A program made the translations under genes and the position numbers. Positions 1 through 64,000 of a DNA stretch of 64,000 nucleotides are shown in pieces. The notes under the pieces were generated by a model. It searched no databases and was not told where the DNA came from. It saw only the letters and a program-made list of their open reading frames with translations. The stretch spans positions 62,001 through 126,000 of the forward strand of contig CAKZYA010000002.1 of NCBI GenBank assembly GCA_937883755.1. The letters run 5' to 3'. Position 1 is the stretch's first letter, and the number at the start of each line of letters is the position of its first letter. This DNA is from an uncultured Flammeovirgaceae bacterium (GTDB lineage Bacteria; Bacteroidota; Bacteroidia; Cytophagales; Cyclobacteriaceae).

Positions 1-2032
1 TACTTAACAACTCACTGTTTTCTGCACTGACTTTTTCTTCCAGGGCATTAATCGCCAGTCTACGAATTATCCAGAAATCATCATTCAACGCTTCCGTTAA
101 GATTTGGGATGTGACTTTAGCGGTAGAGTCGTTCACTAAGGCTTGCAAGCTAGCTAACTGATGTATAAAATAATCAGTATTACGAAATTGATACGCCCAC
201 TCCTCTTCAGATTTGCTATGGGAAATCTCAGCTAGCAAAACTCCCTCAGTATCAAATAGCACTAACTGAGGAACAGTATCGAGAGCTATCTTAAACTCTT
301 GGTAAGATTCGTTGAGCCACAGCTCATAATCAACCCGTTTATTATTTGCCCAAACAGCTACATCAACCGGAATCTGATAAATAGGCACATCATCAGTATC
401 CTGCATCTGAGCGACTGCCAAGGTTAGCTTTCCATTCTCGTACTGCTGCTCTACCTCAAACACTGGATGACCAGAGTTCAGAAACCACTGATTGAAGAAC
501 CAGTTGAGGTCTTGCCCAGTTACTTCTTCAAAGGCAATTCGGAGGTCGTGAATTTCTACTGAGGTGTAGGCGTGGCGGGTCAGGTACAATTTGAGTGCTG
601 CAAAAAAGGCTTCATCGCCTACATAGTTGCGCAACATATGCAGTACCAAGCTCCCTTTGTCGTAGGAGTGACGATCAAACATATCTTCCTTATCCGAGTG
701 GCGATAACGAATCAGATTAACCTTCTTATCTTCCGATTCAGCCAAATAGTTTTGTAGCTTTTCCCATCGGTCATAATCAGCTTCATCTTTGCCGTAGTAA
801 TGCTCATTCCATAAGTATTCCCCATAGGTAGCAAACGACTCATTTAAGGGTAGATTGGCCCAAGACTCGCAGGTGACCAGATCACCAAACCAGTGATGAA
901 ACAGTTCATGGGCAATAATATTATCCCAATGGTTATCGAGTAGCTCTCGGTCATCTACTAGCAGAGCATCGTAGAAAACAGAAGCAGTGGTGTTCTCCAT
1001 AGCACCGGAGACAAAATCTTGAACTATCACTTGAGAGTACTTAGACCAAGGGTACTCTACTCCGATCTTTTCTGAAAAGAATAACAGCATTTCAGGGGTC
1101 CGTCCGAAAATGTCGTCAGCGTACTCCGCGTAGGCTGAGTCAATGTAATAGTTAACCGCCATATCGTTCCACTGATCTTCTACTACGGCAAACTCCCCCA
1201 CTGCCATCATAAACAAATAAGGAGCGTGAGGCTGATCCATTTTCCAGTAATCGGTTCGTAGGGGGATAGGTTCGCTTTCTTCATCAATCTGCGAGTATAC
1301 CAGCGTTCCATTAGATAAGGTTACGTAGCGATCATCTACGGTAATAAACATTTCCTGGGTACAGCGTTCATTAGGGGCATCAATTGTGGGGAACCAGCGG
1401 GAACTGGCCTCGGTTTCACCCTGCGTCCAGATTTGGGGCGAAGGCTCATCAATAAAATATAGCCCTTTGTCCGATTTAATAGCCTCGCTCCCACCAGCTT
1501 CAAACTCATCAGGCTTAGCCGTGTAGTCAATTACTAGCCAATAGGATTCTTCGCGAGTGTAGGTTTTATCCAAGCTGATCTTTAGCAGTAAGTTATCATA
1601 TTCATACTCCAAAGGCTGTATCTCCTTGTCACCATCTTCCATTAAACCTACTGAATGAATATCAAAACCCTTGGCATCCAATGTGACCGTAGACTGAGGG
1701 TAGAAATAAGGTTCTAGTTGAAGGGTAGCTTTACCGTGTAAATGGTGTTTTTCCCAATCAAACTTTACTTCTAACTTAGTATGCAGCAGGTCGTGCTCCC
1801 GTACCTCTGAGGCCTGATAAGGTGGAATTTCCTCTTTTTCTATTTCCTCAGCTATCTCGGTGGGATCTACCGTAACCGTGTCTGATGCAACATTAGGATC
1901 AGATACATCGGCGGGTTGGGTAGCTGCTATTTGCTCCACTTTACAAGCTGAGAAGCTTAGGGTTAGCATACAAAGCCCAGCTAGCAAAACTTGATTGATG
2001 GATGCGATGGGTTTTGAGATTATTTTACTCAT
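1..2032 (-). CDS. M1 family zinc aminopeptidase, lipoprotein (C-terminus cut by window edge)
   Basis: About 677 codons are visible; the frame is still open at the left edge, so the C-terminus is missing. The ATG at 2032 gives a lipoprotein-like signal ending Phe-Ser-Ala-Cys near residue 30. An M1 N-terminal beta domain follows, then the exopeptidase motif GAMEN at residues 343-347 and HELFH at 375-379 with the third zinc ligand Glu398, exactly the HExxH-x18-E spacing of gluzincins. The family removes N-terminal amino acids from peptides; here it would act at the envelope or in the periplasm. A long divergent spacer separates it from the esterase at 2211, and a TAGTTTTG box lies about 50 bp upstream. 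The family assignment is secure; substrate preference cannot be read from the sequence. Confidence 0.95.
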   Translation of the reverse strand, partial: MSKIISKPIASINQVLLAGLCMLTLSFSACKVEQIAATQPADVSDPNVASDTVTVDPTEIAEEIEKEEIPPYQASEVREHDLLHTKLEVKFDWEKHHLHGKATLQLEPYFYPQSTVTLDAKGFDIHSVGLMEDGDKEIQPLEYEYDNLLLKISLDKTYTREESYWLVIDYTAKPDEFEAGGSEAIKSDKGLYFIDEPSPQIWTQGETEASSRWFPTIDAPNERCTQEMFITVDDRYVTLSNGTLVYSQIDEESEPIPLRTDYWKMDQPHAPYLFMMAVGEFAVVEDQWNDMAVNYYIDSAYAEYADDIFGRTPEMLLFFSEKIGVEYPWSKYSQVIVQDFVSGAMENTTASVFYDALLVDDRELLDNHWDNIIAHELFHHWFGDLVTCESWANLPLNESFATYGEYLWNEHYYGKDEADYDRWEKLQNYLAESEDKKVNLIRYRHSDKEDMFDRHSYDKGSLVLHMLRNYVGDEAFFAALKLYLTRHAYTSVEIHDLRIAFEEVTGQDLNWFFNQWFLNSGHPVFEVEQQYENGKLTLAVAQMQDTDDVPIYQIPVDVAVWANNKRVDYELWLNESYQEFKIALDTVPQLVLFDTEGVLLAEISHSKSEEEWAYQFRNTDYFIHQLASLQALVNDSTAKVTSQILTEALNDDFWIIRRLAINALEEKVSAENSELLS

Positions 2033-2082
2033 TGTGGTTTACCCGGTTCATTATATTTTGGACTAAGTAACGACTTAACTAG

Positions 2083-2090
2083 CAAAACTA
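2083..2090 (-). promoter_or_regulatory. Candidate promoter -7 box of the M1 peptidase
   Basis: The minus strand reads TAGTTTTG, a full match to the Bacteroidota -7 consensus TAnnTTTG, about 50 bp before the peptidase start. No TTG was found at the expected -33 distance, so this is only a candidate. Confidence 0.4.
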
Positions 2091-2198
2091 TTCCATATCA
2101 GTAGAATTTTGTTATAAAGAGCTACGATTAATCTACCTACACCTAAAAATAAAAGCTAGTAATGAGTTTGTCATCCAAAAGAATGTGATCATTTTCAG

Positions 2199-2206
2199 TA
2201 TACTTG
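2199..2206 (+). promoter_or_regulatory. Candidate -7 box directly before the CE15-like gene
   Basis: TATACTTG matches TAnnTTTG at seven of eight positions and ends only four bases before the ATG at 2211, so transcription would begin at or next to the start codon. Confidence 0.35.
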
Positions 2207-2210
2207 TGCT

Positions 2211-3482
2211 ATGAAATACTGGTGGTACATTGGAATGATTAGTATCTGTTTATTCGTAGCTTGTACGGAACACAATCACTCAAGCACTAACCCAAAGTAT
2301 CACCCTACACTTCCCAACCCTCTACAAGCAAAAGACAAACTTATCTCGGCATCCGAGTGGGAAAGTCATCGAGTTCATCTCAAGCATATTCTCACCCGCT
2401 ACCAATACGGAACAGCCCCCGACCATCGATCCTTAGATAAAGTAGAAGTAGAAATCACTGACGAAAACTATGTTTTTGACAGTTCAGCCATTCAACAATC
2501 TTGGTTATTCACAATTTATAAAAGTGGTAGGCAGGCTTCTTTTCGGGCAGGTGCTATCATTCCTAATCGTGAAGGTCAGTTCCCGGCCATTATTAAGAAT
2601 GACCGCTTTCGGTTTGACTTGAGCGATGTGCTGAGCCCTAGAAAAGAAAAACAATATCGTGAAAAAAAGCGAGATAAAACTCAGCAATTTGCTGCCAAGG
2701 AAGCTGTAACCCGAGGCTATGTGTTTGTTAAGTTTATTCGGGGCGATATTGCCGCCGATCAGCCAAACAGCCGAGATACCGGAGTACTAGCACTATACCC
2801 CGATTATACTTGGGGAAACATTGCCGCCTGGGGTTGGGCGTACAGTATCATTATCGACTGGCTTGAAAAGCAACCTTACGTTGATGTAAATAGAATTGCT
2901 GTTACGGGACACTCTCGCGGAGGCAAAACTGCTTTATATGCCGGGATTTATGACGAACGTATTGCCGTTACTGCCCCCAACTCATCGGGAAGCGGTGGAA
3001 CCGGCAGTTGGCGATATTTTGATACAGAACAAAAGCCACAAACGCTGACAGCAATTGAACCTTATCATCATTTCTGGTTTACCGATTCACTATTTCATTT
3101 TGCTGATAGTGTGGCTTACTTGCCTTTTGATGCCCATTTTGCTAAGATGTTAGTCGCCCCCCGGGCGTTGGTCAATATGCACGCCCGTCAGGATTACTGG
3201 GCTAATCCTTACGGCACGCAACTCACCCATTTGGCGGCTCAACCTATCTTTGATGCCTACGGTAAACCGGATAATCTGGCATTACACTGGCGCGACGGTG
3301 GCCATAACCAAAACCAAGAAGACTGGCTGGCTCTCTATGATTTTTGCGACTGGTACTTTTACGGGAAAGAGCGCACCGAAACGTACAACCAAAGTCCGCA
3401 CGCCCACTACGAATACGATTCTATTCTCAACCCCTATCTTGAATACTTTGAAGGGTTCGAAAAAATTACAGTCAAACAATGA
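2211..3482 (+). CDS. CE15-like glucuronoyl esterase, alpha/beta hydrolase lipoprotein
   Basis: A 423-residue protein with a lipoprotein signal (Phe-Val-Ala-Cys at residues 15-18). The nucleophile elbow GHSRGGK puts Ser235 in the context typical of bacterial CE15 glucuronoyl methylesterases. The APR segment and the catalytic His365 in GGHNQ also fit that family. Characterised CE15 enzymes cut the ester between lignin alcohols and glucuronic acid on xylan, and marine relatives act on other uronate esters. The gene overlaps the PhoD gene by four bases (ATGA), so translation is probably coupled. Family membership is well supported by motifs; the natural substrate is inference. A general acetyl-xylan-esterase-like hydrolase is the main alternative. 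Confidence 0.8.
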   Translation: MKYWWYIGMISICLFVACTEHNHSSTNPKYHPTLPNPLQAKDKLISASEWESHRVHLKHILTRYQYGTAPDHRSLDKVEVEITDENYVFDSSAIQQSWLFTIYKSGRQASFRAGAIIPNREGQFPAIIKNDRFRFDLSDVLSPRKEKQYREKKRDKTQQFAAKEAVTRGYVFVKFIRGDIAADQPNSRDTGVLALYPDYTWGNIAAWGWAYSIIIDWLEKQPYVDVNRIAVTGHSRGGKTALYAGIYDERIAVTAPNSSGSGGTGSWRYFDTEQKPQTLTAIEPYHHFWFTDSLFHFADSVAYLPFDAHFAKMLVAPRALVNMHARQDYWANPYGTQLTHLAAQPIFDAYGKPDNLALHWRDGGHNQNQEDWLALYDFCDWYFYGKERTETYNQSPHAHYEYDSILNPYLEYFEGFEKITVKQ

Positions 3483-4897
3483 AGCAGCTAATTTACATTT
3501 ACTTCACCAACCTTTTAGCAGTAGCTAGTTTTCAGTTGGGTCATGCCCAGGATGTCTATTTCACCAATGGCTTTCGGGTAACTGAGCTTACAACCAACGA
3601 GGCAATTGTGTGGACTCGACTCTGTAGTCAGGAAAAACCTAACCCGATTATTCATCAGCGAAAACCTAAGGTATTTCGCCACCCCATTAATTTTGATGAG
3701 AATATGCCCACTGCAAAAATGGACGGCGCGGTGGAAGGTACTGAGGGTTTTGTTCGAGTACTGCTGGAAAGTGATGGTAAAACTCAGAAATCTCGGTGGT
3801 ACCGGGCGAAGGCAAAAGAAGATTTCACCGTTCATATTCCGATAAAAAAGCTTTCTCCTGATACTGAATACACTATCCGTCTGGAAGCAAAAGCCCAAAA
3901 GAGAGATACTGAACTTACTATGATAGATGGAAGTTTTCGCACCCCACCCACAACCAACACTCCAGCTCCGGTATCGTTCACCACCTCTACCTGTCAGTAC
4001 TTCTGGAGTTACGATGACTCATTAGCCGGATTCAAGACCTACTTAAGCATGGCTCAACTTGCCCCCGATTTTTTTGTACAAACCGGGGATTATGTGTACT
4101 ACGATAAGCCCGGCCCCTCAGCCACCTCTCCTGAAAAAGCCCGTCACAAGTGGCATGCTATCAACGGTTGGCCCTCATTAGTCAATTTCTTTCGGCAAAC
4201 TCCGACCTATTTTATAAAAGATGACCATGATTTACTGTCGGATGATTCTCACGCGCAAACCGAAGATTACGGTGAACTATCTTACGCCGAAGGATTAGCA
4301 ATCTGGAAAGAGAACGTACCGATGAAAAAACTTCCCTATCGAACGCTACGCCGAGGACAAGATTTACAAATATGGTTACTGGAAGGACGCGAATACCGTA
4401 GTGCCAATCAAGCTCCCGATGGCGAAGGGAAAACAATACTTGGTCGGCAGCAGAAAGAATGGCTTACTCAAACTCTAGCTGATTCTGATGCCACCTTTAA
4501 GATTGTGATTTCGGCAACTCCAGTAGTTGGCCCCGACCGGAAAAACAAAACCGATAACCACGCTAACGCAGCTTTTCAGACCGAAGGCGAATGGTTAAGA
4601 GAGCTGCTGTCTCAGCACGAAAACACCTACGTGATCAACGGTGACCGACACTGGCAGTACGTATCGCAGGATAGTATTACCCAGCTTATTGAGTTTGGTT
4701 CGGGTCCGGTGAGTGATTCGCACGTACAAGGATGGAGGGCTGGTAAACAGCCCGAACACCGTTACCTAAATCTGATTGGTGGCTTTTTGGGAGTAGTCGT
4801 TGATCACCCAGGTGAGAAGCCCCAACTGACGTTTACGCACTACGATGTAAACGGAAACCCCAAAAACGCGGAAGTATTCAGTGTTGAAAAACGATAA
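3479..4897 (+). CDS. PhoD-like alkaline phosphatase/phosphodiesterase, exported
   Basis: A 472-residue protein with a cleavable signal peptide (hydrophobic stretch then Gly-His-Ala-Gln). A fibronectin-like N-terminal region of the PhoD_N type covers roughly residues 25-155. The metallophosphatase core follows, with the metal-binding QTGDYVYYD (Asp204), KDDHD around residue 248 and the late NGDRHW motif. PhoD enzymes are Ca/Fe-dependent and release phosphate from mono- and diesters outside the cytoplasm. Its ATG overlaps the TGA of the CE15-like gene, and a sulfatase follows in the same direction, suggesting one secreted catabolic operon. Substrate is unknown, and a phosphodiesterase role is equally possible. 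Confidence 0.88.
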   Translation: MKQLIYIYFTNLLAVASFQLGHAQDVYFTNGFRVTELTTNEAIVWTRLCSQEKPNPIIHQRKPKVFRHPINFDENMPTAKMDGAVEGTEGFVRVLLESDGKTQKSRWYRAKAKEDFTVHIPIKKLSPDTEYTIRLEAKAQKRDTELTMIDGSFRTPPTTNTPAPVSFTTSTCQYFWSYDDSLAGFKTYLSMAQLAPDFFVQTGDYVYYDKPGPSATSPEKARHKWHAINGWPSLVNFFRQTPTYFIKDDHDLLSDDSHAQTEDYGELSYAEGLAIWKENVPMKKLPYRTLRRGQDLQIWLLEGREYRSANQAPDGEGKTILGRQQKEWLTQTLADSDATFKIVISATPVVGPDRKNKTDNHANAAFQTEGEWLRELLSQHENTYVINGDRHWQYVSQDSITQLIEFGSGPVSDSHVQGWRAGKQPEHRYLNLIGGFLGVVVDHPGEKPQLTFTHYDVNGNPKNAEVFSVEKR

Positions 4898-4966
4898 AAC
4901 TCTGTAAAAACACGTATTCTATTGAAGAATAAATATTCTCATGCAGATGCACAAAGCCTAAGAGGT

Positions 4967-6388
4967 ATGGCCAGTTGTAATGTTTATTGGCTGATATTCT
5001 TACTATTTTTAGCATCCTGTACTACCAAAACCTTGCCCCCCCCTCCCAACATCCTGTTTATCTCCATAGATGACCTAAACGATTGGGTCAGGGTGCTGAA
5101 AGGCCACCCTCAAACCCTCACCCCCAATATTGACCGATTGGCTCGGCAAAGCACACTGTTTACCCACGCATATACTGCTGCCCCGGTATGCAATCCATCG
5201 CGCACCGCTCTGCTCACCGGAATTCACCCGTTCACTTCGGGCATCTACGAAAACAAGCAGTCAATGCGCGCAAGTGCTGTTCTGAAAGATGCTTACACGC
5301 TGCCTCAGTACTTTAGAAATCACGGTTACACCACTATGGGGTCAGGTAAAATATTTCATTACAGCTACGACACGCTTTCTTGGGATCAATATTGGCCGTC
5401 TATTGACAAAATTCGTCCGGATGATCCTGAGCCGACCAACCCACCACTGCACGGTATGCCGGTGTACGGACGATTCTTTGATTGGGGGCCAATAGATGTT
5501 TCTCCCGCCGAGATGGGCGACTGGCAAGTAGCCGAGTGGGTCTCAGAACAACTGGGAAAAGAATACGATAAACCCTTCTTTCTAGCTTGTGGATTCTATA
5601 AACCCCATCTTCCGTGGTATTTGCCTCAGAAGTACTTCGACCGATTTCCGCTGGATGAAATTGTTCTTCCTTCGGTAAAAGAAGATGATCTGGACGATGT
5701 ACCGGCGATTGGCAGAGCCCTCGCCAAAGAGTGGGTGCCTAACCGGGATATTCCGGGCGATAGTGTAGAAGGCGATCACCGGATGGTGCTGCGCTACGAG
5801 CAGTGGAAGCAGGGGGTGCAGGCTTACTTAGCCGCTATTTCTTTTGCTGATGAATGCTTAGGTAAGGTGCTGAATGCTTTAGAAAACAGCTCATATCGTG
5901 ATAATACCATCGTGGTTTTATGGTCCGATCACGGTTATCATCTGGGTGAGAAACTACACTGGCGCAAGTCTACGCTGTGGGAAGAAGCCACCCGTAGTTT
6001 ACTGATGTTTCAAGTGCCTGGTGTGACGCAAGCAGATATTGTAGTTCCCTCGCCCGTCAGCCTCGTTGATATCTACCCCACCTTAGTTGATCTTAGTGAA
6101 CTACCGCCCAACCCTGATTTGCAAGGCCAAAGCTTAAAACCACTACTAAAAAATCCGGCATTGGACTGGGAGCAGCCGGTAATCACCACCTTTCGCCCCG
6201 GAAACTATAGCATTCGTTCCCGGCACTGGCGATATACTCGCTACGCCGACGGCTCCGAAGAATTATACGACCATAAAATCGATTCCCTAGAATGGAAAAA
6301 TCTAGCAACTGATCCTCAGCACATCTCAATTAAGCAAGAACTAGCTGAGTGGTTACCAAAGGAGTATACACCTCCTACTGGCAAATGA
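4967..6388 (+). CDS. Type I sulfatase, Cys-type, lipoprotein (iduronate-2-sulfatase-like)
   Basis: The formylglycine motif CNPSR begins at residue 75, so the active-site residue is Cys and needs an anaerobic-type or FGE maturase, neither of which is in the window. The metal-binding pair in ISIDDLNDW, the late WSDHGYHLGE motif and the KSTLWEE motif are typical of the S1 subfamily usually named iduronate-2-sulfatase-like. An upstream in-frame TTG at 4922 would add 15 polar residues before the signal. The ATG at 4967 leads directly into a hydrophobic segment ending Leu-Ala-Ser-Cys, a good lipobox, so I prefer it. It lies 69 bases after the PhoD gene. Together with the esterase this suggests desulfation and de-esterification of marine polysaccharide. 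The sugar specificity is inference. Confidence 0.88.
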   Translation: MASCNVYWLIFLLFLASCTTKTLPPPPNILFISIDDLNDWVRVLKGHPQTLTPNIDRLARQSTLFTHAYTAAPVCNPSRTALLTGIHPFTSGIYENKQSMRASAVLKDAYTLPQYFRNHGYTTMGSGKIFHYSYDTLSWDQYWPSIDKIRPDDPEPTNPPLHGMPVYGRFFDWGPIDVSPAEMGDWQVAEWVSEQLGKEYDKPFFLACGFYKPHLPWYLPQKYFDRFPLDEIVLPSVKEDDLDDVPAIGRALAKEWVPNRDIPGDSVEGDHRMVLRYEQWKQGVQAYLAAISFADECLGKVLNALENSSYRDNTIVVLWSDHGYHLGEKLHWRKSTLWEEATRSLLMFQVPGVTQADIVVPSPVSLVDIYPTLVDLSELPPNPDLQGQSLKPLLKNPALDWEQPVITTFRPGNYSIRSRHWRYTRYADGSEELYDHKIDSLEWKNLATDPQHISIKQELAEWLPKEYTPPTGK

Positions 6389-6460
6389 TTGATTGCTTAA
6401 CTGAGAATCGCCGCAATAGAAAATTACTACACCGATAGCGCAGAATGAAAATTTGATTCT

Positions 6461-6492
6461 TTGATTTTTTACCGAACAATATTTTATTTTTG
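6461..6492 (+). promoter_or_regulatory. Bacteroidota-type promoter of the class V aminotransferase gene
   Basis: TTG at 6461-6463 is followed after 21 bases by TATTTTTG at 6485-6492, a full match to the TTG / TAnnTTTG architecture. The predicted start of transcription is about 14 bases before the ATG at 6510. This is the clearest two-part promoter seen in the window. Confidence 0.6.
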
Positions 6493-6509
6493 CTGAAAGC
6501 ACAAAAAAT

Positions 6510-7772
6510 ATGAGTCATCAAAACCCATTATCTGCCCGTCGTTCTTTTCTCAAAAAAATAGCCACCGGCGTAGGGGTTAGCCTGCTTCCAGAGCTAACGG
6601 AAGCCGCCCCTTCTTTACCTCACTGGAATAATGATGAAGAAACCTACTGGTACGCTTTGAGAGACCAGTTTTTGATAGAAGAAGGGTGGATTATGCTCAA
6701 CGCGGCTAATTTATGCCCTAGTCCGCGAGCTGTTTCCGAAGCACTCCACGAGGCAACCCGAGACGTGGACCGAAATGTTTCTTATCAGAATCGAGATAAG
6801 TACGCTGAAATGCACCTTACGCTTCGGGAGAAACTCGCGCAGTACCTCAATGCTGAAGTTGGGGAAATCGCCCTGACCCGTAATACCAGCGAAAGCAACA
6901 ACACTATTGTACAGGGACTGCCCCTTACGGCTGATGATGAAGTAGTTGTGTGGGATCAAAATCATCCAACCAACCTACTCGCTTGGCAAATCCAGGCGAA
7001 ACGCATCGGGTGCACCGTAAAAGTGGTAAGTACTCCTCCCAACCCTGCCTCGCCCCAAGAACTGGCTGACCCATTCCTCGCAGCCATCACTCCCCGCACT
7101 AGACTACTGGGCTTTTCGCACATCTCTAACGTATCGGGAGTAGCTTTACCCACCCAACTGCTTTGCCAAGCCGCTCGCGAACAAAACGTGCTGACATTAG
7201 TAGACGGCGCTCAGTCGTTTGGGTGCCACGTTATTAACCTGGAGCAGATGGGCTGTGATTTTTATACTGGTAGTGCCCACAAATGGTTGATGGGGCCCCG
7301 GGAGGTAGGTATCCTCTACGCAAGAAAAGAGCTAATTGAATCGCTCTGGCCGCACGTAGTCGGGTTACACTACGATGAAAAACAACCCGATGATATTACC
7401 CGCCTCACTACTTTCGGACAACAGGATATTGCTAAAATGCCGGCGATGCTCGAGACTCTATCGTTCCACGAGCAGGTGGGAAAAGAAAAGATAGAGCAGC
7501 GGGTGATGAACCTGACCGCTACACTCAAGAAAAACATTCAAGAACACCTACCTCAAGCTAATTTTGTCACTCCCTTATCCGAAAACATGAGCAGCGGGGT
7601 GGTCATTATTGATTTTCCTAACCATGACAAAAAAGATATTTTTGAGAAGTTGTACCGAAACCACCGTGTTGCCTGCTCCACCAAAGGAGGGTTACGGCTC
7701 TCGCCCAATATTTACAACACTTTAGAAGAGATGGATCAAGTAGTACTAGCCATGAAAGAAATCGTAGGTTAG
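6510..7772 (+). CDS. Tat-exported class V PLP aminotransferase (isopenicillin-N-epimerase-like)
   Basis: A 420-residue fold-type I PLP enzyme. The N-terminus carries a twin-arginine signal (Ser-Ala-Arg-Arg-Ser-Phe-Leu-Lys, then a hydrophobic stretch). DGAQSFG supplies the Asp that contacts the PLP nitrogen, and GSAHKW supplies the Schiff-base lysine Lys258. Relatives are annotated as cysteine desulfurase-like or isopenicillin-N epimerase-like, with poorly known substrates. Tat export fits an enzyme that must fold around its cofactor before crossing the membrane. It has its own promoter and is followed 63 bases later by a D-amino-acid PLP enzyme, so a shared role in periplasmic amino-acid metabolism is possible but unproven. 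Confidence 0.85.
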   Translation: MSHQNPLSARRSFLKKIATGVGVSLLPELTEAAPSLPHWNNDEETYWYALRDQFLIEEGWIMLNAANLCPSPRAVSEALHEATRDVDRNVSYQNRDKYAEMHLTLREKLAQYLNAEVGEIALTRNTSESNNTIVQGLPLTADDEVVVWDQNHPTNLLAWQIQAKRIGCTVKVVSTPPNPASPQELADPFLAAITPRTRLLGFSHISNVSGVALPTQLLCQAAREQNVLTLVDGAQSFGCHVINLEQMGCDFYTGSAHKWLMGPREVGILYARKELIESLWPHVVGLHYDEKQPDDITRLTTFGQQDIAKMPAMLETLSFHEQVGKEKIEQRVMNLTATLKKNIQEHLPQANFVTPLSENMSSGVVIIDFPNHDKKDIFEKLYRNHRVACSTKGGLRLSPNIYNTLEEMDQVVLAMKEIVG

Positions 7773-7835
7773 CTGAAAATTCGGACTGAAGAAGTTACCT
7801 CATTTTATCTATTATCAAACGATTCAAAATATTAG

Positions 7836-8936
7836 ATGCTGAATCTAGCCAAAATCACCTCTCCTACCCTACTGCTTAATGAACAAAAATGCTGGGCTAA
7901 TTTAAAAAAGCTAGCTCAACAGGCGGCAAAACATAATGTTCAGCTAGCCCCTCACTTCAAAACCCACCAGTCGGCCCAGGTGAGCCAGTGGTATCGCGAC
8001 TACGGAGTGAAAGCGATTACGGTTACTTCGGTAAAAATGGCTCGCTACTTTGCTGAACACGGCTGGGATGATATTACGATTGCCATGCCCATCAACATTC
8101 GGGAGATTAAGGCGATCAACACTTTAGCTTCCCAGATTCGGCTGACGGTATTTGTCAATAGCGTTGAGACCGCCCGTTTGCTGCACGAGCAGGTTACTGC
8201 CCCGCTACCGTTTTACGTGGAAGTTGATACCGGATACCATCGCTCAGGCGTGGCCAGCGATGACACTGAAGAAATCCGGGCGATTTTAGCTGCGGCGCAA
8301 GGGTCTCAGCTTCAGTTTACCGGATTTTATTCCCACGCGGGTCATACCTACGGGGCTACTACTTATCAGGAAGTAAAACGCATTCATCAGGAAACGCTTC
8401 AGCAATTAAATCAGCTAAAAGAAATTTTCCAGTCTGAATATCCCAACGTTCAGCTTTCGCTGGGCGATACCCCCTCGTGCAGTTTGATGGATGATTTTTC
8501 GGGCATCGATATTATTCGTCCCGGCAACTTTGTGTACTACGACCTCACCCAGCACTTTGTAGGCTCTAATTCGGTAGAAGAGATTGCGATTTGCTTGGCC
8601 GTACCAGTCGTTTCCGTTCACCCTGAACGAAAAGAGGTAGTTACCCACAGCGGTTGGGCGCACTTGGGCAAAGATTCTCTTACCAATGAAGCCGGAAAAT
8701 CTTGGTATGGCTACGTGGTCAACCTCACTGAATCAGGCTGGTCAGAACCACTGGAAGGAGCGTATGTCGCCAAGCTATCCCAAGAGCACGGAACCCTTCA
8801 TTTGCCAGACAACTATTTGGAAAAAGTAAAAGTGGGCGATCTGCTTGGCATTCTCCCTGTCCATGCCTGCGCCACCGTAGTGATGATGGGCAAGCTGACT
8901 ACTTTGAGTGAAGAAGTTTTAAGTACTATGATCTGA
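7836..8936 (+). CDS. D-threonine aldolase / D-serine dehydratase-family PLP enzyme
   Basis: A 366-residue fold-type III enzyme with an alanine-racemase-like N-terminal barrel. HFKTH around residues 40-44 gives the PLP lysine Lys42; SHAGHTYG and GDTPSC line the cofactor site. Near the C-terminus, His343-Ala-Cys345 forms an H-x-C metal pair. H-x-C is what eukaryotic-type D-serine dehydratase uses to bind zinc, whereas characterised D-threonine aldolases use H-x-D, so dehydratase chemistry on D-serine or a beta-hydroxy D-amino acid is the better guess. No signal peptide is visible, so it should be cytoplasmic, unlike its Tat-exported neighbour upstream. Confidence 0.85.
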   Translation: MLNLAKITSPTLLLNEQKCWANLKKLAQQAAKHNVQLAPHFKTHQSAQVSQWYRDYGVKAITVTSVKMARYFAEHGWDDITIAMPINIREIKAINTLASQIRLTVFVNSVETARLLHEQVTAPLPFYVEVDTGYHRSGVASDDTEEIRAILAAAQGSQLQFTGFYSHAGHTYGATTYQEVKRIHQETLQQLNQLKEIFQSEYPNVQLSLGDTPSCSLMDDFSGIDIIRPGNFVYYDLTQHFVGSNSVEEIAICLAVPVVSVHPERKEVVTHSGWAHLGKDSLTNEAGKSWYGYVVNLTESGWSEPLEGAYVAKLSQEHGTLHLPDNYLEKVKVGDLLGILPVHACATVVMMGKLTTLSEEVLSTMI

Positions 8937-9034
8937 GAAAGTATTTCACGTCTTATTTCTCGCCTCTCTCTTAGCAAAAATATCTTCGTGTCATAAAAGC
9001 ACGTCTTCGTCACATTATTTTTCAGGTTAGGTAG

Positions 9035-10141
9035 GTGAATGATAGAATTGTGTTGTTAACTAAATTATTTGAGATGAACACACAATTCATTAAGCTAGAC
9101 AAACGAGAAGCCTGGTTTCATATAGCCCTTTGGCTGTTGATGATGGCATCGGTCATTTCTGCCTGGTCAAATAACCTAGACTCAACGCATGTTATCTTTA
9201 GATATATTTCGCTGATTCTAACCTTCATTTTGCCCATTTATATCAATGCCTTCGTGCTTATTCCAAGATTCTTCAAACGGGATAAATGGCTTACGTATAC
9301 TTTATTTTTAGCAGTACTACTCATTGCTGCAAAAACCCTCCACACCGTACTTTTATTAGCTCCTTGGATGATTAACGACTGGTCGAGCCTAGACTTATCT
9401 AAAGAGTTTAGTCACTGGGTGTTCCGCGAATTCCGAAGCTTTGATAAGTTTGTTTTTAGTCAACTACCTTGGATTGTCTACATCTCATTTGCCTATCGGT
9501 TTATCAAAGATTGGTTTGTTAATGAGCAAGTCAAAAGTCGGTTGATTTCCGAGAAACTATCGGTAGAATTAGCATTGCTAAAAGCGCAAGTAAGCCCGCA
9601 TTTTCTGTTTAATACGTTGAATAACATTTATGCGGTGGCGTTGGATGAAAGGGCGGTGAGTACGGCGGATAATATTTCAAAATTAGGTACTTTGATGCGC
9701 TACAGCCTGCACGATACCCAAGCCGATTTTATTGCACTAAATAAAGAACTGGGTTATCTGGAGCGGTATATTGAGCTACAGCGAATGCGACTTACTGAAA
9801 ACCAGCAACTGAACGTTGCTCTTGACTTAAAAAATGGCGAAACAGGAAATTTAAACATTGCGCCTATGATTTTGCTACCCTTCATTGAGAATGCCTTTAA
9901 ATACGGAGTCAGTACCACTCACGCTTCCCAGATCAACATAAGCATTCGATTAACAGGAAAGCAGTTAGTCATGGAAGTAGAAAACGCCGTACAACGAACT
10001 GAACAATCCGAAATTGGTGGGTTAGGATTAGAGAATGTGAAAAATCGCCTAGCACTTATCTACCCTAATCGGCATAAACTAACGTGTGGCTTGAACGACG
10101 GGAAATATTCAGTCTATTTGGAACTTAATTTAACCCGATGA
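9035..10141 (+). CDS. LytS/YehU-type sensor histidine kinase
   Basis: About four transmembrane segments in residues 20-165 precede a His_kinase (PF06580-type) dimerisation motif SPHFLFN with the phospho-acceptor His189. An ATP-binding domain follows (N box NAFKYG, G box GGLGLENVKNRL). No periplasmic sensor domain is evident, so the signal is probably perceived in the membrane. The next gene starts inside the stop codon (ATGA), which is typical of a co-translated kinase/regulator pair. A second in-frame ATG at 9074 would remove 13 residues and is a plausible alternative start. Confidence 0.93.
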   Translation: MNDRIVLLTKLFEMNTQFIKLDKREAWFHIALWLLMMASVISAWSNNLDSTHVIFRYISLILTFILPIYINAFVLIPRFFKRDKWLTYTLFLAVLLIAAKTLHTVLLLAPWMINDWSSLDLSKEFSHWVFREFRSFDKFVFSQLPWIVYISFAYRFIKDWFVNEQVKSRLISEKLSVELALLKAQVSPHFLFNTLNNIYAVALDERAVSTADNISKLGTLMRYSLHDTQADFIALNKELGYLERYIELQRMRLTENQQLNVALDLKNGETGNLNIAPMILLPFIENAFKYGVSTTHASQINISIRLTGKQLVMEVENAVQRTEQSEIGGLGLENVKNRLALIYPNRHKLTCGLNDGKYSVYLELNLTR

Positions 10142-10824
10142 TTAGGGCAATTGCTATTGACGATGAACCCAATGCGTTGCGGGTTATTGAAAATCACGCC
10201 GCGCAAGTTTCCTTCTTACAATTAGTTGGAGCTTTCACTGACCCTTTTAAGGCACTGAAGTTTTTGGAAGAGAATAACGTTCATCTGATCTTATTAGACA
10301 TCAATATGCCGGATATTTCGGGCTTAGAATTATCTCGTATCGTTAAAGAAAGAAACACATTTATTATCTTCACCACGGCGTTCAGCGAATATGCTTTAGA
10401 AAGTTATGACCTTGATGCAGTAGACTATCTCCTAAAACCATTCGAGTTTACCCGCTTTCATTCGGCACTTTTAAAAGTCAGGAAAAGACTAAGCTCAAGT
10501 AGTTATACCTCCAATTTTTTCTTTGTGAATACCGGAAACGAGCGTTACAAAATACGATACAGAGACATTCAGTATATTGAAGGAAATGGTAACTACATCA
10601 CTTATCACCTCGGCAGCGAAAAAGTATTGGTACGATCTACGATTAAGCAAGTACTAGCTTATTTACCTCCATCCGACTTTATTCAAGTGCAACGTTCTTA
10701 CATCGTAGCCCTAAGCCATATTGATGTAATCCGGGATAATCACATTCATATCGGTCAGGTGAGAATTTCTATCGGCCCCACGTACAAAGAGCAAGTTAAA
10801 TCCATAGTGGATGATTTTAGCTAA
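10138..10824 (+). CDS. LytTR-family response regulator
   Basis: A receiver domain in residues 1-120 has the acidic pair in DDEPNA and the phospho-acceptor Asp54 in LLDINMP, with the conserved Thr in FTTAF and Lys in LLKPFEF. A LytTR DNA-binding domain follows from about residue 130 to 228, with the usual ending in which the protein contacts DNA by beta strands. It is translationally coupled to the LytS-like kinase. Target operons cannot be inferred here, although the kinase-regulator pair is usually tied to envelope or cell-wall responses. Confidence 0.95.
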   Translation: MIRAIAIDDEPNALRVIENHAAQVSFLQLVGAFTDPFKALKFLEENNVHLILLDINMPDISGLELSRIVKERNTFIIFTTAFSEYALESYDLDAVDYLLKPFEFTRFHSALLKVRKRLSSSSYTSNFFFVNTGNERYKIRYRDIQYIEGNGNYITYHLGSEKVLVRSTIKQVLAYLPPSDFIQVQRSYIVALSHIDVIRDNHIHIGQVRISIGPTYKEQVKSIVDDFS

Positions 10825-10871
10825 GAAGCACAATTGTTAGTAACTTGGTTGCCAACTTTACTCCGTAAGCC

Positions 10872-11372
10872 ATGTACCAAGCCTCGGTTGACGATAATAC
10901 TTCACTGTCCGTAGAAGTAAAAGATGATCAAATTTACATTGATCAGAAAAAGATTGATCTGGATATACATCAGGTTTCAGCAAATCAATTTCATGTAATT
11001 CACCAGCACCGATCGTACCATATCGAGATTGCTGAAGCAGACTATTCAACTAAAAAGTTTACTATGCTAGTTAATGGCAAGCATATCTCTGTTTCTCTTC
11101 AATCTGAATTAGATCAACTACTGGAAACTTTAGGCATGGATGCCGCTTCAGAAACAACTGTAAAAGAAGTTCGCAGCCCGATGCCTGGTTTAATCCGAGC
11201 ACTAAACGTGCAAGAGGGGGACACAGTAGAAGCCGGAGACAAACTGCTAACGTTGGAAGCCATGAAAATGGAAAATGCCATAAAATCTCCCGCCTCGGGT
11301 ACCATTGCATCAGTAGTGGTAGAAACTGGTCAGAGTGTAGAAAAGAATCAGGTGCTGATTAGTTTTGAGTAG
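10872..11372 (+). CDS. Biotin carboxyl carrier / biotin-lipoyl attachment protein
   Basis: A 166-residue stand-alone carrier. The C-terminal 75 residues form a biotinyl domain with EAMKMEN, and Lys132 is the biotinylated residue. It is preceded by a proline-containing hinge (SPMPGL) and a poorly conserved N-terminal half of about 85 residues, as in the small carrier subunits of acyl-CoA carboxylases or oxaloacetate decarboxylase of Bacteroidota. No carboxylase or carboxyltransferase gene is adjacent, so the partner must be elsewhere. The biotin ligase that would charge it is encoded at 36371-37135. Confidence 0.85.
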   Translation: MYQASVDDNTSLSVEVKDDQIYIDQKKIDLDIHQVSANQFHVIHQHRSYHIEIAEADYSTKKFTMLVNGKHISVSLQSELDQLLETLGMDAASETTVKEVRSPMPGLIRALNVQEGDTVEAGDKLLTLEAMKMENAIKSPASGTIASVVVETGQSVEKNQVLISFE

Positions 11373-11397
11373 TAAGTATTCAGGTTAGAAAGTTACA

Positions 11398-11421
11398 GGT
11401 TTCAAGGTTTCAAGGTTTCAA
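11398..11421. repeat. Triplicate GGTTTCAA tandem repeat
   Basis: Three perfect head-to-tail copies of GGTTTCAA sit in the biotin carrier-pyrH spacer, directly after GTTACA. The same words (GTTACAGG, GGTTCAAG) recur after frr near 12930 and before 18040. An AACAC-rich stretch with a small TTCATG/CATGAA dyad follows at about 11431-11457. Confidence 0.7.
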
Positions 11422-11574
11422 GTTATGTATTTCATGAACACGAGAACACATGAATACAATTGTACCGTACGACGGTCGCCAAAACACTATTCTAGATTTT
11501 TCCTTACACATTTCTACACGGTTGAAGAATTTTCCTTTATTTGCAGCTAATTTGTAGCTAATCAAATCAAAGGC

Positions 11575-12279
11575 ATGAAGTACCAACGCATTCTTCTTAA
11601 ACTAAGCGGCGAAGCCCTGATGGGTAACCAACCCTACGGAATTGACCCTCAGCGAATTCAGCAGTATGCTCAGGAAATTAAGCGAGTAAAAGATGAGGGC
11701 GTTGAGATCGCGATCGTGATTGGGGGCGGAAATATCTTTCGCGGGGTGCAAGCGCAAGATTCAGGAATGGATCGGGTACAGGGTGACTATATGGGAATGC
11801 TCGCCACCGTAATTAATGGTATGGCTCTGCAAAGCGCATTAGAGCAGATTGGGCTGTACACCCGCCTGATGTCAGGCATTAAAATGGAACAGGTCTGCGA
11901 ACCATTTATCCGACGCCGAGCGATTCGTCACCTAGAGAAAGGCCGGATTGTAATCTTTGGAGCGGGCATTGGCAACCCCTACTTCACTACCGATTCTACT
12001 GCCAGTCTACGAGCCATTGAAATTGAAGCCAATGTAGTGCTAAAAGGTACTCGGGTAGATGGAGTCTACACCGCTGACCCGGAAAAAGATCCTACCGCTA
12101 AGCGTTTTTCCACTATTACATTTAGTGAAGTGTATCAAAAGAAATTGAACGTCATGGATATGACTGCCTTCACCCTCTGCCAAGAAAACAATTTGCCCAT
12201 TATTGTTTTTGACATGAATAAGCCCGGTAACTTATTCAACTTAATCAGCGGACAGGAAGTGGGAACACTGATTAATTAA
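11575..12279 (+). CDS. pyrH: UMP kinase
   Basis: A 234-residue amino-acid-kinase-fold protein of standard length. It begins with KLSGEALMG and contains the nucleotide-binding GGGNIFRG and the [16 protein letters not shown] region that is diagnostic for bacterial UMP kinase. It phosphorylates UMP to UDP in pyrimidine nucleotide synthesis and is normally a GTP-activated, UTP-inhibited hexamer. It is followed by frr 74 bases downstream, the near-universal bacterial pyrH-frr order, which confirms the assignment. Confidence 0.97.
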
Positions 12280-12353
12280 GATTTTTTTGCATTTTTTAGT
12301 AAGTTCGCTGCCCTACGTACGTTTTCAATACTGAAACCTAACTTTTCAAAAAC

Positions 12354-12917
12354 ATGGTTGAAGAAATCGAACTATATCTAGACGAAGCCAAGCAATTAAT
12401 GGAGCAATCCGTCACCCACGTTCAGCAAGAGTTTAGAAAAATCAGAGCAGGTAAGGCAACTCCCAATATGCTTGACGGACTAATGGTGGAATACTACGGC
12501 AACCCTACCCCAGTCAATCAGGTTGCATCTATCACTACTCCCGACGCCCGAACTATCATGATTAAGCCTTGGGAGAAGAATCTACTGAGTGAAATTGAGC
12601 GGGCCATTATGAATTCTGACCTAGGTCTAAATCCGCAAAACGACGGAGAACTTATCCGCCTTAACATTCCTGCGCTTACTGAAGAAAGACGGCAACAATT
12701 AGTGAAACAAGCGAAGACCGAAGCCGAAAAAGGTAAAATCAGCGTGCGAAATGTTCGCAAAGATACCAACGATCACATCAAGGCTCTACTGAAAGAAAAC
12801 GTCTCAGAAGACGAAGTAAAACACGGTGAAGATAACGTACAGGAGTTGACTGATCAGTATACTAAAAAAATTGATAGTGTATTCCATGCAAAGGAAAAAG
12901 AGATTATGACTGTATAA
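12354..12917 (+). CDS. frr: Ribosome recycling factor
   Basis: A 187-residue protein of standard length with the whole RRF signature: RAGKATPNMLDGL near the N-terminus, the domain II region VEYYGNPTPVNQVASI, and the ending VRNVRKDTNDHIK. It works with EF-G to split the post-termination ribosome. It lies downstream of pyrH in the usual order. A dyad in the following convergent spacer (12939-12984) probably ends transcription. Confidence 0.97.
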   Translation: MVEEIELYLDEAKQLMEQSVTHVQQEFRKIRAGKATPNMLDGLMVEYYGNPTPVNQVASITTPDARTIMIKPWEKNLLSEIERAIMNSDLGLNPQNDGELIRLNIPALTEERRQQLVKQAKTEAEKGKISVRNVRKDTNDHIKALLKENVSEDEVKHGEDNVQELTDQYTKKIDSVFHAKEKEIMTV

Positions 12918-12938
12918 TAAAAGGTATATGGTTCAAGT

Positions 12939-12984
12939 TACAGGGTAAAAAGTTTTTAGTTTTATCTGTGCCTTAAACCCTGTA
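12939..12984. terminator. Candidate bidirectional terminator between frr and nadD
   Basis: TACAGGGT at 12939-12946 and ACCCTGTA at 12977-12984 form a perfect 8-bp inverted repeat around a 30-base loop, between two convergent genes. There is no clean terminal T-run, so function is inferred from position. Confidence 0.4.
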
Positions 12985-13001
12985 CCATTCACTTTTACCA
13001 A

Positions 13002-13586
13002 TTAGAGATATAATTTCCGGCTTGTGATGTACTCTTCTACCGAATCAGGAACCAGATATTTTACTGAGATACCATTCTGAATACCCTGGCGGATAAACGT
13101 AGCCGAAATATCCAATAGAGGCGCATCTACATGCTGAATCTGCGGATGGTTTCTAATTTCATCCCGAATTTTCTCTTCAGCTACATTCGGTCGAGGGTAC
13201 ACCAACACCGGAGTGTGTTTCAAAATCTCATCTACATTTTTCCAGCGGTGTAAGTGTGTAAGCACATCACTACCAGCAATTAAGGAAAACTGATGCTGAG
13301 GATACCGCTCGTTCAAATAAGTTAAGGTGTTGATGGTATAGCTAGGTTTAGGCATACTAAACTCAGCATTACAAGCTCGGAGATCAAAATTATCTTCTAC
13401 GGCTAACTCCACCATTTGTAGTCGATCAATTTCATTCAACAGTGATTTTTGCCGCTTGAATGGATTTTGAGGTGAAACCACAAACCAAACCTGATCTAAA
13501 GCAACAGTCTGCCGAACTACATTCGCGACAATAAGATGCCCGGTATGGATTGGGTTAAACGACCCGAAGAATAAGCCTACTTTCAA
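13002..13586 (-). CDS. nadD: Nicotinate-nucleotide adenylyltransferase
   Basis: A 194-residue nucleotidyltransferase. GLFFGSFNPIHTGH carries the (H/T)xGH-type nucleotide-binding motif and the late ISATFIR motif is the family's second ATP-binding signature. It forms deamido-NAD from nicotinate mononucleotide and ATP. The only start that allows the N-terminal beta strand is a TTG at 13586; an in-frame stop lies 15 bases upstream and no ATG is available. It sits 26 bases downstream of the start-distal end of the large TPR gene on the same strand. Confidence 0.93.
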   Translation of the reverse strand: MKVGLFFGSFNPIHTGHLIVANVVRQTVALDQVWFVVSPQNPFKRQKSLLNEIDRLQMVELAVEDNFDLRACNAEFSMPKPSYTINTLTYLNERYPQHQFSLIAGSDVLTHLHRWKNVDEILKHTPVLVYPRPNVAEEKIRDEIRNHPQIQHVDAPLLDISATFIRQGIQNGISVKYLVPDSVEEYITSRKLYL

Positions 13587-13612
13587 AAATGGACGGAGTT
13601 AAATGAGTAGAT

Positions 13613-16600
13613 CTAAGGATTAGAGGGTTCTTCCAGTATAATTTCATTGTCTTGCTCTTGCTTGGCACTATCCAACGCTTCTTGCTGCTGCCGTTGTTCA
13701 GCTTCATCCATTTCTATTTCAGCCAATCGCTCCCGCGCAGTTTTCACTACTTCTTCATCTGGCGAATTTTCAATAATAGAGTTCAAAGTAGCTTTTGCCT
13801 GAAAAACCTCATCCATAGCCTCATAGTTTTCAGCTATCAGTAGAAAAGATTTTCCTAACCAATCTTCATAACCCCCAAACTTCTTATTTAGCTCATACAA
13901 AGCATCAATGGACTGTTGATAATTTCCTCGGTCATACTGAATTTTCGCTAACAAATATTGAGCCTCCGCCCCATTTTCGTCGGGTGCCTCGCCTACCAGC
14001 TCGCTTAAAATAGGTTCAGCTTGGTCTAAATTACCCTGCTCGTAAGCAGCTCGCCCCTGGTATAAACTAGCCTGATTAGCTGCATTGGTAGATATATTAG
14101 CCTTTTCCAAAATTTCCCGAGCATAGTAATCTACTGAATCTAGCAAGTCAGGATTTTGCTGAGCTAGTTGATAGTAAGACGTCATTAGCCCTTGCCAAGC
14201 GTTATATTGCTGCTTTTTAGAACGAGCAGTTTGTGCCAGTTTTTGAAAGTAAGTAACTGCATTGGCGTAGTTTTGCTGAGAGCTCTCTAGTTCAGCAATA
14301 CGCTGCATAATTCGCTGACTTTGAGGGTGATTCTCTACTGTGGTAAGTGTATAGTACATATCCAGCGCCTTATCAACCTGACCCGAACGATAGTAAGACT
14401 CTCCAATGTAGTAATTAGCTTCGGGTACGTTAGCATTATCCGGGTACGTTTCTACGAATGACTGCAACTGCTGAATAGCACGGTCGTACTGTTGAGAGAA
14501 GTAAAGGTTTTTAGCTGATTCGTACTCAATACTGGCCACATTAGCATCTTCCGGATTAGCTTCTTTGTACTTGGCTAAGTAGCGGGAAAAATCACCCGAT
14601 CCGCTTTGTGATGTCACTTCTTGTAAGCCCAAAATAGCTGAGTTTGCCGTAGAATGCGCCATGTACTCATCCAATATTTTTTTATAATCCTGTTCAGCCT
14701 GCTTGTATTGCTGTTGATTAGAGTAAGCAACTGCCCGTCGGAGTAAGGCGTAAGGTACTAGATTACTTTGAGGTTGAGTTTCCAATAAAGTACTAAAACT
14801 ACGGGTAGCCTGCTGGTACTCACCCTGCTGTAATTGCAGTTGTGCTTTTTGAAATAGTGCATCGTCGTAATAAGGCGAACTCTGGTAACGCGATAGCATC
14901 TGGTCAAGTATTTCAACTCCCTCTTTCTGGTTTCCGATAATTCCCTGAATTACTCCCTTTTGATAGTAAGCATAACCGCTCTCCCGGCTGTTCTCACGAA
15001 TAGCCCGATCGTAGGTTTGTAAAGCCTTCTGATAGCTTTTAGTCACATAGTACGAATCAGCCAAGCGCAGAAGAGCATCAGCCAAATAAAATTGATCCTG
15101 GTTGCGAGAGCTACTTCGCAGTGTACTTTGCTGTACATACTTTTCAAAAGACCGTAGTGCCTGATTGTACTTCTGCGTGTTAAAGTATGCATAGCCAATA
15201 CCATACTGAGCTTTGGTATGGTACATAGCTTTCTCTCCTTCTAAGCGGCTGCCTCGCAGACGACGAAAGACTGCATCGTAAGAATCAATGGCTTTATCCC
15301 AGAATTTACCAATTGAGTACGCTTCGCCTTTCCAAAAGTTAGCAGCTGCTACTAATGTCTCATCAATCGGGTACTCCAGTGATTTATCAAATAATTCTAC
15401 GGCACTCCGGTATTTTCTCTGGTTAAATGCCTGGGTTCCGGCCCGATAGCTAACCTGTTGGTACGACTTACGCACAGGCATAGTTTTGTTTGGAAGACTT
15501 TCAATAAACTGCATAGCCGCGGCGTAATTCTGGGTATACAGATACGCCTCGCTCAACAGATTATTGGCTTCGGTAGCAAAACGGGTTTGGGGAAAATCTT
15601 CTTTCAACTGATTGAGTGACTGAATAGCCCGCCCGAATTCTTCTCGCTCAAATAATGTCTTGCCCAGATTAAACAAGGCTTGTTCCTGAATAGACTCGTC
15701 AAAACTACTACGGACAGCATTTTCAAAAGCCGTAACTGCGTATTCTGAATTTTCCTGACGAGTGTATAAAACTCCCAAATAAAAAGAGGCAACCTGCCCG
15801 ATACTATCACCAGCGGATGCTGCACTAGCTGACGCTGCCTGTTTAAAGCTCTCTATAGCCTCATCATTCTTATTAATTTGGTACTGAGCGTAGCCTAACC
15901 GATACCAAATATCTCGGCTAGGATTGCGCGATTGGGCGTAACTCTGTAAAAATGGCTCGGCATCTGCGTAGCGTTTCTCCCGAAAGTTAGCTTCACCCAC
16001 CAGCAGCATGATCTCCGAATAGTTTGCCACTTCCTTCTCCCCCTTTTCTAGGATAGTCTCCCCGTATTTCTTTAGTTGATCATACCGTTCTTGCTGATTA
16101 AGAATATTAGCAATCAGAAAGGGAACAGCTCTTCCGTAAGACTCATCTTGCTCAATACGACGAAGGTCGGTGAGGGCTTCATCGTAATTTCCGTTTTGCA
16201 ACGCGATATAACCCGAATAGTAATGAGCAGCATTTTGATAAGGATTATCATTGTTCTTCAGGAAACTGAGCCGGGATTTGGCTTCTTCAAACTTCTGGCG
16301 AGTAAAGTACGCATATCCTAGCTTGAAATTGCGGGTTTCTCCGTCCTCATGGGATAAGTTGCGAGTATCCGTTTTCTCAAAATACTCGATTACCTTATCG
16401 TAGCGCCCCTCATTGAAGTAGAAATTGCCCAATTCGTAATTAGCCCGTAAGGCTTTGGGGTGAGAAGCATGTTCTTCCACAAAATCAGCTAATTGGGCTT
16501 CTCCATCTGAATTGTATAAGCGTACAGCTGAATATGCAGCATAGTACTGAGACTCAGTAGCATGCGTGCCATTGGGCGAATGGGCTAAATATTGCTCGAA

Positions 16601-16762
16601 GGTTTCGCGGGCGGCACTGTATTTCTTTTTCTCTAGCAAATCTAACCCCTGCTGGTATAAGTGATCTGGAATAGACTCAGAAAGGTATTCTTGAGCATAG
16701 CAAAAACTAGCTAAAAAAATAAGCCCCGAAAGAGTTAATATAAAAATGATTGGTTGCTTCAT
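13613..16762 (-). CDS. Large exported tetratricopeptide-repeat protein
   Basis: A roughly 1049-residue protein made almost entirely of TPR or TPR-like helical pairs, recognisable by recurrent motifs such as AxYxxGxxYxxxGxYxxA and DxALxxY, and ending in a Glu/Gln-rich tail. I use the ATG at 16762 because it directly precedes a good signal peptide ending Cys-Tyr-Ala-Gln; the longer reading from 16813 would place 17 polar residues before it. TPR arrays are protein-binding scaffolds. Proteins of this size and layout are common and conserved in Bacteroidota, in the periplasm or attached to the outer membrane, without a defined role. Neighbouring nadD and holA give no functional clue. Confidence 0.85.
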   Translation of the reverse strand: MKQPIIFILTLSGLIFLASFCYAQEYLSESIPDHLYQQGLDLLEKKKYSAARETFEQYLAHSPNGTHATESQYYAAYSAVRLYNSDGEAQLADFVEEHASHPKALRANYELGNFYFNEGRYDKVIEYFEKTDTRNLSHEDGETRNFKLGYAYFTRQKFEEAKSRLSFLKNNDNPYQNAAHYYSGYIALQNGNYDEALTDLRRIEQDESYGRAVPFLIANILNQQERYDQLKKYGETILEKGEKEVANYSEIMLLVGEANFREKRYADAEPFLQSYAQSRNPSRDIWYRLGYAQYQINKNDEAIESFKQAASASAASAGDSIGQVASFYLGVLYTRQENSEYAVTAFENAVRSSFDESIQEQALFNLGKTLFEREEFGRAIQSLNQLKEDFPQTRFATEANNLLSEAYLYTQNYAAAMQFIESLPNKTMPVRKSYQQVSYRAGTQAFNQRKYRSAVELFDKSLEYPIDETLVAAANFWKGEAYSIGKFWDKAIDSYDAVFRRLRGSRLEGEKAMYHTKAQYGIGYAYFNTQKYNQALRSFEKYVQQSTLRSSSRNQDQFYLADALLRLADSYYVTKSYQKALQTYDRAIRENSRESGYAYYQKGVIQGIIGNQKEGVEILDQMLSRYQSSPYYDDALFQKAQLQLQQGEYQQATRSFSTLLETQPQSNLVPYALLRRAVAYSNQQQYKQAEQDYKKILDEYMAHSTANSAILGLQEVTSQSGSGDFSRYLAKYKEANPEDANVASIEYESAKNLYFSQQYDRAIQQLQSFVETYPDNANVPEANYYIGESYYRSGQVDKALDMYYTLTTVENHPQSQRIMQRIAELESSQQNYANAVTYFQKLAQTARSKKQQYNAWQGLMTSYYQLAQQNPDLLDSVDYYAREILEKANISTNAANQASLYQGRAAYEQGNLDQAEPILSELVGEAPDENGAEAQYLLAKIQYDRGNYQQSIDALYELNKKFGGYEDWLGKSFLLIAENYEAMDEVFQAKATLNSIIENSPDEEVVKTARERLAEIEMDEAEQRQQQEALDSAKQEQDNEIILEEPSNP

Positions 16763-16929
16763 AGACAAATAGGCTCCATTGACGAGTGCTAAAGTGTTAG
16801 TGTGTTTTAGCAACTGCCACGCAGTGTTATGATCACAATGTTAAATTGCTAACTGATTATTATCCTACGAATTTACAAAACTCAAAAACACTTCAATATA
16901 ATAACACCAAAACACCTGAACACATTGTA

Positions 16930-17958
16930 TCAATGCATAAGTTGGTAAACCAACGTTTTGAGAATTTGCTCGTCGGTTCCAGTAGTATTGTCAACGCCTT
17001 TAGCGTGTAAGTCCGCCCGGCGTAGTAAACTAATATTGCGAATAACACGCGATAGTGGATAGTTGACAGCGGCTACCCGGTATTCTTTCACAAAAAACGG
17101 ATGAACTTTTAGTAAAGAAGCCAGTCCTCGCTCGGTTTTATCAGTAGACTGATGCACCAGTAATAATTTACTAAAAAAGGTAAACAGTAGGGCAATTGTC
17201 GGAATAATTGGGTTTGCTTTGGGGTTAGCGGCAAAGTAGTAAACGATTTGAAAGGCTTTAGTGAAATTGCCCTGAGCCACTGCCTTTTGTAACTCAAAGG
17301 CATTATATTCCTTACTAATTCCAACGTACTTCTGAACCAGTTCGGCGGTAATTGCATCGGCTGATTCTTTCTCCAGATTAATGGCTACTTTATCCAGTTC
17401 TTTAGCTAATCGTTCCAGGTTATTGCCAATATGATCCATCAGCATTTGTACCGCCTGCTCTTCAATAGAGTACCCCTGCTGCTTCACCCACTGCATAATC
17501 CAGTCGGGTACCTGGTTGTCGTACATTTTTTTGGAATCAATCAGCAAGGCAAACTTGGCTAGAGCTTTGCTCAGTCCTAAATTCTTGTTCAGCGATTTAT
17601 ACTTATGGCAAAATACTAAAACCGTAGAGGGCAACGGCTGCTGCACGTACTGAGACAACATCTCCTGTCCATTTTTCTGCTGTAAGTCCGCTAGTTCCTG
17701 CGCCTCTTTCACGATAACTACCTGTCGGGCAGCCATCATCGGAAACCGCTTGGCATTGGTAAGCACCGTAGGTAAGTCGGTGTCTTTCCCGTAGAGAATA
17801 ATCTGATTAAACCCTTTTTCAGCCTCAGTTAGCGCATTTTGCTCAATATACTGAGCGATCTGATCGATATAAAATGGTTCATCGCCCTGAAGGAAATATA
17901 CCGGAGCGTACTGATTTTTCTTAAGATCACTAAGTATTTGCTGGGGAGTAGTGGGCAT
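16930..17958 (-). CDS. holA: DNA polymerase III, delta subunit
   Basis: A 342-residue protein of the expected size. It starts with PVYFLQGDEPFYIDQI, the typical N-terminal P-loop-like strand of clamp-loader delta, and has the conserved NAKRFPMMAARQVVIVKEAQ segment and a helical C-terminal collar domain. Delta opens the beta sliding clamp as part of the clamp loader. It stands alone, with word-repeat spacers on both sides. Confidence 0.92.
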   Translation of the reverse strand: MPTTPQQILSDLKKNQYAPVYFLQGDEPFYIDQIAQYIEQNALTEAEKGFNQIILYGKDTDLPTVLTNAKRFPMMAARQVVIVKEAQELADLQQKNGQEMLSQYVQQPLPSTVLVFCHKYKSLNKNLGLSKALAKFALLIDSKKMYDNQVPDWIMQWVKQQGYSIEEQAVQMLMDHIGNNLERLAKELDKVAINLEKESADAITAELVQKYVGISKEYNAFELQKAVAQGNFTKAFQIVYYFAANPKANPIIPTIALLFTFFSKLLLVHQSTDKTERGLASLLKVHPFFVKEYRVAAVNYPLSRVIRNISLLRRADLHAKGVDNTTGTDEQILKTLVYQLMH

Positions 17959-18078
17959 TGCAAATTGGAAGATTGGAAAATTACAAATTGTTTTTTGTCT
18001 GATTGTTATGAGTTACAGGTTGGGACAGTTACAGGTTACTGAATTCGGTCACCCGTCTTCTCATCTCTAATTTCTATC

Positions 18079-18135
18079 GCACGGCGGGTCGGACGGCCGA
18101 TGCGGGGCATCCCATGCCGCCGCATCGGCGAACCG
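18079..18135. mobile_element. 57-bp GC-rich palindromic insertion (REP/MITE-like)
   Basis: This GC-rich block stands out from its AT-rich spacer. Its core is a near-perfect hairpin: GCCGATGCGG at 18096-18105 pairs with CCGCATCGGC at 18120-18129, and inside it GGCAT pairs with ATGCC around a CCC loop, with one bulged G at 18119. On the minus strand the block interrupts the word pair ACTAGAAATTGA and GATAGAAATTAG, which is contiguous (overlapping by GA) at 51382-51403. That is what a small insertion with a 2-bp duplication would leave. It lacks a T-run, so a simple terminator is less likely. Confidence 0.45.
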
Positions 18136-18208
18136 TCAATTTCTAGTTTCTTCGGACATACAATATTCCCACTTTCATATTTTATCTCTCTCATTTCATA
18201 TTTTACAT

Positions 18209-19465
18209 CTACTCAGCTACTCCTTGCATCAGAATGCCGCAGAGCCAGGCTCCGTAGGTTCCAACAAAGTAGCCAAGAACTGCTAAAAGCACACCCACTG
18301 GAGCCAAGGATGGCGAAAAAGCTGAAGCTACTACCGGCGCAGAAGCCGCTCCACCCACGTTTGCCTGACTGCCTACTGCCACGAAGAAGAACGGAGCTTT
18401 AATCAGTTTAGCAACCAGCAATAAGATTACAACATGCACCATAATCCAGATGGCTCCTACCATAAATAGTCCAGGGCTTTTCACTACAGCCGTCAAATCC
18501 ATTTCCATACCGATAGTAGCAATGAGCACATAGAGCAAGACCGTTGCCATCCGCGAAGCGCCTACTCCTTCTAAAGAGCGGGCTTTAGTAAATGATAATC
18601 CAAGGCCTAATCCGGTAGCAATTACTACAATCCAGAAGAAAGTAGATGTCAGGCTAAACTTCTCTAAAGCCGGATAATTTTCTTGTAAAAAAGGGGCAAC
18701 CCCGTTAGCACACCAGTGCGAGAAACCCGTGATCCCAAAAGCCAGCCCCAAAATTAGCATCAGATCAGAAGCTTTAGGAATCTTCATAATACTTGCTGCG
18801 TAATCTTCAATTCGCTTTTGGACATCCTTAATCGCCGAAGAATCTGCTCGAAAAAACTGGTCGATTCGCTCAGATCTTCCGCTTCCGTAGAGGAGAAACG
18901 CTAGCCAGATATTAGCCATAATAATATCTACCGCCAGTACTGCCGGAAAAATACTATCTCCCACCTCAAAAACTTCTTTCATAGCTGCCTGATTTGCCCC
19001 ACCTCCAATCCAGCTTCCGGCTACTGTAGTGAGGCCTCGCCAAACCGCATCTGGTCCAGCCCCACCCACAGTTTCGGGAGAAAAAGTAGAAACAATAATA
19101 ATCGCTAATGGGCCGCCTAAAATAATGCCTATCGTTCCGGCGAAAAACATGATAACCGCCTTTTTACCTAATCGGGCAATTGCTTTTAGGTCAATACCGA
19201 TAGTGAATAAGATCAAACTGGCGGGCAGCAGGTAGCGCGAAGCTACGTAGTACAAATTAGAGTCTTCGCTAGAGATAATATTTAGGGAGTTGAGAATTCC
19301 TGGCACGAAATAGCAAAGTAGCACTGAAGGTACGTAAGTGTAGAATTTCTGCCAAAAAGGCTTTTTACTGGCTGATGTCGTAAAAACCAGGGCTAAAACC
19401 ACCATCAGAATACCAAAAATTACCGGATCGCTTGTAAACCAGGCTGATGATGTTGCTTCTTCCAT
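18209..19465 (-). CDS. DUF819-family integral membrane protein
   Basis: A roughly 418-residue protein with about ten to eleven hydrophobic segments. Glycine-rich stretches such as GSWIGGGANQAA and SQANVGGAASAP, in two symmetric halves, are typical of the DUF819 (YjcL-like) family. These proteins resemble secondary transporters, but the substrate is not established. The frame can be extended to a TTG at 19480, but the ATG at 19465 is a normal start. A TAATTTTG box on the minus strand at 19554-19561 could be its promoter; it is divergent from the SprF-SPOR gene. Confidence 0.85.
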   Translation of the reverse strand: MEEATSSAWFTSDPVIFGILMVVLALVFTTSASKKPFWQKFYTYVPSVLLCYFVPGILNSLNIISSEDSNLYYVASRYLLPASLILFTIGIDLKAIARLGKKAVIMFFAGTIGIILGGPLAIIIVSTFSPETVGGAGPDAVWRGLTTVAGSWIGGGANQAAMKEVFEVGDSIFPAVLAVDIIMANIWLAFLLYGSGRSERIDQFFRADSSAIKDVQKRIEDYAASIMKIPKASDLMLILGLAFGITGFSHWCANGVAPFLQENYPALEKFSLTSTFFWIVVIATGLGLGLSFTKARSLEGVGASRMATVLLYVLIATIGMEMDLTAVVKSPGLFMVGAIWIMVHVVILLLVAKLIKAPFFFVAVGSQANVGGAASAPVVASAFSPSLAPVGVLLAVLGYFVGTYGAWLCGILMQGVAE

Positions 19466-19553
19466 AAAGTTGGTGGTCAATTAGTTAAGGAGTGAAACTA
19501 GTAGATTCTTAGTCTGATTACAATCGCTAGACATCAATCTGAGCATTATTTCT

Positions 19554-19561
19554 CAAAATTA
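19554..19561 (-). promoter_or_regulatory. Candidate -7 box of the DUF819 gene
   Basis: The minus strand reads TAATTTTG, a full match to TAnnTTTG, 88 bases before the ATG at 19465. No -33 TTG is evident at the normal spacing. Confidence 0.35.
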
Positions 19562-19728
19562 CTGGTGTTCAGGCTATGTTTGAATAAAAAGCTGAATAGA
19601 AGCTATTCGTTTTTTAAATAATTTTTCCGTTTTGCCCTACAATTCCTGAAAAAAGTTACAATCTACCCAATTTTACTTCATCGGTAAGTTACTAGCTTTT
19701 CTTCCCTTTTTATTATTTCCCCCTTTTT

Positions 19729-19736
19729 TAGCTTTG
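19729..19736 (+). promoter_or_regulatory. -7 box of the SprF-SPOR gene
   Basis: TAGCTTTG matches TAnnTTTG fully and ends 15 bases before the ATG at 19752. It overlaps the upstream TTG at 19734, which argues against that TTG as the start codon. Confidence 0.45.
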
Positions 19737-19751
19737 TTTCGCCATAGTATC

Positions 19752-21227
19752 ATGAAACGGCCTGAAAGCATGAAATTAGTTGCTAGCATATTTTTCTTAC
19801 TAACCCTCAGTCTGACTGGGTTAGGGCAACATATGCCGTTTTTCACCCATCATGTTACTAATCCGTATTTGTATAATCCAGCTTTTGCTGGTTACGATAC
19901 CCAACCCATAATTTATTTAACCCATCGACAACAATGGCTGGGTGTAGAAGGTGCTCCTATGAGTTCTAACCTCAGTTTTCACGCCCCGACCGGAAATGCT
20001 AACCCTCTGTCTATTGGTGCGGATCTCACGCACGACCGTCTCGGAATTTTTCGTTCTTCTACTTTTCGGGCTACTGCCGCTTACATGATCCCTCTGTCGT
20101 CAGAAACAGAACATTATTTCCGGTTTGGGCTTTCAGCCGGGTTTGGTTTAGATAGCTATGACTTATCTGGGCTAAATACTAGCGACGATGCTCTTTTTCG
20201 AGCCGCACAAGATGCAGGAATCTACTTACAGGGGAGGTTCGGGCTTCAGTACCACCTTTCGGGTTTTAATCTGGGATTATCTATTCCCAATTTATTCGCC
20301 CCTCCTGCTCTAGCAGAAACAACTGGAGGTTCATCAGGTGGTCTTGGTGATTTTGATAGAGCCATCGCCCGCCTAAGTTATCGCTTTTCACTGGGAGTGA
20401 CTAGTACAACTACATTTGAGCCTGTTTTACTTTATCATCACTCTACGTTACACCCTTCTCAGGCCGAGGCTTTTGGTCTATTCCGATTTGATGATCGTTT
20501 CTGGGCAGGTGGTGGTTATCAGCAACAAGCCGGTTTTGGTGCTTTAGCTGGCTTTCAGGTAAATTCTTTTTCGTTTAGTTACCATTTCGGTACAGGTGGT
20601 AATGAGTTAGCCTCAGAAAGCTTGGCTACTCACGAAATACAGCTCAGCCTAGTTCTCGGAAAGAAAAAAGCTGCTATGCGGCGTAAACCTCGATTGAAAA
20701 CCCGGGAAGATACTGATGCTATACCAGAAGCAGTTATTAAGGCCAATAAGCGTGAGAAAAAAGAAGAGAGAAAAAGAGAACGGACGAAGAATAAAAATAC
20801 TGATTCTACCCCAGATCGGAAACGGCCTTCCACAAATAGCTCAACCTCTGACAAGCCAGATTTAGAGAATGCCACTTTTGAAGAGCTTGAGCAGTCAGGA
20901 GATGGTACGATTACTTTGGGTGAAAGCAAGCCCAATGAGCCTCGCTTTGCTCGCGCCAAACGCAACCGACAAAGCTCACATCCACTGGAAATGATGGAAG
21001 GCTCATACCTTATCGCTGGGACTTTCTCCCAAAGAGCCAATGCCGAAAAACTGGCTAATCAATTGAGGAAGCAAGGGTTCCCCGCTAGCGTTGGATACAA
21101 CTCTGAGAAAAAGTACTACTACACCCACATTATGAGTTCTGAAAATACTAATGCTGTTCGTAAAAAGATTAATCAGATTCGAAAGCAGCCTCAGTTCAAG
21201 AAAGCCTGGATTTTGGTGATTGAGTAG
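19752..21227 (+). CDS. PorP/SprF-family outer-membrane protein fused to a SPOR domain
   Basis: A signal peptide (ending near Leu-Gly-Gln) is followed by the PorP/SprF hallmark, in which NPAFAGY and YLTHRQQWLGVEGAP lead into a predicted beta barrel of about 290 residues. Family members with this fold help type IX secretion, gliding and adhesin delivery. A strongly charged linker rich in Lys, Arg and Glu spans roughly residues 310-410. A C-terminal SPOR-like domain from about residue 418 contains AGTFSQRANAEKLANQL. SPOR domains bind glycan strands lacking stem peptides. The fused layout is longer than usual SprF proteins of about 310 residues. The start at 19752 is supported by the promoter box before it. 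Confidence 0.85.
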   Translation: MKRPESMKLVASIFFLLTLSLTGLGQHMPFFTHHVTNPYLYNPAFAGYDTQPIIYLTHRQQWLGVEGAPMSSNLSFHAPTGNANPLSIGADLTHDRLGIFRSSTFRATAAYMIPLSSETEHYFRFGLSAGFGLDSYDLSGLNTSDDALFRAAQDAGIYLQGRFGLQYHLSGFNLGLSIPNLFAPPALAETTGGSSGGLGDFDRAIARLSYRFSLGVTSTTTFEPVLLYHHSTLHPSQAEAFGLFRFDDRFWAGGGYQQQAGFGALAGFQVNSFSFSYHFGTGGNELASESLATHEIQLSLVLGKKKAAMRRKPRLKTREDTDAIPEAVIKANKREKKEERKRERTKNKNTDSTPDRKRPSTNSSTSDKPDLENATFEELEQSGDGTITLGESKPNEPRFARAKRNRQSSHPLEMMEGSYLIAGTFSQRANAEKLANQLRKQGFPASVGYNSEKKYYYTHIMSSENTNAVRKKINQIRKQPQFKKAWILVIE

Positions 21228-21341
21228 CGGTCAAGATATGCAATATGAGATGTGAAAGGCGGAAGTCCGGTAACTTTAGCACCATAGCACGAAAACACGC
21301 TAACATCATCCAACCCATTAGTATCCACCCAGATTATCTTC

Positions 21342-21349
21342 TATTTTTG
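21342..21349 (+). promoter_or_regulatory. -7 box placed for a leaderless lpxL-like mRNA
   Basis: TATTTTTG, a full TAnnTTTG match, ends five bases before the ATG at 21355. In Bacteroidota transcription usually begins a few bases after this box, that is, at or next to the start codon. Confidence 0.45.
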
Positions 21350-21354
21350 CCCCG

Positions 21355-22221
21355 ATGTTCATCCTTCGGTTTTTATCTCATTGGCCTCTGCCTTGGCTAT
21401 ACGTACTATCTAACTTTGCTGCTTTTGTTGCTTCTCACCTAGTTCGCTATCGGCGAAAAACCATTGAAGAAAATCTCCGCAAGTCCTTTCCTAAGAAAAG
21501 TGAGGAGGAGATCGAGCAAATTAGACGAGGTTTTTATCATAATCTGGCTGATATATCAGTAGAAACATTGCACGGTCGAACCATCTCTGAAAAAGAAATG
21601 AGAAGGAGAGTTGTATTTGATGGAATGGAGATTATCGAGAAATACTACCGACAACAGCAATCTATTATTATTCTGGCTACCCATCAGTGTAATTGGGAAT
21701 GGCTTCTTCTAGCCGGTTGTTTACAGCTTCCCTATCCGGTAGATGCTATGTACAAGAAGTTAACTAATTCCAGGATGAATGACTTTATGTACTCCATTCG
21801 CTCTCGTTTCGAGGGGAAGCCTATTAATAAAGACCATGCCGCCCGAGCTATTCTAAAACGCAAGCCCGAAACTCGAGCAATTGCTGTAGTAGCTGATCAA
21901 ACCCCTTCTATAGGGACATCAAAAGACTGGATTACGTTTTTACACCAGGAAACTGGATTTTATCAAGGGGTAGAACAACTGCCTCGGCTTACGAAGTATC
22001 CGGTAGTGTTTGCTGCCATGTACCGAATTTCGCGAGGACATTACCGAGTACAATTTCAAGAGATAAGCGAGCCACCCTACGATGAAAATTCTCAAATACT
22101 ATCCCGCTACGTGACTCTAGCTGAAACAGTAATTCGCCAACAACCTGCTAACTGGCTGTGGTCACACCGCCGCTGGAAGTATACTAAACCACCTACAATG
22201 AGTATTACTCGGTCAGAATGA
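21355..22221 (+). CDS. Lipid A biosynthesis lauroyl/acyltransferase-like protein
   Basis: A 288-residue LpxL/HtrB-family acyltransferase of normal length. It has an N-terminal membrane anchor, the RRKTIEENLRKSFP segment typical of the family, and the catalytic H-x4-E motif in ATHQCNWEW. The later ADQTP and glycine/arginine-rich regions also fit. It transfers a secondary acyl chain to lipid A (or a related phospholipid) at the inner membrane. It opens the glycan-biosynthesis cluster, which agrees with a role in LPS assembly. Which acyl position it modifies cannot be told. Confidence 0.88.
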   Translation: MFILRFLSHWPLPWLYVLSNFAAFVASHLVRYRRKTIEENLRKSFPKKSEEEIEQIRRGFYHNLADISVETLHGRTISEKEMRRRVVFDGMEIIEKYYRQQQSIIILATHQCNWEWLLLAGCLQLPYPVDAMYKKLTNSRMNDFMYSIRSRFEGKPINKDHAARAILKRKPETRAIAVVADQTPSIGTSKDWITFLHQETGFYQGVEQLPRLTKYPVVFAAMYRISRGHYRVQFQEISEPPYDENSQILSRYVTLAETVIRQQPANWLWSHRRWKYTKPPTMSITRSE

Positions 22222-22321
22222 AATAGAGAAGAAATTATTGTCATAGTTTAATTAGGATACCCTGTAAGACTAATTCTATTACTACATTTTTCTAACTTGC
22301 TTACTCATTGGTGTTCTATTT

Positions 22322-23410
22322 ATGAATATTCTGATTACTTCTCAGGCAGCTGGTATAGCTGGGTCAACCTATTCGGTTTCTTACTTAGCCAAGGGACTAG
22401 CCCGGCGAGGTCATAAAGTATGGGTAGCCTGCCCTCGGGGAACTCTCCTGTGGAAGTTAATAGAAAATACTCAAGTTCAGCCAATTCATTTCACTTTCAA
22501 CCGCAAGCTACATCTACGTAGTATACGTAAGTTGGCCTCATTAGTCCGAAAATATAACATTGAGATCATTAATGCTCAGTCGAGTAAAGATCGGTATAGC
22601 ACCATTCTAGCTAGATGGTGGTATAAGCTTCCGGTTAAGCTAGTGCATACCCGAAGGCAAATAGCGAAGAGCATAGGAATGTTCGGGCAGAGTACTTTCT
22701 ACAAGGAAGGTACCGATGCAATTATAGCCGTCAGTGAAGGTGTGAAGCAATCAATCCAAGCAATTGGCATTGCTGAACGGCATATCCAAGTCATTTACAA
22801 TGGTACACCAAAAGAAAAATATAGCAATATTAATCCTGGTATCATCAACTCTTGGCGAGACCATTATCAAATTCAACCGAACGAACCGGTCATTGGTTGT
22901 GTAGCTCGTTTTAAAGAGCAAAAGCAATTACTCGAGGCTCTTAAGTTCATAGATCACCCAGTACATGTATTATTTGTCGGAATTGAAGAAACTCCAGAAC
23001 TAAGGGCGGTTCGTGAACAATTCGATACTCATCATCAAGTGCATTATGCAGGCTCTTTAAGTAATAATGATGTACTACATCATTATCCACTATTTACCAT
23101 TAACGTACTCCCTTCAGTAATAGAAGGACTCTCCCAATCGTTACTCGAGGCAATGGCTTTAGGGGTACCAGTTATTGCTACAAGAATAGGAGGAAATCCA
23201 GAGCTGATTCAACATGGAATCAATGGTTTTTTATTTGAAAATGGAAACGAGCAACAGTTAGCCCAATATATCAATCAAATACTTAATAATGCTAACCTGC
23301 GACAATCATTCAGCGAAGCAGGTCGCCACACCGCTTTTGATGATTTCTCTATTGAACGTATGTTGGATCAATATGAGATTTTTTTTCAAAAACTAACTGA
23401 AGATAAATAG
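22322..23410 (+). CDS. Glycosyltransferase, GT4 family
   Basis: A 362-residue GT-B fold protein. The N-terminal half begins with a typical ITSQAAGIAGSTYSVSYLAKGLARRGH donor/acceptor loop. The C-terminal half has GCVARFKEQK and the EGLSQSLLEAMALGVPVIAT nucleotide-sugar motif with the E-x7-E pattern of GT4 retaining transferases. It belongs to the cluster of LPS/cell-surface sugar transferases. The following gene is on the opposite strand only two bases away. Sugar and linkage cannot be told from the sequence. Confidence 0.9.
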   Translation: MNILITSQAAGIAGSTYSVSYLAKGLARRGHKVWVACPRGTLLWKLIENTQVQPIHFTFNRKLHLRSIRKLASLVRKYNIEIINAQSSKDRYSTILARWWYKLPVKLVHTRRQIAKSIGMFGQSTFYKEGTDAIIAVSEGVKQSIQAIGIAERHIQVIYNGTPKEKYSNINPGIINSWRDHYQIQPNEPVIGCVARFKEQKQLLEALKFIDHPVHVLFVGIEETPELRAVREQFDTHHQVHYAGSLSNNDVLHHYPLFTINVLPSVIEGLSQSLLEAMALGVPVIATRIGGNPELIQHGINGFLFENGNEQQLAQYINQILNNANLRQSFSEAGRHTAFDDFSIERMLDQYEIFFQKLTEDK

Positions 23411-23412
23411 TA

Positions 23413-24447
23413 TCAACGAGGAAGCTGAGCTTTCTGAAATACTTTCACTAATCTGCCTACGTCAATATCAGCAGCACAGCGGAAGTGCTTCTCAGGACAA
23501 GCCCGATGGCCATGCACACCACAGGGCCGACAAGTAAGTGATGTACCTACGTCTATTATTTCTGAAAAGTCAGATAAAGGGGTGAATCCAAACTCGGGAA
23601 TCGTAGAACAAAAAACAGCACAAACCGGAGCGTTCATGGCCGAAGCCAGGTGCAGAGGTGCTGAATCATTGACGTAGTTCAATACTGCTCCTTTCATCAG
23701 GATGGCTGATTGTAAGAGGCTAAGCTTTCCGGCTAGATTCTCTACTGAGTCTCGCTTACTTTGCTGCCTAATGTTTTCGCAGGCTTCATAATCATTCGGT
23801 GCTCCTAGCAAGTATATTTTCCCCTTAAAAGGCAAAGTATTAATCAATTTTACCCACTTCTCAGCCGGAAACTGCTTGGTAAACCACACCGAAGTAGGAG
23901 CAATACAGAGATATTTTCCTACTTGGTACATCAATATCTTTTCCTGATCAGATTCAGAAGGATATAATCTAGGACATCGCTTCAATTGAGTCTCATCATT
24001 AGTAGGTAGTAATGCTTTTAGTAACGCCAGATTACGATCCACTTCATGCTGGTTTCCTCGAAGCTGGTGAGGAACCTGAATATCATACCACGGAATCAAT
24101 GATCGACGATAAAACCCAACTTTTTGATTAGCTCCGGATAGTACAGTAAGCAATCTAGTAGAAAAATACCGATGGCAATTGAGTACTGCGTCATATTTGT
24201 TCGCTCGAATTTTTTGTAACAGCCTCAGTAGATTACGGTTTTTTTGTTTTTTTTTATTCCAGAGCAATAGCTCGTTAATATGTGGATGGCCGGCTAAAAC
24301 TGAAGCATTACTATGATTAATCAGCACGTCAATATGAGCAGTTGGAACTATCTCCCGAAGACTCTCTACAAGAGGAGTCATCAAAATAACGTCTCCGATG
24401 TAAGCAGTTTGAATAAGTAGTATTCGGGAAATATCCTCCCTCTTCAT
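23413..24447 (-). CDS. GT9 heptosyltransferase-family protein
   Basis: A roughly 344-residue GT9 (WaaF/WaaC-like) protein. It starts ILLIQTAYIGDVILMTPLVESLRE, has the central substrate motif APTSVWFTKQFP, and the acceptor-side DSAPLHLASAMNAPVCAVFC. A Cys-rich segment (TCRPCGVHGHRAC) near the end is common in this family. I use the ATG at 24447; a GTG at 24480 would add an unlikely polar extension. Family members add heptose or similar sugars to the LPS inner core. It is the only gene of the cluster on the minus strand and is divergent from the GT2 gene. Confidence 0.88.
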   Translation of the reverse strand: MKREDISRILLIQTAYIGDVILMTPLVESLREIVPTAHIDVLINHSNASVLAGHPHINELLLWNKKKQKNRNLLRLLQKIRANKYDAVLNCHRYFSTRLLTVLSGANQKVGFYRRSLIPWYDIQVPHQLRGNQHEVDRNLALLKALLPTNDETQLKRCPRLYPSESDQEKILMYQVGKYLCIAPTSVWFTKQFPAEKWVKLINTLPFKGKIYLLGAPNDYEACENIRQQSKRDSVENLAGKLSLLQSAILMKGAVLNYVNDSAPLHLASAMNAPVCAVFCSTIPEFGFTPLSDFSEIIDVGTSLTCRPCGVHGHRACPEKHFRCAADIDVGRLVKVFQKAQLPR

Positions 24448-24515
24448 AGCGTGAGTAAGTATTTGTTCGGCATTTTTCACCTCGTAACTTGCCGACGTAA
24501 ATGTAATATGTATTT

Positions 24516-25298
24516 ATGACCGCTGTACAACTATCCGTAACGATTATTACTTTTAATGAAGAAAAGAATATTGAACGCTGCATCAATTCAGTAAAAGAGT
24601 TAGCTGATGAAGTACTAGTTGTTGACTCCTATTCTACGGATAGAACGAAGGCAATTTGCCAAAAGCTCAGAGTGAGATTTCTGGAGCATAAGTTTGAAGG
24701 ACATATTCAACAGAAGAACTACGCAATAGATCAAGCAAAATACGATTATATTTTGGCATTAGATGCTGATGAGGCCCTCACCGCCGAACTGTTTCGATCT
24801 ATCCAGCAAGTTAAGCAGCATTGGAAATACGATGCTTACCGCTTTAACCGTCTAACTAGCTACTGCGGAAAATGGATCAGGCACTGCGGTTGGTACCCCG
24901 ATACTAAGCTCCGGCTCTGGAATCGCAACCAAGGGCGTTGGGGTGGTGAAAACCCACACGATTCGGTGAAGATAGCAGAGGGGGCTACTACTCATGATCT
25001 ACACGGAGACTTACTGCATTATTCTTTTCCTTCTATTCAAGATCACGCCGATACTGCTAACCGTTTTTCAGAAATTGCTTCGGATGAGGCAGTACGCAAA
25101 AATCGTAAAGTCAATATCCTTGTCCATGTAATACTCAATCCCGTATTCACCTTTGTAAAGAAATACTTTTTCCAGTTGGGTTTTCTGGATGGTTATTATG
25201 GTTTTATTGTATGCGTTTTATCGGCATATTCTAATTTTCTGAAGTACAGCAAAATTTACAGTAAACGCCGAGAAGCTTCTTCACCAGCACTTATCTAA
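24516..25298 (+). CDS. GT2 glycosyltransferase (WaaE/KdtX-like)
   Basis: A 260-residue GT-A fold enzyme. LSVTIITFNEEKNIERCI is the N-terminal UDP-sugar strand, DEVLVVDSYSTD holds the first acidic motif, and LALDADEAL is the DxD metal motif. The C-terminal region with aromatic residues and a hydrophobic stretch resembles WaaE/KdtX-type LPS core glucosyltransferases. It begins a run of four genes (25304, 26385, 27335) with very short or overlapping spacing, so they are probably co-transcribed. Confidence 0.9.
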   Translation: MTAVQLSVTIITFNEEKNIERCINSVKELADEVLVVDSYSTDRTKAICQKLRVRFLEHKFEGHIQQKNYAIDQAKYDYILALDADEALTAELFRSIQQVKQHWKYDAYRFNRLTSYCGKWIRHCGWYPDTKLRLWNRNQGRWGGENPHDSVKIAEGATTHDLHGDLLHYSFPSIQDHADTANRFSEIASDEAVRKNRKVNILVHVILNPVFTFVKKYFFQLGFLDGYYGFIVCVLSAYSNFLKYSKIYSKRREASSPALI

Positions 25299-25303
25299 AC
25301 CTC

Positions 25304-26410
25304 ATGCGTATTCTCGAGTTATGCCTCGCCAGCAGTTTGGGCGGATTAGAACTATATTTTCATCGTTGTTGCCAACACTTTACGTCATCCAATCATTTTT
25401 TATTAGCCGTTGTAACCCCTGATACTCGATTGGCTGCGCTTATGAAGCAAGACGGAATTCAGCATACTGCCCTTGCTCCAGTACGGTGGCACAATGTAAT
25501 TCGTCGAGCTGCTACTTTATCCTCTATAGTCAAAGAGCACCAAATCGACGTACTGCATGTGCATCATAAGGCTGACTTATTACTAGTAGCCCTGAGCAAA
25601 CGGATATCCTCATGCTCTTTTTCAGTGGTTCATACCCGGCAGATGACCCTACATCATACTAAAAAAGACCCCTATCATCGCTTTCTGTACAACTCTATTG
25701 ATCTTTTCATTGCTATTACTAATCAGGTTCAGCAACAATTAAGGAAAAATATTGCCGTTGACCCCAAGCGGGTGGTTCGCTTGTACTACGGAGTCTCTGT
25801 ACCTTCTCAATCTGTCCCATTGGACAACCAAAAGCTACCTTACATTCAGATTGGCGTGTTTAGCCGTATTGACCGCATGAAAGGCCAGCATGTGGTCACT
25901 GAAGCACTGCATAACTTAAAGCAGCGAGGCACAATGCTTAGCTGCTACTTCTACGGTGATACAATGGATGAGGCTTATATCACCCGACTCAAAAAATCTA
26001 TTCAGGAATATGACCTAGACTCTCAGGTATATTTTATGGGATTTCACCCAGACCCAACCAGCCTCATGCCCCAAATGGATATTATTGTAATGCCTAGCCT
26101 TAATGAAACATTTGGACTAACACTGATTGAAGCCATGCTATGTGAGGTTGCTGTCATTGGTACCAACTACGGCGGTATTCCTGAAATTATTGACGACGGT
26201 AAGACCGGCTTACTCTTCGAGCGGGAAAATGATCAACAGTTGGCTGACTGCCTACAGCAGCTGATCGACGATCCTGGTTTACGTAAGCAACTGGCGCAAG
26301 CAGGTCAGGCTAAAGCCAAAAAACACTTCCAAGCCTCTGAACACTTTACACGATTAACCGAACTAATGAACAACGTATTATCTCATGAGAATACTTCTGA
26401 GTCGTACTGA
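25304..26410 (+). CDS. GT4 glycosyltransferase
   Basis: A 368-residue GT-B enzyme with an N-terminal LASSLGGLELYFHR loop, GVFSRIDRMKGQH at the start of the C-terminal domain and the donor-binding MPSLNETFGLTLIEAMLCEVAVIGTNYGG region. It begins five bases after the GT2 stop and runs 26 bases into the following GT9 gene, a sign of coupled translation. It probably extends the LPS core or another surface glycan; the sugar is unknown. Confidence 0.9.
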   Translation: MRILELCLASSLGGLELYFHRCCQHFTSSNHFLLAVVTPDTRLAALMKQDGIQHTALAPVRWHNVIRRAATLSSIVKEHQIDVLHVHHKADLLLVALSKRISSCSFSVVHTRQMTLHHTKKDPYHRFLYNSIDLFIAITNQVQQQLRKNIAVDPKRVVRLYYGVSVPSQSVPLDNQKLPYIQIGVFSRIDRMKGQHVVTEALHNLKQRGTMLSCYFYGDTMDEAYITRLKKSIQEYDLDSQVYFMGFHPDPTSLMPQMDIIVMPSLNETFGLTLIEAMLCEVAVIGTNYGGIPEIIDDGKTGLLFERENDQQLADCLQQLIDDPGLRKQLAQAGQAKAKKHFQASEHFTRLTELMNNVLSHENTSESY

Positions 26411-27338
26411 TAGTATTGGCGATGTAATCTTGACTCTACCCATGGCTGGAGTGTTAAAAAAGGCACTTCCTCAAGCTCAAATCAGCTTTCTAGGTAAATC
26501 TTATACTCGCGCAATTGTACAACATTGTGCTTTTGTGGATAATTTTTATGAATGGGACGAGGAAGATCCACTAACAATTCCCGCTGACGTAATTATTCAC
26601 GTACTACCTCGTTCAGCTATTAGTCGGTGGGCAAAGAAGCAGAAGATTCCCCAAAGAATTGGTACTAGCCACCGCCTATTTCATTGGACTACCTGCAACC
26701 ACCTAATAAATTTAGGCAGGAAAAATAGTAATCTTCACGAATCCCAGCTAAATTTACAGTTACTTCAACCGCTCCTAAAACAGTTCAATCACTCGCTATC
26801 CGAAATCCCAAACTACTATGGCTGGAAACCACCGCAGCAACCCTGGGACAAGTTTGGTCATCGCTTAGCATCTAATAAATTTAATTTGTTGCTTCATCCT
26901 AAGTCGAAAGGAAGTGCCAAAGAATGGCCACTACGACATTATTTGAGTTTGGCTAAACAACTAAACCCGCAAAAATTTCAAATTTTGATTACCGGCACTG
27001 CCCAAGAAGGAGAGCAGATAAAAGCAGAATGCCCTGACATTTTTTCCCTCCCTCAAGTAAGAGACACCACCGGAGCTTTTTCATTACCGGAATTTATTGA
27101 TTTTATTAGCTATGCTGATGGGTTGATTGCCTGCAGCACTGGGCCACTCCATATTGCCGCTGCCAGTGGTATTTATGCCTTGGGATTGTACCCCAGCCAA
27201 CGCCCTATGCACGCTGGGCGTTGGGGTCCGCTTGGGAAAAAAGCAAACTATATTGAGGCCTCTTACGCTAGGATTAGTGACGATTTGGCTGATATCTCGG
27301 TGGAAGAAGTAGCGGATAGAGTTAGCAATTGGAAATGA
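26385..27338 (+). CDS. GT9 heptosyltransferase-family protein
   Basis: A 317-residue GT9 protein. It opens with ILLSRTDSIGDVILTLPMAGVL, has LLHPKSKGSAKEWPLRHY in the donor domain and CSTGPLHIAAASGIYALGLYP as the acceptor motif. It overlaps the preceding GT4 by 26 bases and the following methyltransferase by four (ATGA), so it sits inside one operon. It is the second GT9 enzyme of the cluster and lacks the Cys-rich segment of the one at 23413-24447. Confidence 0.9.
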   Translation: MRILLSRTDSIGDVILTLPMAGVLKKALPQAQISFLGKSYTRAIVQHCAFVDNFYEWDEEDPLTIPADVIIHVLPRSAISRWAKKQKIPQRIGTSHRLFHWTTCNHLINLGRKNSNLHESQLNLQLLQPLLKQFNHSLSEIPNYYGWKPPQQPWDKFGHRLASNKFNLLLHPKSKGSAKEWPLRHYLSLAKQLNPQKFQILITGTAQEGEQIKAECPDIFSLPQVRDTTGAFSLPEFIDFISYADGLIACSTGPLHIAAASGIYALGLYPSQRPMHAGRWGPLGKKANYIEASYARISDDLADISVEEVADRVSNWK

Positions 27339-28156
27339 AAATAAATAGTATAGAAGTATTCTTCAACAGTTTTATCTACTTCGTAGCTAGGTGGTTACTA
27401 CACGTACCATACATGTCCCGTTTTCTTCCTGAACATCGACTTAAAATAACATTTAAGACTGAAGATGTTCTAGGCCGTCATCTTTACAAATATGGTATAT
27501 GCGAGCCATCTAACACGAAGTGCTTTCTTGAAAATATTCCCCTAAAAGAAAATGATGTGATTATTGACGTTGGAGCGAATATAGGATGGTTCTCACTAAT
27601 TTTTTCTCGTTACGGCCCAGCTAATATGAAAGTTTTCTCTTTCGAGCCTGACCCACTCAATTATCAGTTACTTAAAAGAAATGTTGAGCAAAATGATGCA
27701 AAACAAGTTATCTGTCATGCTGAAGCGCTTTCCAATAAGATAGGAGACGAGATACTTTACTTGTACCCTTCTAAAAACCGAGGCAGGCACTCGTTACTTC
27801 CTATTAATGAAGGACAACAAGTAAAAGTAGCTACCACCACGCTAGATGCTTTTCTACCAGCACAAAATATCGAGTACTCGCAAGTAAAGTTTGTAAAAAT
27901 TGACGTAGAAGGTTACGAGTATTTTGTGCTACAAGGTAGTCAACAACTACTTGAGCATGTTCCTTTTGTGCATACTGAATATTCCCCTTCCTATATGGAA
28001 AAAGGTGGGGTAGCTTTTTCGGATTTTCTCAATACTCTGTATCAGCGTAGCTACATTCCTAAGATTATTGGCAACGAAGGATTATTGATTGATACTTCTT
28101 ATGAATCTTTACTTCATCCTGAGCGAGGAATGGATCTTTTATGGATTAAAGAGTGA
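27335..28156 (+). CDS. FkbM-family SAM-dependent methyltransferase
   Basis: A roughly 273-residue FkbM-type protein with the SAM-binding motif IDVGANIGWFSLIFSRYG, FSFEPDP and FVKIDVEGYE. A hydrophobic N-terminal stretch suggests membrane association. Family members O-methylate sugars or small molecules; at the end of a glycosyltransferase operon, methylation of the LPS or surface glycan is likely. The ATG at 27335 overlaps the stop of the GT9 gene (ATGA). The frame also has a TTG six bases earlier, which I consider less likely. Confidence 0.88.
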   Translation: MKINSIEVFFNSFIYFVARWLLHVPYMSRFLPEHRLKITFKTEDVLGRHLYKYGICEPSNTKCFLENIPLKENDVIIDVGANIGWFSLIFSRYGPANMKVFSFEPDPLNYQLLKRNVEQNDAKQVICHAEALSNKIGDEILYLYPSKNRGRHSLLPINEGQQVKVATTTLDAFLPAQNIEYSQVKFVKIDVEGYEYFVLQGSQQLLEHVPFVHTEYSPSYMEKGGVAFSDFLNTLYQRSYIPKIIGNEGLLIDTSYESLLHPERGMDLLWIKE

Positions 28157-28351
28157 ATTATGTCAAAAATGTATCTGTCTATAGGCTTATGGTTTTAAAC
28201 AATTATTGTCGTTTAGTTGAAAATAAATCCTGTGCTGCTACTTCCTCATGACTATATTCACATTTATTCATCATCTTTGAGAAAGATAGATCGCTCTCAG
28301 AAGTAGATATAAGGGGTTTAGGGCTGCTTAGTCATAGAAATGTGCAACATT

Positions 28352-28723
28352 CTACATGTCTCCCTTATTCAAACTATTCTCTAGAAAAGCAATTTCTTCC
28401 CTTAAATGCTGAATACGAAGTTTGTACAGATCATGCAAGGATGATAATTGTATTTCTCTACCGTTCTTGACAGAGACAAGTGCATTATTATCGCTATGAG
28501 TATTTATAACTTGTAGTAGGTTTCTTTCATTAGCTACTAAAACAGCTTGGGAGTCCACATGTAAAATTTTACAAATTTTTTCAAATCTGTCTATCGTAAT
28601 CTTACTCTTACCCCTCTCTACTTTGCTATAACTATTTTGAGATATACTAAGCTTAGATGCCATATATTCTTGAGAAAGCTCTCTATATTCTCTTATCTTT
28701 CTTATTTTTCTATAAATATCCAT
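28352..28723 (-). CDS. XRE-family helix-turn-helix regulator
   Basis: A 123-residue protein. A Cro/C1-type HTH occupies roughly residues 5-60 (IREYRELSQEYMASKLSISQNSYSKVERGKSKIT). The C-terminal third (LYKLRIQHLREEIAFLENSL) is predicted to form a coiled coil for dimerisation. It lies in an AT-rich patch between the glycan cluster and an orphan lipoprotein. A perfect dyad TCTATAC-N7-GTATAGA at 28770-28790, about 50 bases upstream, is a good candidate for its own operator. Its targets are unknown. Confidence 0.88.
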   Translation of the reverse strand: MDIYRKIRKIREYRELSQEYMASKLSISQNSYSKVERGKSKITIDRFEKICKILHVDSQAVLVANERNLLQVINTHSDNNALVSVKNGREIQLSSLHDLYKLRIQHLREEIAFLENSLNKGDM

Positions 28724-28728
28724 GATAG

Positions 28729-28736
28729 CAAAAATG
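28729..28736 (-). promoter_or_regulatory. Candidate -7 box directly before the XRE gene
   Basis: The minus strand reads CATTTTTG (seven of eight to TAnnTTTG), followed by five bases and the ATG at 28723. The spacing equals that seen at 21342 and 39777. Confidence 0.35.
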
Positions 28737-28769
28737 CTTAAATAAATATGATTTAAGGAATAGTTATAT

Positions 28770-28790
28770 TCTATACTTGACTTGTATAGA
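28770..28790. promoter_or_regulatory. Perfect dyad TCTATAC-N7-GTATAGA, candidate XRE operator
   Basis: Two 7-base arms are perfect inverted repeats around TTGACTT. Such a 21-bp dyad upstream of a Cro/C1-type gene is the expected form of an autoregulatory operator. The link to this regulator is inferred from position only. Confidence 0.45.
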
Positions 28791-28907
28791 AGTAATAAAC
28801 TCCTTTATACACGAAATTAAGTTTAGAAGTTCTAACAGCTATTATCGTCTATCTATAGATGCAAAAGAGTAGTTGAGGTAAACACATCTTTCTAAAAATT
28901 TTCCGTA

Positions 28908-29045
28908 TCATTTGATAAAAAGCGTAATGGTTTCATCGTCAGATAATTTGTTATCTCTTGTCAGTGAAGTCAATAAGTTTCTACATTTTTGTCTGGTAGG
29001 CACTTCTATGACTAAACTACTACCAGTTGGAGCAATACCTGCTGC
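28908..29045 (-). pseudogene. Possible gene remnant, 46 codons without a start
   Basis: On the minus strand a frame opens after a TAA at 29046-29048 and ends with TGA at 28908-28910. The peptide (ending DDETITLFIK) has protein-like composition, but there is no start codon and no recognised family. It may be the C-terminal fragment of a lost gene or chance in AT-rich DNA. Confidence 0.15.
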
Positions 29046-29257
29046 TTAACAAAACTTCTGAACCAAAACACCATTGTCCAACTGTTAATTAATTTCTTGG
29101 GATAGATCTTATCACTCCATCTTTCTTAGCCTCCTAGTAAATATCTATAATAGCCAAGTCATTGAAATAAATCATAAGTATGATATTAATATTATTCCAG
29201 ATAAGAGTAAAGTAAACTTACTTATAATACTATAAGGAATAATATAAACGAGGAAAT

Positions 29258-29290
29258 TTGGAATACATATTTTAGGAACAACTACCTTTG
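29258..29290 (+). promoter_or_regulatory. Candidate promoter of the orphan lipoprotein gene
   Basis: TTG at 29258-29260 and TACCTTTG at 29283-29290 are separated by 22 bases, close to the Bacteroidota promoter architecture. Predicted transcription starts about 50 bases before the ATG at 29346. Confidence 0.45.
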
Positions 29291-29345
29291 TAAGGTAAGC
29301 TTACTTCAACCTTATTTTCAATTCACATCAACCAAAATTTTTAAG

Positions 29346-30395
29346 ATGAAAAAGTTTTTTGTATTAATGTGCATTCCATTTTTGATGTTTTCATGTCAAG
29401 ATGAAGTTCTGCAGGAAAAAGCGTCACTAGAACCTACTCAAACTCAGTTTGATGGCTTTCAAGTTATTAATGACCGACTTGTATTTGATGATAAAGCAAC
29501 TGTAGTATCCTTATTAGATTCACTTTCTAGTTTGGACGAAAATCAGTACTCTTCTTGGGCAAAGGAAATTCCTTTTGAGCCATACAAAAATATGCAAGAA
29601 AGCTTTACGGACAACTTAGCTGTACAAATACACTCATCCATCCTCAACGATAAGAGAGAGTTTCAAGTAGCTAATGATATCGTCTGGTTCAATCAAGATA
29701 CCGAGTATATTTTGTTCAATACTACCGAGGATGCTTTTCAAGAACTGAAGAGAAAAGTCTCATCAGGTATTGAGATTGAAGAGAGTGATAAAATCATGAT
29801 AAATAAGATTGAAGAAATACATCTTGCCGACGAAAGCAAACCTATCAACGCTAGACTTGGCGTTGATAACGAAGTGCTAGAATACGGAACTATAAAGCTG
29901 GGGAAGCCTAAAGACCCTAATAAGGGTGAATTTTATGGAAAAGTATATTACCTGCCTGTAGGTGCTTCAAAGGAATTTTATATCCGGAATACTAAACACA
30001 GATTTGGCGTAACGCCTTATGCGGTATCCCATTATTACACAGGTATACACCTAGGATTATTCATTGAATTCAAATATTATGACAGAGGGAAATGGAAATT
30101 TACTGACTCTAATGGAAGAATGAAAGGGCATTTGCGTTTCTCAATAGATGTTGATGGTTCCAATATTTCATTCCCATCTGGCTTCCCTACTTATATTTAC
30201 GATGTAAGTTTTCGCAACCAACGTTCGAACTATGCAGGCACCAACTACGCTACCACAGTTTTAGATAATGTTGAGTTTTATATTGACCTTGCAGACATCA
30301 CTTGGGATACGACAACAGATCCTGATTTTGATCCTAGCGTGCATAACTATACCTACAGAAATGCAACATACAGATACGACCGTATTTATTTCTAG
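29346..30395 (+). CDS. Uncharacterised lipoprotein
   Basis: A 349-residue protein with a clear lipoprotein signal (Met-Phe-Ser-Cys at residues 14-17) and no family I can name with confidence. The N-terminal half is acidic and helical, with FDGFQVINDRLVFDD after the lipidated Cys, a motif seen in small groups of Bacteroidota surface lipoproteins. The second half is rich in aromatic and beta-forming residues and ends in alternating Tyr/Asp. It has its own promoter candidate and a strong terminator, so it is a monocistronic unit. The base composition is more AT-rich than its neighbours, in keeping with an accessory gene. Function unknown. Confidence 0.75.
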   Translation: MKKFFVLMCIPFLMFSCQDEVLQEKASLEPTQTQFDGFQVINDRLVFDDKATVVSLLDSLSSLDENQYSSWAKEIPFEPYKNMQESFTDNLAVQIHSSILNDKREFQVANDIVWFNQDTEYILFNTTEDAFQELKRKVSSGIEIEESDKIMINKIEEIHLADESKPINARLGVDNEVLEYGTIKLGKPKDPNKGEFYGKVYYLPVGASKEFYIRNTKHRFGVTPYAVSHYYTGIHLGLFIEFKYYDRGKWKFTDSNGRMKGHLRFSIDVDGSNISFPSGFPTYIYDVSFRNQRSNYAGTNYATTVLDNVEFYIDLADITWDTTTDPDFDPSVHNYTYRNATYRYDRIYF

Positions 30396-30422
30396 AATAA
30401 ACTAAAAATACATTTACTAAGT

Positions 30423-30452
30423 AGGGCTAACTTCTATAAGCCCTGCTTTTTT
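30423..30452 (+). terminator. Intrinsic terminator after the orphan lipoprotein
   Basis: AGGGCT (30423-30428) pairs with AGCCCT (30439-30444) across a 10-base loop, followed by GC and a run of six T. Confidence 0.75.
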
Positions 30453-30660
30453 AGATATATCTGTACATGGCACACCAATGGAGAAGCACGGCACTTTAAG
30501 AAGGGTAAACCCAGCTTCTAGATAAAAAAGTCATGCTACCTCTACAAAAAACAATATTTATCACAAACATACATTGTGAGGTACTAGCTACTTTACACTT
30601 CAACGCATCGTCTTCAATAAGTATTTTTACTCTACAATTAAATGAATTTGCGCATTTTTC

Positions 30661-32622
30661 ATGTTTCGAGCATTAATCATTTGTTCACTATGCTTGCTAT
30701 CGGGCATAGCTTGGGGGCAGTCGGTAAAAAAATTACTCAAGACTGCCAACAAGTACTATGAGCATGGTTTTTACTACGAGGCTGCCACATATTACGAAAA
30801 GGTAGCAGAGGTCACTCCTGACGACCTGGTTATAACCTATAAGATTGGATTAGCCTACTTAGAAAGCCGATACAAGCATCGGGCTCTGCCTTACTTGCAA
30901 GATGTATACGAGAACACTCAAGATTCCACCTCTACTTTAGCATTTCACTTAGGCTTGGCTTATCAGTACAATCATCAGTTTGAACAAGCCTTAAAATATT
31001 TTCACCAATTTCGACAAAGTACCGACAACACCTATACAGTTGATCGGCACATTAAGCAATGTAATATTGGGATAGAATACGTAAATAATCCTAAAAATGT
31101 AGAAATCCGCAATCTCAAAAAGCTAAATACCGACAACCAAGACTATGCCCCACTTATTACTTCCGATGGTAAATCACTGATTTTCACCTCACGGCGAGAA
31201 GGTTCTACGGGTGGGAAGAAAGCCTATGATGATAATTACTACGAGGATATCTACATCGTCCGTAGAAATAAAGGTGACTGGCTGATTCCAGAAAAAATCA
31301 GCTCTAATATTAATACGCACTATCATGAGTGTGGAGCGGCTATCTCTCCCGACGGAAAAACCCTGTTTATTTACGTAGACGAAGGTGATGGTGACATTTA
31401 TTATTCTACTTACCAAAATAAAGAATGGTCGGTGCCCCTTCCGGTTAGCCAACACGTTAATTCACCCTACCGTGAATTATCAGTTTCAGTAAATAAGGCT
31501 GGAGATGAACTGTATTTCTCCAGCAATCGCCCGGGTGGTTTTGGTGGTTTCGATCTCTATGTATCCCGAAAAGACCGCCGGGGCGAATGGGGGCCACCTG
31601 AGAATCTTGGGCCTAAGATTAATACCGAAGCCGATGAGGATGCGCCCTTCATTCACCCATCAGGCAAGTCACTATTTTTCAGCTCAGAGGGACACATTGG
31701 GATGGGGGGATACGATATTTTTCAGAGTCGATTTTACCAGGGCAAGTGGACAACCCCGGTCAATTTAGGCTACCCAATCAATACGGCTCAGGATGATAAC
31801 TACTTTGTTGTCTCCGAAGATAATGCCTACGGATACTACGCCACCGCCCGAGAGGATGGTTTAGGCGGAAACGATCTTTACGTGATTAATATGAAGCCGG
31901 AGAAAACACCCACCAAACCAGTAGCTACATCTACCCCAGTGAAAAATGCGACCTATTTCGTAGGAAAGGTTACGGATACTGGCTCAGGGAAACCCATCTT
32001 TGCTGAGCTTATTCTATCCGACAACCGTAAGAATATCATTATTGATCGCCAATACTCTGATGCTGCTACTGGCACATTTAAAATTGCTATTCCCGAAGGA
32101 GAAAACTTCGGACTTATTGTAGAGGCAGAGGGCTATTTATTTTACTCTACAAACTTTGGAGTTGATCAACTAAAAGGTAGAAAAGAGATAAAGCGTTCTA
32201 TTCGTCTAGATAAGGCAGAAGTAGGATCAGTAACCATTCTAAAAAACATCTTTTTTGCTACGGGTAAGGCTAGTATTAAAGAAGAATCTATCTCGGAACT
32301 CGACCGTATCCACGAGCTACTGAAAGCGAACCCGAATCTCAAAATTCAGATTAACGGCCATACCGACGATGTAGGTGAAGCCGATTATAATCAGAAGCTC
32401 TCTGAGCAGCGTGCTCAATCGGTAGCGAACTATCTACTTCAGTACGGAATCTCTGATGCCCAGGTAGTAGCTAAGGGGTTTGGCGAAACTCGCCCGTTGG
32501 TATCTAACGATGATGAATTTGGGGGAAGAGAGATTAACCGCCGTACCGAGATTGAAATTCTTTCGGTACACGAGAAGATAGAGGAGAAGAAAAAAGGCCT
32601 GTTGCCATCACTCACGTTTTAA
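30661..32622 (+). CDS. PorE-like protein: TPR, PD40 propeller, carboxypeptidase regulatory-like and OmpA domains
   Basis: A 653-residue exported protein with a signal peptide ending Ala-Trp-Gly-Gln. The domain order is N-terminal TPR repeats (about 20-140), PD40 beta-propeller repeats (about 160-410, with repeated SPDGKTLF- and FFSSNRPGGFGGFDLY-like units), a carboxypeptidase-regulatory-like domain (about 430-520) and an OmpA-like peptidoglycan-binding domain (about 530-640, with NGHTDDVGEADYN). This order and length are those of PorE, a periplasmic component of the type IX secretion system. Similar proteins also exist outside that system, so the name is only likely. A TGAATTTG box (seven of eight) lies before the start. 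Confidence 0.8.
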   Translation: MFRALIICSLCLLSGIAWGQSVKKLLKTANKYYEHGFYYEAATYYEKVAEVTPDDLVITYKIGLAYLESRYKHRALPYLQDVYENTQDSTSTLAFHLGLAYQYNHQFEQALKYFHQFRQSTDNTYTVDRHIKQCNIGIEYVNNPKNVEIRNLKKLNTDNQDYAPLITSDGKSLIFTSRREGSTGGKKAYDDNYYEDIYIVRRNKGDWLIPEKISSNINTHYHECGAAISPDGKTLFIYVDEGDGDIYYSTYQNKEWSVPLPVSQHVNSPYRELSVSVNKAGDELYFSSNRPGGFGGFDLYVSRKDRRGEWGPPENLGPKINTEADEDAPFIHPSGKSLFFSSEGHIGMGGYDIFQSRFYQGKWTTPVNLGYPINTAQDDNYFVVSEDNAYGYYATAREDGLGGNDLYVINMKPEKTPTKPVATSTPVKNATYFVGKVTDTGSGKPIFAELILSDNRKNIIIDRQYSDAATGTFKIAIPEGENFGLIVEAEGYLFYSTNFGVDQLKGRKEIKRSIRLDKAEVGSVTILKNIFFATGKASIKEESISELDRIHELLKANPNLKIQINGHTDDVGEADYNQKLSEQRAQSVANYLLQYGISDAQVVAKGFGETRPLVSNDDEFGGREINRRTEIEILSVHEKIEEKKKGLLPSLTF

Positions 32623-32689
32623 TGATTGATGAATAATGATGAATGGAAGAAAAGAATCTTCACACATTACTCACTATTCATCAATCATT
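32621..32689. terminator. Long inverted repeat between convergent genes, candidate bidirectional terminator
   Basis: AATGATTGATGAAT (32621-32634) and ATTCATCAATCATT (32676-32689) are perfect 14-bp inverted arms. The left arm overlaps the stop of the PorE-like gene, and the ahcY stop is just beyond. It has no T-run, so termination is inferred from the convergent position. Confidence 0.4.
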
Positions 32690-32699
32690 ACTCATTATC

Positions 32700-34004
32700 C
32701 TAGTAGCGGTAATAATCTGGCTTAAATGGACCTTTCACTGTTACGCCAATGTATTCGGCTTGCTCTTCCGATAGCGTATCCAGTTCCACACCAATTTTTG
32801 CCAGATGCAGTTCAGCAACTTTCTCGTCCAGATGCTTAGGCAGCATATACACCGCATTCTCGTATTTGTCAGAGTACTTCCATAACTCAATCTGCGCCAA
32901 CACTTGGTTGGTAAAGGAATTAGACATCACGAAAGAAGGGTGACCCGTAGCAACTCCTAAGTTCACTAAACGACCTTCGGCTAGTAAAATAACTTCATTA
33001 CCATTAGTCATTTTGTACAAATCTACCTGTGGCTTGATCTCATCGCGCTCAGCATTTGCTTTAAGCCAAGCTACGTCGATCTCATTATCGAAGTGACCGA
33101 TATTACAAACGATAGCTTTGTCCTTCATCTGCTTGAAATGACGGTCAGCTACAATATCTTTATTTCCAGTAGCCGTCACAATAATATCAGCCCGAGGAAT
33201 CGCATTATCCATTTTCTTCACCTCAAAACCGTCCATAGCCGCCTGAAGAGCGCAAATTGGATCAATTTCAGTCACGATTACTCGTACTCCCGCACCACGC
33301 AGTGATTGAGCTGAACCTTTTCCTACGTCACCATAGCCGGCTACTACCGCTACTTTTCCAGCTAGCATCAAATCCGTCGCCCGACGGATAGCATCTACTA
33401 AGGATTCTTTACAGCCGTACTTGTTGTCAAACTTTGATTTGGTGACTGAATCGTTAATATTGATTGCGGGCAGAGGTAATGTTCCCTTCTTCATGCGTTC
33501 ATACAGACGGTGCACCCCCGTAGTTGTTTCTTCCGAGATTCCCCGAATATCTTTCACCAGCTCTGGGTATCGATCCAATACCATATTCGTCAAGTCACCT
33601 CCGTCGTCCAAAATCATGTTCAGTGGCTGGCGATCTTCACCGAAAAAGAGGGTTTGCTCAATGCACCAGTCAAACTCTTCTTCGGTCATTCCTTTCCAGG
33701 CAAATACTGGTATGCCAGCCTCAGCAATAGCTGCTGCGGCATGATCCTGTGTTGAGAAAATATTACAAGATGACCAAGTTACTTCAGCTCCTAGTTCTAC
33801 CAGGGTTTCAATCAGTACTGCGGTCTGAATAGTCATATGCAAACAGCCCGCAATGCGCGCTCCCTTTAGCGGTTGCTGCGGACCATACTCTTCCCGAATG
33901 GACATCAAGCCCGGCATCTCAGCCTCTGCTAAGCGGATTTCTTTTCTTCCCCAGGCAGCTAAGGCAATATCTTTTACTTTGTAACGGATTTGTTCTTCAA
34001 CCAT
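32700..34004 (-). CDS. ahcY: Adenosylhomocysteinase
   Basis: A 434-residue S-adenosylhomocysteine hydrolase. The start at 34004 gives [19 protein letters not shown], the typical N-terminus; the frame extends upstream to 34085 without supporting features. The NAD-binding [11 protein letters not shown], the substrate region [10 protein letters not shown] and the C-terminal KPDYYRY ending are all present. It hydrolyses SAH to adenosine and homocysteine and so sustains SAM-dependent methylation. A TAATTTTG box on the minus strand 27 bases upstream is the probable promoter. Confidence 0.97.
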
Positions 34005-34031
34005 GCTTCTCGTATGTTTTAAATTTCCGGG

Positions 34032-34039
34032 CAAAATTA
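34032..34039 (-). promoter_or_regulatory. -7 box of ahcY
   Basis: The minus strand reads TAATTTTG, matching TAnnTTTG fully, 27 bases before the refined start at 34004. It lies within the extended open frame, which supports the shorter start. Confidence 0.45.
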
Positions 34040-34175
34040 GCACATTAACTTGGAAAGAAGAAACCATATTTCTTACTTTTAGCAAGAAATCATACGCTAA
34101 CCTGATTCAGATCATTTTTTTTCAGTAGTGGAATACGGAACTTTTGGAAATCTTCACCAATAACCCACTACTATC

Positions 34176-34697
34176 ATGAAAACGACTATCTCCTCGCTTT
34201 CGCCTCCTCAGCTCAATGTATTGGTCATCCTACGTCTTCTGATCGGTTGGCACTTCCTGTACGAAGGGGCAGTGAAATTGTACAGCTCCAGTTGGTCAGC
34301 CGCGGGCTACTTAAACGATTCTCAGGGTTTATTCGCCCCTATGTTTAAGGCTATTGCGGCTAATCCCGGCCTGATGGCAGCAGTAGACTTTCTAAATACT
34401 TGGGGGCTAATAGCAGTCGGATTAGGATTGATAGTGGGATTTCTCACCCAGGCAGCACTCATTGGTGGAATGATTTTATTAGGCTTGTACTATTTGTCTC
34501 ATCCACCATTCATAAGTGCCCAGTACGCCCTTCCTAGCGAAGGAAGCTATCTGTGGGTAAACAAGAACCTGATCGAGCTATTTGCTATGGCAGTTCTCTA
34601 CGTTTTTCCAACCAGTCATATTATTGGCCTCGATCGGCTCATGCAACGCTACGGTCAGCAGACAAAACAATCATCTCCTGAGGAAGTCGCTGCTTAG
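34176..34697 (+). CDS. DoxX-family membrane protein
   Basis: A 173-residue protein with four predicted transmembrane segments. The early RLLIGWHFLYEGAVKL motif is characteristic of the DoxX family (thiosulfate:quinone oxidoreductase-type subunits). Many members have no known reaction. It is followed 32 bases later by a Tat-exported Gfo/Idh/MocA oxidoreductase. The pair occurs together in Bacteroidota, suggesting that this protein links the oxidoreductase to the membrane or quinone pool. That link is inference. Confidence 0.85.
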   Translation: MKTTISSLSPPQLNVLVILRLLIGWHFLYEGAVKLYSSSWSAAGYLNDSQGLFAPMFKAIAANPGLMAAVDFLNTWGLIAVGLGLIVGFLTQAALIGGMILLGLYYLSHPPFISAQYALPSEGSYLWVNKNLIELFAMAVLYVFPTSHIIGLDRLMQRYGQQTKQSSPEEVAA

Positions 34698-34729
34698 TAA
34701 CCTAACCATCATTACAAATCCATCATCTT

Positions 34730-36331
34730 ATGACACCTGATAACTCAAACACGCACTCAAGTGGTATTACCCGCCGTGATATTATTAAAGGAATGGCTAC
34801 TGTGCCCGTACTAGGGGCTTTCTGGGCAAGTGCCGCTGCCAAACAGAGCTACGACGGAAGTGTAAAAGAAGAAATACTGAATGAACTCAATATCAAAGCA
34901 TCCCTTCCCCCACCTACTGGTTCTATGGCGGGTACTCCGCTCCGCGTTGGAATCATCGGTTTCGGCATTCGAGGTGAACAATTGGTGAGAGCTTCCGGAT
35001 TTGCTACTCCCGAATGGCTAACTCGTATGCAAGAGGCTGCCCAGAAAAATAGCAACGACACTCGCTTAAAGGATTTTTTGGAACAAGAAAGTTTAAATAT
35101 TCAGTACACTGGAGTTTGTGATCTTTTTGACATACGGGCAGAAAAAGCATTAGAAGCGGTAAAAACCGATCAGAACAATCCAAAGCGTTACCGTACTTAC
35201 CAGGAAATGTTGGCTAGCCCTGACATTGATGCAGTTATCATTGCTACTCCCGATCATTGGCACGCCCCAATGGCTATTGCTGCTGCCCAGGCTGGTAAAC
35301 ATGTGTATGTTGAGAAATGCATGACACATAAGATTCAGGAAACCTACGACCTTTACGATGCCGTGACTCAATCAGACATCGTTTTCCAAGTGGGGCACCA
35401 GCATCGGCAGACCCAAAGTTTCTTAACTGCCCAAGATGCTATTCAGAAAAATGTATTAGGTCACGTCTCGCTAATTCAAGCTTGCACTAACCGAAATTCA
35501 GACAATGGTGCTTGGCAATATAATATTCACGAAGCGGCTAGCCCATCAACCATTGATTGGCAGCAATTTTTGGGTGACGCCCCCAACATTCCGTTCAATA
35601 AAGAACACTTTTTCCGATGGAGAAAGTGGTGGGCGTATGGCACTGGATTATCCGGCGACCTGCTTACTCATGATTACGACCGTATCAACTGTCTTCTCGA
35701 GATGGGAATACCCAAGTACGTCACCGCCTCCGGAGGAGTGTATACCCACCGGGATGGAAGAGAAGTGCCCGATGTGTTTCAGGTAACAATGGAGTACCCA
35801 GACTATTCTACGGGTTCCACCCAGGATCAGGGTAAAGAAAAGGGCATGACCTTCCTATACTCGGCTTCTCTCGGGAACCAGTATAGTCGCCCAACTCTGC
35901 TGATGGGTCATGATGCTACCATGGAACTTGGTAACAGCTTGACTATTTACGCTGATCCACGTTCAACTCGCTACCAAACTATGCTTGAGGAAGAAACGGT
36001 TGACCCTAATGTTCCGCTTTACGCCTACAGTCCGGGACAGAAAGGAGTAGATGGAGTAACCTCGGCTACTGCGAAGTACTTTGCTGATAAAGGGCTACTC
36101 TACACCTACCGCGATGGCAAACGAGTAGACTCCACCTATCTACATATCCGGGAATGGCTCAGTTGCATCCGGAACGGCGGCCAACCCAGTTGCGGAATCA
36201 AAGAAGGTTTCGAGGAAGCAATATCGGCTCATATGGCTACATTATCGTATAAGACTGGGCAGCGTGTAGAATGGGATGCTAAAACTCGCCGTATTGTCAA
36301 CGTAGAAGACCCCATGGTTGCTGCTACTTAA
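34730..36331 (+). CDS. Tat-exported Gfo/Idh/MocA-family oxidoreductase
   Basis: A 533-residue protein. The N-terminal twin-arginine signal (Ile-Thr-Arg-Arg-Asp-Ile-Ile-Lys) is followed by an alanine-rich stretch. The NAD(P)-binding fold starts RVGIIGFGIRGEQL, and the EKCMTH segment holds the Lys equivalent to the catalytic lysine of the family. The Gfo/Idh C-terminal domain follows, with the late HDYDRINCLLEMG. It oxidises or reduces a sugar or polyol in the periplasm. The substrate is unknown. The gene lies 32 bases after the DoxX gene and ends before a hairpin shared with the convergent birA. Confidence 0.88.
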   Translation: MTPDNSNTHSSGITRRDIIKGMATVPVLGAFWASAAAKQSYDGSVKEEILNELNIKASLPPPTGSMAGTPLRVGIIGFGIRGEQLVRASGFATPEWLTRMQEAAQKNSNDTRLKDFLEQESLNIQYTGVCDLFDIRAEKALEAVKTDQNNPKRYRTYQEMLASPDIDAVIIATPDHWHAPMAIAAAQAGKHVYVEKCMTHKIQETYDLYDAVTQSDIVFQVGHQHRQTQSFLTAQDAIQKNVLGHVSLIQACTNRNSDNGAWQYNIHEAASPSTIDWQQFLGDAPNIPFNKEHFFRWRKWWAYGTGLSGDLLTHDYDRINCLLEMGIPKYVTASGGVYTHRDGREVPDVFQVTMEYPDYSTGSTQDQGKEKGMTFLYSASLGNQYSRPTLLMGHDATMELGNSLTIYADPRSTRYQTMLEEETVDPNVPLYAYSPGQKGVDGVTSATAKYFADKGLLYTYRDGKRVDSTYLHIREWLSCIRNGGQPSCGIKEGFEEAISAHMATLSYKTGQRVEWDAKTRRIVNVEDPMVAAT

Positions 36332-36349
36332 AAAAGCAAATCAAAGTTC

Positions 36350-36372
36350 AAGGACTAATAGTTCTTCTTTTT
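36350..36372 (+). terminator. Candidate terminator after the Gfo/Idh gene
   Basis: A short imperfect palindrome (AAGGACTA / TAGTTCTT) is followed by CTTTTT. It overlaps the last bases of the convergent birA gene. Confidence 0.45.
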
Positions 36373-37135
36373 AATCCCAGTGATAGCGAACCTCGTGAAA
36401 ATTATAGTAGCGAGGTTCGTCTTTTACTTCAATAATCAATCGCCCAATCTTGTCCACTCCCGTGATCATTCCTTGAAATAATCCTTCGTTATCTTCAAAG
36501 GTTCTTTTTTCTCCCTTGCCGTAGAGGTAATCGTTATATTGTCTATCCAATTTAGCTGTGTCGCTCACCGATAGTTCTCCCTGCATATTTTCAAGACATA
36601 TTAAGACCTCATTTAGCAATTGCTCTCGGTCAATAATCTGATTGCGAATATTAGCTAGAGAGATCGCTCGGGGATGATTGAAGTGAAGCTGGTTGACATT
36701 AAGCCCAATACCCACTACTGATGATCTGATTAGGGCTCCTTGCAAATTATTCTGAATCAAGATCCCCCCCAGCTTCTGGTGGTGATAGAAAATATCATTA
36801 GGCCACTTTATTCTGATTGGATCTTTTACCCAGTTATTCAAGGCTTTAGCTACAGCCAGAGAAACCAGTACGTTAAGTCGGAAAAAGTCGGCCACCGCTA
36901 AGTCAGGGAAGAGTATTAACGAGAAGGTCAAATTGTCTCCAGGAGAAGACTCCCAAGTTTTCTCCTGCTGTCCCCGCCCCTGCGTCTGAAATTCAGCAAA
37001 GACCATGGCTCCGTGCCGAGCTTTACTCGACTGAACCAGTTTCACCGCAATGCGGTTGGTAGAATCACAGCTATCGTAGTAAAATAACTGTTTGCCTAAT
37101 TGCGACGTTGTTAAAGAAAATGATTTCAAGGTCAA
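36371..37135 (-). CDS. birA: Biotin--protein ligase, catalytic domain only
   Basis: A 254-residue protein. GRGQQEKTWESSPGDNL is the biotin/ATP-binding loop and KWPNDIFYHHQKLGGIL the second signature, followed by a short C-terminal domain. There is no N-terminal helix-turn-helix, so it is a non-repressing class of ligase and does not control biotin genes. It attaches biotin to carrier proteins such as the one at 10872-11372. No ATG is available at the start; a TTG at 37135 or 37129 must be used. It is divergent from rsfS. Confidence 0.92.
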   Translation of the reverse strand: MTLKSFSLTTSQLGKQLFYYDSCDSTNRIAVKLVQSSKARHGAMVFAEFQTQGRGQQEKTWESSPGDNLTFSLILFPDLAVADFFRLNVLVSLAVAKALNNWVKDPIRIKWPNDIFYHHQKLGGILIQNNLQGALIRSSVVGIGLNVNQLHFNHPRAISLANIRNQIIDREQLLNEVLICLENMQGELSVSDTAKLDRQYNDYLYGKGEKRTFEDNEGLFQGMITGVDKIGRLIIEVKDEPRYYNFHEVRYHWD

Positions 37136-37181
37136 ATATTTTAGTACTTTGCCCGTCTAAACAATAACGAACGATACGTGC

Positions 37182-37553
37182 ATGAATTCAAAGGAGCTTA
37201 GCGACATTATGGTCTTGGGTATGCAGGAGAAGAAAGCCGAAGATATTGTAAAACTAGATTTAAGAAAAGTAAAAAATGCAGTAGCTGATTTCTTCATCAT
37301 TTGCTCAGGTAATTCTGACACTCAACTAGATGCTATTGCTGATTCAATTGAAAAAGAAGCTAAGGAACGAGCCGGAGAAACTCCCTGGCACCGGGAAGGT
37401 AAAGAAAACAGGGAGTGGATACTACTTGATTATGTAACGGTAGTAGCCCACGTATTTAAACGTGAACGCCGAGAGTTTTTTGCCCTAGAGGAGCTTTGGG
37501 GCGACGCAATAATTACCGAAGTCGATTCTGATGTTTCGCTCAAAACTTTGTAA
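37182..37553 (+). CDS. rsfS: Ribosomal silencing factor RsfS
   Basis: A 123-residue protein of the RsfS/Iojap family. The motifs DFFIICSGNSDTQLDAIAD and WILLDYVTVVAHVF are diagnostic. It binds ribosomal protein uL14 on the 50S subunit and prevents joining with 30S in slow growth. It is directly upstream of ftsH (70 bases), a common Bacteroidota arrangement. Confidence 0.95.
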   Translation: MNSKELSDIMVLGMQEKKAEDIVKLDLRKVKNAVADFFIICSGNSDTQLDAIADSIEKEAKERAGETPWHREGKENREWILLDYVTVVAHVFKRERREFFALEELWGDAIITEVDSDVSLKTL

Positions 37554-37622
37554 AAAAGTATACGTTCCTAGTTAAGTTTAATTAAATTGCATTCTATTCA
37601 GAATAAGGAGATTATCAAATAA

Positions 37623-39710
37623 ATGGCAGATTCTAAGAAGAAAAAAATAATGCCGAAGCCCCCGCAACGGCCCAATTACCCGATCTGGATTATAGTGACT
37701 TTATTGGCACTTATCCTAGGGGTAACCTACTTTAATAAAAGCAATTCCACGATCAAAATTGACCAACGTCGCTTCGATCAGATGCTAAGCGACGGTGATG
37801 TTAAGGAAGTAGTGTTGATTGCCCAACAAAACCGGGCAGAAATAACGCTAACCCAGGAGGCTTTAGAGAAACCAAGGTACCGCAACGAGCTCGAGGAGCG
37901 AAACCCTTTCCCAATGATGTCAGGTCCCCACTATCTTCTAAAGATATTGGATACTGAAATTTTTGTGCAGGACTTCCGCGATGCCCAGGCAGATTTACCG
38001 GAAAGCGAACGCATTAGTTATCTGGTAGAAGAGCGGTCCGATGTCATTGGCTGGCTATTCCAGTGGGGCTTCTTGTTCCTACTACTGTTTGGTTTCTGGT
38101 TTCTGATGCGCCGCATGGCCGGAGGTGGAGGTCCCGGTGGACAAATATTTAATATTGGCAAGTCGCGAGCTGCGCTGTTTGATGCTGAAAATAAAGTAAA
38201 TGTGACCTTCGATAACGTGGCTGGGCTAGACGAAGCCAAAGAAGAAGTTCGAGAGATTGTCGATTTCCTAAAAAACCCTTCTAAATACACCAATTTGGGT
38301 GGGAAAATTCCCAAAGGCGCATTGCTGATCGGTACACCTGGTACCGGCAAAACCTTACTAGCGAAAGCAGTAGCCGGAGAAGCAGGTGTTCCTTTCTTCT
38401 CACTATCTGGTTCTGATTTTGTAGAAATGTTTGTAGGAGTTGGAGCCGCCCGGGTACGTGATCTATTTAAGCAGGCTAAAGAAAAAGCTCCTTGTATCAT
38501 TTTCATCGATGAGATTGATGCCGTGGGTCGGGCTCGAGGTAAAGGTGCTATGCCTGGTTCTAACGATGAGCGAGAAAACACCTTGAACTCGCTACTAGCC
38601 GAAATGGACGGTTTCTCTACCGATTCTGGAGTTATTATTCTGGCAGCTACCAATCGACCCGATGTACTGGATTCTGCCCTACTTCGTCCGGGACGATTTG
38701 ATCGACAAATATCCATTGACAAACCTGATATTGTCGGACGAGAAGCTATTTTCAAAGTACACCTCAAACCTCTGAAGACTTCTAAAGAAGTTGATCCTAA
38801 GAAATTAGCTGCCCAAACTCCAGGTTTTGCGGGTGCCGAAATTGCCAATATCTGCAATGAAGCAGCCTTGATTGCGGCTCGGAAAGATAAAAAGGTAATT
38901 GAGCCAAAAGATTTTCAGGATGCCATCGACCGGGTAATTGGCGGGTTAGAGAAGAAAAATAAAATCATTTCACCAGAAGAGAAAGAGATAGTAGCATTCC
39001 ACGAAGCTGGTCACGCTATTGCTGGATGGTTCTTAGAACACGCTGACCCATTGGTGAAAGTGAGTATTGTGCCTCGTGGAGTAGCTGCGCTGGGTTACGC
39101 TCAATATTTACCCAAAGAACAGTTCTTGTACCGCACCGAGCAAATGCTAGACCAGATGTGTATGGCATTAGGAGGACGAGCGGCTGAAGAGGTCGTATTT
39201 GATAAAATATCTACTGGGGCACAGAATGACCTAGAACGAATCACCAAAATGGCCTACAGCATGGTGACGGTGTACGGTATGAATGAAAAATTAGGAAATG
39301 TTTCTTTCTACGATTCCCGGCAACCAGATTACAATTTTACGAAACCGTATTCAGAAGCTACCGCTCAAACTATTGATGAAGAAGTTCGGAAGCTTATTGA
39401 TAGTGCTTACGAACGTACTAAAAAGCTTCTAACTGATAAGCGAGAGCAATTAGATGCATTGGCTAAAGAGTTACTAGATAAGGAGATTCTTTTCCAGAAT
39501 GACTTAGAGCGGATGATTGGTAAGCGTCCCTTCAGTAGACCTACTTCTTACCAGGAGTACACCCAGGGCGGTGAAGAAGAGGGCAAGGAGGACGACGACA
39601 AGCAGGATACTACTGTCTCTAATGGTCAATCTGATCACGCAGATGCTAGCTCTGCCGAACAAGCTTCCCAAGAAGAACCAACTCCAGCGGAGGCTAAAGA
39701 AAATCCTTGA
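37623..39710 (+). CDS. ftsH: ATP-dependent zinc metalloprotease FtsH
   Basis: A 695-residue membrane protease of normal length. It has an N-terminal membrane segment, a periplasmic domain, a second membrane segment near residue 140-160, an AAA ATPase with Walker A GTPGTGKT at 237-244 and Walker B FIDEID, and the zinc-binding HEAGH at 460-464. It degrades misassembled membrane proteins and, in many Gram-negative bacteria, controls LPS amount through LpxC. A low-complexity acidic tail rich in Glu, Asp, Gln and Ser ends the protein. A strong terminator follows. Confidence 0.97.
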
Positions 39711-39733
39711 TATTGATTTTTATTCATAGTAAG

Positions 39734-39757
39734 AGGGCTGCTTTCTCAGCCCTTTTC
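39734..39757 (+). terminator. Intrinsic terminator after ftsH
   Basis: GGGCTG (39735-39740) pairs with CAGCCC (39747-39752) across a 6-base loop, followed by a T-run. It separates ftsH from the lpxH promoter. Confidence 0.75.
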
Positions 39758-39776
39758 TATTGCTTTGGCTTCTACT

Positions 39777-39784
39777 TACTTTTG
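39777..39784 (+). promoter_or_regulatory. -7 box placed for a leaderless lpxH mRNA
   Basis: TACTTTTG is a full TAnnTTTG match ending five bases before the ATG at 39790. Its position inside the longer open frame (from 39760) shows that the true start is at 39790 or 39793. Confidence 0.45.
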
Positions 39785-39789
39785 CCAGT

Positions 39790-40578
39790 ATGATGCCCAA
39801 TCTGGATTTATCAAGCCCTATCTCACTTCCTACCGAAAAAAAGATATACTTCGCCTCTGACTTTCATTTGGGTGCCCCTGATTTTCATAAGAGTAAAGAA
39901 CGAGAGCGAATCATCATTCGCTGGCTAGATAGTATCCGAACTGATGCACACAGCCTGTTTTTGCTAGGTGATATTTTTGACTTCTGGTTTGAGTATAAGC
40001 GAGTCATTCCTAAAGGCTTTTTATATCTTCAGAGTAAATTAATTCAATTACTTGAACAGGGCATTTTTGTGGTATTTTTTACTGGGAACCATGATTTATG
40101 GATGTTCGATTACTTTGAGAAGGAACTAGGCGTACCGATCATCCGACAGCCAATTTCTATACAGATTAATCAAACATGGCTTCATATTGGGCACGGCGAT
40201 GGTTTAGGCCCAGGCGATCAGACCTATAAATTTCTCAAAAAAGCTTTTGTGTCTAAATTCGGTCAAAAACTCTTCTCCTTCATTCATCCTGACATAGGTA
40301 TTTTTTTGGCCGACTCGTGGTCAAGAAGCAGCCGCAAGAGTAACCAGAAAAAAGATGAGTCGTTTCGAGGTAAAGAACACGAGTGGATCTATCAGTACTG
40401 TCGGGAGGTAGAGCGGGAACAGCACCACGATTATTACGTATTTGGGCATCGCCATCTCCCCCTTGAGATACCACTGAGCGAACAAAGTCGTTATTACAAT
40501 TTAGGCGAGTGGATTACTCAACCTCACTATGGTGTTTTTACTAATCAGACGTTTGAGTTGTGTTCTTTTCAGAATTAA
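39790..40578 (+). CDS. lpxH: UDP-2,3-diacylglucosamine diphosphatase
   Basis: A roughly 262-residue calcineurin-type phosphoesterase. IYFASDFHLGAPD, LLGDIFDFW and FFTGNHDLW give the metal-binding Asp/His series, and VFGHRH closes the site. It hydrolyses UDP-diacylglucosamine to lipid X in lipid A synthesis at the inner membrane. I take the ATG at 39790, because a promoter box lies just before it and the upstream part of the frame overlaps the ftsH terminator region. An alternative ATG follows at 39793. The next gene overlaps its last 50 bases. Confidence 0.9.
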   Translation: MMPNLDLSSPISLPTEKKIYFASDFHLGAPDFHKSKERERIIIRWLDSIRTDAHSLFLLGDIFDFWFEYKRVIPKGFLYLQSKLIQLLEQGIFVVFFTGNHDLWMFDYFEKELGVPIIRQPISIQINQTWLHIGHGDGLGPGDQTYKFLKKAFVSKFGQKLFSFIHPDIGIFLADSWSRSSRKSNQKKDESFRGKEHEWIYQYCREVEREQHHDYYVFGHRHLPLEIPLSEQSRYYNLGEWITQPHYGVFTNQTFELCSFQN

Positions 40579-41356
40579 TATTCTGCTCATCAACCTTGTA
40601 CCTTTCACCCTTTCTGCCCAATCGTGGGTATTGGAAGACAGCTTAGCAAGCTCGCTACCGAGCTTCGTTATCGGAGATGCAGATGGAAGACTTTACTTAG
40701 CAACTGATCAAGGAGTTATCACCCAGTATAATCACGTAGGTGATACCTTACGAACCTATCAACCCTCAAGCCAAGAAGTCCCAACTTTAGTACCCTGGCA
40801 AATACTAAGAGTACAAGCGTATTTCCCATTTCAGCAAGTGCTTTCCATTTTGGATCAGAATCTCAATGAAGTTTCTAGTATTACCCTGCCTGAAACTACG
40901 CTAGGTAACGCGACACTAAGTGCCGACCAATTAGTTTGGTACATTTCATCTGATTTAGTGCTAAAAAAATATCAGCCTGTGTTAGATCAGGCCACGCTCT
41001 CAACTTCTTTACAATGGCATTTAACCCCTCAAACTCAAATATATTTACTACGAGAGTATCAAAACCGTTTGTATGTTCAAACTAATGAGCAATTACTAAT
41101 TTTCGATTTGTTTGGTAACTTCTTATCCAAATTACCACTATCTGCCCAACAAGCCGTTCAGTTTTTTGGTGATGAACTATACTTCATCTCTGATCAGAAA
41201 ATTCAGTTTATACATTTATATTCTGGAGATCGTCGTAACTTGCTTTTACCCCCTGAGAAAAATATTCGTAAAATTTTGTGGGAAAAAGAATATCTTCACG
41301 CATTCTCGGAGCGTTTCTGGTATGTATACTCAATGGCCGATCACGCCCAAAATTGA
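40529..41356 (+). CDS. Exported beta-propeller-like protein of unknown function
   Basis: A 275-residue protein with a signal peptide (hydrophobic stretch then Leu-Ser-Ala-Gln). Repeated short beta strands with patterns like DGRLYLATDQGVITQYN and ENQLLIFDLFGNFLSKL are typical of a small beta propeller. It overlaps the lpxH 3' end by 50 bases and is followed by the small sorting-domain-like protein 12 bases later, so the three may be coupled. I cannot name the family. A TTG at 40553 is an alternative start. Confidence 0.65.
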   Translation: MVFLLIRRLSCVLFRINILLINLVPFTLSAQSWVLEDSLASSLPSFVIGDADGRLYLATDQGVITQYNHVGDTLRTYQPSSQEVPTLVPWQILRVQAYFPFQQVLSILDQNLNEVSSITLPETTLGNATLSADQLVWYISSDLVLKKYQPVLDQATLSTSLQWHLTPQTQIYLLREYQNRLYVQTNEQLLIFDLFGNFLSKLPLSAQQAVQFFGDELYFISDQKIQFIHLYSGDRRNLLLPPEKNIRKILWEKEYLHAFSERFWYVYSMADHAQN

Positions 41357-41368
41357 TACAACCTGCTA

Positions 41369-41824
41369 ATGCTACTTAAACTCTGCCATATTAATACAAT
41401 TTTCTACTTTGGTAGTGCAGTTATCTTAACTATGCTACTATTTAGTAGTGAAGTGACTGCTCAAGAGATTGCCCCAAATTCAGATACACTACCACTTAGC
41501 ATTGATTCTTCCTTGTTTTCTCCTCCCTCAGTTCCAATTGAAAACCGGTTGAAGTACTCTCGGAATATTCTAAATCAGTCGTTTGATTTTAAGCTACAAC
41601 CTATCTCTAGTGGAAAATTTGAAATTAACATCTCAGGTAGCCCTCGCACGAACCTCAGTGTTAAGGTGTACGATATTATCGGGAATTTACTTTACGAAGA
41701 TGATGTGCGAGTTCGCGGGTTTAGGCGTAAGGAGATAGACCTTTCTGACTATAAGTCTAACTTCTTTATTATTGAGATTGGCAACGAGGATGTTAATAAA
41801 ACGAAAAGCATTGTGGCGATGTGA
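41369..41824 (+). CDS. Small exported protein with a type IX sorting-domain-like C-terminus
   Basis: A 151-residue protein with a signal peptide (ending Val-Thr-Ala-Gln) and a short spacer. The C-terminal 80 residues resemble the Por_Secre_tail fold: VKVYDIIGNLLYEDDV, RRKEIDLSDYKSNFFIIEI and a final KTKSIV. Normally this domain is the C-terminal part of a large secreted protein; here it is nearly the whole protein. It may be a free-standing adaptor or a domain-only protein. The family assignment is by pattern and uncertain. Confidence 0.6.
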   Translation: MLLKLCHINTIFYFGSAVILTMLLFSSEVTAQEIAPNSDTLPLSIDSSLFSPPSVPIENRLKYSRNILNQSFDFKLQPISSGKFEINISGSPRTNLSVKVYDIIGNLLYEDDVRVRGFRRKEIDLSDYKSNFFIIEIGNEDVNKTKSIVAM

Positions 41825-41868
41825 AGAAAAAAGTCTTCTGGCTTGCTAACCCTTATAGCATAGATCTT

Positions 41869-43416
41869 TTACTCAGTATCACCAGTTTCTGTTGCCGCTA
41901 AGCTCAGGTTAGGTACGCCCGCCTCGTAGTATAATTCTGCCTCAGATTTCTCTCGTTGGGTTTGCAGCTTTAGCAACTTAATTCGGGCATCCAGCAATTC
42001 GGTTTCTCGGGTATTGATTAAGAATATAGAACTTTCGCCGAATTCGAACTTGCGAAGCTCACCATTTAAAAGTTGCTCATAATAATCAACCATTCGGGTT
42101 TGTTGATCAATGATCTCAGCTAAGTTTTCTAAGGTGTTGTAGGTAGTTAGTACCCCGTTAGCAATCAGTTGCCGCTGGTACGATTGCTCAAAGTACAATT
42201 GCTCCAGTTTTATGTTCGTCTGAGCCAGCTTTCCTCGCTCCTTCCGCAAGAAAAGCGGAAAGTAAAACTGTACTCCGGCCTTATAATCGTTGAAGAAAAA
42301 CGGCTGGTCACCACCGTTGCCGTTACCATTCCCATTGGATGGCCTTAGTTCTGATACAGTTTCACTTAAGAAATTGTACTTTAGATCAATCTGAGGCTTA
42401 AGAAACTCCAGCGCCAACCGTCGGTCAATTTCAGTTTGCTGGAATTTAGCCGTGATCTTTCGTAATTCGGGATGCGCTTCCATTGCTAACTCCTGCAAGG
42501 CAGATAGCAACTCAATATTTACTTCTTCACTTTCGTCCAGCACTGGCCAAGTATTTTCAGCTAGCTCTAATGGTAAAACATTCGTACCCTCTTCTTGAGT
42601 GCCCGCCCAAAGGAATACCGATACAGCCAATCGGGCATTTTCCAGATCAAGTCTTGCCTGTAATCGCTGGTTATCTCGCTCTTGATAATTGATAAATGCC
42701 TTGAGGGAATCAAATGGAGCAACATCACCGTTAATTACTTGCTGCACTACTCCATCGTATCGCTGAAGGGCAGCATTCTCTATCTCACTAATAATTTCGT
42801 ATTCCTGATATGCATAGTACCAGTTCCAGTAGGACTTAGCCGCATCGAATAAGAGCTTATTAATTTCCTTTACCTGATCAGCTTCGGCTAAGTCTTGCAT
42901 CAACCGGGCCTGGCGGATAGCCGCCCGACGCTGATCAATGAATAATCCCCGACCTACTGGTATAGAGAAACCAGCGTAAATCAAGCCGTCTTCGGTATTC
43001 TGTTGCTCAGGGTTTAAGAATCGTCCATCATTCTGCTCGTAACCTACCTCTAGATCAATAGGGAACCACATGGGTATTTTTAAACGACTATCCCAATTCT
43101 GATAGTAGCGAGTGCCTTTGTAATCTTTAATATCAAAAGCTGACTGTATAGTAGGGTCTAACATTCCTCGCGCCATCCGTAGATCCTGGAAAGCCATATC
43201 GTCAAACAGGTTAGCCCGCATCACAATTGGGTGATGAGTAAGGATATGAGAGAAAAACTCATCCAACGTAAATGTCTGGTCAACCACCTGCATTGAATCT
43301 TGCCTCAATTTTAACGAGTCAAGCTGGGCGTAGCTTGGAGTAGCTAGAAACCCAAATACTGCGCCCACCGAAACCAGCGCCAGGCGAAGGTGACGGAAGT
43401 ACTTTTGCTTGTTCAT
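41869..43416 (-). CDS. TolC-family outer membrane efflux protein
   Basis: A roughly 515-residue protein with a signal peptide (ending Pro-Ser-Tyr-Ala-Gln). Long helical OEP repeats contain AAKSYWNWYYAYQEYEI in the first and a corresponding segment in the second. The ATG at 43416 is preferred because it precedes the signal directly; 43440 is possible. It should form the trimeric outer-membrane channel of the tripartite exporter encoded upstream (HlyD at 43451, ABC at 44822). It is the last gene of that operon. Confidence 0.88.
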   Translation of the reverse strand: MNKQKYFRHLRLALVSVGAVFGFLATPSYAQLDSLKLRQDSMQVVDQTFTLDEFFSHILTHHPIVMRANLFDDMAFQDLRMARGMLDPTIQSAFDIKDYKGTRYYQNWDSRLKIPMWFPIDLEVGYEQNDGRFLNPEQQNTEDGLIYAGFSIPVGRGLFIDQRRAAIRQARLMQDLAEADQVKEINKLLFDAAKSYWNWYYAYQEYEIISEIENAALQRYDGVVQQVINGDVAPFDSLKAFINYQERDNQRLQARLDLENARLAVSVFLWAGTQEEGTNVLPLELAENTWPVLDESEEVNIELLSALQELAMEAHPELRKITAKFQQTEIDRRLALEFLKPQIDLKYNFLSETVSELRPSNGNGNGNGGDQPFFFNDYKAGVQFYFPLFLRKERGKLAQTNIKLEQLYFEQSYQRQLIANGVLTTYNTLENLAEIIDQQTRMVDYYEQLLNGELRKFEFGESSIFLINTRETELLDARIKLLKLQTQREKSEAELYYEAGVPNLSLAATETGDTE

Positions 43417-43450
43417 TATTTTCTCGGCAATAGGCAGCATGAAGACACTT

Positions 43451-44812
43451 CTATTTTGATGCAGTTTTTACGTCAGATGGCATTGCACCAGGCTCCTCCT
43501 CTAAGCTAGGGGGGAAGCCATTATACAGTCGCCATAGTTCGTACCACAGAGGCACATCGTTAAGCATAGCAAAGCCCTTCACTCCAGAACCCAGCCGCAA
43601 TTGCTCCGGCCAGTCGCCATCATTACCCGGATCAGGAGTTACTAAAATTCGGTACTTTCCTGCCTTGTTATCCGTTTCTACGTAATCAATTACCTGAACA
43701 ATACCGCCGAATGTTCCTACCGCTACATTAGGCCAACCTGAAAACTGTAAAGCCGGCCAACCGTCGAACTCCAGCCGAACGTGCCGACCAACTTCTAATA
43801 AAGGAACATCCATAGGTTTTACGTACAATTCTACGGCTTTATCAGGGTTACGTGGCATTACTGTTACAACTCCCTCCCCTTCTTTAATCGTCTCACCAAT
43901 TCCTGTCTTTAAAGCTTTAACAACAAAACCATCCTGAGGAGCAATGATGGAGTAACGATCCAGCCGTTCCTCTACGTTTGAATATTCATTTCGTTGTTTG
44001 ATCAGACTTCCTGCTGCTTCGGCTAGTTCAGCTCGAGTAAGGCTTAAATCTGACTCAGCTTTACTAATTTTCTCCAGATAATCAGCCTCAATAGAGTTTA
44101 GTTCAATCTGAGAGTTATATAGCTCGTTCTGCGTAGCGTAGAACTTATTCTCACTAGAGATTAGCTTTGCTTGAGCCTGCTGCGCTTTCTGCTCTTTCTG
44201 CTGTAATTCCGTCAGCGACTTTAACCCTTCATCGTACAGCACCTGCTGCCGCTCAAACTGATTATCAGCAATGTTGGCGTTTACTTTCTCTGCCAAGAAA
44301 TCAGTACTATCACTAATTACTTTCAATTCACTCTGCCGCACCTTATTTCTGGCCTGTTTAAGCTTTAATCGCAATGCATCGCGAAGTGCCGTAATTTGCC
44401 GCTCTAGAGCTTCAGCTTTCTGTTCTTTTGCTTGAATGCTAGCTTCTTTAGCCTCAATTTGCTCCTGCAACCGAGTAAGTAGCTGAGGGTCAAAAAACTT
44501 ATCTTTGACGTCTCGGATCGTTAGAATGGTATCGCCTTGTTGCACATACTCTCCTTCACTGACTAGCCAGTTGGTAATCTGCCCAGGTATAGCACTTTGG
44601 ATGGTTTGGGGGCGGTTCTCCGGCGATAAGGCAGTCACCTCACCTGTAGCATTAATATTCTGCTGCCAGGGTAAGAATAACACTAGGAATAAAAATATAC
44701 CGATACCACCCAGCCATTTGGCTAGCACCCGCCCCGCTCGGGGCGACTGAAGCACGTTCATGGACTCCAGTTGGGATAGGTGGTCGGGTTGAGGAAAAAT
44801 AGCTTTTCTCAT
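43451..44812 (-). CDS. HlyD-family periplasmic adaptor of the ABC exporter
   Basis: A roughly 453-residue adaptor with one N-terminal membrane segment (residues 36-52). An early lipoyl half-motif (PGQITNWLVSEGEYVQQGDTI), a long coiled coil rich in Gln, Glu and Lys, a second lipoyl half (IIAPQDGFV) and a beta-barrel domain follow. It bridges the inner-membrane ABC transporter and the TolC-like channel. The start is the ATG at 44812; the open frame extends to a TTG at 44821. It is ten bases from the ABC gene and 34 from the tolC-like gene. Confidence 0.9.
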   Translation of the reverse strand: MRKAIFPQPDHLSQLESMNVLQSPRAGRVLAKWLGGIGIFLFLVLFLPWQQNINATGEVTALSPENRPQTIQSAIPGQITNWLVSEGEYVQQGDTILTIRDVKDKFFDPQLLTRLQEQIEAKEASIQAKEQKAEALERQITALRDALRLKLKQARNKVRQSELKVISDSTDFLAEKVNANIADNQFERQQVLYDEGLKSLTELQQKEQKAQQAQAKLISSENKFYATQNELYNSQIELNSIEADYLEKISKAESDLSLTRAELAEAAGSLIKQRNEYSNVEERLDRYSIIAPQDGFVVKALKTGIGETIKEGEGVVTVMPRNPDKAVELYVKPMDVPLLEVGRHVRLEFDGWPALQFSGWPNVAVGTFGGIVQVIDYVETDNKAGKYRILVTPDPGNDGDWPEQLRLGSGVKGFAMLNDVPLWYELWRLYNGFPPSLEEEPGAMPSDVKTASK

Positions 44813-44821
44813 ATTGTTCAA

Positions 44822-47020
44822 TTAAGATGTAATTGGTCTAATATCGTAGTTAACGATTTCTTTGAAGTGGGGGTTCTTACTTACGTTATCATAAGAACCC
44901 TGAGCAATCACGGCGCCCTCCTTCAATACGACTACTCTCGTACAATTGGTTAGAATAATTGGGTCGGTAGACACCGTAATCAATGTCCAACTGTGTTTTT
45001 CGTCGGTTAAGTACCGGATTAAACGTTCCTTTATTGATTGTTCAAAGAAAAAGAAGAAATCGTTCAGGATGATAACTTTCGGTTTCTTGGCAATACAACG
45101 AGCTAGGGTAATCTTATGAGCCAATCCGGTAGAGAGGGTTTTTCCTCCACTCACCAACGGCGTATGCAGCCCTTCCGGTAGTTGATTAATTTCGTCGGTT
45201 GCACCTACTGCTTCAATCGCCTCAATGGCAGTTTGGTAAGTAGTGTTAGGTTTACCAACCAGAATATTCTCTAATACAGTACCATCAAAAATATCTTCCT
45301 GAGACACATTTTTAGCAACCCCATCTCTCAAGAAATTCACGTCAATGTCACTGAGCGAGATATTATTGTATGTCACCACTCCTTGATAAGACGAGTAAAT
45401 TCCGTCAATAATATTCACTAGCGTGGATTTACCACTGCCGGAGTGCCCAGTGATACAAATTTTCTCACCCGGCTCAAATGTCAAATTAATGTCTTTCAGG
45501 ACTTTCTTGCCGTAGCCCGGATAGTTATAGCTCAGATTCTTAATATCAACCTCAATCCCTTTATCAAAATACGTCTTAGGTAAGCGTATTCCCATCTGAT
45601 TCTCCAGTGGTAAATCCGTTACTTTACCTAGTTTATCTACCGCAGTAAGCACGTCGTAAACCGTATCTAGATTGATAATGATTTTTTCTACCGCCCCAAT
45701 CACTTGCACTATGATAAGTTCAGCTGCCACAAACTGCCCCAATGTAATCTGCCGATCAATTACCAGAATTGTACCTAGTACCAAAACACCTGCTGTAATC
45801 AGCACCTTAAACATCACGATAAAGGAGAACTGCCGGATTAGCACTCCGAAGTGAACTTTACGATGCAAGAGGTACTGATTGATATTGTAATCGGCCTTCT
45901 TCATGGGTAAACGGGTGGTTCCCGCTACCTTGAAAGAAGATAAGGCCCGGGCGAGTTCTTCCAGCCAAAACGCTACTTTATACTTATACTTTGATTCGAT
46001 GATGGACGAATCTAGTCCTTTACCTCCTGTGAAGTAGAAAATCAAGATCAATATACCGACCAGTAGAAGAGCAAAGAATACGAAGAACGGATGGTAGAAC
46101 GATAATAAAATGAGTCCAAAAAGAATTTGCAGCAATGCGGTTGATAAGTCAATCAATAACTTAGGTAGCCCTTTTTGTACTGTCAAAATATCAAAAAAGC
46201 GGTTGATCAGCTCAGGAGTATGATACTTGAATAGAGACTCAACATTGATCTTAGGAATGCGATAGGCAAACTCAAAAGCTGTTTTGGCAAACACCCTCCG
46301 TTGCAAGATCTCTACCATAGAGATCTGCATGATCTGTAAAACTCCCGATATTAAAATACCGACAATTACCAGTGCAATGAGTAGCACTACTGAGTTGAAC
46401 CACATTCCCCCAGAAATAAACCCCACGATAGCCTGGGTTCCTAATGGTAGCGAAAGGCTGATAATCCCTACGGCAATAGCATAGATGTAAATGTAAAATA
46501 TATCCTTCCGCTCGGGAGCCAATAACTGAATGAATCGCTGAAATGGGGTAAGATTCTTCTTTGCTTGCTCACTCTTACCCACTGTGCTGTGAAACGGAAA
46601 GGCGGTAACAAATACTACCTCACCGCTCTCATCTAGATAAAGATTGTTCGATAAACTGTTTAGTGAGACGGGTTCAAGGGAGCCATCGTCAGTTATTTTG
46701 GCAGCTTTATGCTCTAGCTTTTCATTAAGCTGTACAAAGACTGGCTCAAACTTGTCTGACCCATCGCTCTGAAACAGCAAAATTGGAAAGTCTGCATCCT
46801 TTACAAACTCCTGAAATTTGTCTTGAGCAATACTATTGGAGATGAATACCAGTTGCATTCGCTCACCTGATTCCGAAAGATCGCCAATAAAATCATCAAT
46901 TGACGTAGGGCAAACCGGACAAACATTAGCTACTATCTCTTCCAGTTCAGGAAGAGAGTGCTCATGCTTAAGCGCATCTGAGAAATTGTGAAGCAGAGAG
47001 GTGATCTGTCGGGTATCCAT
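44822..47020 (-). CDS. Type I secretion-like ABC exporter with degenerate ATPase sites
   Basis: A 732-residue half-transporter. Residues 1-155 form an N-terminal region that may be a degenerate peptidase-like (C39/CLD) domain without catalytic residues. Residues about 165-455 hold an ABC_membrane six-helix unit, and the NBD runs from about 490 to the end. Walker A is intact (GHSGSGKS, 525-532). The signature LSGGQ is LSTGL (629-633). The Walker B Asp is Asn653 and the catalytic Glu is Asp654, followed by five Phe. The switch His is replaced in VSTD (683-686). ATP may be bound, but hydrolysis should be very poor. It heads the exporter operon with HlyD and TolC. Confidence 0.88.
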   Translation of the reverse strand: MDTRQITSLLHNFSDALKHEHSLPELEEIVANVCPVCPTSIDDFIGDLSESGERMQLVFISNSIAQDKFQEFVKDADFPILLFQSDGSDKFEPVFVQLNEKLEHKAAKITDDGSLEPVSLNSLSNNLYLDESGEVVFVTAFPFHSTVGKSEQAKKNLTPFQRFIQLLAPERKDIFYIYIYAIAVGIISLSLPLGTQAIVGFISGGMWFNSVVLLIALVIVGILISGVLQIMQISMVEILQRRVFAKTAFEFAYRIPKINVESLFKYHTPELINRFFDILTVQKGLPKLLIDLSTALLQILFGLILLSFYHPFFVFFALLLVGILILIFYFTGGKGLDSSIIESKYKYKVAFWLEELARALSSFKVAGTTRLPMKKADYNINQYLLHRKVHFGVLIRQFSFIVMFKVLITAGVLVLGTILVIDRQITLGQFVAAELIIVQVIGAVEKIIINLDTVYDVLTAVDKLGKVTDLPLENQMGIRLPKTYFDKGIEVDIKNLSYNYPGYGKKVLKDINLTFEPGEKICITGHSGSGKSTLVNIIDGIYSSYQGVVTYNNISLSDIDVNFLRDGVAKNVSQEDIFDGTVLENILVGKPNTTYQTAIEAIEAVGATDEINQLPEGLHTPLVSGGKTLSTGLAHKITLARCIAKKPKVIILNDFFFFFEQSIKERLIRYLTDEKHSWTLITVSTDPIILTNCTRVVVLKEGAVIAQGSYDNVSKNPHFKEIVNYDIRPITS

Positions 47021-47111
47021 AAACCGATATTTTCAAAATTCTTTATGATGTACGGAGAAAGAAATGAAAGGTTTACTTTCACAAAAAATACTATTACTAT
47101 TAAATCTTCAT

Positions 47112-47150
47112 AAAAGAAAAACTTGTACCTATTACTATAGATACAAGTTT
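47112..47150 (-). terminator. Intrinsic terminator of the FKBP gene
   Basis: AAACTTGTA (47119-47127) and TACAAGTTT (47142-47150) are perfect 9-bp arms. Read on the minus strand, a T-rich run follows. It separates the FKBP gene from the ABC operon downstream. Confidence 0.7.
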
Positions 47151-47182
47151 CTCCGCAGTTAGTTTAAAATTGCGATAAAATA

Positions 47183-47611
47183 TTACGCGATTTTTACTAG
47201 CTCAATATCAAAAGTAAGATCCTTACCAGCTAATGGATGATTAGCATCTAGTACTACCAAATCACCTTTTATTTCAGTAATAGTTACTGGCACTTGTTGC
47301 CCTTGAGTATTAACGGCTAGCTGCTGACCCACTTCAGGAGTAATGTTATCTGGAAACTCGCTCTTCGACACTTCCATGATCATTTCTTTCTTTACTTCCC
47401 CGTACGCTTCTTGACTAGAAATATTCACTTGCTTGCTCTCTCCTACCACCATTCCGTTTACAGCTTTTTCAAAACCAGCAATCATCTGCCCCTGTCCTAA
47501 GGTAAATTCTAGAGGCTGGTTACGCTTGCGGGAAGAATCAAATTCAGAGCCATCAGTAAGGGTGCCAGTGTAATGTACGTGTACAGTGTCGCCTGCTTTT
47601 GCTTTAGACAT
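47183..47611 (-). CDS. FKBP-type peptidyl-prolyl isomerase (SlyD-like)
   Basis: A roughly 142-residue protein. AGDTVHVHYTGTLTDGSEFDSS starts the FKBP barrel, and an inserted-in-flap domain follows the QMIAGFEKAVNGM segment, the layout of SlyD-type enzymes. It isomerises Xaa-Pro bonds and acts as a chaperone in the cytoplasm; it lacks the His-rich metal tail of E. coli SlyD. The start at 47611 (ATG before Ser-Lys-Ala-Lys) is chosen because the longer frame to 47692 adds an unrelated segment with Cys residues. Confidence 0.92.
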   Translation of the reverse strand: MSKAKAGDTVHVHYTGTLTDGSEFDSSRKRNQPLEFTLGQGQMIAGFEKAVNGMVVGESKQVNISSQEAYGEVKKEMIMEVSKSEFPDNITPEVGQQLAVNTQGQQVPVTITEIKGDLVVLDANHPLAGKDLTFDIELVKIA

Positions 47612-47753
47612 AATAGTTATTATTTGTTTTAAAAAGTATGTACAGTTCGTCGCTAGGTAAAGTAGTTCGACCGGGCAATAATTCCCGCTCACCGAATAAG
47701 TGGGGCTTTTATACGATAGATACTATATCTTCACTGAAAAATAACAGCAGCGC

Positions 47754-47984
47754 ATGTCCACTTCACCAAATCAAGAACTATCACTAGACGAAATCATATC
47801 TCGACTTAATCACCAGATGACGGGAACCATAGCGCGTTTAGAAGGACTGTACTTATTATATCAGCAAGAAGGATACCTTCGCGATGAGTTGTGGGAAGAG
47901 GCTCTTCAACAAGCCAAACAAGAAACTTTTACTGAGCTAAAACAAAGCTTCGCCATTTGCACCCCTGCGTTACAGGTCGCCTAG
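47754..47984 (+). CDS. Small hypothetical protein
   Basis: A 76-residue, acidic, mostly helical protein with no signal peptide and no recognised family. It is divergent from the FKBP gene and ends 72 bases before the TonB receptor. Coding is supported by an open frame and plausible composition, but the role is unknown. Confidence 0.5.
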   Translation: MSTSPNQELSLDEIISRLNHQMTGTIARLEGLYLLYQQEGYLRDELWEEALQQAKQETFTELKQSFAICTPALQVA

Positions 47985-48056
47985 TTCTACTTTCCTACCT
48001 TTTTCTAAACTTAAACTTCTTGGTGTCGTTAAAATTTGCAAACCCACGAAGAAGTA

Positions 48057-50456
48057 ATGCCCCGCTTGTTTTTTGGATTCCTGATTTTTGGTTTCCTACT
48101 CCCGACTGCTGTTATTTGTCAATCTACTTTCACTGTAAACGGCTATGTGCGCGATGCTGCTAATGGCGAAGACCTGATTGGAGCCACCGTATCGATCCAA
48201 GAGCGTGCTGGTACCGGAACCATCACTAATGTATACGGCTTTTATTCCCTGACTCTGGCCGCTGGAGATTACACATTGACATTCTCTTACTTAGGCTACC
48301 AGCCCATAGAAAAGCAGATTTCTCTTACCTCAGACCAGACCGTAAATGTAGAACTAGCCTCAGGAGAGGTAGAATTACAAGAGGTAGTAGTTTCGGCTGA
48401 TCGCCCCGATGCTAATGTGCAAGACGTAGCCATGAGCCGGGAGAATTTACAGATAGAAAAAGTACAGAAATTGCCCGCCTTGTTTGGCGAGGTGGATGTT
48501 ATCAGAACAGTACAACTTTTACCAGGAGTAATTAGCGCCGGTGAAGGTACCACCGGACTATTCGTTCGGGGGGGAGCAGCAGATCAAAACCTGGTATTGT
48601 TAGACGGAGCAACAGTGTACAACCCTTCCCACTTTCTAGGGTTCTTTTCAGTATTCAACCCAGATGCTATCAAGAATCTTGAGATTTATAAAGGCGGTAT
48701 CCCAGCTCGCTTTGGCAGTCGCCTATCTTCTATTTTGGATATTCAGATGAAGGAGGGGAACAACAAGCAGTTTAAAGTTTCGGGCGGCATAGGGTTAATT
48801 TCCAGTCGGCTAACTGTGGAAGGTCCCATCAAGAAGGATCAATCATCCTTTATTCTTTCAGGTCGCCGCACTTATGCTGATCTATTTTTACGATTATCTC
48901 CGGATGAGAATATACGAGATAACATCTTATATTTTTACGACTTCAACGCCAAAGCTAACTACATACTAAACGATCGTAATCGGCTTTTTCTTTCGGGCTA
49001 CTTTGGCCGGGATAAATTCGGCATTGCTGATCAGTTTGGCTTAGATTGGGGCAACGCTACCTCTACTTTACGCTGGAATCACCTGCTTTCTGATAAAATC
49101 TTCTTTAACACCACTTTAGTTTACAGTAATTTCGACTATGGCTTTGATATTGATGCCGAAACAGCGGAGTTCACCTGGACATCTCGTTTGAAAGAGTACA
49201 GCGCAAAGTTTGACGGAAACTTCTTTCCCTCTCCCAACCTTGCTATGGACTTCGGCTATCATCTTTCCCATTTCGACTTTGAACCCGCCCGGATTATTCC
49301 CCAAGGTAGCGGAGTTAATTTTGTACCACTAATTCTAGATAATAAGTACGCGCTAGAGCATGCGATATATATCGGTAATAATCATCAAATAAGCCCTCGC
49401 ATTTCAATGGAATACGGACTGCGCTACTCTTTCTTTCAGCATATTGGTCCCGGAACATTGCTAGAATATGAAGAAGATCGTCCTCTTTCAGATGAAACTA
49501 TTACAAATGAAACTGAGTTTGACCGCCTGGAAAATATAAAAAGCTACCACGGAGCTGAACCTCGCTTCGGAATGCGCTATTTACTAGACAGTGAGAAGTC
49601 TATTAAATTTTCCTACAACCGAATGCGACAATACGTACAAATTGCTTCCAACGCTACGGCAGGTTTGCCTATTGATCGTTGGATTCCGGCTGATACGTAC
49701 ATTCCCCCAATGGTTGGTGATCAGCTTGCTCTGGGATACTTCCAAAACCTTCGGCAAAATACAATAGAGGCATCCGTAGAAGTATACTACAAGTGGATGC
49801 ACGATATTATTGACTTTTTAACGGGAACCGATATTCTGCTGAACGATAATCTGGAAACTGAAATTTCGGTAGGCAGAGGCTGGGCTTACGGAGCTGAGTT
49901 TTTGCTAAGGAAAGATGTAGGACGTACCACCGGATGGCTGGCTTATACGCTTTCTCGCACCCGACAGCAGATTGACGATATTAACCTGGGACAACCCTAC
50001 AACGCTCGCCACGACCGTACCCACGATATTGCTTTGGTACTTTCTCATCAGTTTACTCCTCGGTTCACTCTATCTGGCAACTGGATTTACAGCACCGGAA
50101 CTGCCGTATCGCTTCCGTCAGGCCGTTATCAGCTTAACGGATTATCAGTTCCTTTTTATGATGAAGGGCAGCGAAATGGTTTCCGTATGCCAGACTACCA
50201 CCGATTTGATATTTCAGCAGTGTTAGAAAACAAGAAAAACAAAGATCGCCGCTGGCAAAGTAGCTGGAGCTTTTCAGTGTATAATATATACGGACGAAAG
50301 AACCCCTTTGTAATTACCTTCGAAGATGTTTACAATGATGATGTTACATTTGACCCCGGAACTGACGAGGAACCTATTACCTCCCAGCGACCTGCTTCAG
50401 TAAGTACTTATTTATTTCGGTTTATTCCGTCAATTACCTATAATTTCGAATTCTAA
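48057..50456 (+). CDS. TonB-dependent receptor with carboxypeptidase-regulatory-like N-terminus
   Basis: A roughly 799-residue outer-membrane receptor. The signal peptide ends Val-Ile-Cys-Gln. A CarboxypepD_reg-like domain covers about 20-105 (VNGYVRDAANGEDLIGATVSI), a plug follows about 115-220 (RTVQLLPGVISAGEGTTGLFVRGG), and a 22-strand barrel fills the rest. It takes up or senses a ligand in partnership with the DUF4249 lipoprotein that starts six bases after its stop. The frame extends to a TTG at 48036; the ATG at 48057 starts the signal. The cargo is not identifiable. Confidence 0.9.
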   Translation: MPRLFFGFLIFGFLLPTAVICQSTFTVNGYVRDAANGEDLIGATVSIQERAGTGTITNVYGFYSLTLAAGDYTLTFSYLGYQPIEKQISLTSDQTVNVELASGEVELQEVVVSADRPDANVQDVAMSRENLQIEKVQKLPALFGEVDVIRTVQLLPGVISAGEGTTGLFVRGGAADQNLVLLDGATVYNPSHFLGFFSVFNPDAIKNLEIYKGGIPARFGSRLSSILDIQMKEGNNKQFKVSGGIGLISSRLTVEGPIKKDQSSFILSGRRTYADLFLRLSPDENIRDNILYFYDFNAKANYILNDRNRLFLSGYFGRDKFGIADQFGLDWGNATSTLRWNHLLSDKIFFNTTLVYSNFDYGFDIDAETAEFTWTSRLKEYSAKFDGNFFPSPNLAMDFGYHLSHFDFEPARIIPQGSGVNFVPLILDNKYALEHAIYIGNNHQISPRISMEYGLRYSFFQHIGPGTLLEYEEDRPLSDETITNETEFDRLENIKSYHGAEPRFGMRYLLDSEKSIKFSYNRMRQYVQIASNATAGLPIDRWIPADTYIPPMVGDQLALGYFQNLRQNTIEASVEVYYKWMHDIIDFLTGTDILLNDNLETEISVGRGWAYGAEFLLRKDVGRTTGWLAYTLSRTRQQIDDINLGQPYNARHDRTHDIALVLSHQFTPRFTLSGNWIYSTGTAVSLPSGRYQLNGLSVPFYDEGQRNGFRMPDYHRFDISAVLENKKNKDRRWQSSWSFSVYNIYGRKNPFVITFEDVYNDDVTFDPGTDEEPITSQRPASVSTYLFRFIPSITYNFEF

Positions 50457-50461
50457 CTGGT

Positions 50462-51307
50462 ATGCGACTATTCATCATACTTTCTGCCATTTTTCTTTTT
50501 TCCCTGGCCGCCTGCCAGGAAGAAATAGCGTTAGACCTTCCCAATGAAGATCCTCAGCTCGTTGTTGAGGGAAACCTTACCTATTGGGAGTTCGCTCCCG
50601 AACGTAACAGTGCCCAAGTGAAGCTAAGTACTACTGGAAATTATTATTCCACGGAAGTGGATAACCCTGTTTCGGGAGCAACGGTAGTTATCCGACATGA
50701 AGATACTTCCGAAGAGTATACACTAGCGGAACAGGAAGATTCTATCGGATTTTACGTAAACAACCAAATTCCAATAGACTCAGGTAATACATATACGCTC
50801 AGAATCAATTACCAGAATCAGATGTACGAAGGTAGTGGAACGGTGCTTCCGGTAGCTGAGCTAGACTCCTTTAGTTACCGGTTTATAGAAGATTTACTCT
50901 TCTTAGACGACGGATACTATTTTTTCTTCAGCGGACGCACTCCTAAAGAACGAGGAATTAATTACTACCGCTTTTTGATCTACGAAGACGACTCATTGTA
51001 TAATGCCCGTGAAGATCTGCTGATACAAAATGACGAGTTTCTTACTGAACAGATTGACACGCTACAACTGGCTAACTATGCTTTTGAATTAGGTGACAGT
51101 GTTCGTATTGAAATGTACAGTTTAAACCAGAATCAGTTTGATTATTATACACAGCTACAGGAGCTTCTCTTTAATGACGGAGGCCTGTTTAGCGGGCCAC
51201 CCCGAAACCCCACATCTACTATACGAAATATAACTAACCCTTTAGAGCCCCCGCTCGGGTTCTTCCAGGTTTCTTCAGCTTTTTCGGGTGGTGCTACGGT
51301 GGAATAA
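50462..51307 (+). CDS. DUF4249 lipoprotein, partner of the TonB receptor
   Basis: A 281-residue lipoprotein (Leu-Ala-Ala-Cys at residues 16-19), followed by the DUF4249 opening LDLPNEDPQLVVEGNLT and a beta-rich fold with repeated GATVVIRHEDT-type strands. The family is nearly always encoded beside a CarboxypepD_reg TonB receptor, as here, and probably acts as its surface lid or ligand-binding partner. It is translated in one unit with the receptor (six bases apart). The ligand is not known. Confidence 0.88.
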   Translation: MRLFIILSAIFLFSLAACQEEIALDLPNEDPQLVVEGNLTYWEFAPERNSAQVKLSTTGNYYSTEVDNPVSGATVVIRHEDTSEEYTLAEQEDSIGFYVNNQIPIDSGNTYTLRINYQNQMYEGSGTVLPVAELDSFSYRFIEDLLFLDDGYYFFFSGRTPKERGINYYRFLIYEDDSLYNAREDLLIQNDEFLTEQIDTLQLANYAFELGDSVRIEMYSLNQNQFDYYTQLQELLFNDGGLFSGPPRNPTSTIRNITNPLEPPLGFFQVSSAFSGGATVE

Positions 51308-51381
51308 ATTTAAAACTAGAAATATGAAAGACGAAAGTTGGAAGTCAGAAGAGGGAAGCGGCAGCCGCACTGTTGTAAGAT

Positions 51382-51403
51382 ACTAGAAATTGATAGAAAT
51401 TAG
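51382..51403. repeat. TAGAAATT word repeat, apparent empty site of the 57-bp palindrome
   Basis: ACTAGAAATTGA (51382-51393) runs on into GATAGAAATTAG (51392-51403), overlapping by GA. The same words occur on the other strand at 18136-18147 and 18067-18078, but separated by a 57-base GC-rich hairpin. A small GC-rich palindrome GCGGC-A-GCCGC lies just upstream near 51357. Confidence 0.5.
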
Positions 51404-51516
51404 GGGCTGGAAATTAGAAATTAAAAGTAATCGCATTTCTCCGCCCTCCCTTTTCCGTTTTCCTTTCTCTAAATGATCAATGACAATCAACATTTAGCCA
51501 TTGAACAATTGACAAT

Positions 51517-53430
51517 ATGTCCGCGCACGCTATTCTTCAGCAATATTGGGGGTACTCGGCCTTTCGCCCGCTGCAAGAAGATATTATTGATGCAGTACTG
51601 GCGAGGCACGACACTTTAGCTTTACTGCCTACCGGAGGCGGGAAAAGCATCTGCTTTCAGGTACCAGCCATGATGCGGGAGGGAGTGTGTATTGTCATAT
51701 CCCCGCTAATTGCTTTAATGAAGGATCAGGTAGAACAACTTAAAAACCGGGGTATTTCGGCAGTTGCTATCTATTCTGGGATGAACGCCCGGGAAATCGA
51801 TTTCCACCTGGATAACTGTGTATTTGGCAATGTGAAATTTCTGTACGTTTCTCCCGAACGACTCAAAACCGATTTATTTCTGGAACGTGCCCGCCGAATG
51901 CAAATTGGACTGCTAGCAGTCGATGAAGCTCACTGTATCTCGCAGTGGGGCTATGATTTTCGTCCGCCCTATTTGCAAATTACTGATTTCCGAGCGGAAA
52001 TCCCCGAGGTAAATGTCATTGCGCTTACGGCTACCGCGACCGAGCCGGTTAAACAGGATATTCAGGATAAGCTTCAGTTCCAGCGAGCCAAAGTATTTCA
52101 AAAAAGCTTCGCTCGCGCTAACCTTTCTTATTCAGCCTTCTATGAGGAAGATAAAGATCGGCGCCTACTAAAAACCCTAGCGGGTGTGCCCGGAACTGCC
52201 GTAATATACGTCCGCAGCCGAAAGCGAACCCGCTTAATTGCTAAAAAATTACAAAGTAAAGGCATCTCTGCCGATTACTACCACGCCGGACTCACCAGTG
52301 AAGAACGAGCCACTAAGCAGGATGCCTGGATTGCCGGAAAAACCCGGGTGATTGTAGCTACTAATGCCTTCGGAATGGGTATTGACAAACCGGATGTTCG
52401 GCTAGTAGTACATATTGATTTACCCGACACCTTAGAAGCCTACTATCAGGAGGCCGGACGAGCCGGACGAGATGAGAAGAAAGCCTACGTCGTAGTTTTG
52501 TACGATCAGAACGATCTGGATCGCCTGACCAAGCGGATTGATATTTCTTTTCCTTCGTTAGACTTTATACAGTTGGTCTACCAGAATATTGCCAATTACC
52601 TGAAAGTGGCGGTAGGCAGCAGCCACCTTTCCAGCTATGATTTTGATCTGGCTCGCTTTTCAGAAACTTATCAGTTACACTCAGTTAAGGTTTTTTACGC
52701 TATAAGGCGACTAGCGGAAGAAGGGTTACTGCAATTAAACGAAGGTTTCTTTCAGCCCTCCAGTGTGCATTTCCGGGTAGAATATCAGGAACTCTATAAA
52801 TTCAAGGTTGCTAACGCTTCACTAGAACCTGTAATTAATACACTATTGCGAATATATGGCGGTGAGCTTTATGCGAATTACGTTTCTATTTCCGAATCCC
52901 AGCTAGCTCAGCTTCTTCAGACTTCAGTTAATAGTGTGATGAAGAAGCTAAAAAATCTGCACGAACGGGAAATCATCAACTATCTGCCCCGCAAAGATCA
53001 GCCACAATTAGTATTTATGACTCCCCGGCACGATGCTCGGCAACTTCCGCTTTCAGATACCAGATTAAAGGAGAAGAAAGAATTATACGCGGCTAAAGTG
53101 AAGGCGGTGACTCACTATGTTTCCCATCCTGTTCGTTGTCGCACTCAGCTTTTACTGGCCTATTTTGGTGAAAATTATCCCGTAGAATGTGGCGTTTGCG
53201 ACCATTGTATGCAAAAAAAGAAAGGGAAGTCACCTCATTTCACTCCCGCTGAGCGAAATGATATACGGAACAGTATTATTGAACACCTAAAAAAATTGCC
53301 CCAACCACCCGATAAACTCGTATCGGCGTTAAGGCAATTTAATGAGGCCACGTTGGCTAGTGTAGTAAAAGAGATGCTAGATCAAGGTGAGCTTTTCTAC
53401 GATGAGAAAGGCTGTCTTGATTTAAGTTGA
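51517..53430 (+). CDS. recQ: ATP-dependent DNA helicase RecQ
   Basis: A 637-residue SF2 helicase. Walker A TGGGKS at 39-44, DEAH at 136-139 and QWGYDFRP define the helicase; the zinc-binding region CRTQLLLAYFGE with CGVCDHC follows, then a winged-helix region. It unwinds branched DNA in recombination and replication-fork repair, 3' to 5'. No clear HRDC domain is visible at the C-terminus. A long intergenic word-repeat spacer precedes it and it stands as a single gene. Confidence 0.95.
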   Translation: MSAHAILQQYWGYSAFRPLQEDIIDAVLARHDTLALLPTGGGKSICFQVPAMMREGVCIVISPLIALMKDQVEQLKNRGISAVAIYSGMNAREIDFHLDNCVFGNVKFLYVSPERLKTDLFLERARRMQIGLLAVDEAHCISQWGYDFRPPYLQITDFRAEIPEVNVIALTATATEPVKQDIQDKLQFQRAKVFQKSFARANLSYSAFYEEDKDRRLLKTLAGVPGTAVIYVRSRKRTRLIAKKLQSKGISADYYHAGLTSEERATKQDAWIAGKTRVIVATNAFGMGIDKPDVRLVVHIDLPDTLEAYYQEAGRAGRDEKKAYVVVLYDQNDLDRLTKRIDISFPSLDFIQLVYQNIANYLKVAVGSSHLSSYDFDLARFSETYQLHSVKVFYAIRRLAEEGLLQLNEGFFQPSSVHFRVEYQELYKFKVANASLEPVINTLLRIYGGELYANYVSISESQLAQLLQTSVNSVMKKLKNLHEREIINYLPRKDQPQLVFMTPRHDARQLPLSDTRLKEKKELYAAKVKAVTHYVSHPVRCRTQLLLAYFGENYPVECGVCDHCMQKKKGKSPHFTPAERNDIRNSIIEHLKKLPQPPDKLVSALRQFNEATLASVVKEMLDQGELFYDEKGCLDLS

Positions 53431-53446
53431 AGCACTTTTTGGGATA

Positions 53447-53701
53447 TTAGCAGACAAAAGCGTCATTAATATCAATAAGGTCTAAATAAGGTTTCAGGCA
53501 CTTGGTTGTAGTGAACGGAATAATGTTAGAAACCTTGCTTTTACGGGTATCAAACCATATTTCTGCATAGAAACGTCCGGTATAGTAAAGGAATACCTTA
53601 CGACCCGCAAAATATCGACTGCATAGTAATTGTCCGTTTCCTAAAACGTACTGAGTTCTTTCTTCAAGCGATAACTTATGAAAAGAATATAGATTATCCA
53701 T
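53447..53701 (-). CDS. Small conserved Bacteroidota-type hypothetical protein
   Basis: An 84-residue protein beginning MDNLYSFHKLSLEERTQYV, followed by a beta-rich part with FYAEIWF and a C-terminal YLDLIDI. I recognise the pattern of a common, uncharacterised family of about 80-residue proteins in Bacteroidota, but not its function. It converges on recQ and its start is followed by an AT-rich spacer (53702-53926) in which I see no other gene. Confidence 0.7.
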   Translation of the reverse strand: MDNLYSFHKLSLEERTQYVLGNGQLLCSRYFAGRKVFLYYTGRFYAEIWFDTRKSKVSNIIPFTTTKCLKPYLDLIDINDAFVC

Positions 53702-53926
53702 GGCAAGTAGTATTTTTAACTATTTATATGCAAAATAGTACTTATGTATTATTTTTCCAAAATTTTGCACATTTTTAATTCAATATCAATTAATATTTTT
53801 CTCTTCTTACAAAGAATGATACAACAATTATGCTGTTTTTTTCGCTTTAAAGACTGTTTTCTCTTGAAATAACAAAATTGGGGGTACTCAAAGATTTTTT
53901 CAGCCCCCCATAAACGATGTAATGTA

Positions 53927-55408
53927 TCAGTCTCTTTTTACTGAGTGTGTCTTGATACTAATAATGTAACCTACTAAAAGCGACATTATAAAAGAAGGGA
54001 ACAATTCGGCTATATTGGTTAAGTATGGCGCAATAGCTTCCCACTGAGGTAATATGAACTTGAAAAAAGGAACGCTTAAAAATCCAGTAATCATGGAGGC
54101 TAGTGCTCCCTGTTCAGTATATTTATTCCAAAACAGCGAGAGAATCATCATTGGGCAAAAAGTAGCTGCGATGCCTGACCACCCAAAAATCACAAACCAA
54201 AAAATGGTGCGAGTCGGTGAAAAATATGCCACGGCTAACGCCACTAACAGTGCAAGGACTGAAAGAGCTAATGTGGTTTTTCTGGAAAAAGCTGATAATT
54301 GATTGTCCGTAAGCTGGGGGTGATACACTTTTTGGTACAAATCTCGACTCACTGAACTGGAAGCCACCACCAACAGCGAGTCAATGGTCGACATGATAGC
54401 TGATAAAACTGCTGCAATATAAAAGCCACTTATTACGGCAGGTAACAACTGCCCGGCTGAGTACAAAAGTACTTCTTGCCCGCCATTACCTAGCGTAGCA
54501 GTCGGGTCTTCGCCTGCCGAGGTAAATAATGCTCGACCTAAAATACCCAGGCTTACTGCTGAAAAATTCATGGTAAACGTTAGCAGTACTGACACCCATT
54601 TACCCCGGTCAATCTCAGCTTCGCTCTTGATAGACATGTAGCGAACAAACAATTGGGGCGAACCTAGAAAGCCCAACCCAATCATTATAAAGCCGATAAT
54701 TTTAGTCAGGTTCAAGAGAGAAAAACCATCCGGTCCCCAGAAGCTTAATAGATTGGCATCTACTGACCCGACTGTCTGAGCTACATCACCCGGAATATGA
54801 GTCAGCATTACTAGTGGCAGAGTAACCAATCCTAGTAACATAATCGCCCCTTGAAACACATCTGACCAAGCCACTGCAATAAATCCACCAAAGGACATAT
54901 AAAGTACTACGATGATGAACCCGACGATAGCCCCGGTGTAGTAATTCCAACCTAGAAAAGACTCAAAGGCCGTTCCGGTGGCATCAATCTGGGCACTCAC
55001 GTAGATGGTGACGAAAAAAGTCAGGGCAATAGCTGCCACTAGCCGTAGGCGGTGAGAAGTAGCCTGAAACCGACTTTCCAGATAATCAGGAATGGTAATA
55101 GAATCAAAATGATCGGTGAGCCGTTTGAAAGGCTTCCCCATGACGAACCAGGAAATAGCTACTCCTGAGACTGTTCCTAACACTACCCAGTAGGCAAAAA
55201 TACCCCAGATGGCTCCCATGCCTGATAGCCCTAGCAATACCCAAGCCGATGATCCCGTAGCCCGGGAGGAAAACGCCACTACCCAGTAGCCCAGTTTTTT
55301 ACCCCCGACGTAATAATCCTTAATATCTTTTACCTGACGAGCGGCGAACACTCCGATAAGCAGAAGTATACCCAGATAGAAAACGAGAACAAGGTAGTTA
55401 ATCAGCAC
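53927..55408 (-). CDS. Sodium/solute symporter, PutP-like
   Basis: A 493-residue SSS-family protein with about 13 transmembrane segments. DYYVGGKKLGYWVVAFSS is the early signature, TIPDYLESRF and LSAIMSTIDSLLVVASS mark the sodium/substrate site, and the overall layout resembles E. coli PutP. It imports a small amino acid, probably proline, with Na+. The start is a GTG at 55408, one base after the stop of the serine hydrolase gene, so the two are co-transcribed and likely translationally linked. Confidence 0.88.
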   Translation of the reverse strand: MLINYLVLVFYLGILLLIGVFAARQVKDIKDYYVGGKKLGYWVVAFSSRATGSSAWVLLGLSGMGAIWGIFAYWVVLGTVSGVAISWFVMGKPFKRLTDHFDSITIPDYLESRFQATSHRLRLVAAIALTFFVTIYVSAQIDATGTAFESFLGWNYYTGAIVGFIIVVLYMSFGGFIAVAWSDVFQGAIMLLGLVTLPLVMLTHIPGDVAQTVGSVDANLLSFWGPDGFSLLNLTKIIGFIMIGLGFLGSPQLFVRYMSIKSEAEIDRGKWVSVLLTFTMNFSAVSLGILGRALFTSAGEDPTATLGNGGQEVLLYSAGQLLPAVISGFYIAAVLSAIMSTIDSLLVVASSSVSRDLYQKVYHPQLTDNQLSAFSRKTTLALSVLALLVALAVAYFSPTRTIFWFVIFGWSGIAATFCPMMILSLFWNKYTEQGALASMITGFLSVPFFKFILPQWEAIAPYLTNIAELFPSFIMSLLVGYIISIKTHSVKRD

Positions 55409-55409
55409 G

Positions 55410-56978
55410 CTAGAGAAGAATTTTTAGAGCCTGTTGAGCCGCCTCATACGCCTGCTTTTCTTCTTGGGTACGGTTTGGGTTAATACTAATTGCCTTTTGA
55501 AAGTGCTGGGCTGCGGCATCTTTTTGTCCGGCTTGCTGCTGCAAGTTGGCCAGTTCGGTGAATGTTTGCCAGTGAGGGTTAGTTCGGCTATTGAGTTCGG
55601 CTATCTGCAAGGCTCCGTCAGTATCTCCTTCTTTTACTAAGGTTTGGGAAAACTGACTTAATGTTTTCTGGGTGTCAGGGTAATCATAAGGAAAACTTTC
55701 TGTCAGGGTAAGGTAGCTTTGCAGGGCAGCTTCAGCACCACCGTCTTCCCAAGCGGCAGTCATGGCTTTCTCCAGGTCTCGTTCCAGAGATGCGTCCTTA
55801 GTATCGGTTGTTCGCTTTTTCTTAGCTTTCCGTTTAGTAGACGCTACGCGTGCTAAGGACTCATCCAGCAATTGAGCTACCTCCAGGTTAATCTGATTCA
55901 TTCGGGCGGTACTGATTTCTCCGGTATTGCTGAGAATAATGACGGTATACTTTTCTTCTGGGTAATGAGCATGAAAACCACTAAAGCCCCGAATGTGCCC
56001 ACTGTGAAAAACCATAGTAGATGCTTTTCGCCCTGCCAGTGGCATCTTAGCAACTCCTACCCCGTATCCGTAGCGGTTTTCGTAAGGAGGAATCCACTGC
56101 TGGTTTACATCAGTGTAGGGGCGTACCATTTTTTCAACCGACTTGTTTGACAATAACTGCCCTCCGTGTAAAAATTGATCCCACCGATATAGATCACCCA
56201 CGGTACCATAGAGATTGCCGGCTCCTTGCAGGTTTTGCATGTACATACTGTACACATTCTTATACCCGCCCGAACTTTTAGCGTAACCTGATGCCCTTTT
56301 AGGAATAACATCCTGACGATCATCTATTCCAGTAAAGCGCAGGTCGAGCGGCTGAGCAATTCTTTCGGCAAACACCTCACTAAACGGTTTACCCGTCACT
56401 TCTTCAATAATGAGGCTTAGAATAAGGTAGCCCGAATTATTATACTGATACCGCGTGCCTGGTTTAAACTCCAGATCACCGCTGACAAATTTTTCCACCA
56501 ACTCTTCCCGGCTATATCTTCGGTACAATGAATCTGACCACACGTGAGGCAAGCTCGTATAATTGGGAATGCCTGACTGATGGGTAAGTAGCTGGTGTAA
56601 GGTCACCTGCTTGGCCACATCCTTTCGGTACTGCGGATAATAGTCAGCAATTGTCTGATTAAGCTTGAGTTTTCCTTCTTCTGCCAATTGTAGAACAATG
56701 GCTGACGTGAACTGCTTACTGATGGACGCCAAATTGAACTTGGTGTCTACTGTGTTGGCAATATCCCACTCCCGGTTGGCTAACCCAAAAGCATTTTTGT
56801 ATAAAACTTTTCCCTGGTGTCCTACTAGTACGGCTCCTTGAAAATCATCTTGCTGGGCAAAAGCCTGAAATATCTGGTCAATTTTTGGTTCCAGAGAAGC
56901 TGACGTCTGCCCAAAAGTCGCCGGAATGATTTGCCCTAGTAAGAGCCAACTTAATACAAAGCGAAAGTACGTGTTCAT
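55410..56978 (-). CDS. Serine hydrolase (class C beta-lactamase fold) with C-terminal TPRs
   Basis: A roughly 522-residue exported enzyme. The start at 56978 gives a signal ending Thr-Phe-Gly-Gln; the frame extends to 57050 without it. The SxxK nucleophile (Ser85, Lys88 in SISKQF), the YNN motif and an HSGHIRG motif in place of the KTG box identify a penicillin-binding/beta-lactamase-type peptidase or esterase. Two or more TPR units follow. It stands directly upstream of the symporter gene, so it may release small molecules that the transporter then imports. That link is inference. Confidence 0.88.
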   Translation of the reverse strand: MNTYFRFVLSWLLLGQIIPATFGQTSASLEPKIDQIFQAFAQQDDFQGAVLVGHQGKVLYKNAFGLANREWDIANTVDTKFNLASISKQFTSAIVLQLAEEGKLKLNQTIADYYPQYRKDVAKQVTLHQLLTHQSGIPNYTSLPHVWSDSLYRRYSREELVEKFVSGDLEFKPGTRYQYNNSGYLILSLIIEEVTGKPFSEVFAERIAQPLDLRFTGIDDRQDVIPKRASGYAKSSGGYKNVYSMYMQNLQGAGNLYGTVGDLYRWDQFLHGGQLLSNKSVEKMVRPYTDVNQQWIPPYENRYGYGVGVAKMPLAGRKASTMVFHSGHIRGFSGFHAHYPEEKYTVIILSNTGEISTARMNQINLEVAQLLDESLARVASTKRKAKKKRTTDTKDASLERDLEKAMTAAWEDGGAEAALQSYLTLTESFPYDYPDTQKTLSQFSQTLVKEGDTDGALQIAELNSRTNPHWQTFTELANLQQQAGQKDAAAQHFQKAISINPNRTQEEKQAYEAAQQALKILL

Positions 56979-56995
56979 AATAGTTTGGGGAAAAC

Positions 56996-57003
56996 CAAAA
57001 TTA
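56996..57003 (-). promoter_or_regulatory. -7 box of the serine hydrolase operon
   Basis: The minus strand reads TAATTTTG (full TAnnTTTG match), 17 bases before the refined start at 56978. Confidence 0.45.
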
Positions 57004-57013
57004 ACAATTCTGC

Positions 57014-57021
57014 TAAATTTG
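57014..57021 (+). promoter_or_regulatory. -7 box of the pyridoxamine-oxidase-like gene
   Basis: TAAATTTG (full TAnnTTTG match) lies 40 bases before the ATG at 57062 and only ten bases from the divergent box at 56996-57003. The two promoters therefore overlap and may compete. Confidence 0.45.
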
Positions 57022-57061
57022 CGTAACCTTAGTGTATCCATTTTCGACAATTACCCTGCTC

Positions 57062-57616
57062 ATGGCTAGCTTCACTTCTCACCTCTCTGAAAACCAGATT
57101 GCTTGGATTCAACAACAGCCGATGTATTTTGTAGCCACGGCACCCTTACAAGCTGATGGTCACATCAATCTCTCTCCCAAAGGGCTGGATAGTTTTCGGG
57201 TTCTGGATGAAAAAACCGTAGCCTACCTAGATATTACTGGCAGTGGTAATGAAACCTCCGCGCACATTCACGAAAATGGACGAGTTACTTTTATGTGGTG
57301 CTCATTCGGTGAAAAACCCAAAATCTTTAGAATTTACGGAAAGGGTGAGATCGTTCTGCCGGAAACGGAACGCTGGCAGCAACTTATTTCCCATTTTGAT
57401 GAATTACCCGGTGCCCGGCAGATTATTGTAAACCACATTTCCAAAACGCAGACTTCCTGTGGCTTTGGAGTTCCGGTAATGGAATTTAAGCATAACCGGG
57501 ATACGCTAACCGATTGGGCAAGCAATCAGGGGAAAGTAGGCATACAAGAATATCAGCAAAAGAAAAATGTTCAGAGCCTGGATGGCTTACCTACTCCATT
57601 AGGGATAATTGATTAA
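57062..57616 (+). CDS. Pyridoxamine 5'-phosphate oxidase-fold protein
   Basis: A roughly 184-residue protein with the split-barrel flavin-binding fold; LSPKGLDSFRVLDEKTVAYLDITGSGNETSAH covers the FMN-binding strands. Family members bind FMN, F420 or heme and act as small oxidoreductases; the precise one here is unknown. The frame extends to a GTG at 57032, but the ATG at 57062 follows a good promoter at 57014-57021. It converges on the response regulator with a dyad between them. Confidence 0.82.
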   Translation: MASFTSHLSENQIAWIQQQPMYFVATAPLQADGHINLSPKGLDSFRVLDEKTVAYLDITGSGNETSAHIHENGRVTFMWCSFGEKPKIFRIYGKGEIVLPETERWQQLISHFDELPGARQIIVNHISKTQTSCGFGVPVMEFKHNRDTLTDWASNQGKVGIQEYQQKKNVQSLDGLPTPLGIID

Positions 57617-57671
57617 TGGATAGTGGCAGATGTTCAATCATTCACTAATCATTGCTCATTAGTCATTAATC
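57611..57671. terminator. AT-rich dyad between convergent genes
   Basis: GATTAATG (57611-57618) and CATTAATC (57664-57671) are perfect arms, each containing the stop codon of one of the two convergent genes. Probably a bidirectional terminator, though without a T-run. Confidence 0.35.
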
Positions 57672-58376
57672 CGCTACTACTAACCGGAAGCCTACTCCGT
57701 GGATATTCTCAACTAGAATGGCAGGGTCGTGCTGTAAATACTTTCGTAGGCGAGAGATGAACACATCCAGACTGCGACCTGCAAAGTAATCATCGTCACC
57801 CCAAATCGCTCCCAGAATATCTTCTCGCTTTACCACTTCATTCACTCGGGAATGCAAGAACCCTAACAAAGCCGACTCCCGCTGGGTAAGATCCCGGGTT
57901 TGGTCATGATAGATTAACTGCTGCTGCACTTGGTTAAAGTGATACTTTCCCAGAGTTGACAAACCATTGGAAGAAATTTGAGATGGTTGAGAAGACTTAC
58001 TACGACGAAGAAAGACATCTACCTTCAGAACTAATTCTTCAATACTAAAGGGTTTCGTCATGTAATCATCTGCCCCTAGTTTAAGTCCCGCAATACGGTC
58101 CTCTTTTAGGCTCTTGGCCGACAAGAATAAAATAGGAATTTGGTTATCCAACTGACGAATCTTCTTTGCCACGGCAAAACCGTCTACTTTAGGCAACATC
58201 ACGTCGATGATGCATAAATCAACAGTCTTACTTTGAAAAGCTTCCAGGGCAGCTTGCCCGTCGGCACAGGCAATCACCTGATAATTAGCTAGTGAAAGAT
58301 TATCCTGCGTCACGTAGCGCAGACTTTCATCATCCTCCACGTAGAGTAGAGTTGCTTTAAAGTTCATATCACCCAT
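57666..58376 (-). CDS. OmpR/PhoB-family response regulator
   Basis: A 236-residue regulator. The receiver has the acidic pair in YVEDDES and the phospho-acceptor Asp58 in CIIDVMLP, with KPFSIEEL near its end. A winged-helix DNA-binding domain follows from about residue 130 (LTQRESALLGFLHSRVNEVV, GRSLDVFISRLRKYL). It is downstream of its kinase in one operon (24 bases). An alternative ATG at 58367 would shorten it by three residues. The TTAAC-N6-TTAAC direct repeat upstream of the kinase gene could be its own binding site. Confidence 0.95.
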   Translation of the reverse strand: MGDMNFKATLLYVEDDESLRYVTQDNLSLANYQVIACADGQAALEAFQSKTVDLCIIDVMLPKVDGFAVAKKIRQLDNQIPILFLSAKSLKEDRIAGLKLGADDYMTKPFSIEELVLKVDVFLRRSKSSQPSQISSNGLSTLGKYHFNQVQQQLIYHDQTRDLTQRESALLGFLHSRVNEVVKREDILGAIWGDDDYFAGRSLDVFISRLRKYLQHDPAILVENIHGVGFRLVVAD

Positions 58377-58399
58377 AATGCCTACATCCTATTTATTAG

Positions 58400-59668
58400 T
58401 CACGTAATTATCGGGATTCCGATGGTGAAGCGGGTACCTTTTCCCAGTTCACTCTGAACCCCTATTTTCCAGCGATGTAGTTTGCAGATTCGATCCACAT
58501 AGTATAATCCCAGCCCGAAACCTTTTACGTCGTGCTGGTTACCGGTAGGAACCCGGACAAATTTGTGGAACACTTTAGAAGCATATTCGGAAGGAATTCC
58601 CCTTCCTTGGTCTTCAATAATAACGTTAATTGTATCGTCGCGTTGCTCAGTCTTCAATAAAATTTTAGCTAGACTATCACTATACTTGACTGCGTTGTCT
58701 AGCAAATTCTGAATAACATTGCGAAAATGCATCGGGTCAGCTACAATACTAGAGTTTTTACTCTCAATACAAGTATCTAAAACAGCCTGATTGCCGTTAC
58801 AGGTCTGAAACTCATTACAAATACCGCCCAATTCTTCTTCTAGAACAATCGTTTCAGTACGCAGACAAAGAGCTTTTTGCTCTAGCTTGGCTACCTGGAG
58901 TACTTTTTCTACCTGCTCATTGAGACGTAGGCTTTGCTCCTTCACAATTCGGGCGTAGTCCTGTAACCTTTGGGGTTGATCACGAATATCGGGGGTTTGT
59001 AGCACATCGGCTGATACGTTGATCGTAGCAATCGGGGTTTTAAACTCGTGGGTCATATTGTTAATAAAATCTTTCTGAAGCTCTGACCAACGCTTTTGCC
59101 GAAGGATGACAATAAGCGTATAGCCAAAAAACAGAATGACTAACAACAGCACTGCTGATAGCATGAACCAAGTATCCATCTCAGAGAATACATAGTTGGA
59201 TTTATTCGGAAAATACACTCCAAAGTAGTACGTATATTTATTGTAGAGGGGCATTCCTTGGTAAGTGGATTCGCTTATCTTAGCATTTAAAATACTCACT
59301 CGATTGCCACACACCATTTTTTGTTTGGTGCAATCATAAACAGCGTACTCAAAGTCCGCGACAATATTGGCCTTTACTAAAGCTGTTTTTAGATAATGCT
59401 CTAGCACTTTGGTATCTACCATATCGGTAAGTTCTACCACGTAGTAATCATCCTCCATTTGCTTCACCGGATGCCCTGAGGGAGACATACTGTGGTAGTG
59501 ATCTGCCAATTGAGCCGCTACCTGCTTCAATGCCATATAAATCTGCTGGTTCAGTTTTCGCTCTTCAGCATTCCAGATTTTAACGACCCAAAATGACTGA
59601 GCTGCTACAATACCCAGCACCGTAATAATACCAAAAGCGACTACCCAACGAATAGCTACGTTCTTCAT
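58400..59668 (-). CDS. Two-component sensor histidine kinase
   Basis: A roughly 422-residue kinase. There are two membrane segments (about residues 7-25 and 160-180) around a periplasmic sensor of some 130 residues. The HisKA motif NMTHEFKTPIA carries His207, and the HATPase_c has the N box NAVKYSD and the glycine-rich GFGLGLYYV. It phosphorylates the OmpR-type regulator encoded downstream. The ATG at 59668 is chosen because the GTG at 59686 would lie within the promoter. The sensed signal is unknown. Confidence 0.93.
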   Translation of the reverse strand: MKNVAIRWVVAFGIITVLGIVAAQSFWVVKIWNAEERKLNQQIYMALKQVAAQLADHYHSMSPSGHPVKQMEDDYYVVELTDMVDTKVLEHYLKTALVKANIVADFEYAVYDCTKQKMVCGNRVSILNAKISESTYQGMPLYNKYTYYFGVYFPNKSNYVFSEMDTWFMLSAVLLLVILFFGYTLIVILRQKRWSELQKDFINNMTHEFKTPIATINVSADVLQTPDIRDQPQRLQDYARIVKEQSLRLNEQVEKVLQVAKLEQKALCLRTETIVLEEELGGICNEFQTCNGNQAVLDTCIESKNSSIVADPMHFRNVIQNLLDNAVKYSDSLAKILLKTEQRDDTINVIIEDQGRGIPSEYASKVFHKFVRVPTGNQHDVKGFGLGLYYVDRICKLHRWKIGVQSELGKGTRFTIGIPIIT

Positions 59669-59673
59669 AAGTA

Positions 59674-59681
59674 CGAAGATA
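59674..59681 (-). promoter_or_regulatory. Candidate -7 box of the kinase/regulator operon
   Basis: The minus strand reads TATCTTCG, seven of eight to TAnnTTTG, ending five bases before the ATG at 59668. Confidence 0.35.
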
Positions 59682-59708
59682 GCCACTTTTGAAGACTCAA
59701 GTAGGACT

Positions 59709-59724
59709 TTAACATTTCGTTAAC
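59709..59724. promoter_or_regulatory. TTAAC-N6-TTAAC direct repeat, candidate OmpR-family site
   Basis: Two TTAAC half-sites 11 bases apart lie just upstream of the kinase promoter. An 11-bp tandem is the usual arrangement for OmpR/PhoB-type regulators, so autoregulation by the linked regulator is likely but not shown. Confidence 0.4.
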
Positions 59725-59749
59725 AAAATCCAATTTTTAGCGAAAATCT

Positions 59750-59810
59750 TACTTTTTGTAAAGTATTGATTAACAATTACTTATAAACCGTTAAATTCTC
59801 ACAAAAAGTA
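59750..59810. repeat. 10-bp inverted repeat upstream of the integrase
   Basis: TACTTTTTGT (59750-59759) and ACAAAAAGTA (59801-59810) are perfect inverted copies in the kinase-integrase spacer. They could be integrase arm or core sites marking the left end of the element; this is inference from position. Confidence 0.35.
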
Positions 59811-59881
59811 TAAAATTCTTTATATGAATAAATATGATTAACTTGTCTTAACATAGCTATTACGCATTTTTAGTCAAAACT

Positions 59882-59899
59882 CAAGAGTAATACAAGAGT
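59882..59899. repeat. Tandem CAAGAGT pair before the integrase
   Basis: Two CAAGAGT copies with 11-base periodicity lie eight bases before the integrase ATG. A similar 11-base tandem of TTGCAGTC occurs after the gene at 61082-61100. Confidence 0.45.
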
Positions 59900-59906
59900 C
59901 AATTTC

Positions 59907-61028
59907 ATGGAAATAGTTGCCATTGCCAAAAAGCAGAAAAACAAAAAAATACACAAAATCTACATAGCGCTCAGGGACAAAACCCCAGAGGTGACCATCA
60001 GTACTGATATTGAAGTTGACCCCAAATACTGGGTACGTCAAGCAGAAACAGTTTCCAACAAGCACGAATTCTATCAACGCATTGACATTCGCATCAAACG
60101 AGCGAAACAAAAAGTAGACGATGTGCTTTTATATTTTGAACAGCGAGGGGAAGTATTTTCAAAACATGATGTAAAGCGTCGCTACAGATTGCTTGAGAAA
60201 GGAACTGCGTTTTACCAATATGCACAAGCTGAATTAGACAAGGATCAATCACTTTCTGAATCTACCCGTAGGCAGTATCAGTATGCGATTCTTCATTTCA
60301 AAAAGTTTGCAGGAAATTTACCTACCTCGGCTGTCACTAATCAAGTAATCAAAGAGTTTTACTATTACCTTTCTCAGCGCATGAAGCCAAATTCATCTGC
60401 CTCTTATATGCGTGCCATGCGTAAGTATACGAAACGCGCAGTTGGTGATGATCTACTGTCAAAAAACCCGATGAAAAAACTGAAGCTAATCACTGAAGAA
60501 GGTGAGCGAGATTTTTTAGATCGCGAAGAATTACTACAATGGATCATCTTATTTAAGTCTAGAACACTTCCGAAGAGTTTGCAAAAAACGCTTGGGTTTT
60601 ACATCATGACGTGCTATACGGGAATTCCTCACGATGATTGGAAGCACAAAGAGCGATTAAAGATATTACCTTCCAGGATTGAGTACATACGAAAGAAAGT
60701 GAAGCATACTGGGCGCAGACTAATCATTCCTATTGTTGAGGAGGCGCAATTCTTAGTGATGTTTGTCCAGGGTAATACGATCCAGCAAAACAACCAAGGC
60801 TGTAACAAAAACCTCAATAAAATCTGCAAACTAACGGGCTTGAATAAGTATATCACCTTTCACACTGGTAGGATTACCTTTGCTACGATGGCCACACTAT
60901 TAGGTATTGACCACCGAGTCATTCAAGAGATATTAGGGCACGCTGAGTATAAGACGACGTTGCGGTATATTAAAATGGCAGGATTATACAATGAGCAGCA
61001 GATGAAGAAATTTAAGGTGCAGGGGTAA
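59907..61028 (+). CDS. Tyrosine recombinase (integrase), CTnDOT-like
   Basis: A 373-residue protein: N-terminal arm-binding segment, SAM-like core-binding domain (about 100-190) and catalytic domain. The catalytic series is incomplete. The box normally reading TG-L-R has Pro241 (TGIPHDD) at the Arg I position; H319 and R322 (FHTGR), H345 in LGH and the nucleophile Tyr354 are present, and the second-box His after Arg is Ile. Loss of Arg I is known in CTnDOT-type integrases, where Ser occupies the place, so activity is still possible. It is the leftmost gene of the mobile region. Confidence 0.92.
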   Translation: MEIVAIAKKQKNKKIHKIYIALRDKTPEVTISTDIEVDPKYWVRQAETVSNKHEFYQRIDIRIKRAKQKVDDVLLYFEQRGEVFSKHDVKRRYRLLEKGTAFYQYAQAELDKDQSLSESTRRQYQYAILHFKKFAGNLPTSAVTNQVIKEFYYYLSQRMKPNSSASYMRAMRKYTKRAVGDDLLSKNPMKKLKLITEEGERDFLDREELLQWIILFKSRTLPKSLQKTLGFYIMTCYTGIPHDDWKHKERLKILPSRIEYIRKKVKHTGRRLIIPIVEEAQFLVMFVQGNTIQQNNQGCNKNLNKICKLTGLNKYITFHTGRITFATMATLLGIDHRVIQEILGHAEYKTTLRYIKMAGLYNEQQMKKFKVQG

Positions 61029-61081
61029 GTCCGACTCTTCTCGTGCGCACAAAATGGCTGTTTTTGAGCCGTATAGGCATA

Positions 61082-61100
61082 TTGCAGTCAGTTTGCAGTC
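61082..61100. repeat. Tandem TTGCAGTC pair after the integrase
   Basis: TTGCAGTC at 61082-61089 and 61093-61100 repeat with 11-base periodicity in the spacer downstream of the integrase. Possible recombination-accessory sites. Confidence 0.45.
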
Positions 61101-61109
61101 GGATTTATG

Positions 61110-61328
61110 TTAAAATAGAGGTTGTTTTCGTTCATCTTTCTCTTTTTCAATTACATCAAGCCAATATTGGTAACGCGAGGATAAACTAAATGGGCTTCCT
61201 GGAGGAAAATCAGCGTTTCGGGTAGATGTGCCGTCATCATACCAGATTGTTTCGCCTCCAGTTAATCTGCATTTCCACTTCTGAACTACTTTTTTAAGAG
61301 GTATGTTGAAATCTTCTTCTTCACTCAT
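61110..61328 (-). CDS. Small hypothetical protein of the mobile region
   Basis: A 72-residue charged protein with KWKCRLTGGETIWYDDGTS, which resembles a short beta-hairpin segment, and a Lys/Glu-rich end. No signal peptide and no family recognised. It is the last minus-strand gene before the integrase, beyond a terminator, so it must have its own promoter or be read through. Confidence 0.5.
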   Translation of the reverse strand: MSEEEDFNIPLKKVVQKWKCRLTGGETIWYDDGTSTRNADFPPGSPFSLSSRYQYWLDVIEKEKDERKQPLF

Positions 61329-61357
61329 AACTCGAATATCTTCAATTCAAATTCAAC

Positions 61358-61382
61358 AAAAAAAAGCGAGTTTCCCCGCTTT
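61358..61382 (-). terminator. Intrinsic terminator of the minus-strand cassette
   Basis: AAAGCG (61363-61368) pairs with CGCTTT (61377-61382) around an 8-base loop; on the minus strand eight T follow. It ends transcription of the gene at 61406-61735. Confidence 0.75.
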
Positions 61383-61405
61383 CAAAATCGTATAGTATTA
61401 ATGTT

Positions 61406-61735
61406 TTATTCTAGCAAATGCAGATTGTCACTTTCACTCTCTGGTTCATCTGGCTCTTTGGTAGCGAATGCTAAGTAAGCTTCATTCGCTGGCTTAGAGA
61501 TACTCTGGTACTGCTTGTATGATGCGCTTGTAGTAACAGTACTGAAAGTAGATAGCTCATGACATGATTCTTGTACTAAGGCTTCCTGACCTCCCACAGT
61601 AATACTATTATCAAATTCAAGTTCGTCGGAATTCAATGTTTCAGTAGAGATGTCTACCTCATCGGGTAGCGGTTCAGGGGTTGCCAGCACCAAAAGAGGA
61701 ATGCATAGCAGGATAATTGCTAATAATTGCTTCAT
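61406..61735 (-). CDS. Small exported hypothetical protein
   Basis: A 109-residue protein with a signal peptide (MKQLLAIILLCIPLLVLATP) followed by an acidic, low-complexity mature part rich in Glu, Asp, Ser and Thr. It is followed by a strong terminator and separated from the M15 gene by 75 bases. No family recognised; the acidic mature part could be a small periplasmic or surface protein of the element. Confidence 0.55.
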   Translation of the reverse strand: MKQLLAIILLCIPLLVLATPEPLPDEVDISTETLNSDELEFDNSITVGGQEALVQESCHELSTFSTVTTSASYKQYQSISKPANEAYLAFATKEPDEPESESDNLHLLE

Positions 61736-61809
61736 TGCTTTAGAAAATTAAGTGATTATGAATATAGACTTTAATATACTAAGTAATTGTCAATAATGCC
61801 AGTTGCATG

Positions 61810-62247
61810 TTAAGTAAGTGCGCTGCTATTAATCTCATTTAAGAACTCATCTTTCTCAACATCCTTCCAGTAATCTCTAGAGATGAATAAGAACTGTTCT
61901 TTCGTCGCATAGTCAATATGAAAAAAGTGGTTGTTGGGATAGTAGCAAATGCGTGTAAACGGAGAAAGATCCGCTAAGATTTTACCCAGCGTAAGCATAT
62001 CAGCACAAACAATATCAGCCGCTCCTTTACCATGAAAGGTGTGCTCAGAAAGAGTTGATCTACCTTTTTGTTCTTCGTACCAAGCAGGGCGGTAACCGCT
62101 CTTTCTACTAATAGTGATTGGCAGATTAATGATTGACCTAATCTGATTTAGGGGCACAATAAAGTTCTGCAATATCTTGTCAGCTATTTCTGGTGACAGA
62201 GGGTCATCTGTAATGCAGAAATCCGATATTGAGAAATAGTTGTTCAT
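61810..62247 (-). CDS. M15-family (VanX/endolysin-like) peptidase
   Basis: A 145-residue protein with the M15 zinc signature: SGYRP, then SEHTFHGKGAADI (His-x8-Asp), then HIDY as the third ligand. Such small M15 proteins are D,D-carboxypeptidases or phage endolysins that cut peptidoglycan peptide stems. It overlaps the holin-like gene by four bases (ATGA). Position at the end of a packed cassette beside an integrase suggests a lysis enzyme, but a tailocin or other injection-machine role is possible. Confidence 0.82.
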   Translation of the reverse strand: MNNYFSISDFCITDDPLSPEIADKILQNFIVPLNQIRSIINLPITISRKSGYRPAWYEEQKGRSTLSEHTFHGKGAADIVCADMLTLGKILADLSPFTRICYYPNNHFFHIDYATKEQFLFISRDYWKDVEKDEFLNEINSSALT

Positions 62248-62480
62248 TCTTTTACCTTCTCATCATCCACCGCCACCTGCGCCCCAGCAGCGATAGCAGC
62301 CGCTCCAGCAGCTACATAGCCAGCAGCGACAATACCTAACGGCGGTGCAGCTAAAGCTCCAGCAACCGCTACTACTATCAGTGACCACTTCCGAAGTTTC
62401 TTCCAGAACGGCGGGGTCGGAGCTTTCATGCGCTCTACGACGTTCATTTCATTTGCGGATTGCCGCCCAGCTTTTTTCAT
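62244..62480 (-). CDS. Small membrane protein, holin-like
   Basis: A 78-residue protein. A charged N-terminal 30 residues are followed by one long Ala/Gly-rich hydrophobic region (about 33-70), capable of one or two membrane passes, and an acidic Lys/Glu end. Size, topology and position directly before the M15 gene (four-base overlap) are those of a holin. The sequence itself shows no named holin family. The cupin gene ends one base before its start codon. Confidence 0.55.
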   Translation of the reverse strand: MKKAGRQSANEMNVVERMKAPTPPFWKKLRKWSLIVVAVAGALAAPPLGIVAAGYVAAGAAAIAAGAQVAVDDEKVKE

Positions 62481-62481
62481 A

Positions 62482-62934
62482 TCATTCTGATTTTGGTGTT
62501 GTCAATGGTGGGGCAAACATCACGGTCATGTGTACATCGGTTTCTCCGATACCTCCGTGCGGCTCATTGGGTCTCATGGTTACAATATCCCCCGGGTGTA
62601 GTAGCATTTTTGTGCTACCTGTTCGCCAGTGTAAAACCCCTTGAAAGATTCGTATACGCTCAATCTGGTAGTGCTGATGATCGTCTAGCTCGTGCCCTGC
62701 TTTCACATATACATCAAAAATATCTTTGCTGTCATTATGTTCTATGAGCGTACACTTCCACCCCTTCGCCGGATCAATGTAGATCGTATCCCCAACATTC
62801 ATAGGAACATAGTCTACTTGCCCGGCTTGATACAAATCACTAGCTCTAGCCAAAATCTCACTTTGCTTTTGCTGTAACCGTTTTCTTGTCGCCAGCAGCT
62901 CATTTAAGAGGTTTTGTGTTGCTGCTCCTTCCAT
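62482..62934 (-). CDS. Cupin protein with N-terminal coiled coil
   Basis: A 150-residue protein. Residues 7-35 (LLNELLATRKRLQQKQSEIL) form an amphipathic coiled coil. A cupin barrel follows with a textbook first motif: Gly80-x5-His86-x-His88-x3-Glu92-x6-Gly99. The second motif has Pro-Gly-Asp and His126. The HxH/E/H residues could bind a metal. Cupins are enzymes or binding proteins of many kinds. Here the gene is between a membrane/coiled-coil gene (31-base overlap) and the holin-like gene, so it is part of the element rather than a stray host gene. Its role in a lysis-like cassette is unknown. Confidence 0.75.
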   Translation of the reverse strand: MEGAATQNLLNELLATRKRLQQKQSEILARASDLYQAGQVDYVPMNVGDTIYIDPAKGWKCTLIEHNDSKDIFDVYVKAGHELDDHQHYQIERIRIFQGVLHWRTGSTKMLLHPGDIVTMRPNEPHGGIGETDVHMTVMFAPPLTTPKSE

Positions 62935-63245
62935 AGATTGGTTGTTATCTCTAAGGTGTTGATCGCGCTGATTAAGTCTTTCGTCTGATCCACCATCATT
63001 TGATTCATTTGCGCATTCAGCGTCTTAATTTCTTCCTCATACTTCTCGCAGCGAGACTCCAGCTTAACGACTTGCCTTTTAGCCATTTTCTCACTGTTAC
63101 GATACAAAAGGGCTACTGCTCCTGCCAGTATCACTGAGAGTATAGAGAATAATCCTACGACTCCATAGTCCGTAGAAATTTCACTCACCTGTCTCGCTTG
63201 ATCGAGCTGGAACAGTATAAAAAACCAAACAATAAGCAATATCAC
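62904..63245 (-). CDS. Membrane protein with coiled coil
   Basis: A 113-residue protein with two N-terminal hydrophobic segments (about 1-14 and 28-48) and a C-terminal coiled coil rich in Lys, Glu and Gln. It starts with GTG at 63245; no ATG is in frame. It overlaps the cupin gene by 31 bases, so the two are probably coupled and the coiled coils might interact. A spanin-like or holin-like accessory is possible; no family is recognised. Confidence 0.55.
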   Translation of the reverse strand: MILLIVWFFILFQLDQARQVSEISTDYGVVGLFSILSVILAGAVALLYRNSEKMAKRQVVKLESRCEKYEEEIKTLNAQMNQMMVDQTKDLISAINTLEITTNLWKEQQHKTS

Positions 63246-63294
63246 TACGTCTACTTTTACTATCTTTACTCTATGCGCCGCCCAGCGACGTCCA

Positions 63295-64000
63295 CTACGG
63301 TGTCTCCAAATGCACCTCTAACGCATTGATGAATTTTCCCCAGCTTGGATCGGAAGTCTGATCAATGGATATATCAATATCATTATCCGCCCCGACTACG
63401 ACGTCCACTACCAGCGCATTCACATTGTCTTCTGCATTATGATTGACGGTTACCCCTTCTACAATCACCGTACAGTTAATAGCGCTTCCTCTATCGTCAG
63501 CAATCACGAGCTTCACCCGGACGTTATCACCATCGTTTAGCGGGGTTCCTGTAACATTTCTCACAGTCAATTCTAATGGCCCGGTAATCGGATCATTCCT
63601 TCGCCAGAACGAGCGGTTCACATCTGCCGGACTTATGTCTCCTGCGACATTAACCCCAAAGTTATCGTAGTAGCCATTGATGATATGAGTGTTTTCTTTC
63701 AGTAGCTCCATGCCAGACCCTTGAATATCACCCGAAGCCCATTCAGCAGAACCGTCAGAAAGGTTTACAAAGTCCGCGAAACCAGCATCGCCCACCGTTC
63801 GGCCGAAGTTTGCCCCGAAGGCTTTGGCGTAACTACCCCCTCCTCCTTCAGCTACATCTTGGATGTTGATAGTAAAAGTTTGCACCGCATCGGGTGCCTC
63901 GGTATTGGAAGCAGTCACTTGTACTTCTAGGGTGACATCGTCTACTTCAAAATCTTTCGCGTTCACCAGATGAAGCTCATTGCTATTTACCAGCGTAAAG
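63295..64000 (-). CDS. Surface/fibre protein with cadherin-like and malectin-like parts (N-terminus beyond window)
   Basis: The last 235 codons of an open frame that continues past the right edge. The first visible part resembles a cadherin-like repeat (NAKDFEVDDVTLEVQVTASN, then FTINIQDV), followed by a Gly-rich hinge and a C-terminal domain of about 160 residues with malectin/carbohydrate-binding character (RFINALEVHL-like end, NGYYDNFGVNV). Adhesins and phage tail fibres use such combinations. It lies 49 bases from the membrane protein gene on the same strand and could be the receptor-binding part of the element. Its beginning is unknown. Confidence 0.6.
   Translation of the reverse strand, partial: FTLVNSNELHLVNAKDFEVDDVTLEVQVTASNTEAPDAVQTFTINIQDVAEGGGGSYAKAFGANFGRTVGDAGFADFVNLSDGSAEWASGDIQGSGMELLKENTHIINGYYDNFGVNVAGDISPADVNRSFWRRNDPITGPLELTVRNVTGTPLNDGDNVRVKLVIADDRGSAINCTVIVEGVTVNHNAEDNVNALVVDVVVGADNDIDISIDQTSDPSWGKFINALEVHLETP

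Follow-up and report, generated by a model that had tools for sequence, protein, structure and literature searches.

How can an ABC-type exporter work when its nucleotide-binding domain (NBD) has lost the residues for ATP hydrolysis? This question is raised by a gene at positions 44822..47020, on the minus strand of the window, by which we mean the whole stretch of 64,000 nucleotides that was analysed. For the inner-membrane component of tripartite exporters, the classes named in the available part of PMC8277102 are ABC, RND and MFS.

The exporter gene and its operon

The gene encodes an ABC-exporter-like protein of 732 aa, which was recognised by its open reading frame, Pfam, alignment, a structural model and Foldseek; the plus-strand translation of 44822-47020 is full of stops. 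Its N-terminal domain (residues 1-150, 46571..47020, minus strand) is of mixed alpha/beta structure in the AlphaFold2 model and was also covered by Foldseek. It is followed by a type IV transmembrane domain (TMD, residues 155-475, 45596..46558, minus strand), which is conserved across all groups described below, and by an NBD (residues 489-722, 44855..45556, minus strand) that alignment and motif census showed to be degenerate. Within the NBD, all on the minus strand, the Walker A motif GHSGSGKST (residues 525-533, 45422..45448) is intact, LSTGL (residues 629-633, 45122..45136) stands at the signature position, Asn653-Asp654 (45059..45064) replace the Walker B Asp and the catalytic Glu and are followed by five Phe, and Thr685 (44966..44968) is found where the H-loop His is expected. 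The intact Walker A, the altered signature, Asn653-Asp654 with the five Phe and the loss of the H-loop His had been reported in the first-pass annotation, and the reading frame and the alignment bear them out. Among the features of an ABC exporter NBD (Walker A, Walker B Asp, Glu, signature and His), Walker A alone is present.

The DNA at the Phe run reads TTCTTCTTTTTCTTT. The run is found again in the relatives L011 (NDFFFFFE) and L012 (NDFFYYFE) and, over the part of the run displayed, in L034 from the window's genus (NDFFFF). It is therefore no assembly slip, and a misassembled Walker B region, which the first-pass annotation had named as a possible fault, is ruled out.

A HlyD-type periplasmic adaptor (43451..44821, minus strand, Pfam HlyD_3; the frame is taken from the first possible start, TTG, and the true start may differ) and a TolC-type outer membrane factor (41869..43440, minus strand, Pfam OEP 1.3e-38) are encoded downstream on the exporter's strand. 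Both frames are open, in agreement with the earlier statement that the adaptor and channel genes are intact. Directly upstream of the exporter lies a gene for an FKBP-type peptidyl-prolyl isomerase (47183-47692, minus strand). A profile of canonical NBDs had a single match in the window at E<=1, the exporter gene itself; a further ABC gene was thus not detected in the 64 kb, in line with the earlier claim for the vicinity of the gene. PADLOC gave matches to the P-loop region alone.

The window protein scored 27.7 bits with PF00664, the ABC exporter transmembrane fold, just below the cut-off of 28, and members without an NBD scored 32.7 (L133), 43.2 (L137) and 28.1 (L242). Both kinds of protein have the ABC exporter transmembrane fold. 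The AlphaFold2 monomer, built with 15 sequences, is a type IV exporter (mean pLDDT 76.8, pTM 0.61). In Foldseek the model matched PCAT1 first; HlyB of the HlyB/D complex (8dck) was matched with a TMq of 0.71 over 731 columns, and TM287/288 was also found. The alignments to PCAT1 and HlyB span the full length and include the N-terminal domain. A profile of 17 such N-terminal domains had one sequence match in the PDB with an E value of 0.71, and a C39-like nature is unsupported by sequence. The domain is missing from shorter relatives (about 545-600 aa) and from most NBD-less members.

The degenerate NBD is shared by a whole branch

Twenty-three loci were obtained by scanning GTDB contigs; 19 of them, listed without a class code, belong to the exporter family. 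Catalytic Glu, His and LSxG[QE] signature were absent from all 19 of these first family loci. At E<=1e-60 a match was present in 124 of 148 genomes of the taxonomic family to which the window belongs. With the TMD profile A2, matches were obtained in 97 of 395 genomes sampled from the phylum and, at E<=1e-50, in 111/121, 101/120 and 66/151 genomes of three further families.

For the motif census the NBD-bearing sequences were grouped. Group D, the degenerate branch, holds 188 rows, including the window and the contig-cut L214; its members are mostly from the window's class, with L103, L104, L106, L110 and L131 from genomes coded as other classes. Group C (L140-L152, L162-L165 and L172; 17 rows in the census, the partial L164 being left out) consists of proteins whose genomes all carry the codes of other classes in the phylum. 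The label C was given after the motifs had been seen, and the TMD trees separate the group by one branch with a support of 100. In a quick IQ-TREE tree of 18 NBD-less (group T), 52 D and 10 C sequences, T was one clade with a support of 100 and C formed one side of a branch.

The strict Walker A motif was kept in 148 of the 188 D rows, the Walker B Asp in 40, the catalytic Glu in 15 and the His in one; no row had the LSxG[QE] signature, and none combined Glu with His. In group C, Walker A and the Walker B Asp were present in 17 of 17 rows, the Glu in 16, the His in 13 and LSxG[QE] in 5, and all four of Walker A, Asp, Glu and His were retained by 13 of the 17 rows. The same motifs were read in ten ordinary exporters, L030 and nine encoded in the window's genome: Walker A, signature, Asp and His were present in all ten and the Glu in nine. 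The first-pass annotation would have been refuted if this copy alone were degenerate; on the protein's own branch the opposite was found. C-type rows with Walker B, Glu and His are often odd in the signature, as if the signature were lost first.

Of the 40 D rows without a strict Walker A, 30 still have the P-loop Lys. Together with the 148 intact motifs, this suggests that the nucleotide still matters in most D rows. Across all NBD-bearing rows of the tree, the P-loop Lys was gone in 10 of 203, through 9 changes on the tree, and was replaced by Arg in 4 of the 10. In a separate tally an acid was found at position 654 in 156 of 186 D rows. The Q-loop Gln was out of register in the NBD alignment.

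More than one copy of the system can occur in a genome. In G071, which belongs to the window's genus, two copies (L083 and L084) are 90% and 56% identical to the window protein. Genome G596 has two NBD-less copies and one with a degenerate NBD (L251, L252 and L253), each with HlyD and OEP frames. A protein of Aureibacter tunicatorum (L346:3968-5620, WP_309940528.1) is called 'ABC transporter ATP-binding protein', and its P-loop is gone.

One clade has no NBD

The T proteins stop directly after TM6 and have no NBD. By a frame length of 334-424 aa, 86 NBD-less matches were counted in three families (37, 25 and 24). This count leaves out short matches in G805, G904, G909 and G655, which look cut or partial, the contig-end cuts L285 and L214, and L188, which was kept in the TMD tree. 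Many of the frames are 334-360 aa long and have space for a six-TM core only. HlyD and OEP frames were found downstream in all 48 T loci that were read. In the TMD tree these 48 rows are one clade nested in D with a support of 100. Since the T rows are one clade in two trees, there is no sign that Bacteroidota lost the entire NBD more than once; as far as sampled, the NBD-less state arose a single time. L188 (genome G610) has a 503 aa frame with an N-terminal domain and a TMD that ends soon after the TMD; it may be a frameshift, an assembly fault or a separate NBD loss.

A displaced NBD gene was sought in ten T genomes with a profile of the family NBDs. The best matches, in frames of 590-736 aa, reached 188-199 bits. 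For comparison, the ordinary exporters of the window's genome reached 198 bits, and family NBDs from 260 (G277) to 310 bits (window). Of the four genomes used as yardsticks, G277 alone is outside the profile, which contains sequences of G000, G059 and G190. No displaced family-like NBD gene was thus found in the ten genomes with this profile. At the T locus L133 a 286 aa ABC-domain frame lies 1.3 kb past the OEP gene; within the stretch covered, the other 47 T loci read had no ABC-domain frame nearby. Ordinary NBD-bearing exporters are encoded in every genome searched with the profile (14/14). It is unlikely that a generic ATPase acts in trans on the T proteins.

Plasmid proteins of Sphingomonadales form a second branch

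Nine plasmid proteins of Sphingomonadales (group S) lack the P-loop in 9 of 9 cases. In the eight rows unbroken by an IS element neither the Walker B Asp nor the His is found, and a Glu at position 654 occurs in one (L348). Adaptor and TolC genes come next in six of seven annotated S records; two further records are without annotation there. The seventh annotated record, L343 on a plasmid of Sphingopyxis sp. 113P3, is broken by an IS element, its exporter gene running into an IS3-family transposase; it was included in the nine S rows and in the tree and left out of the identity comparison, in which NBD identity was below TMD identity in 28 of 28 pairs. In a quick tree built from 75 rows, S formed one clade whose place is among the C rows and away from D; the tool flagged eight S rows for unlike letter make-up. 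This position favours an NBD loss in S separate from that in D but does not compel it, as the starred branches still allow C to be one group. Some of the Sphingomonadales plasmid proteins are also annotated 'ABC transporter ATP-binding protein' despite the missing P-loop.

The transmembrane domain is more conserved than the NBD

A canonical exporter of the window's genome served as the control. Among 30 orthologues from the window's family its mean identity was 0.681 in the NBD and 0.475 in the TMD, and the NBD was higher in 430 of 435 pairs. With 60 D sequences of the same family the mean identity was 0.368 in the NBD and 0.567 in the TMD, and the NBD was higher in none of 1770 pairs. The conservation of the two domains in D is inverted relative to this one canonical exporter of the same genome family. 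In the 17 C rows the NBD was higher than the TMD in 45 of 136 pairs.

Selection was measured with Nei-Gojobori pairs, which are not independent, at a dS of 0.02-1.3 for the TMD and 0.02-1.5 for the NBD. In D the median omega was 0.089 for the NBD (range 0.015-0.685) and 0.044 for the TMD in the same 39 pairs. The degenerate NBD is under purifying selection, and this selection check had been proposed in the first-pass annotation. The doubt voiced there about simple decay is upheld, and decay of this one copy is excluded, as relatives share the degenerate state and the NBD is under purifying selection. For the window's own pairs the dS was high or saturated; against L034 the NBD had a dN of 0.063 and a dS of 1.68, and the dS of the TMD was not computable. 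The median omega of the T TMD was 0.149 (23 pairs), above that of D, which could reflect relaxed function.

The TMD alignment of 25 sequences has 321 columns and one single-residue gap. In nine of ten TMD segments the column entropy of T relative to D was 0.58 to 0.91. Intracellular loop 2 (353-385), with a ratio of 1.08, was the sole segment of the ten that is more variable in T than in D. Five columns are near-invariant in D and free in T: 355, 358 and 363 in loop 2, and 249 and 448 elsewhere. In type IV exporters intracellular loop 2 docks on the opposite NBD. Since this loop is freed in T, it is most likely that D still keeps its pseudo-NBD docked through loop 2 and that T has been released from docking. 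All groups retain coupling loop 1 (PELxNRFFD).

Groups C, D and T share three conserved charged positions that lie in hydrophobic stretches, Lys/Arg405, Glu434 and Glu445, compared with a single conserved position of this kind in the control exporter. Glu434 (45719..45721, minus strand) lies in TM6. An acid is found there in 16 of 17 C rows, in 187 of 187 D rows (184 Glu, 3 Asp), in 48 of 48 T rows and in 9 of 9 Sphingomonadales proteins. Glu445 is not kept in the S rows and Lys405 was absent from the two S rows inspected, so that Glu434 alone of these residues is common to S. Within strongly hydrophobic stretches the window protein carries 7 charges, and nine ordinary exporters carry between 1 and 7; the number is therefore not unusual, and it is the conservation that stands out. 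A gain of the buried acids along with the loss of the ATPase was ruled out because they are already present in relatives with a canonical NBD. For the same reason they are no proof of proton coupling.

The adaptor and channel genes accompany the exporter

In 97 longer neighbourhoods, in which genes were grouped by single-linkage clustering, the exporter was found in 96, HlyD in 94 and OEP in 91; L011 and L085 lie on the same contig, so that the 97 hold at least one double. A HlyD-type adaptor and a TolC-type channel are encoded with the exporter. In L141 and L164, which are C-type and from one family, no HlyD or OEP was found within the stretch covered. No second exporter gene recurred in the 97 neighbourhoods. 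Extra ABC-domain frames occurred in six loci, with 241-286 aa in L088, L133 and L154 and with about 1000 aa in L147, L148 and L151, the latter being UvrA-like by their look.

No recurring cargo gene was found among the neighbourhood clusters inspected. A TetR-type gene stands beside about 41 of the 97 loci (for example L013:6270-6983, L021:6244-6981 and L024:889-1632); of the 37 that were placed, 34 lie upstream and share the operon's strand, and the one at the NBD-less L133 is divergent. Three of these genes were confirmed by Pfam, and the L018 member is an antisense frame and possibly spurious. A TetR-type regulator beside the operon is usual for efflux pumps. Its presence points to small molecules, inducibly exported, as the candidate cargo. 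FKBP-type genes like the one upstream in the window were found at 10 of the 97 loci, mostly in the nearest relatives; the window has this gene in place of the TetR-type gene.

Discussion

The sequences show that the TMD and the genes for its adaptor and channel are retained even where the NBD is without its catalytic residues, without a P-loop or missing altogether. Our preferred reading, to which we give a probability of roughly 0.58, is that the protein is the inner-membrane part of a tripartite exporter whose ABC-type TMD no longer depends on ATP hydrolysis. We are fairly confident of the narrower point that transport needs no ATP hydrolysis, and only tentative in proposing that a gradient of protons or of other ions powers it. 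The TMD would work as a homodimer that opens in turn to the cytoplasm and to the HlyD-TolC conduit, with an ion gradient, most likely of protons, or the gradient of the substrate as its drive. Glu434 with its charged neighbours in TM5/TM6 is the candidate coupling site. In the form found in the window the NBD would still dock through intracellular loop 2 and probably still binds a nucleotide by its Walker A motif; the pseudo-NBD may serve to clamp or gate the transporter rather than to power it.

Several other explanations were weighed. CFTR is opened by ATP binding, and the protein might likewise be a conduit or facilitator in which ATP binding without hydrolysis opens a passive path, the T proteins being gated by the substrate or the adaptor alone. 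Walker A in 148 of 188 rows despite the lost hydrolysis residues, the purifying selection on the NBD and the stronger constraint on the docking loop where an NBD is present are all in line with such a gate. The loss of the P-loop Lys in 10 of 203 rows by 9 changes, and the T clade, which retains the operon and so argues that ATP is not needed in general, speak against it; an ungated path across both membranes would also be costly. We regard it as unlikely. A real but slow ATPase, with the acid at 654 acting as a weak base for slow ATP-driven export, would fit the acid in 156 of 186 D rows and the intact Walker A of the window, but signature and His are both lost, the Q-loop Gln is out of register, P-loop-less and NBD-less relatives exist and the NBD is conserved far less than the TMD, all of which makes it improbable.

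Equally improbable is a heterodimer in which a canonical half-transporter from elsewhere supplies one working ATP site, although ordinary exporters are encoded in 14 of 14 genomes searched and pairs with one degenerate site are common among ABC exporters according to the available text of PMC7756269. The composite site would need its signature from the family NBD, where LSxG[QE] occurs in 0 of 188 rows, and NBD-less members are unable to form such a site at all. These members sit in the same operon, a second exporter gene does not recur in the 97 neighbourhoods and two matches of the own family are listed in just 4 of 124 family genomes, so that the pairing with another half-transporter offered in the first-pass annotation is disfavoured. 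That the protein is no longer a transporter, its TMD serving the HlyD/TolC conduit as a membrane anchor or a platform for assembly, or acting as a sensor, would agree with the TMD and the operon being all that is common to the groups; this is slightly more improbable still, given the conservation along the whole TMD (one single-residue gap in 321 columns of 25 sequences) and the TetR-type neighbour of about 41 of the 97 loci. For gene decay in one lineage or a sequencing error there is nothing beyond the odd residues themselves, and with the gene in 124 of 148 family genomes, 59 aligned relatives of that family in the motif census and an omega well below 1 in most pairs its probability is close to nil.

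The nearest precedent for the preferred reading, an ABC-type TMD freed from ATP hydrolysis, is SbmA, an importer. In the accessible sections of PMC13316013, SbmA/BacA and the SbmA-like peptide transporters (SLiPT) have the ABC exporter TMD fold without an NBD and are proton-driven; they are proposed to derive from the NBD-bearing ABC transporter YddA, in which part of the SbmA glutamate ladder is reported. An ABC exporter TMD without an NBD is shared by the T clade (48/48 read), the window protein keeping a degenerate NBD, and here too the buried charges predate the loss of the ATPase, as does the part of the ladder in YddA (PMC13316013, same sections). The SLiPT, by contrast, are described there as peptide importers with an added TM0 domain (TM0a/TM0b) and lost coupling helices, and HlyD is not named in that paper. 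Our proteins have the TMD core only, with T frames of 334-360 aa, keep coupling loop 1 (PELxNRFFD) and are encoded with HlyD and TolC genes; neither TM0a/TM0b nor the loss of the coupling helices is found. In the PDB, at E<=0.001, the TMD profile A2 matched ComA (1.9e-11), PCAT1 (2e-7), ABCB10 and PrtD (5l22). None of the 13 sequences matched by this profile carries the name SbmA in the searched copy, which may not hold SbmA chains; no sequence relationship to SbmA emerged from this search.

With type I secretion (HlyB, LssB, PrtD) the system has the gene trio and the domain order in common. The best NCBIfam match is TIGR03375, LssB, with 200 bits, far under the curated cut-off of 693, and the lost NBD motifs and the NBD-less forms set the family apart. 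PCAT1 and ComA have the nearest solved TMDs by sequence and are among the best folds, but both are ATPases with working NBDs. Their hosts are Gram-positive and are not known to have an adaptor and outer channel. TmrAB, CFTR, TAP and others have a degenerate catalytic Glu and signature at one site, as stated in the parts of PMC7756269 and PMC8277102 at hand. They keep one working composite site, whereas a homodimer of the window protein would have none; nor does a gene for a canonical partner half-transporter, as in heterodimeric ABC exporters, recur beside the family exporter in the 97 neighbourhoods.

No description of such an exporter was found in open-licence PMC papers, a scope that leaves most subscription journals and preprints outside. 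The suggestion of the first-pass annotation that this is an undescribed kind of tripartite exporter remains the best reading of our results. The family may even represent a further energy class beside ABC, RND and MFS, an ABC-fold secondary exporter with HlyD and TolC. An ATP-driven ancestor would have given rise to it once within Bacteroidota and probably again in Sphingomonadales, with the canonical, pseudo-NBD and no-NBD stages all extant. For this wider proposal we put the odds somewhat below even.

The name 'ABC transporter ATP-binding protein' can mislead, as it does for the genes of Aureibacter tunicatorum and of the Sphingomonadales plasmids. To our knowledge there is one well studied case of a change from a primary to a secondary transporter, SbmA, and it was deduced from end states. 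In the exporter family the successive steps of such a change would be found next to each other within a single conserved operon, which occurs in several hundred searched genomes. Since the stages coexist in one operon, a change of the energy source may be tested on natural proteins.
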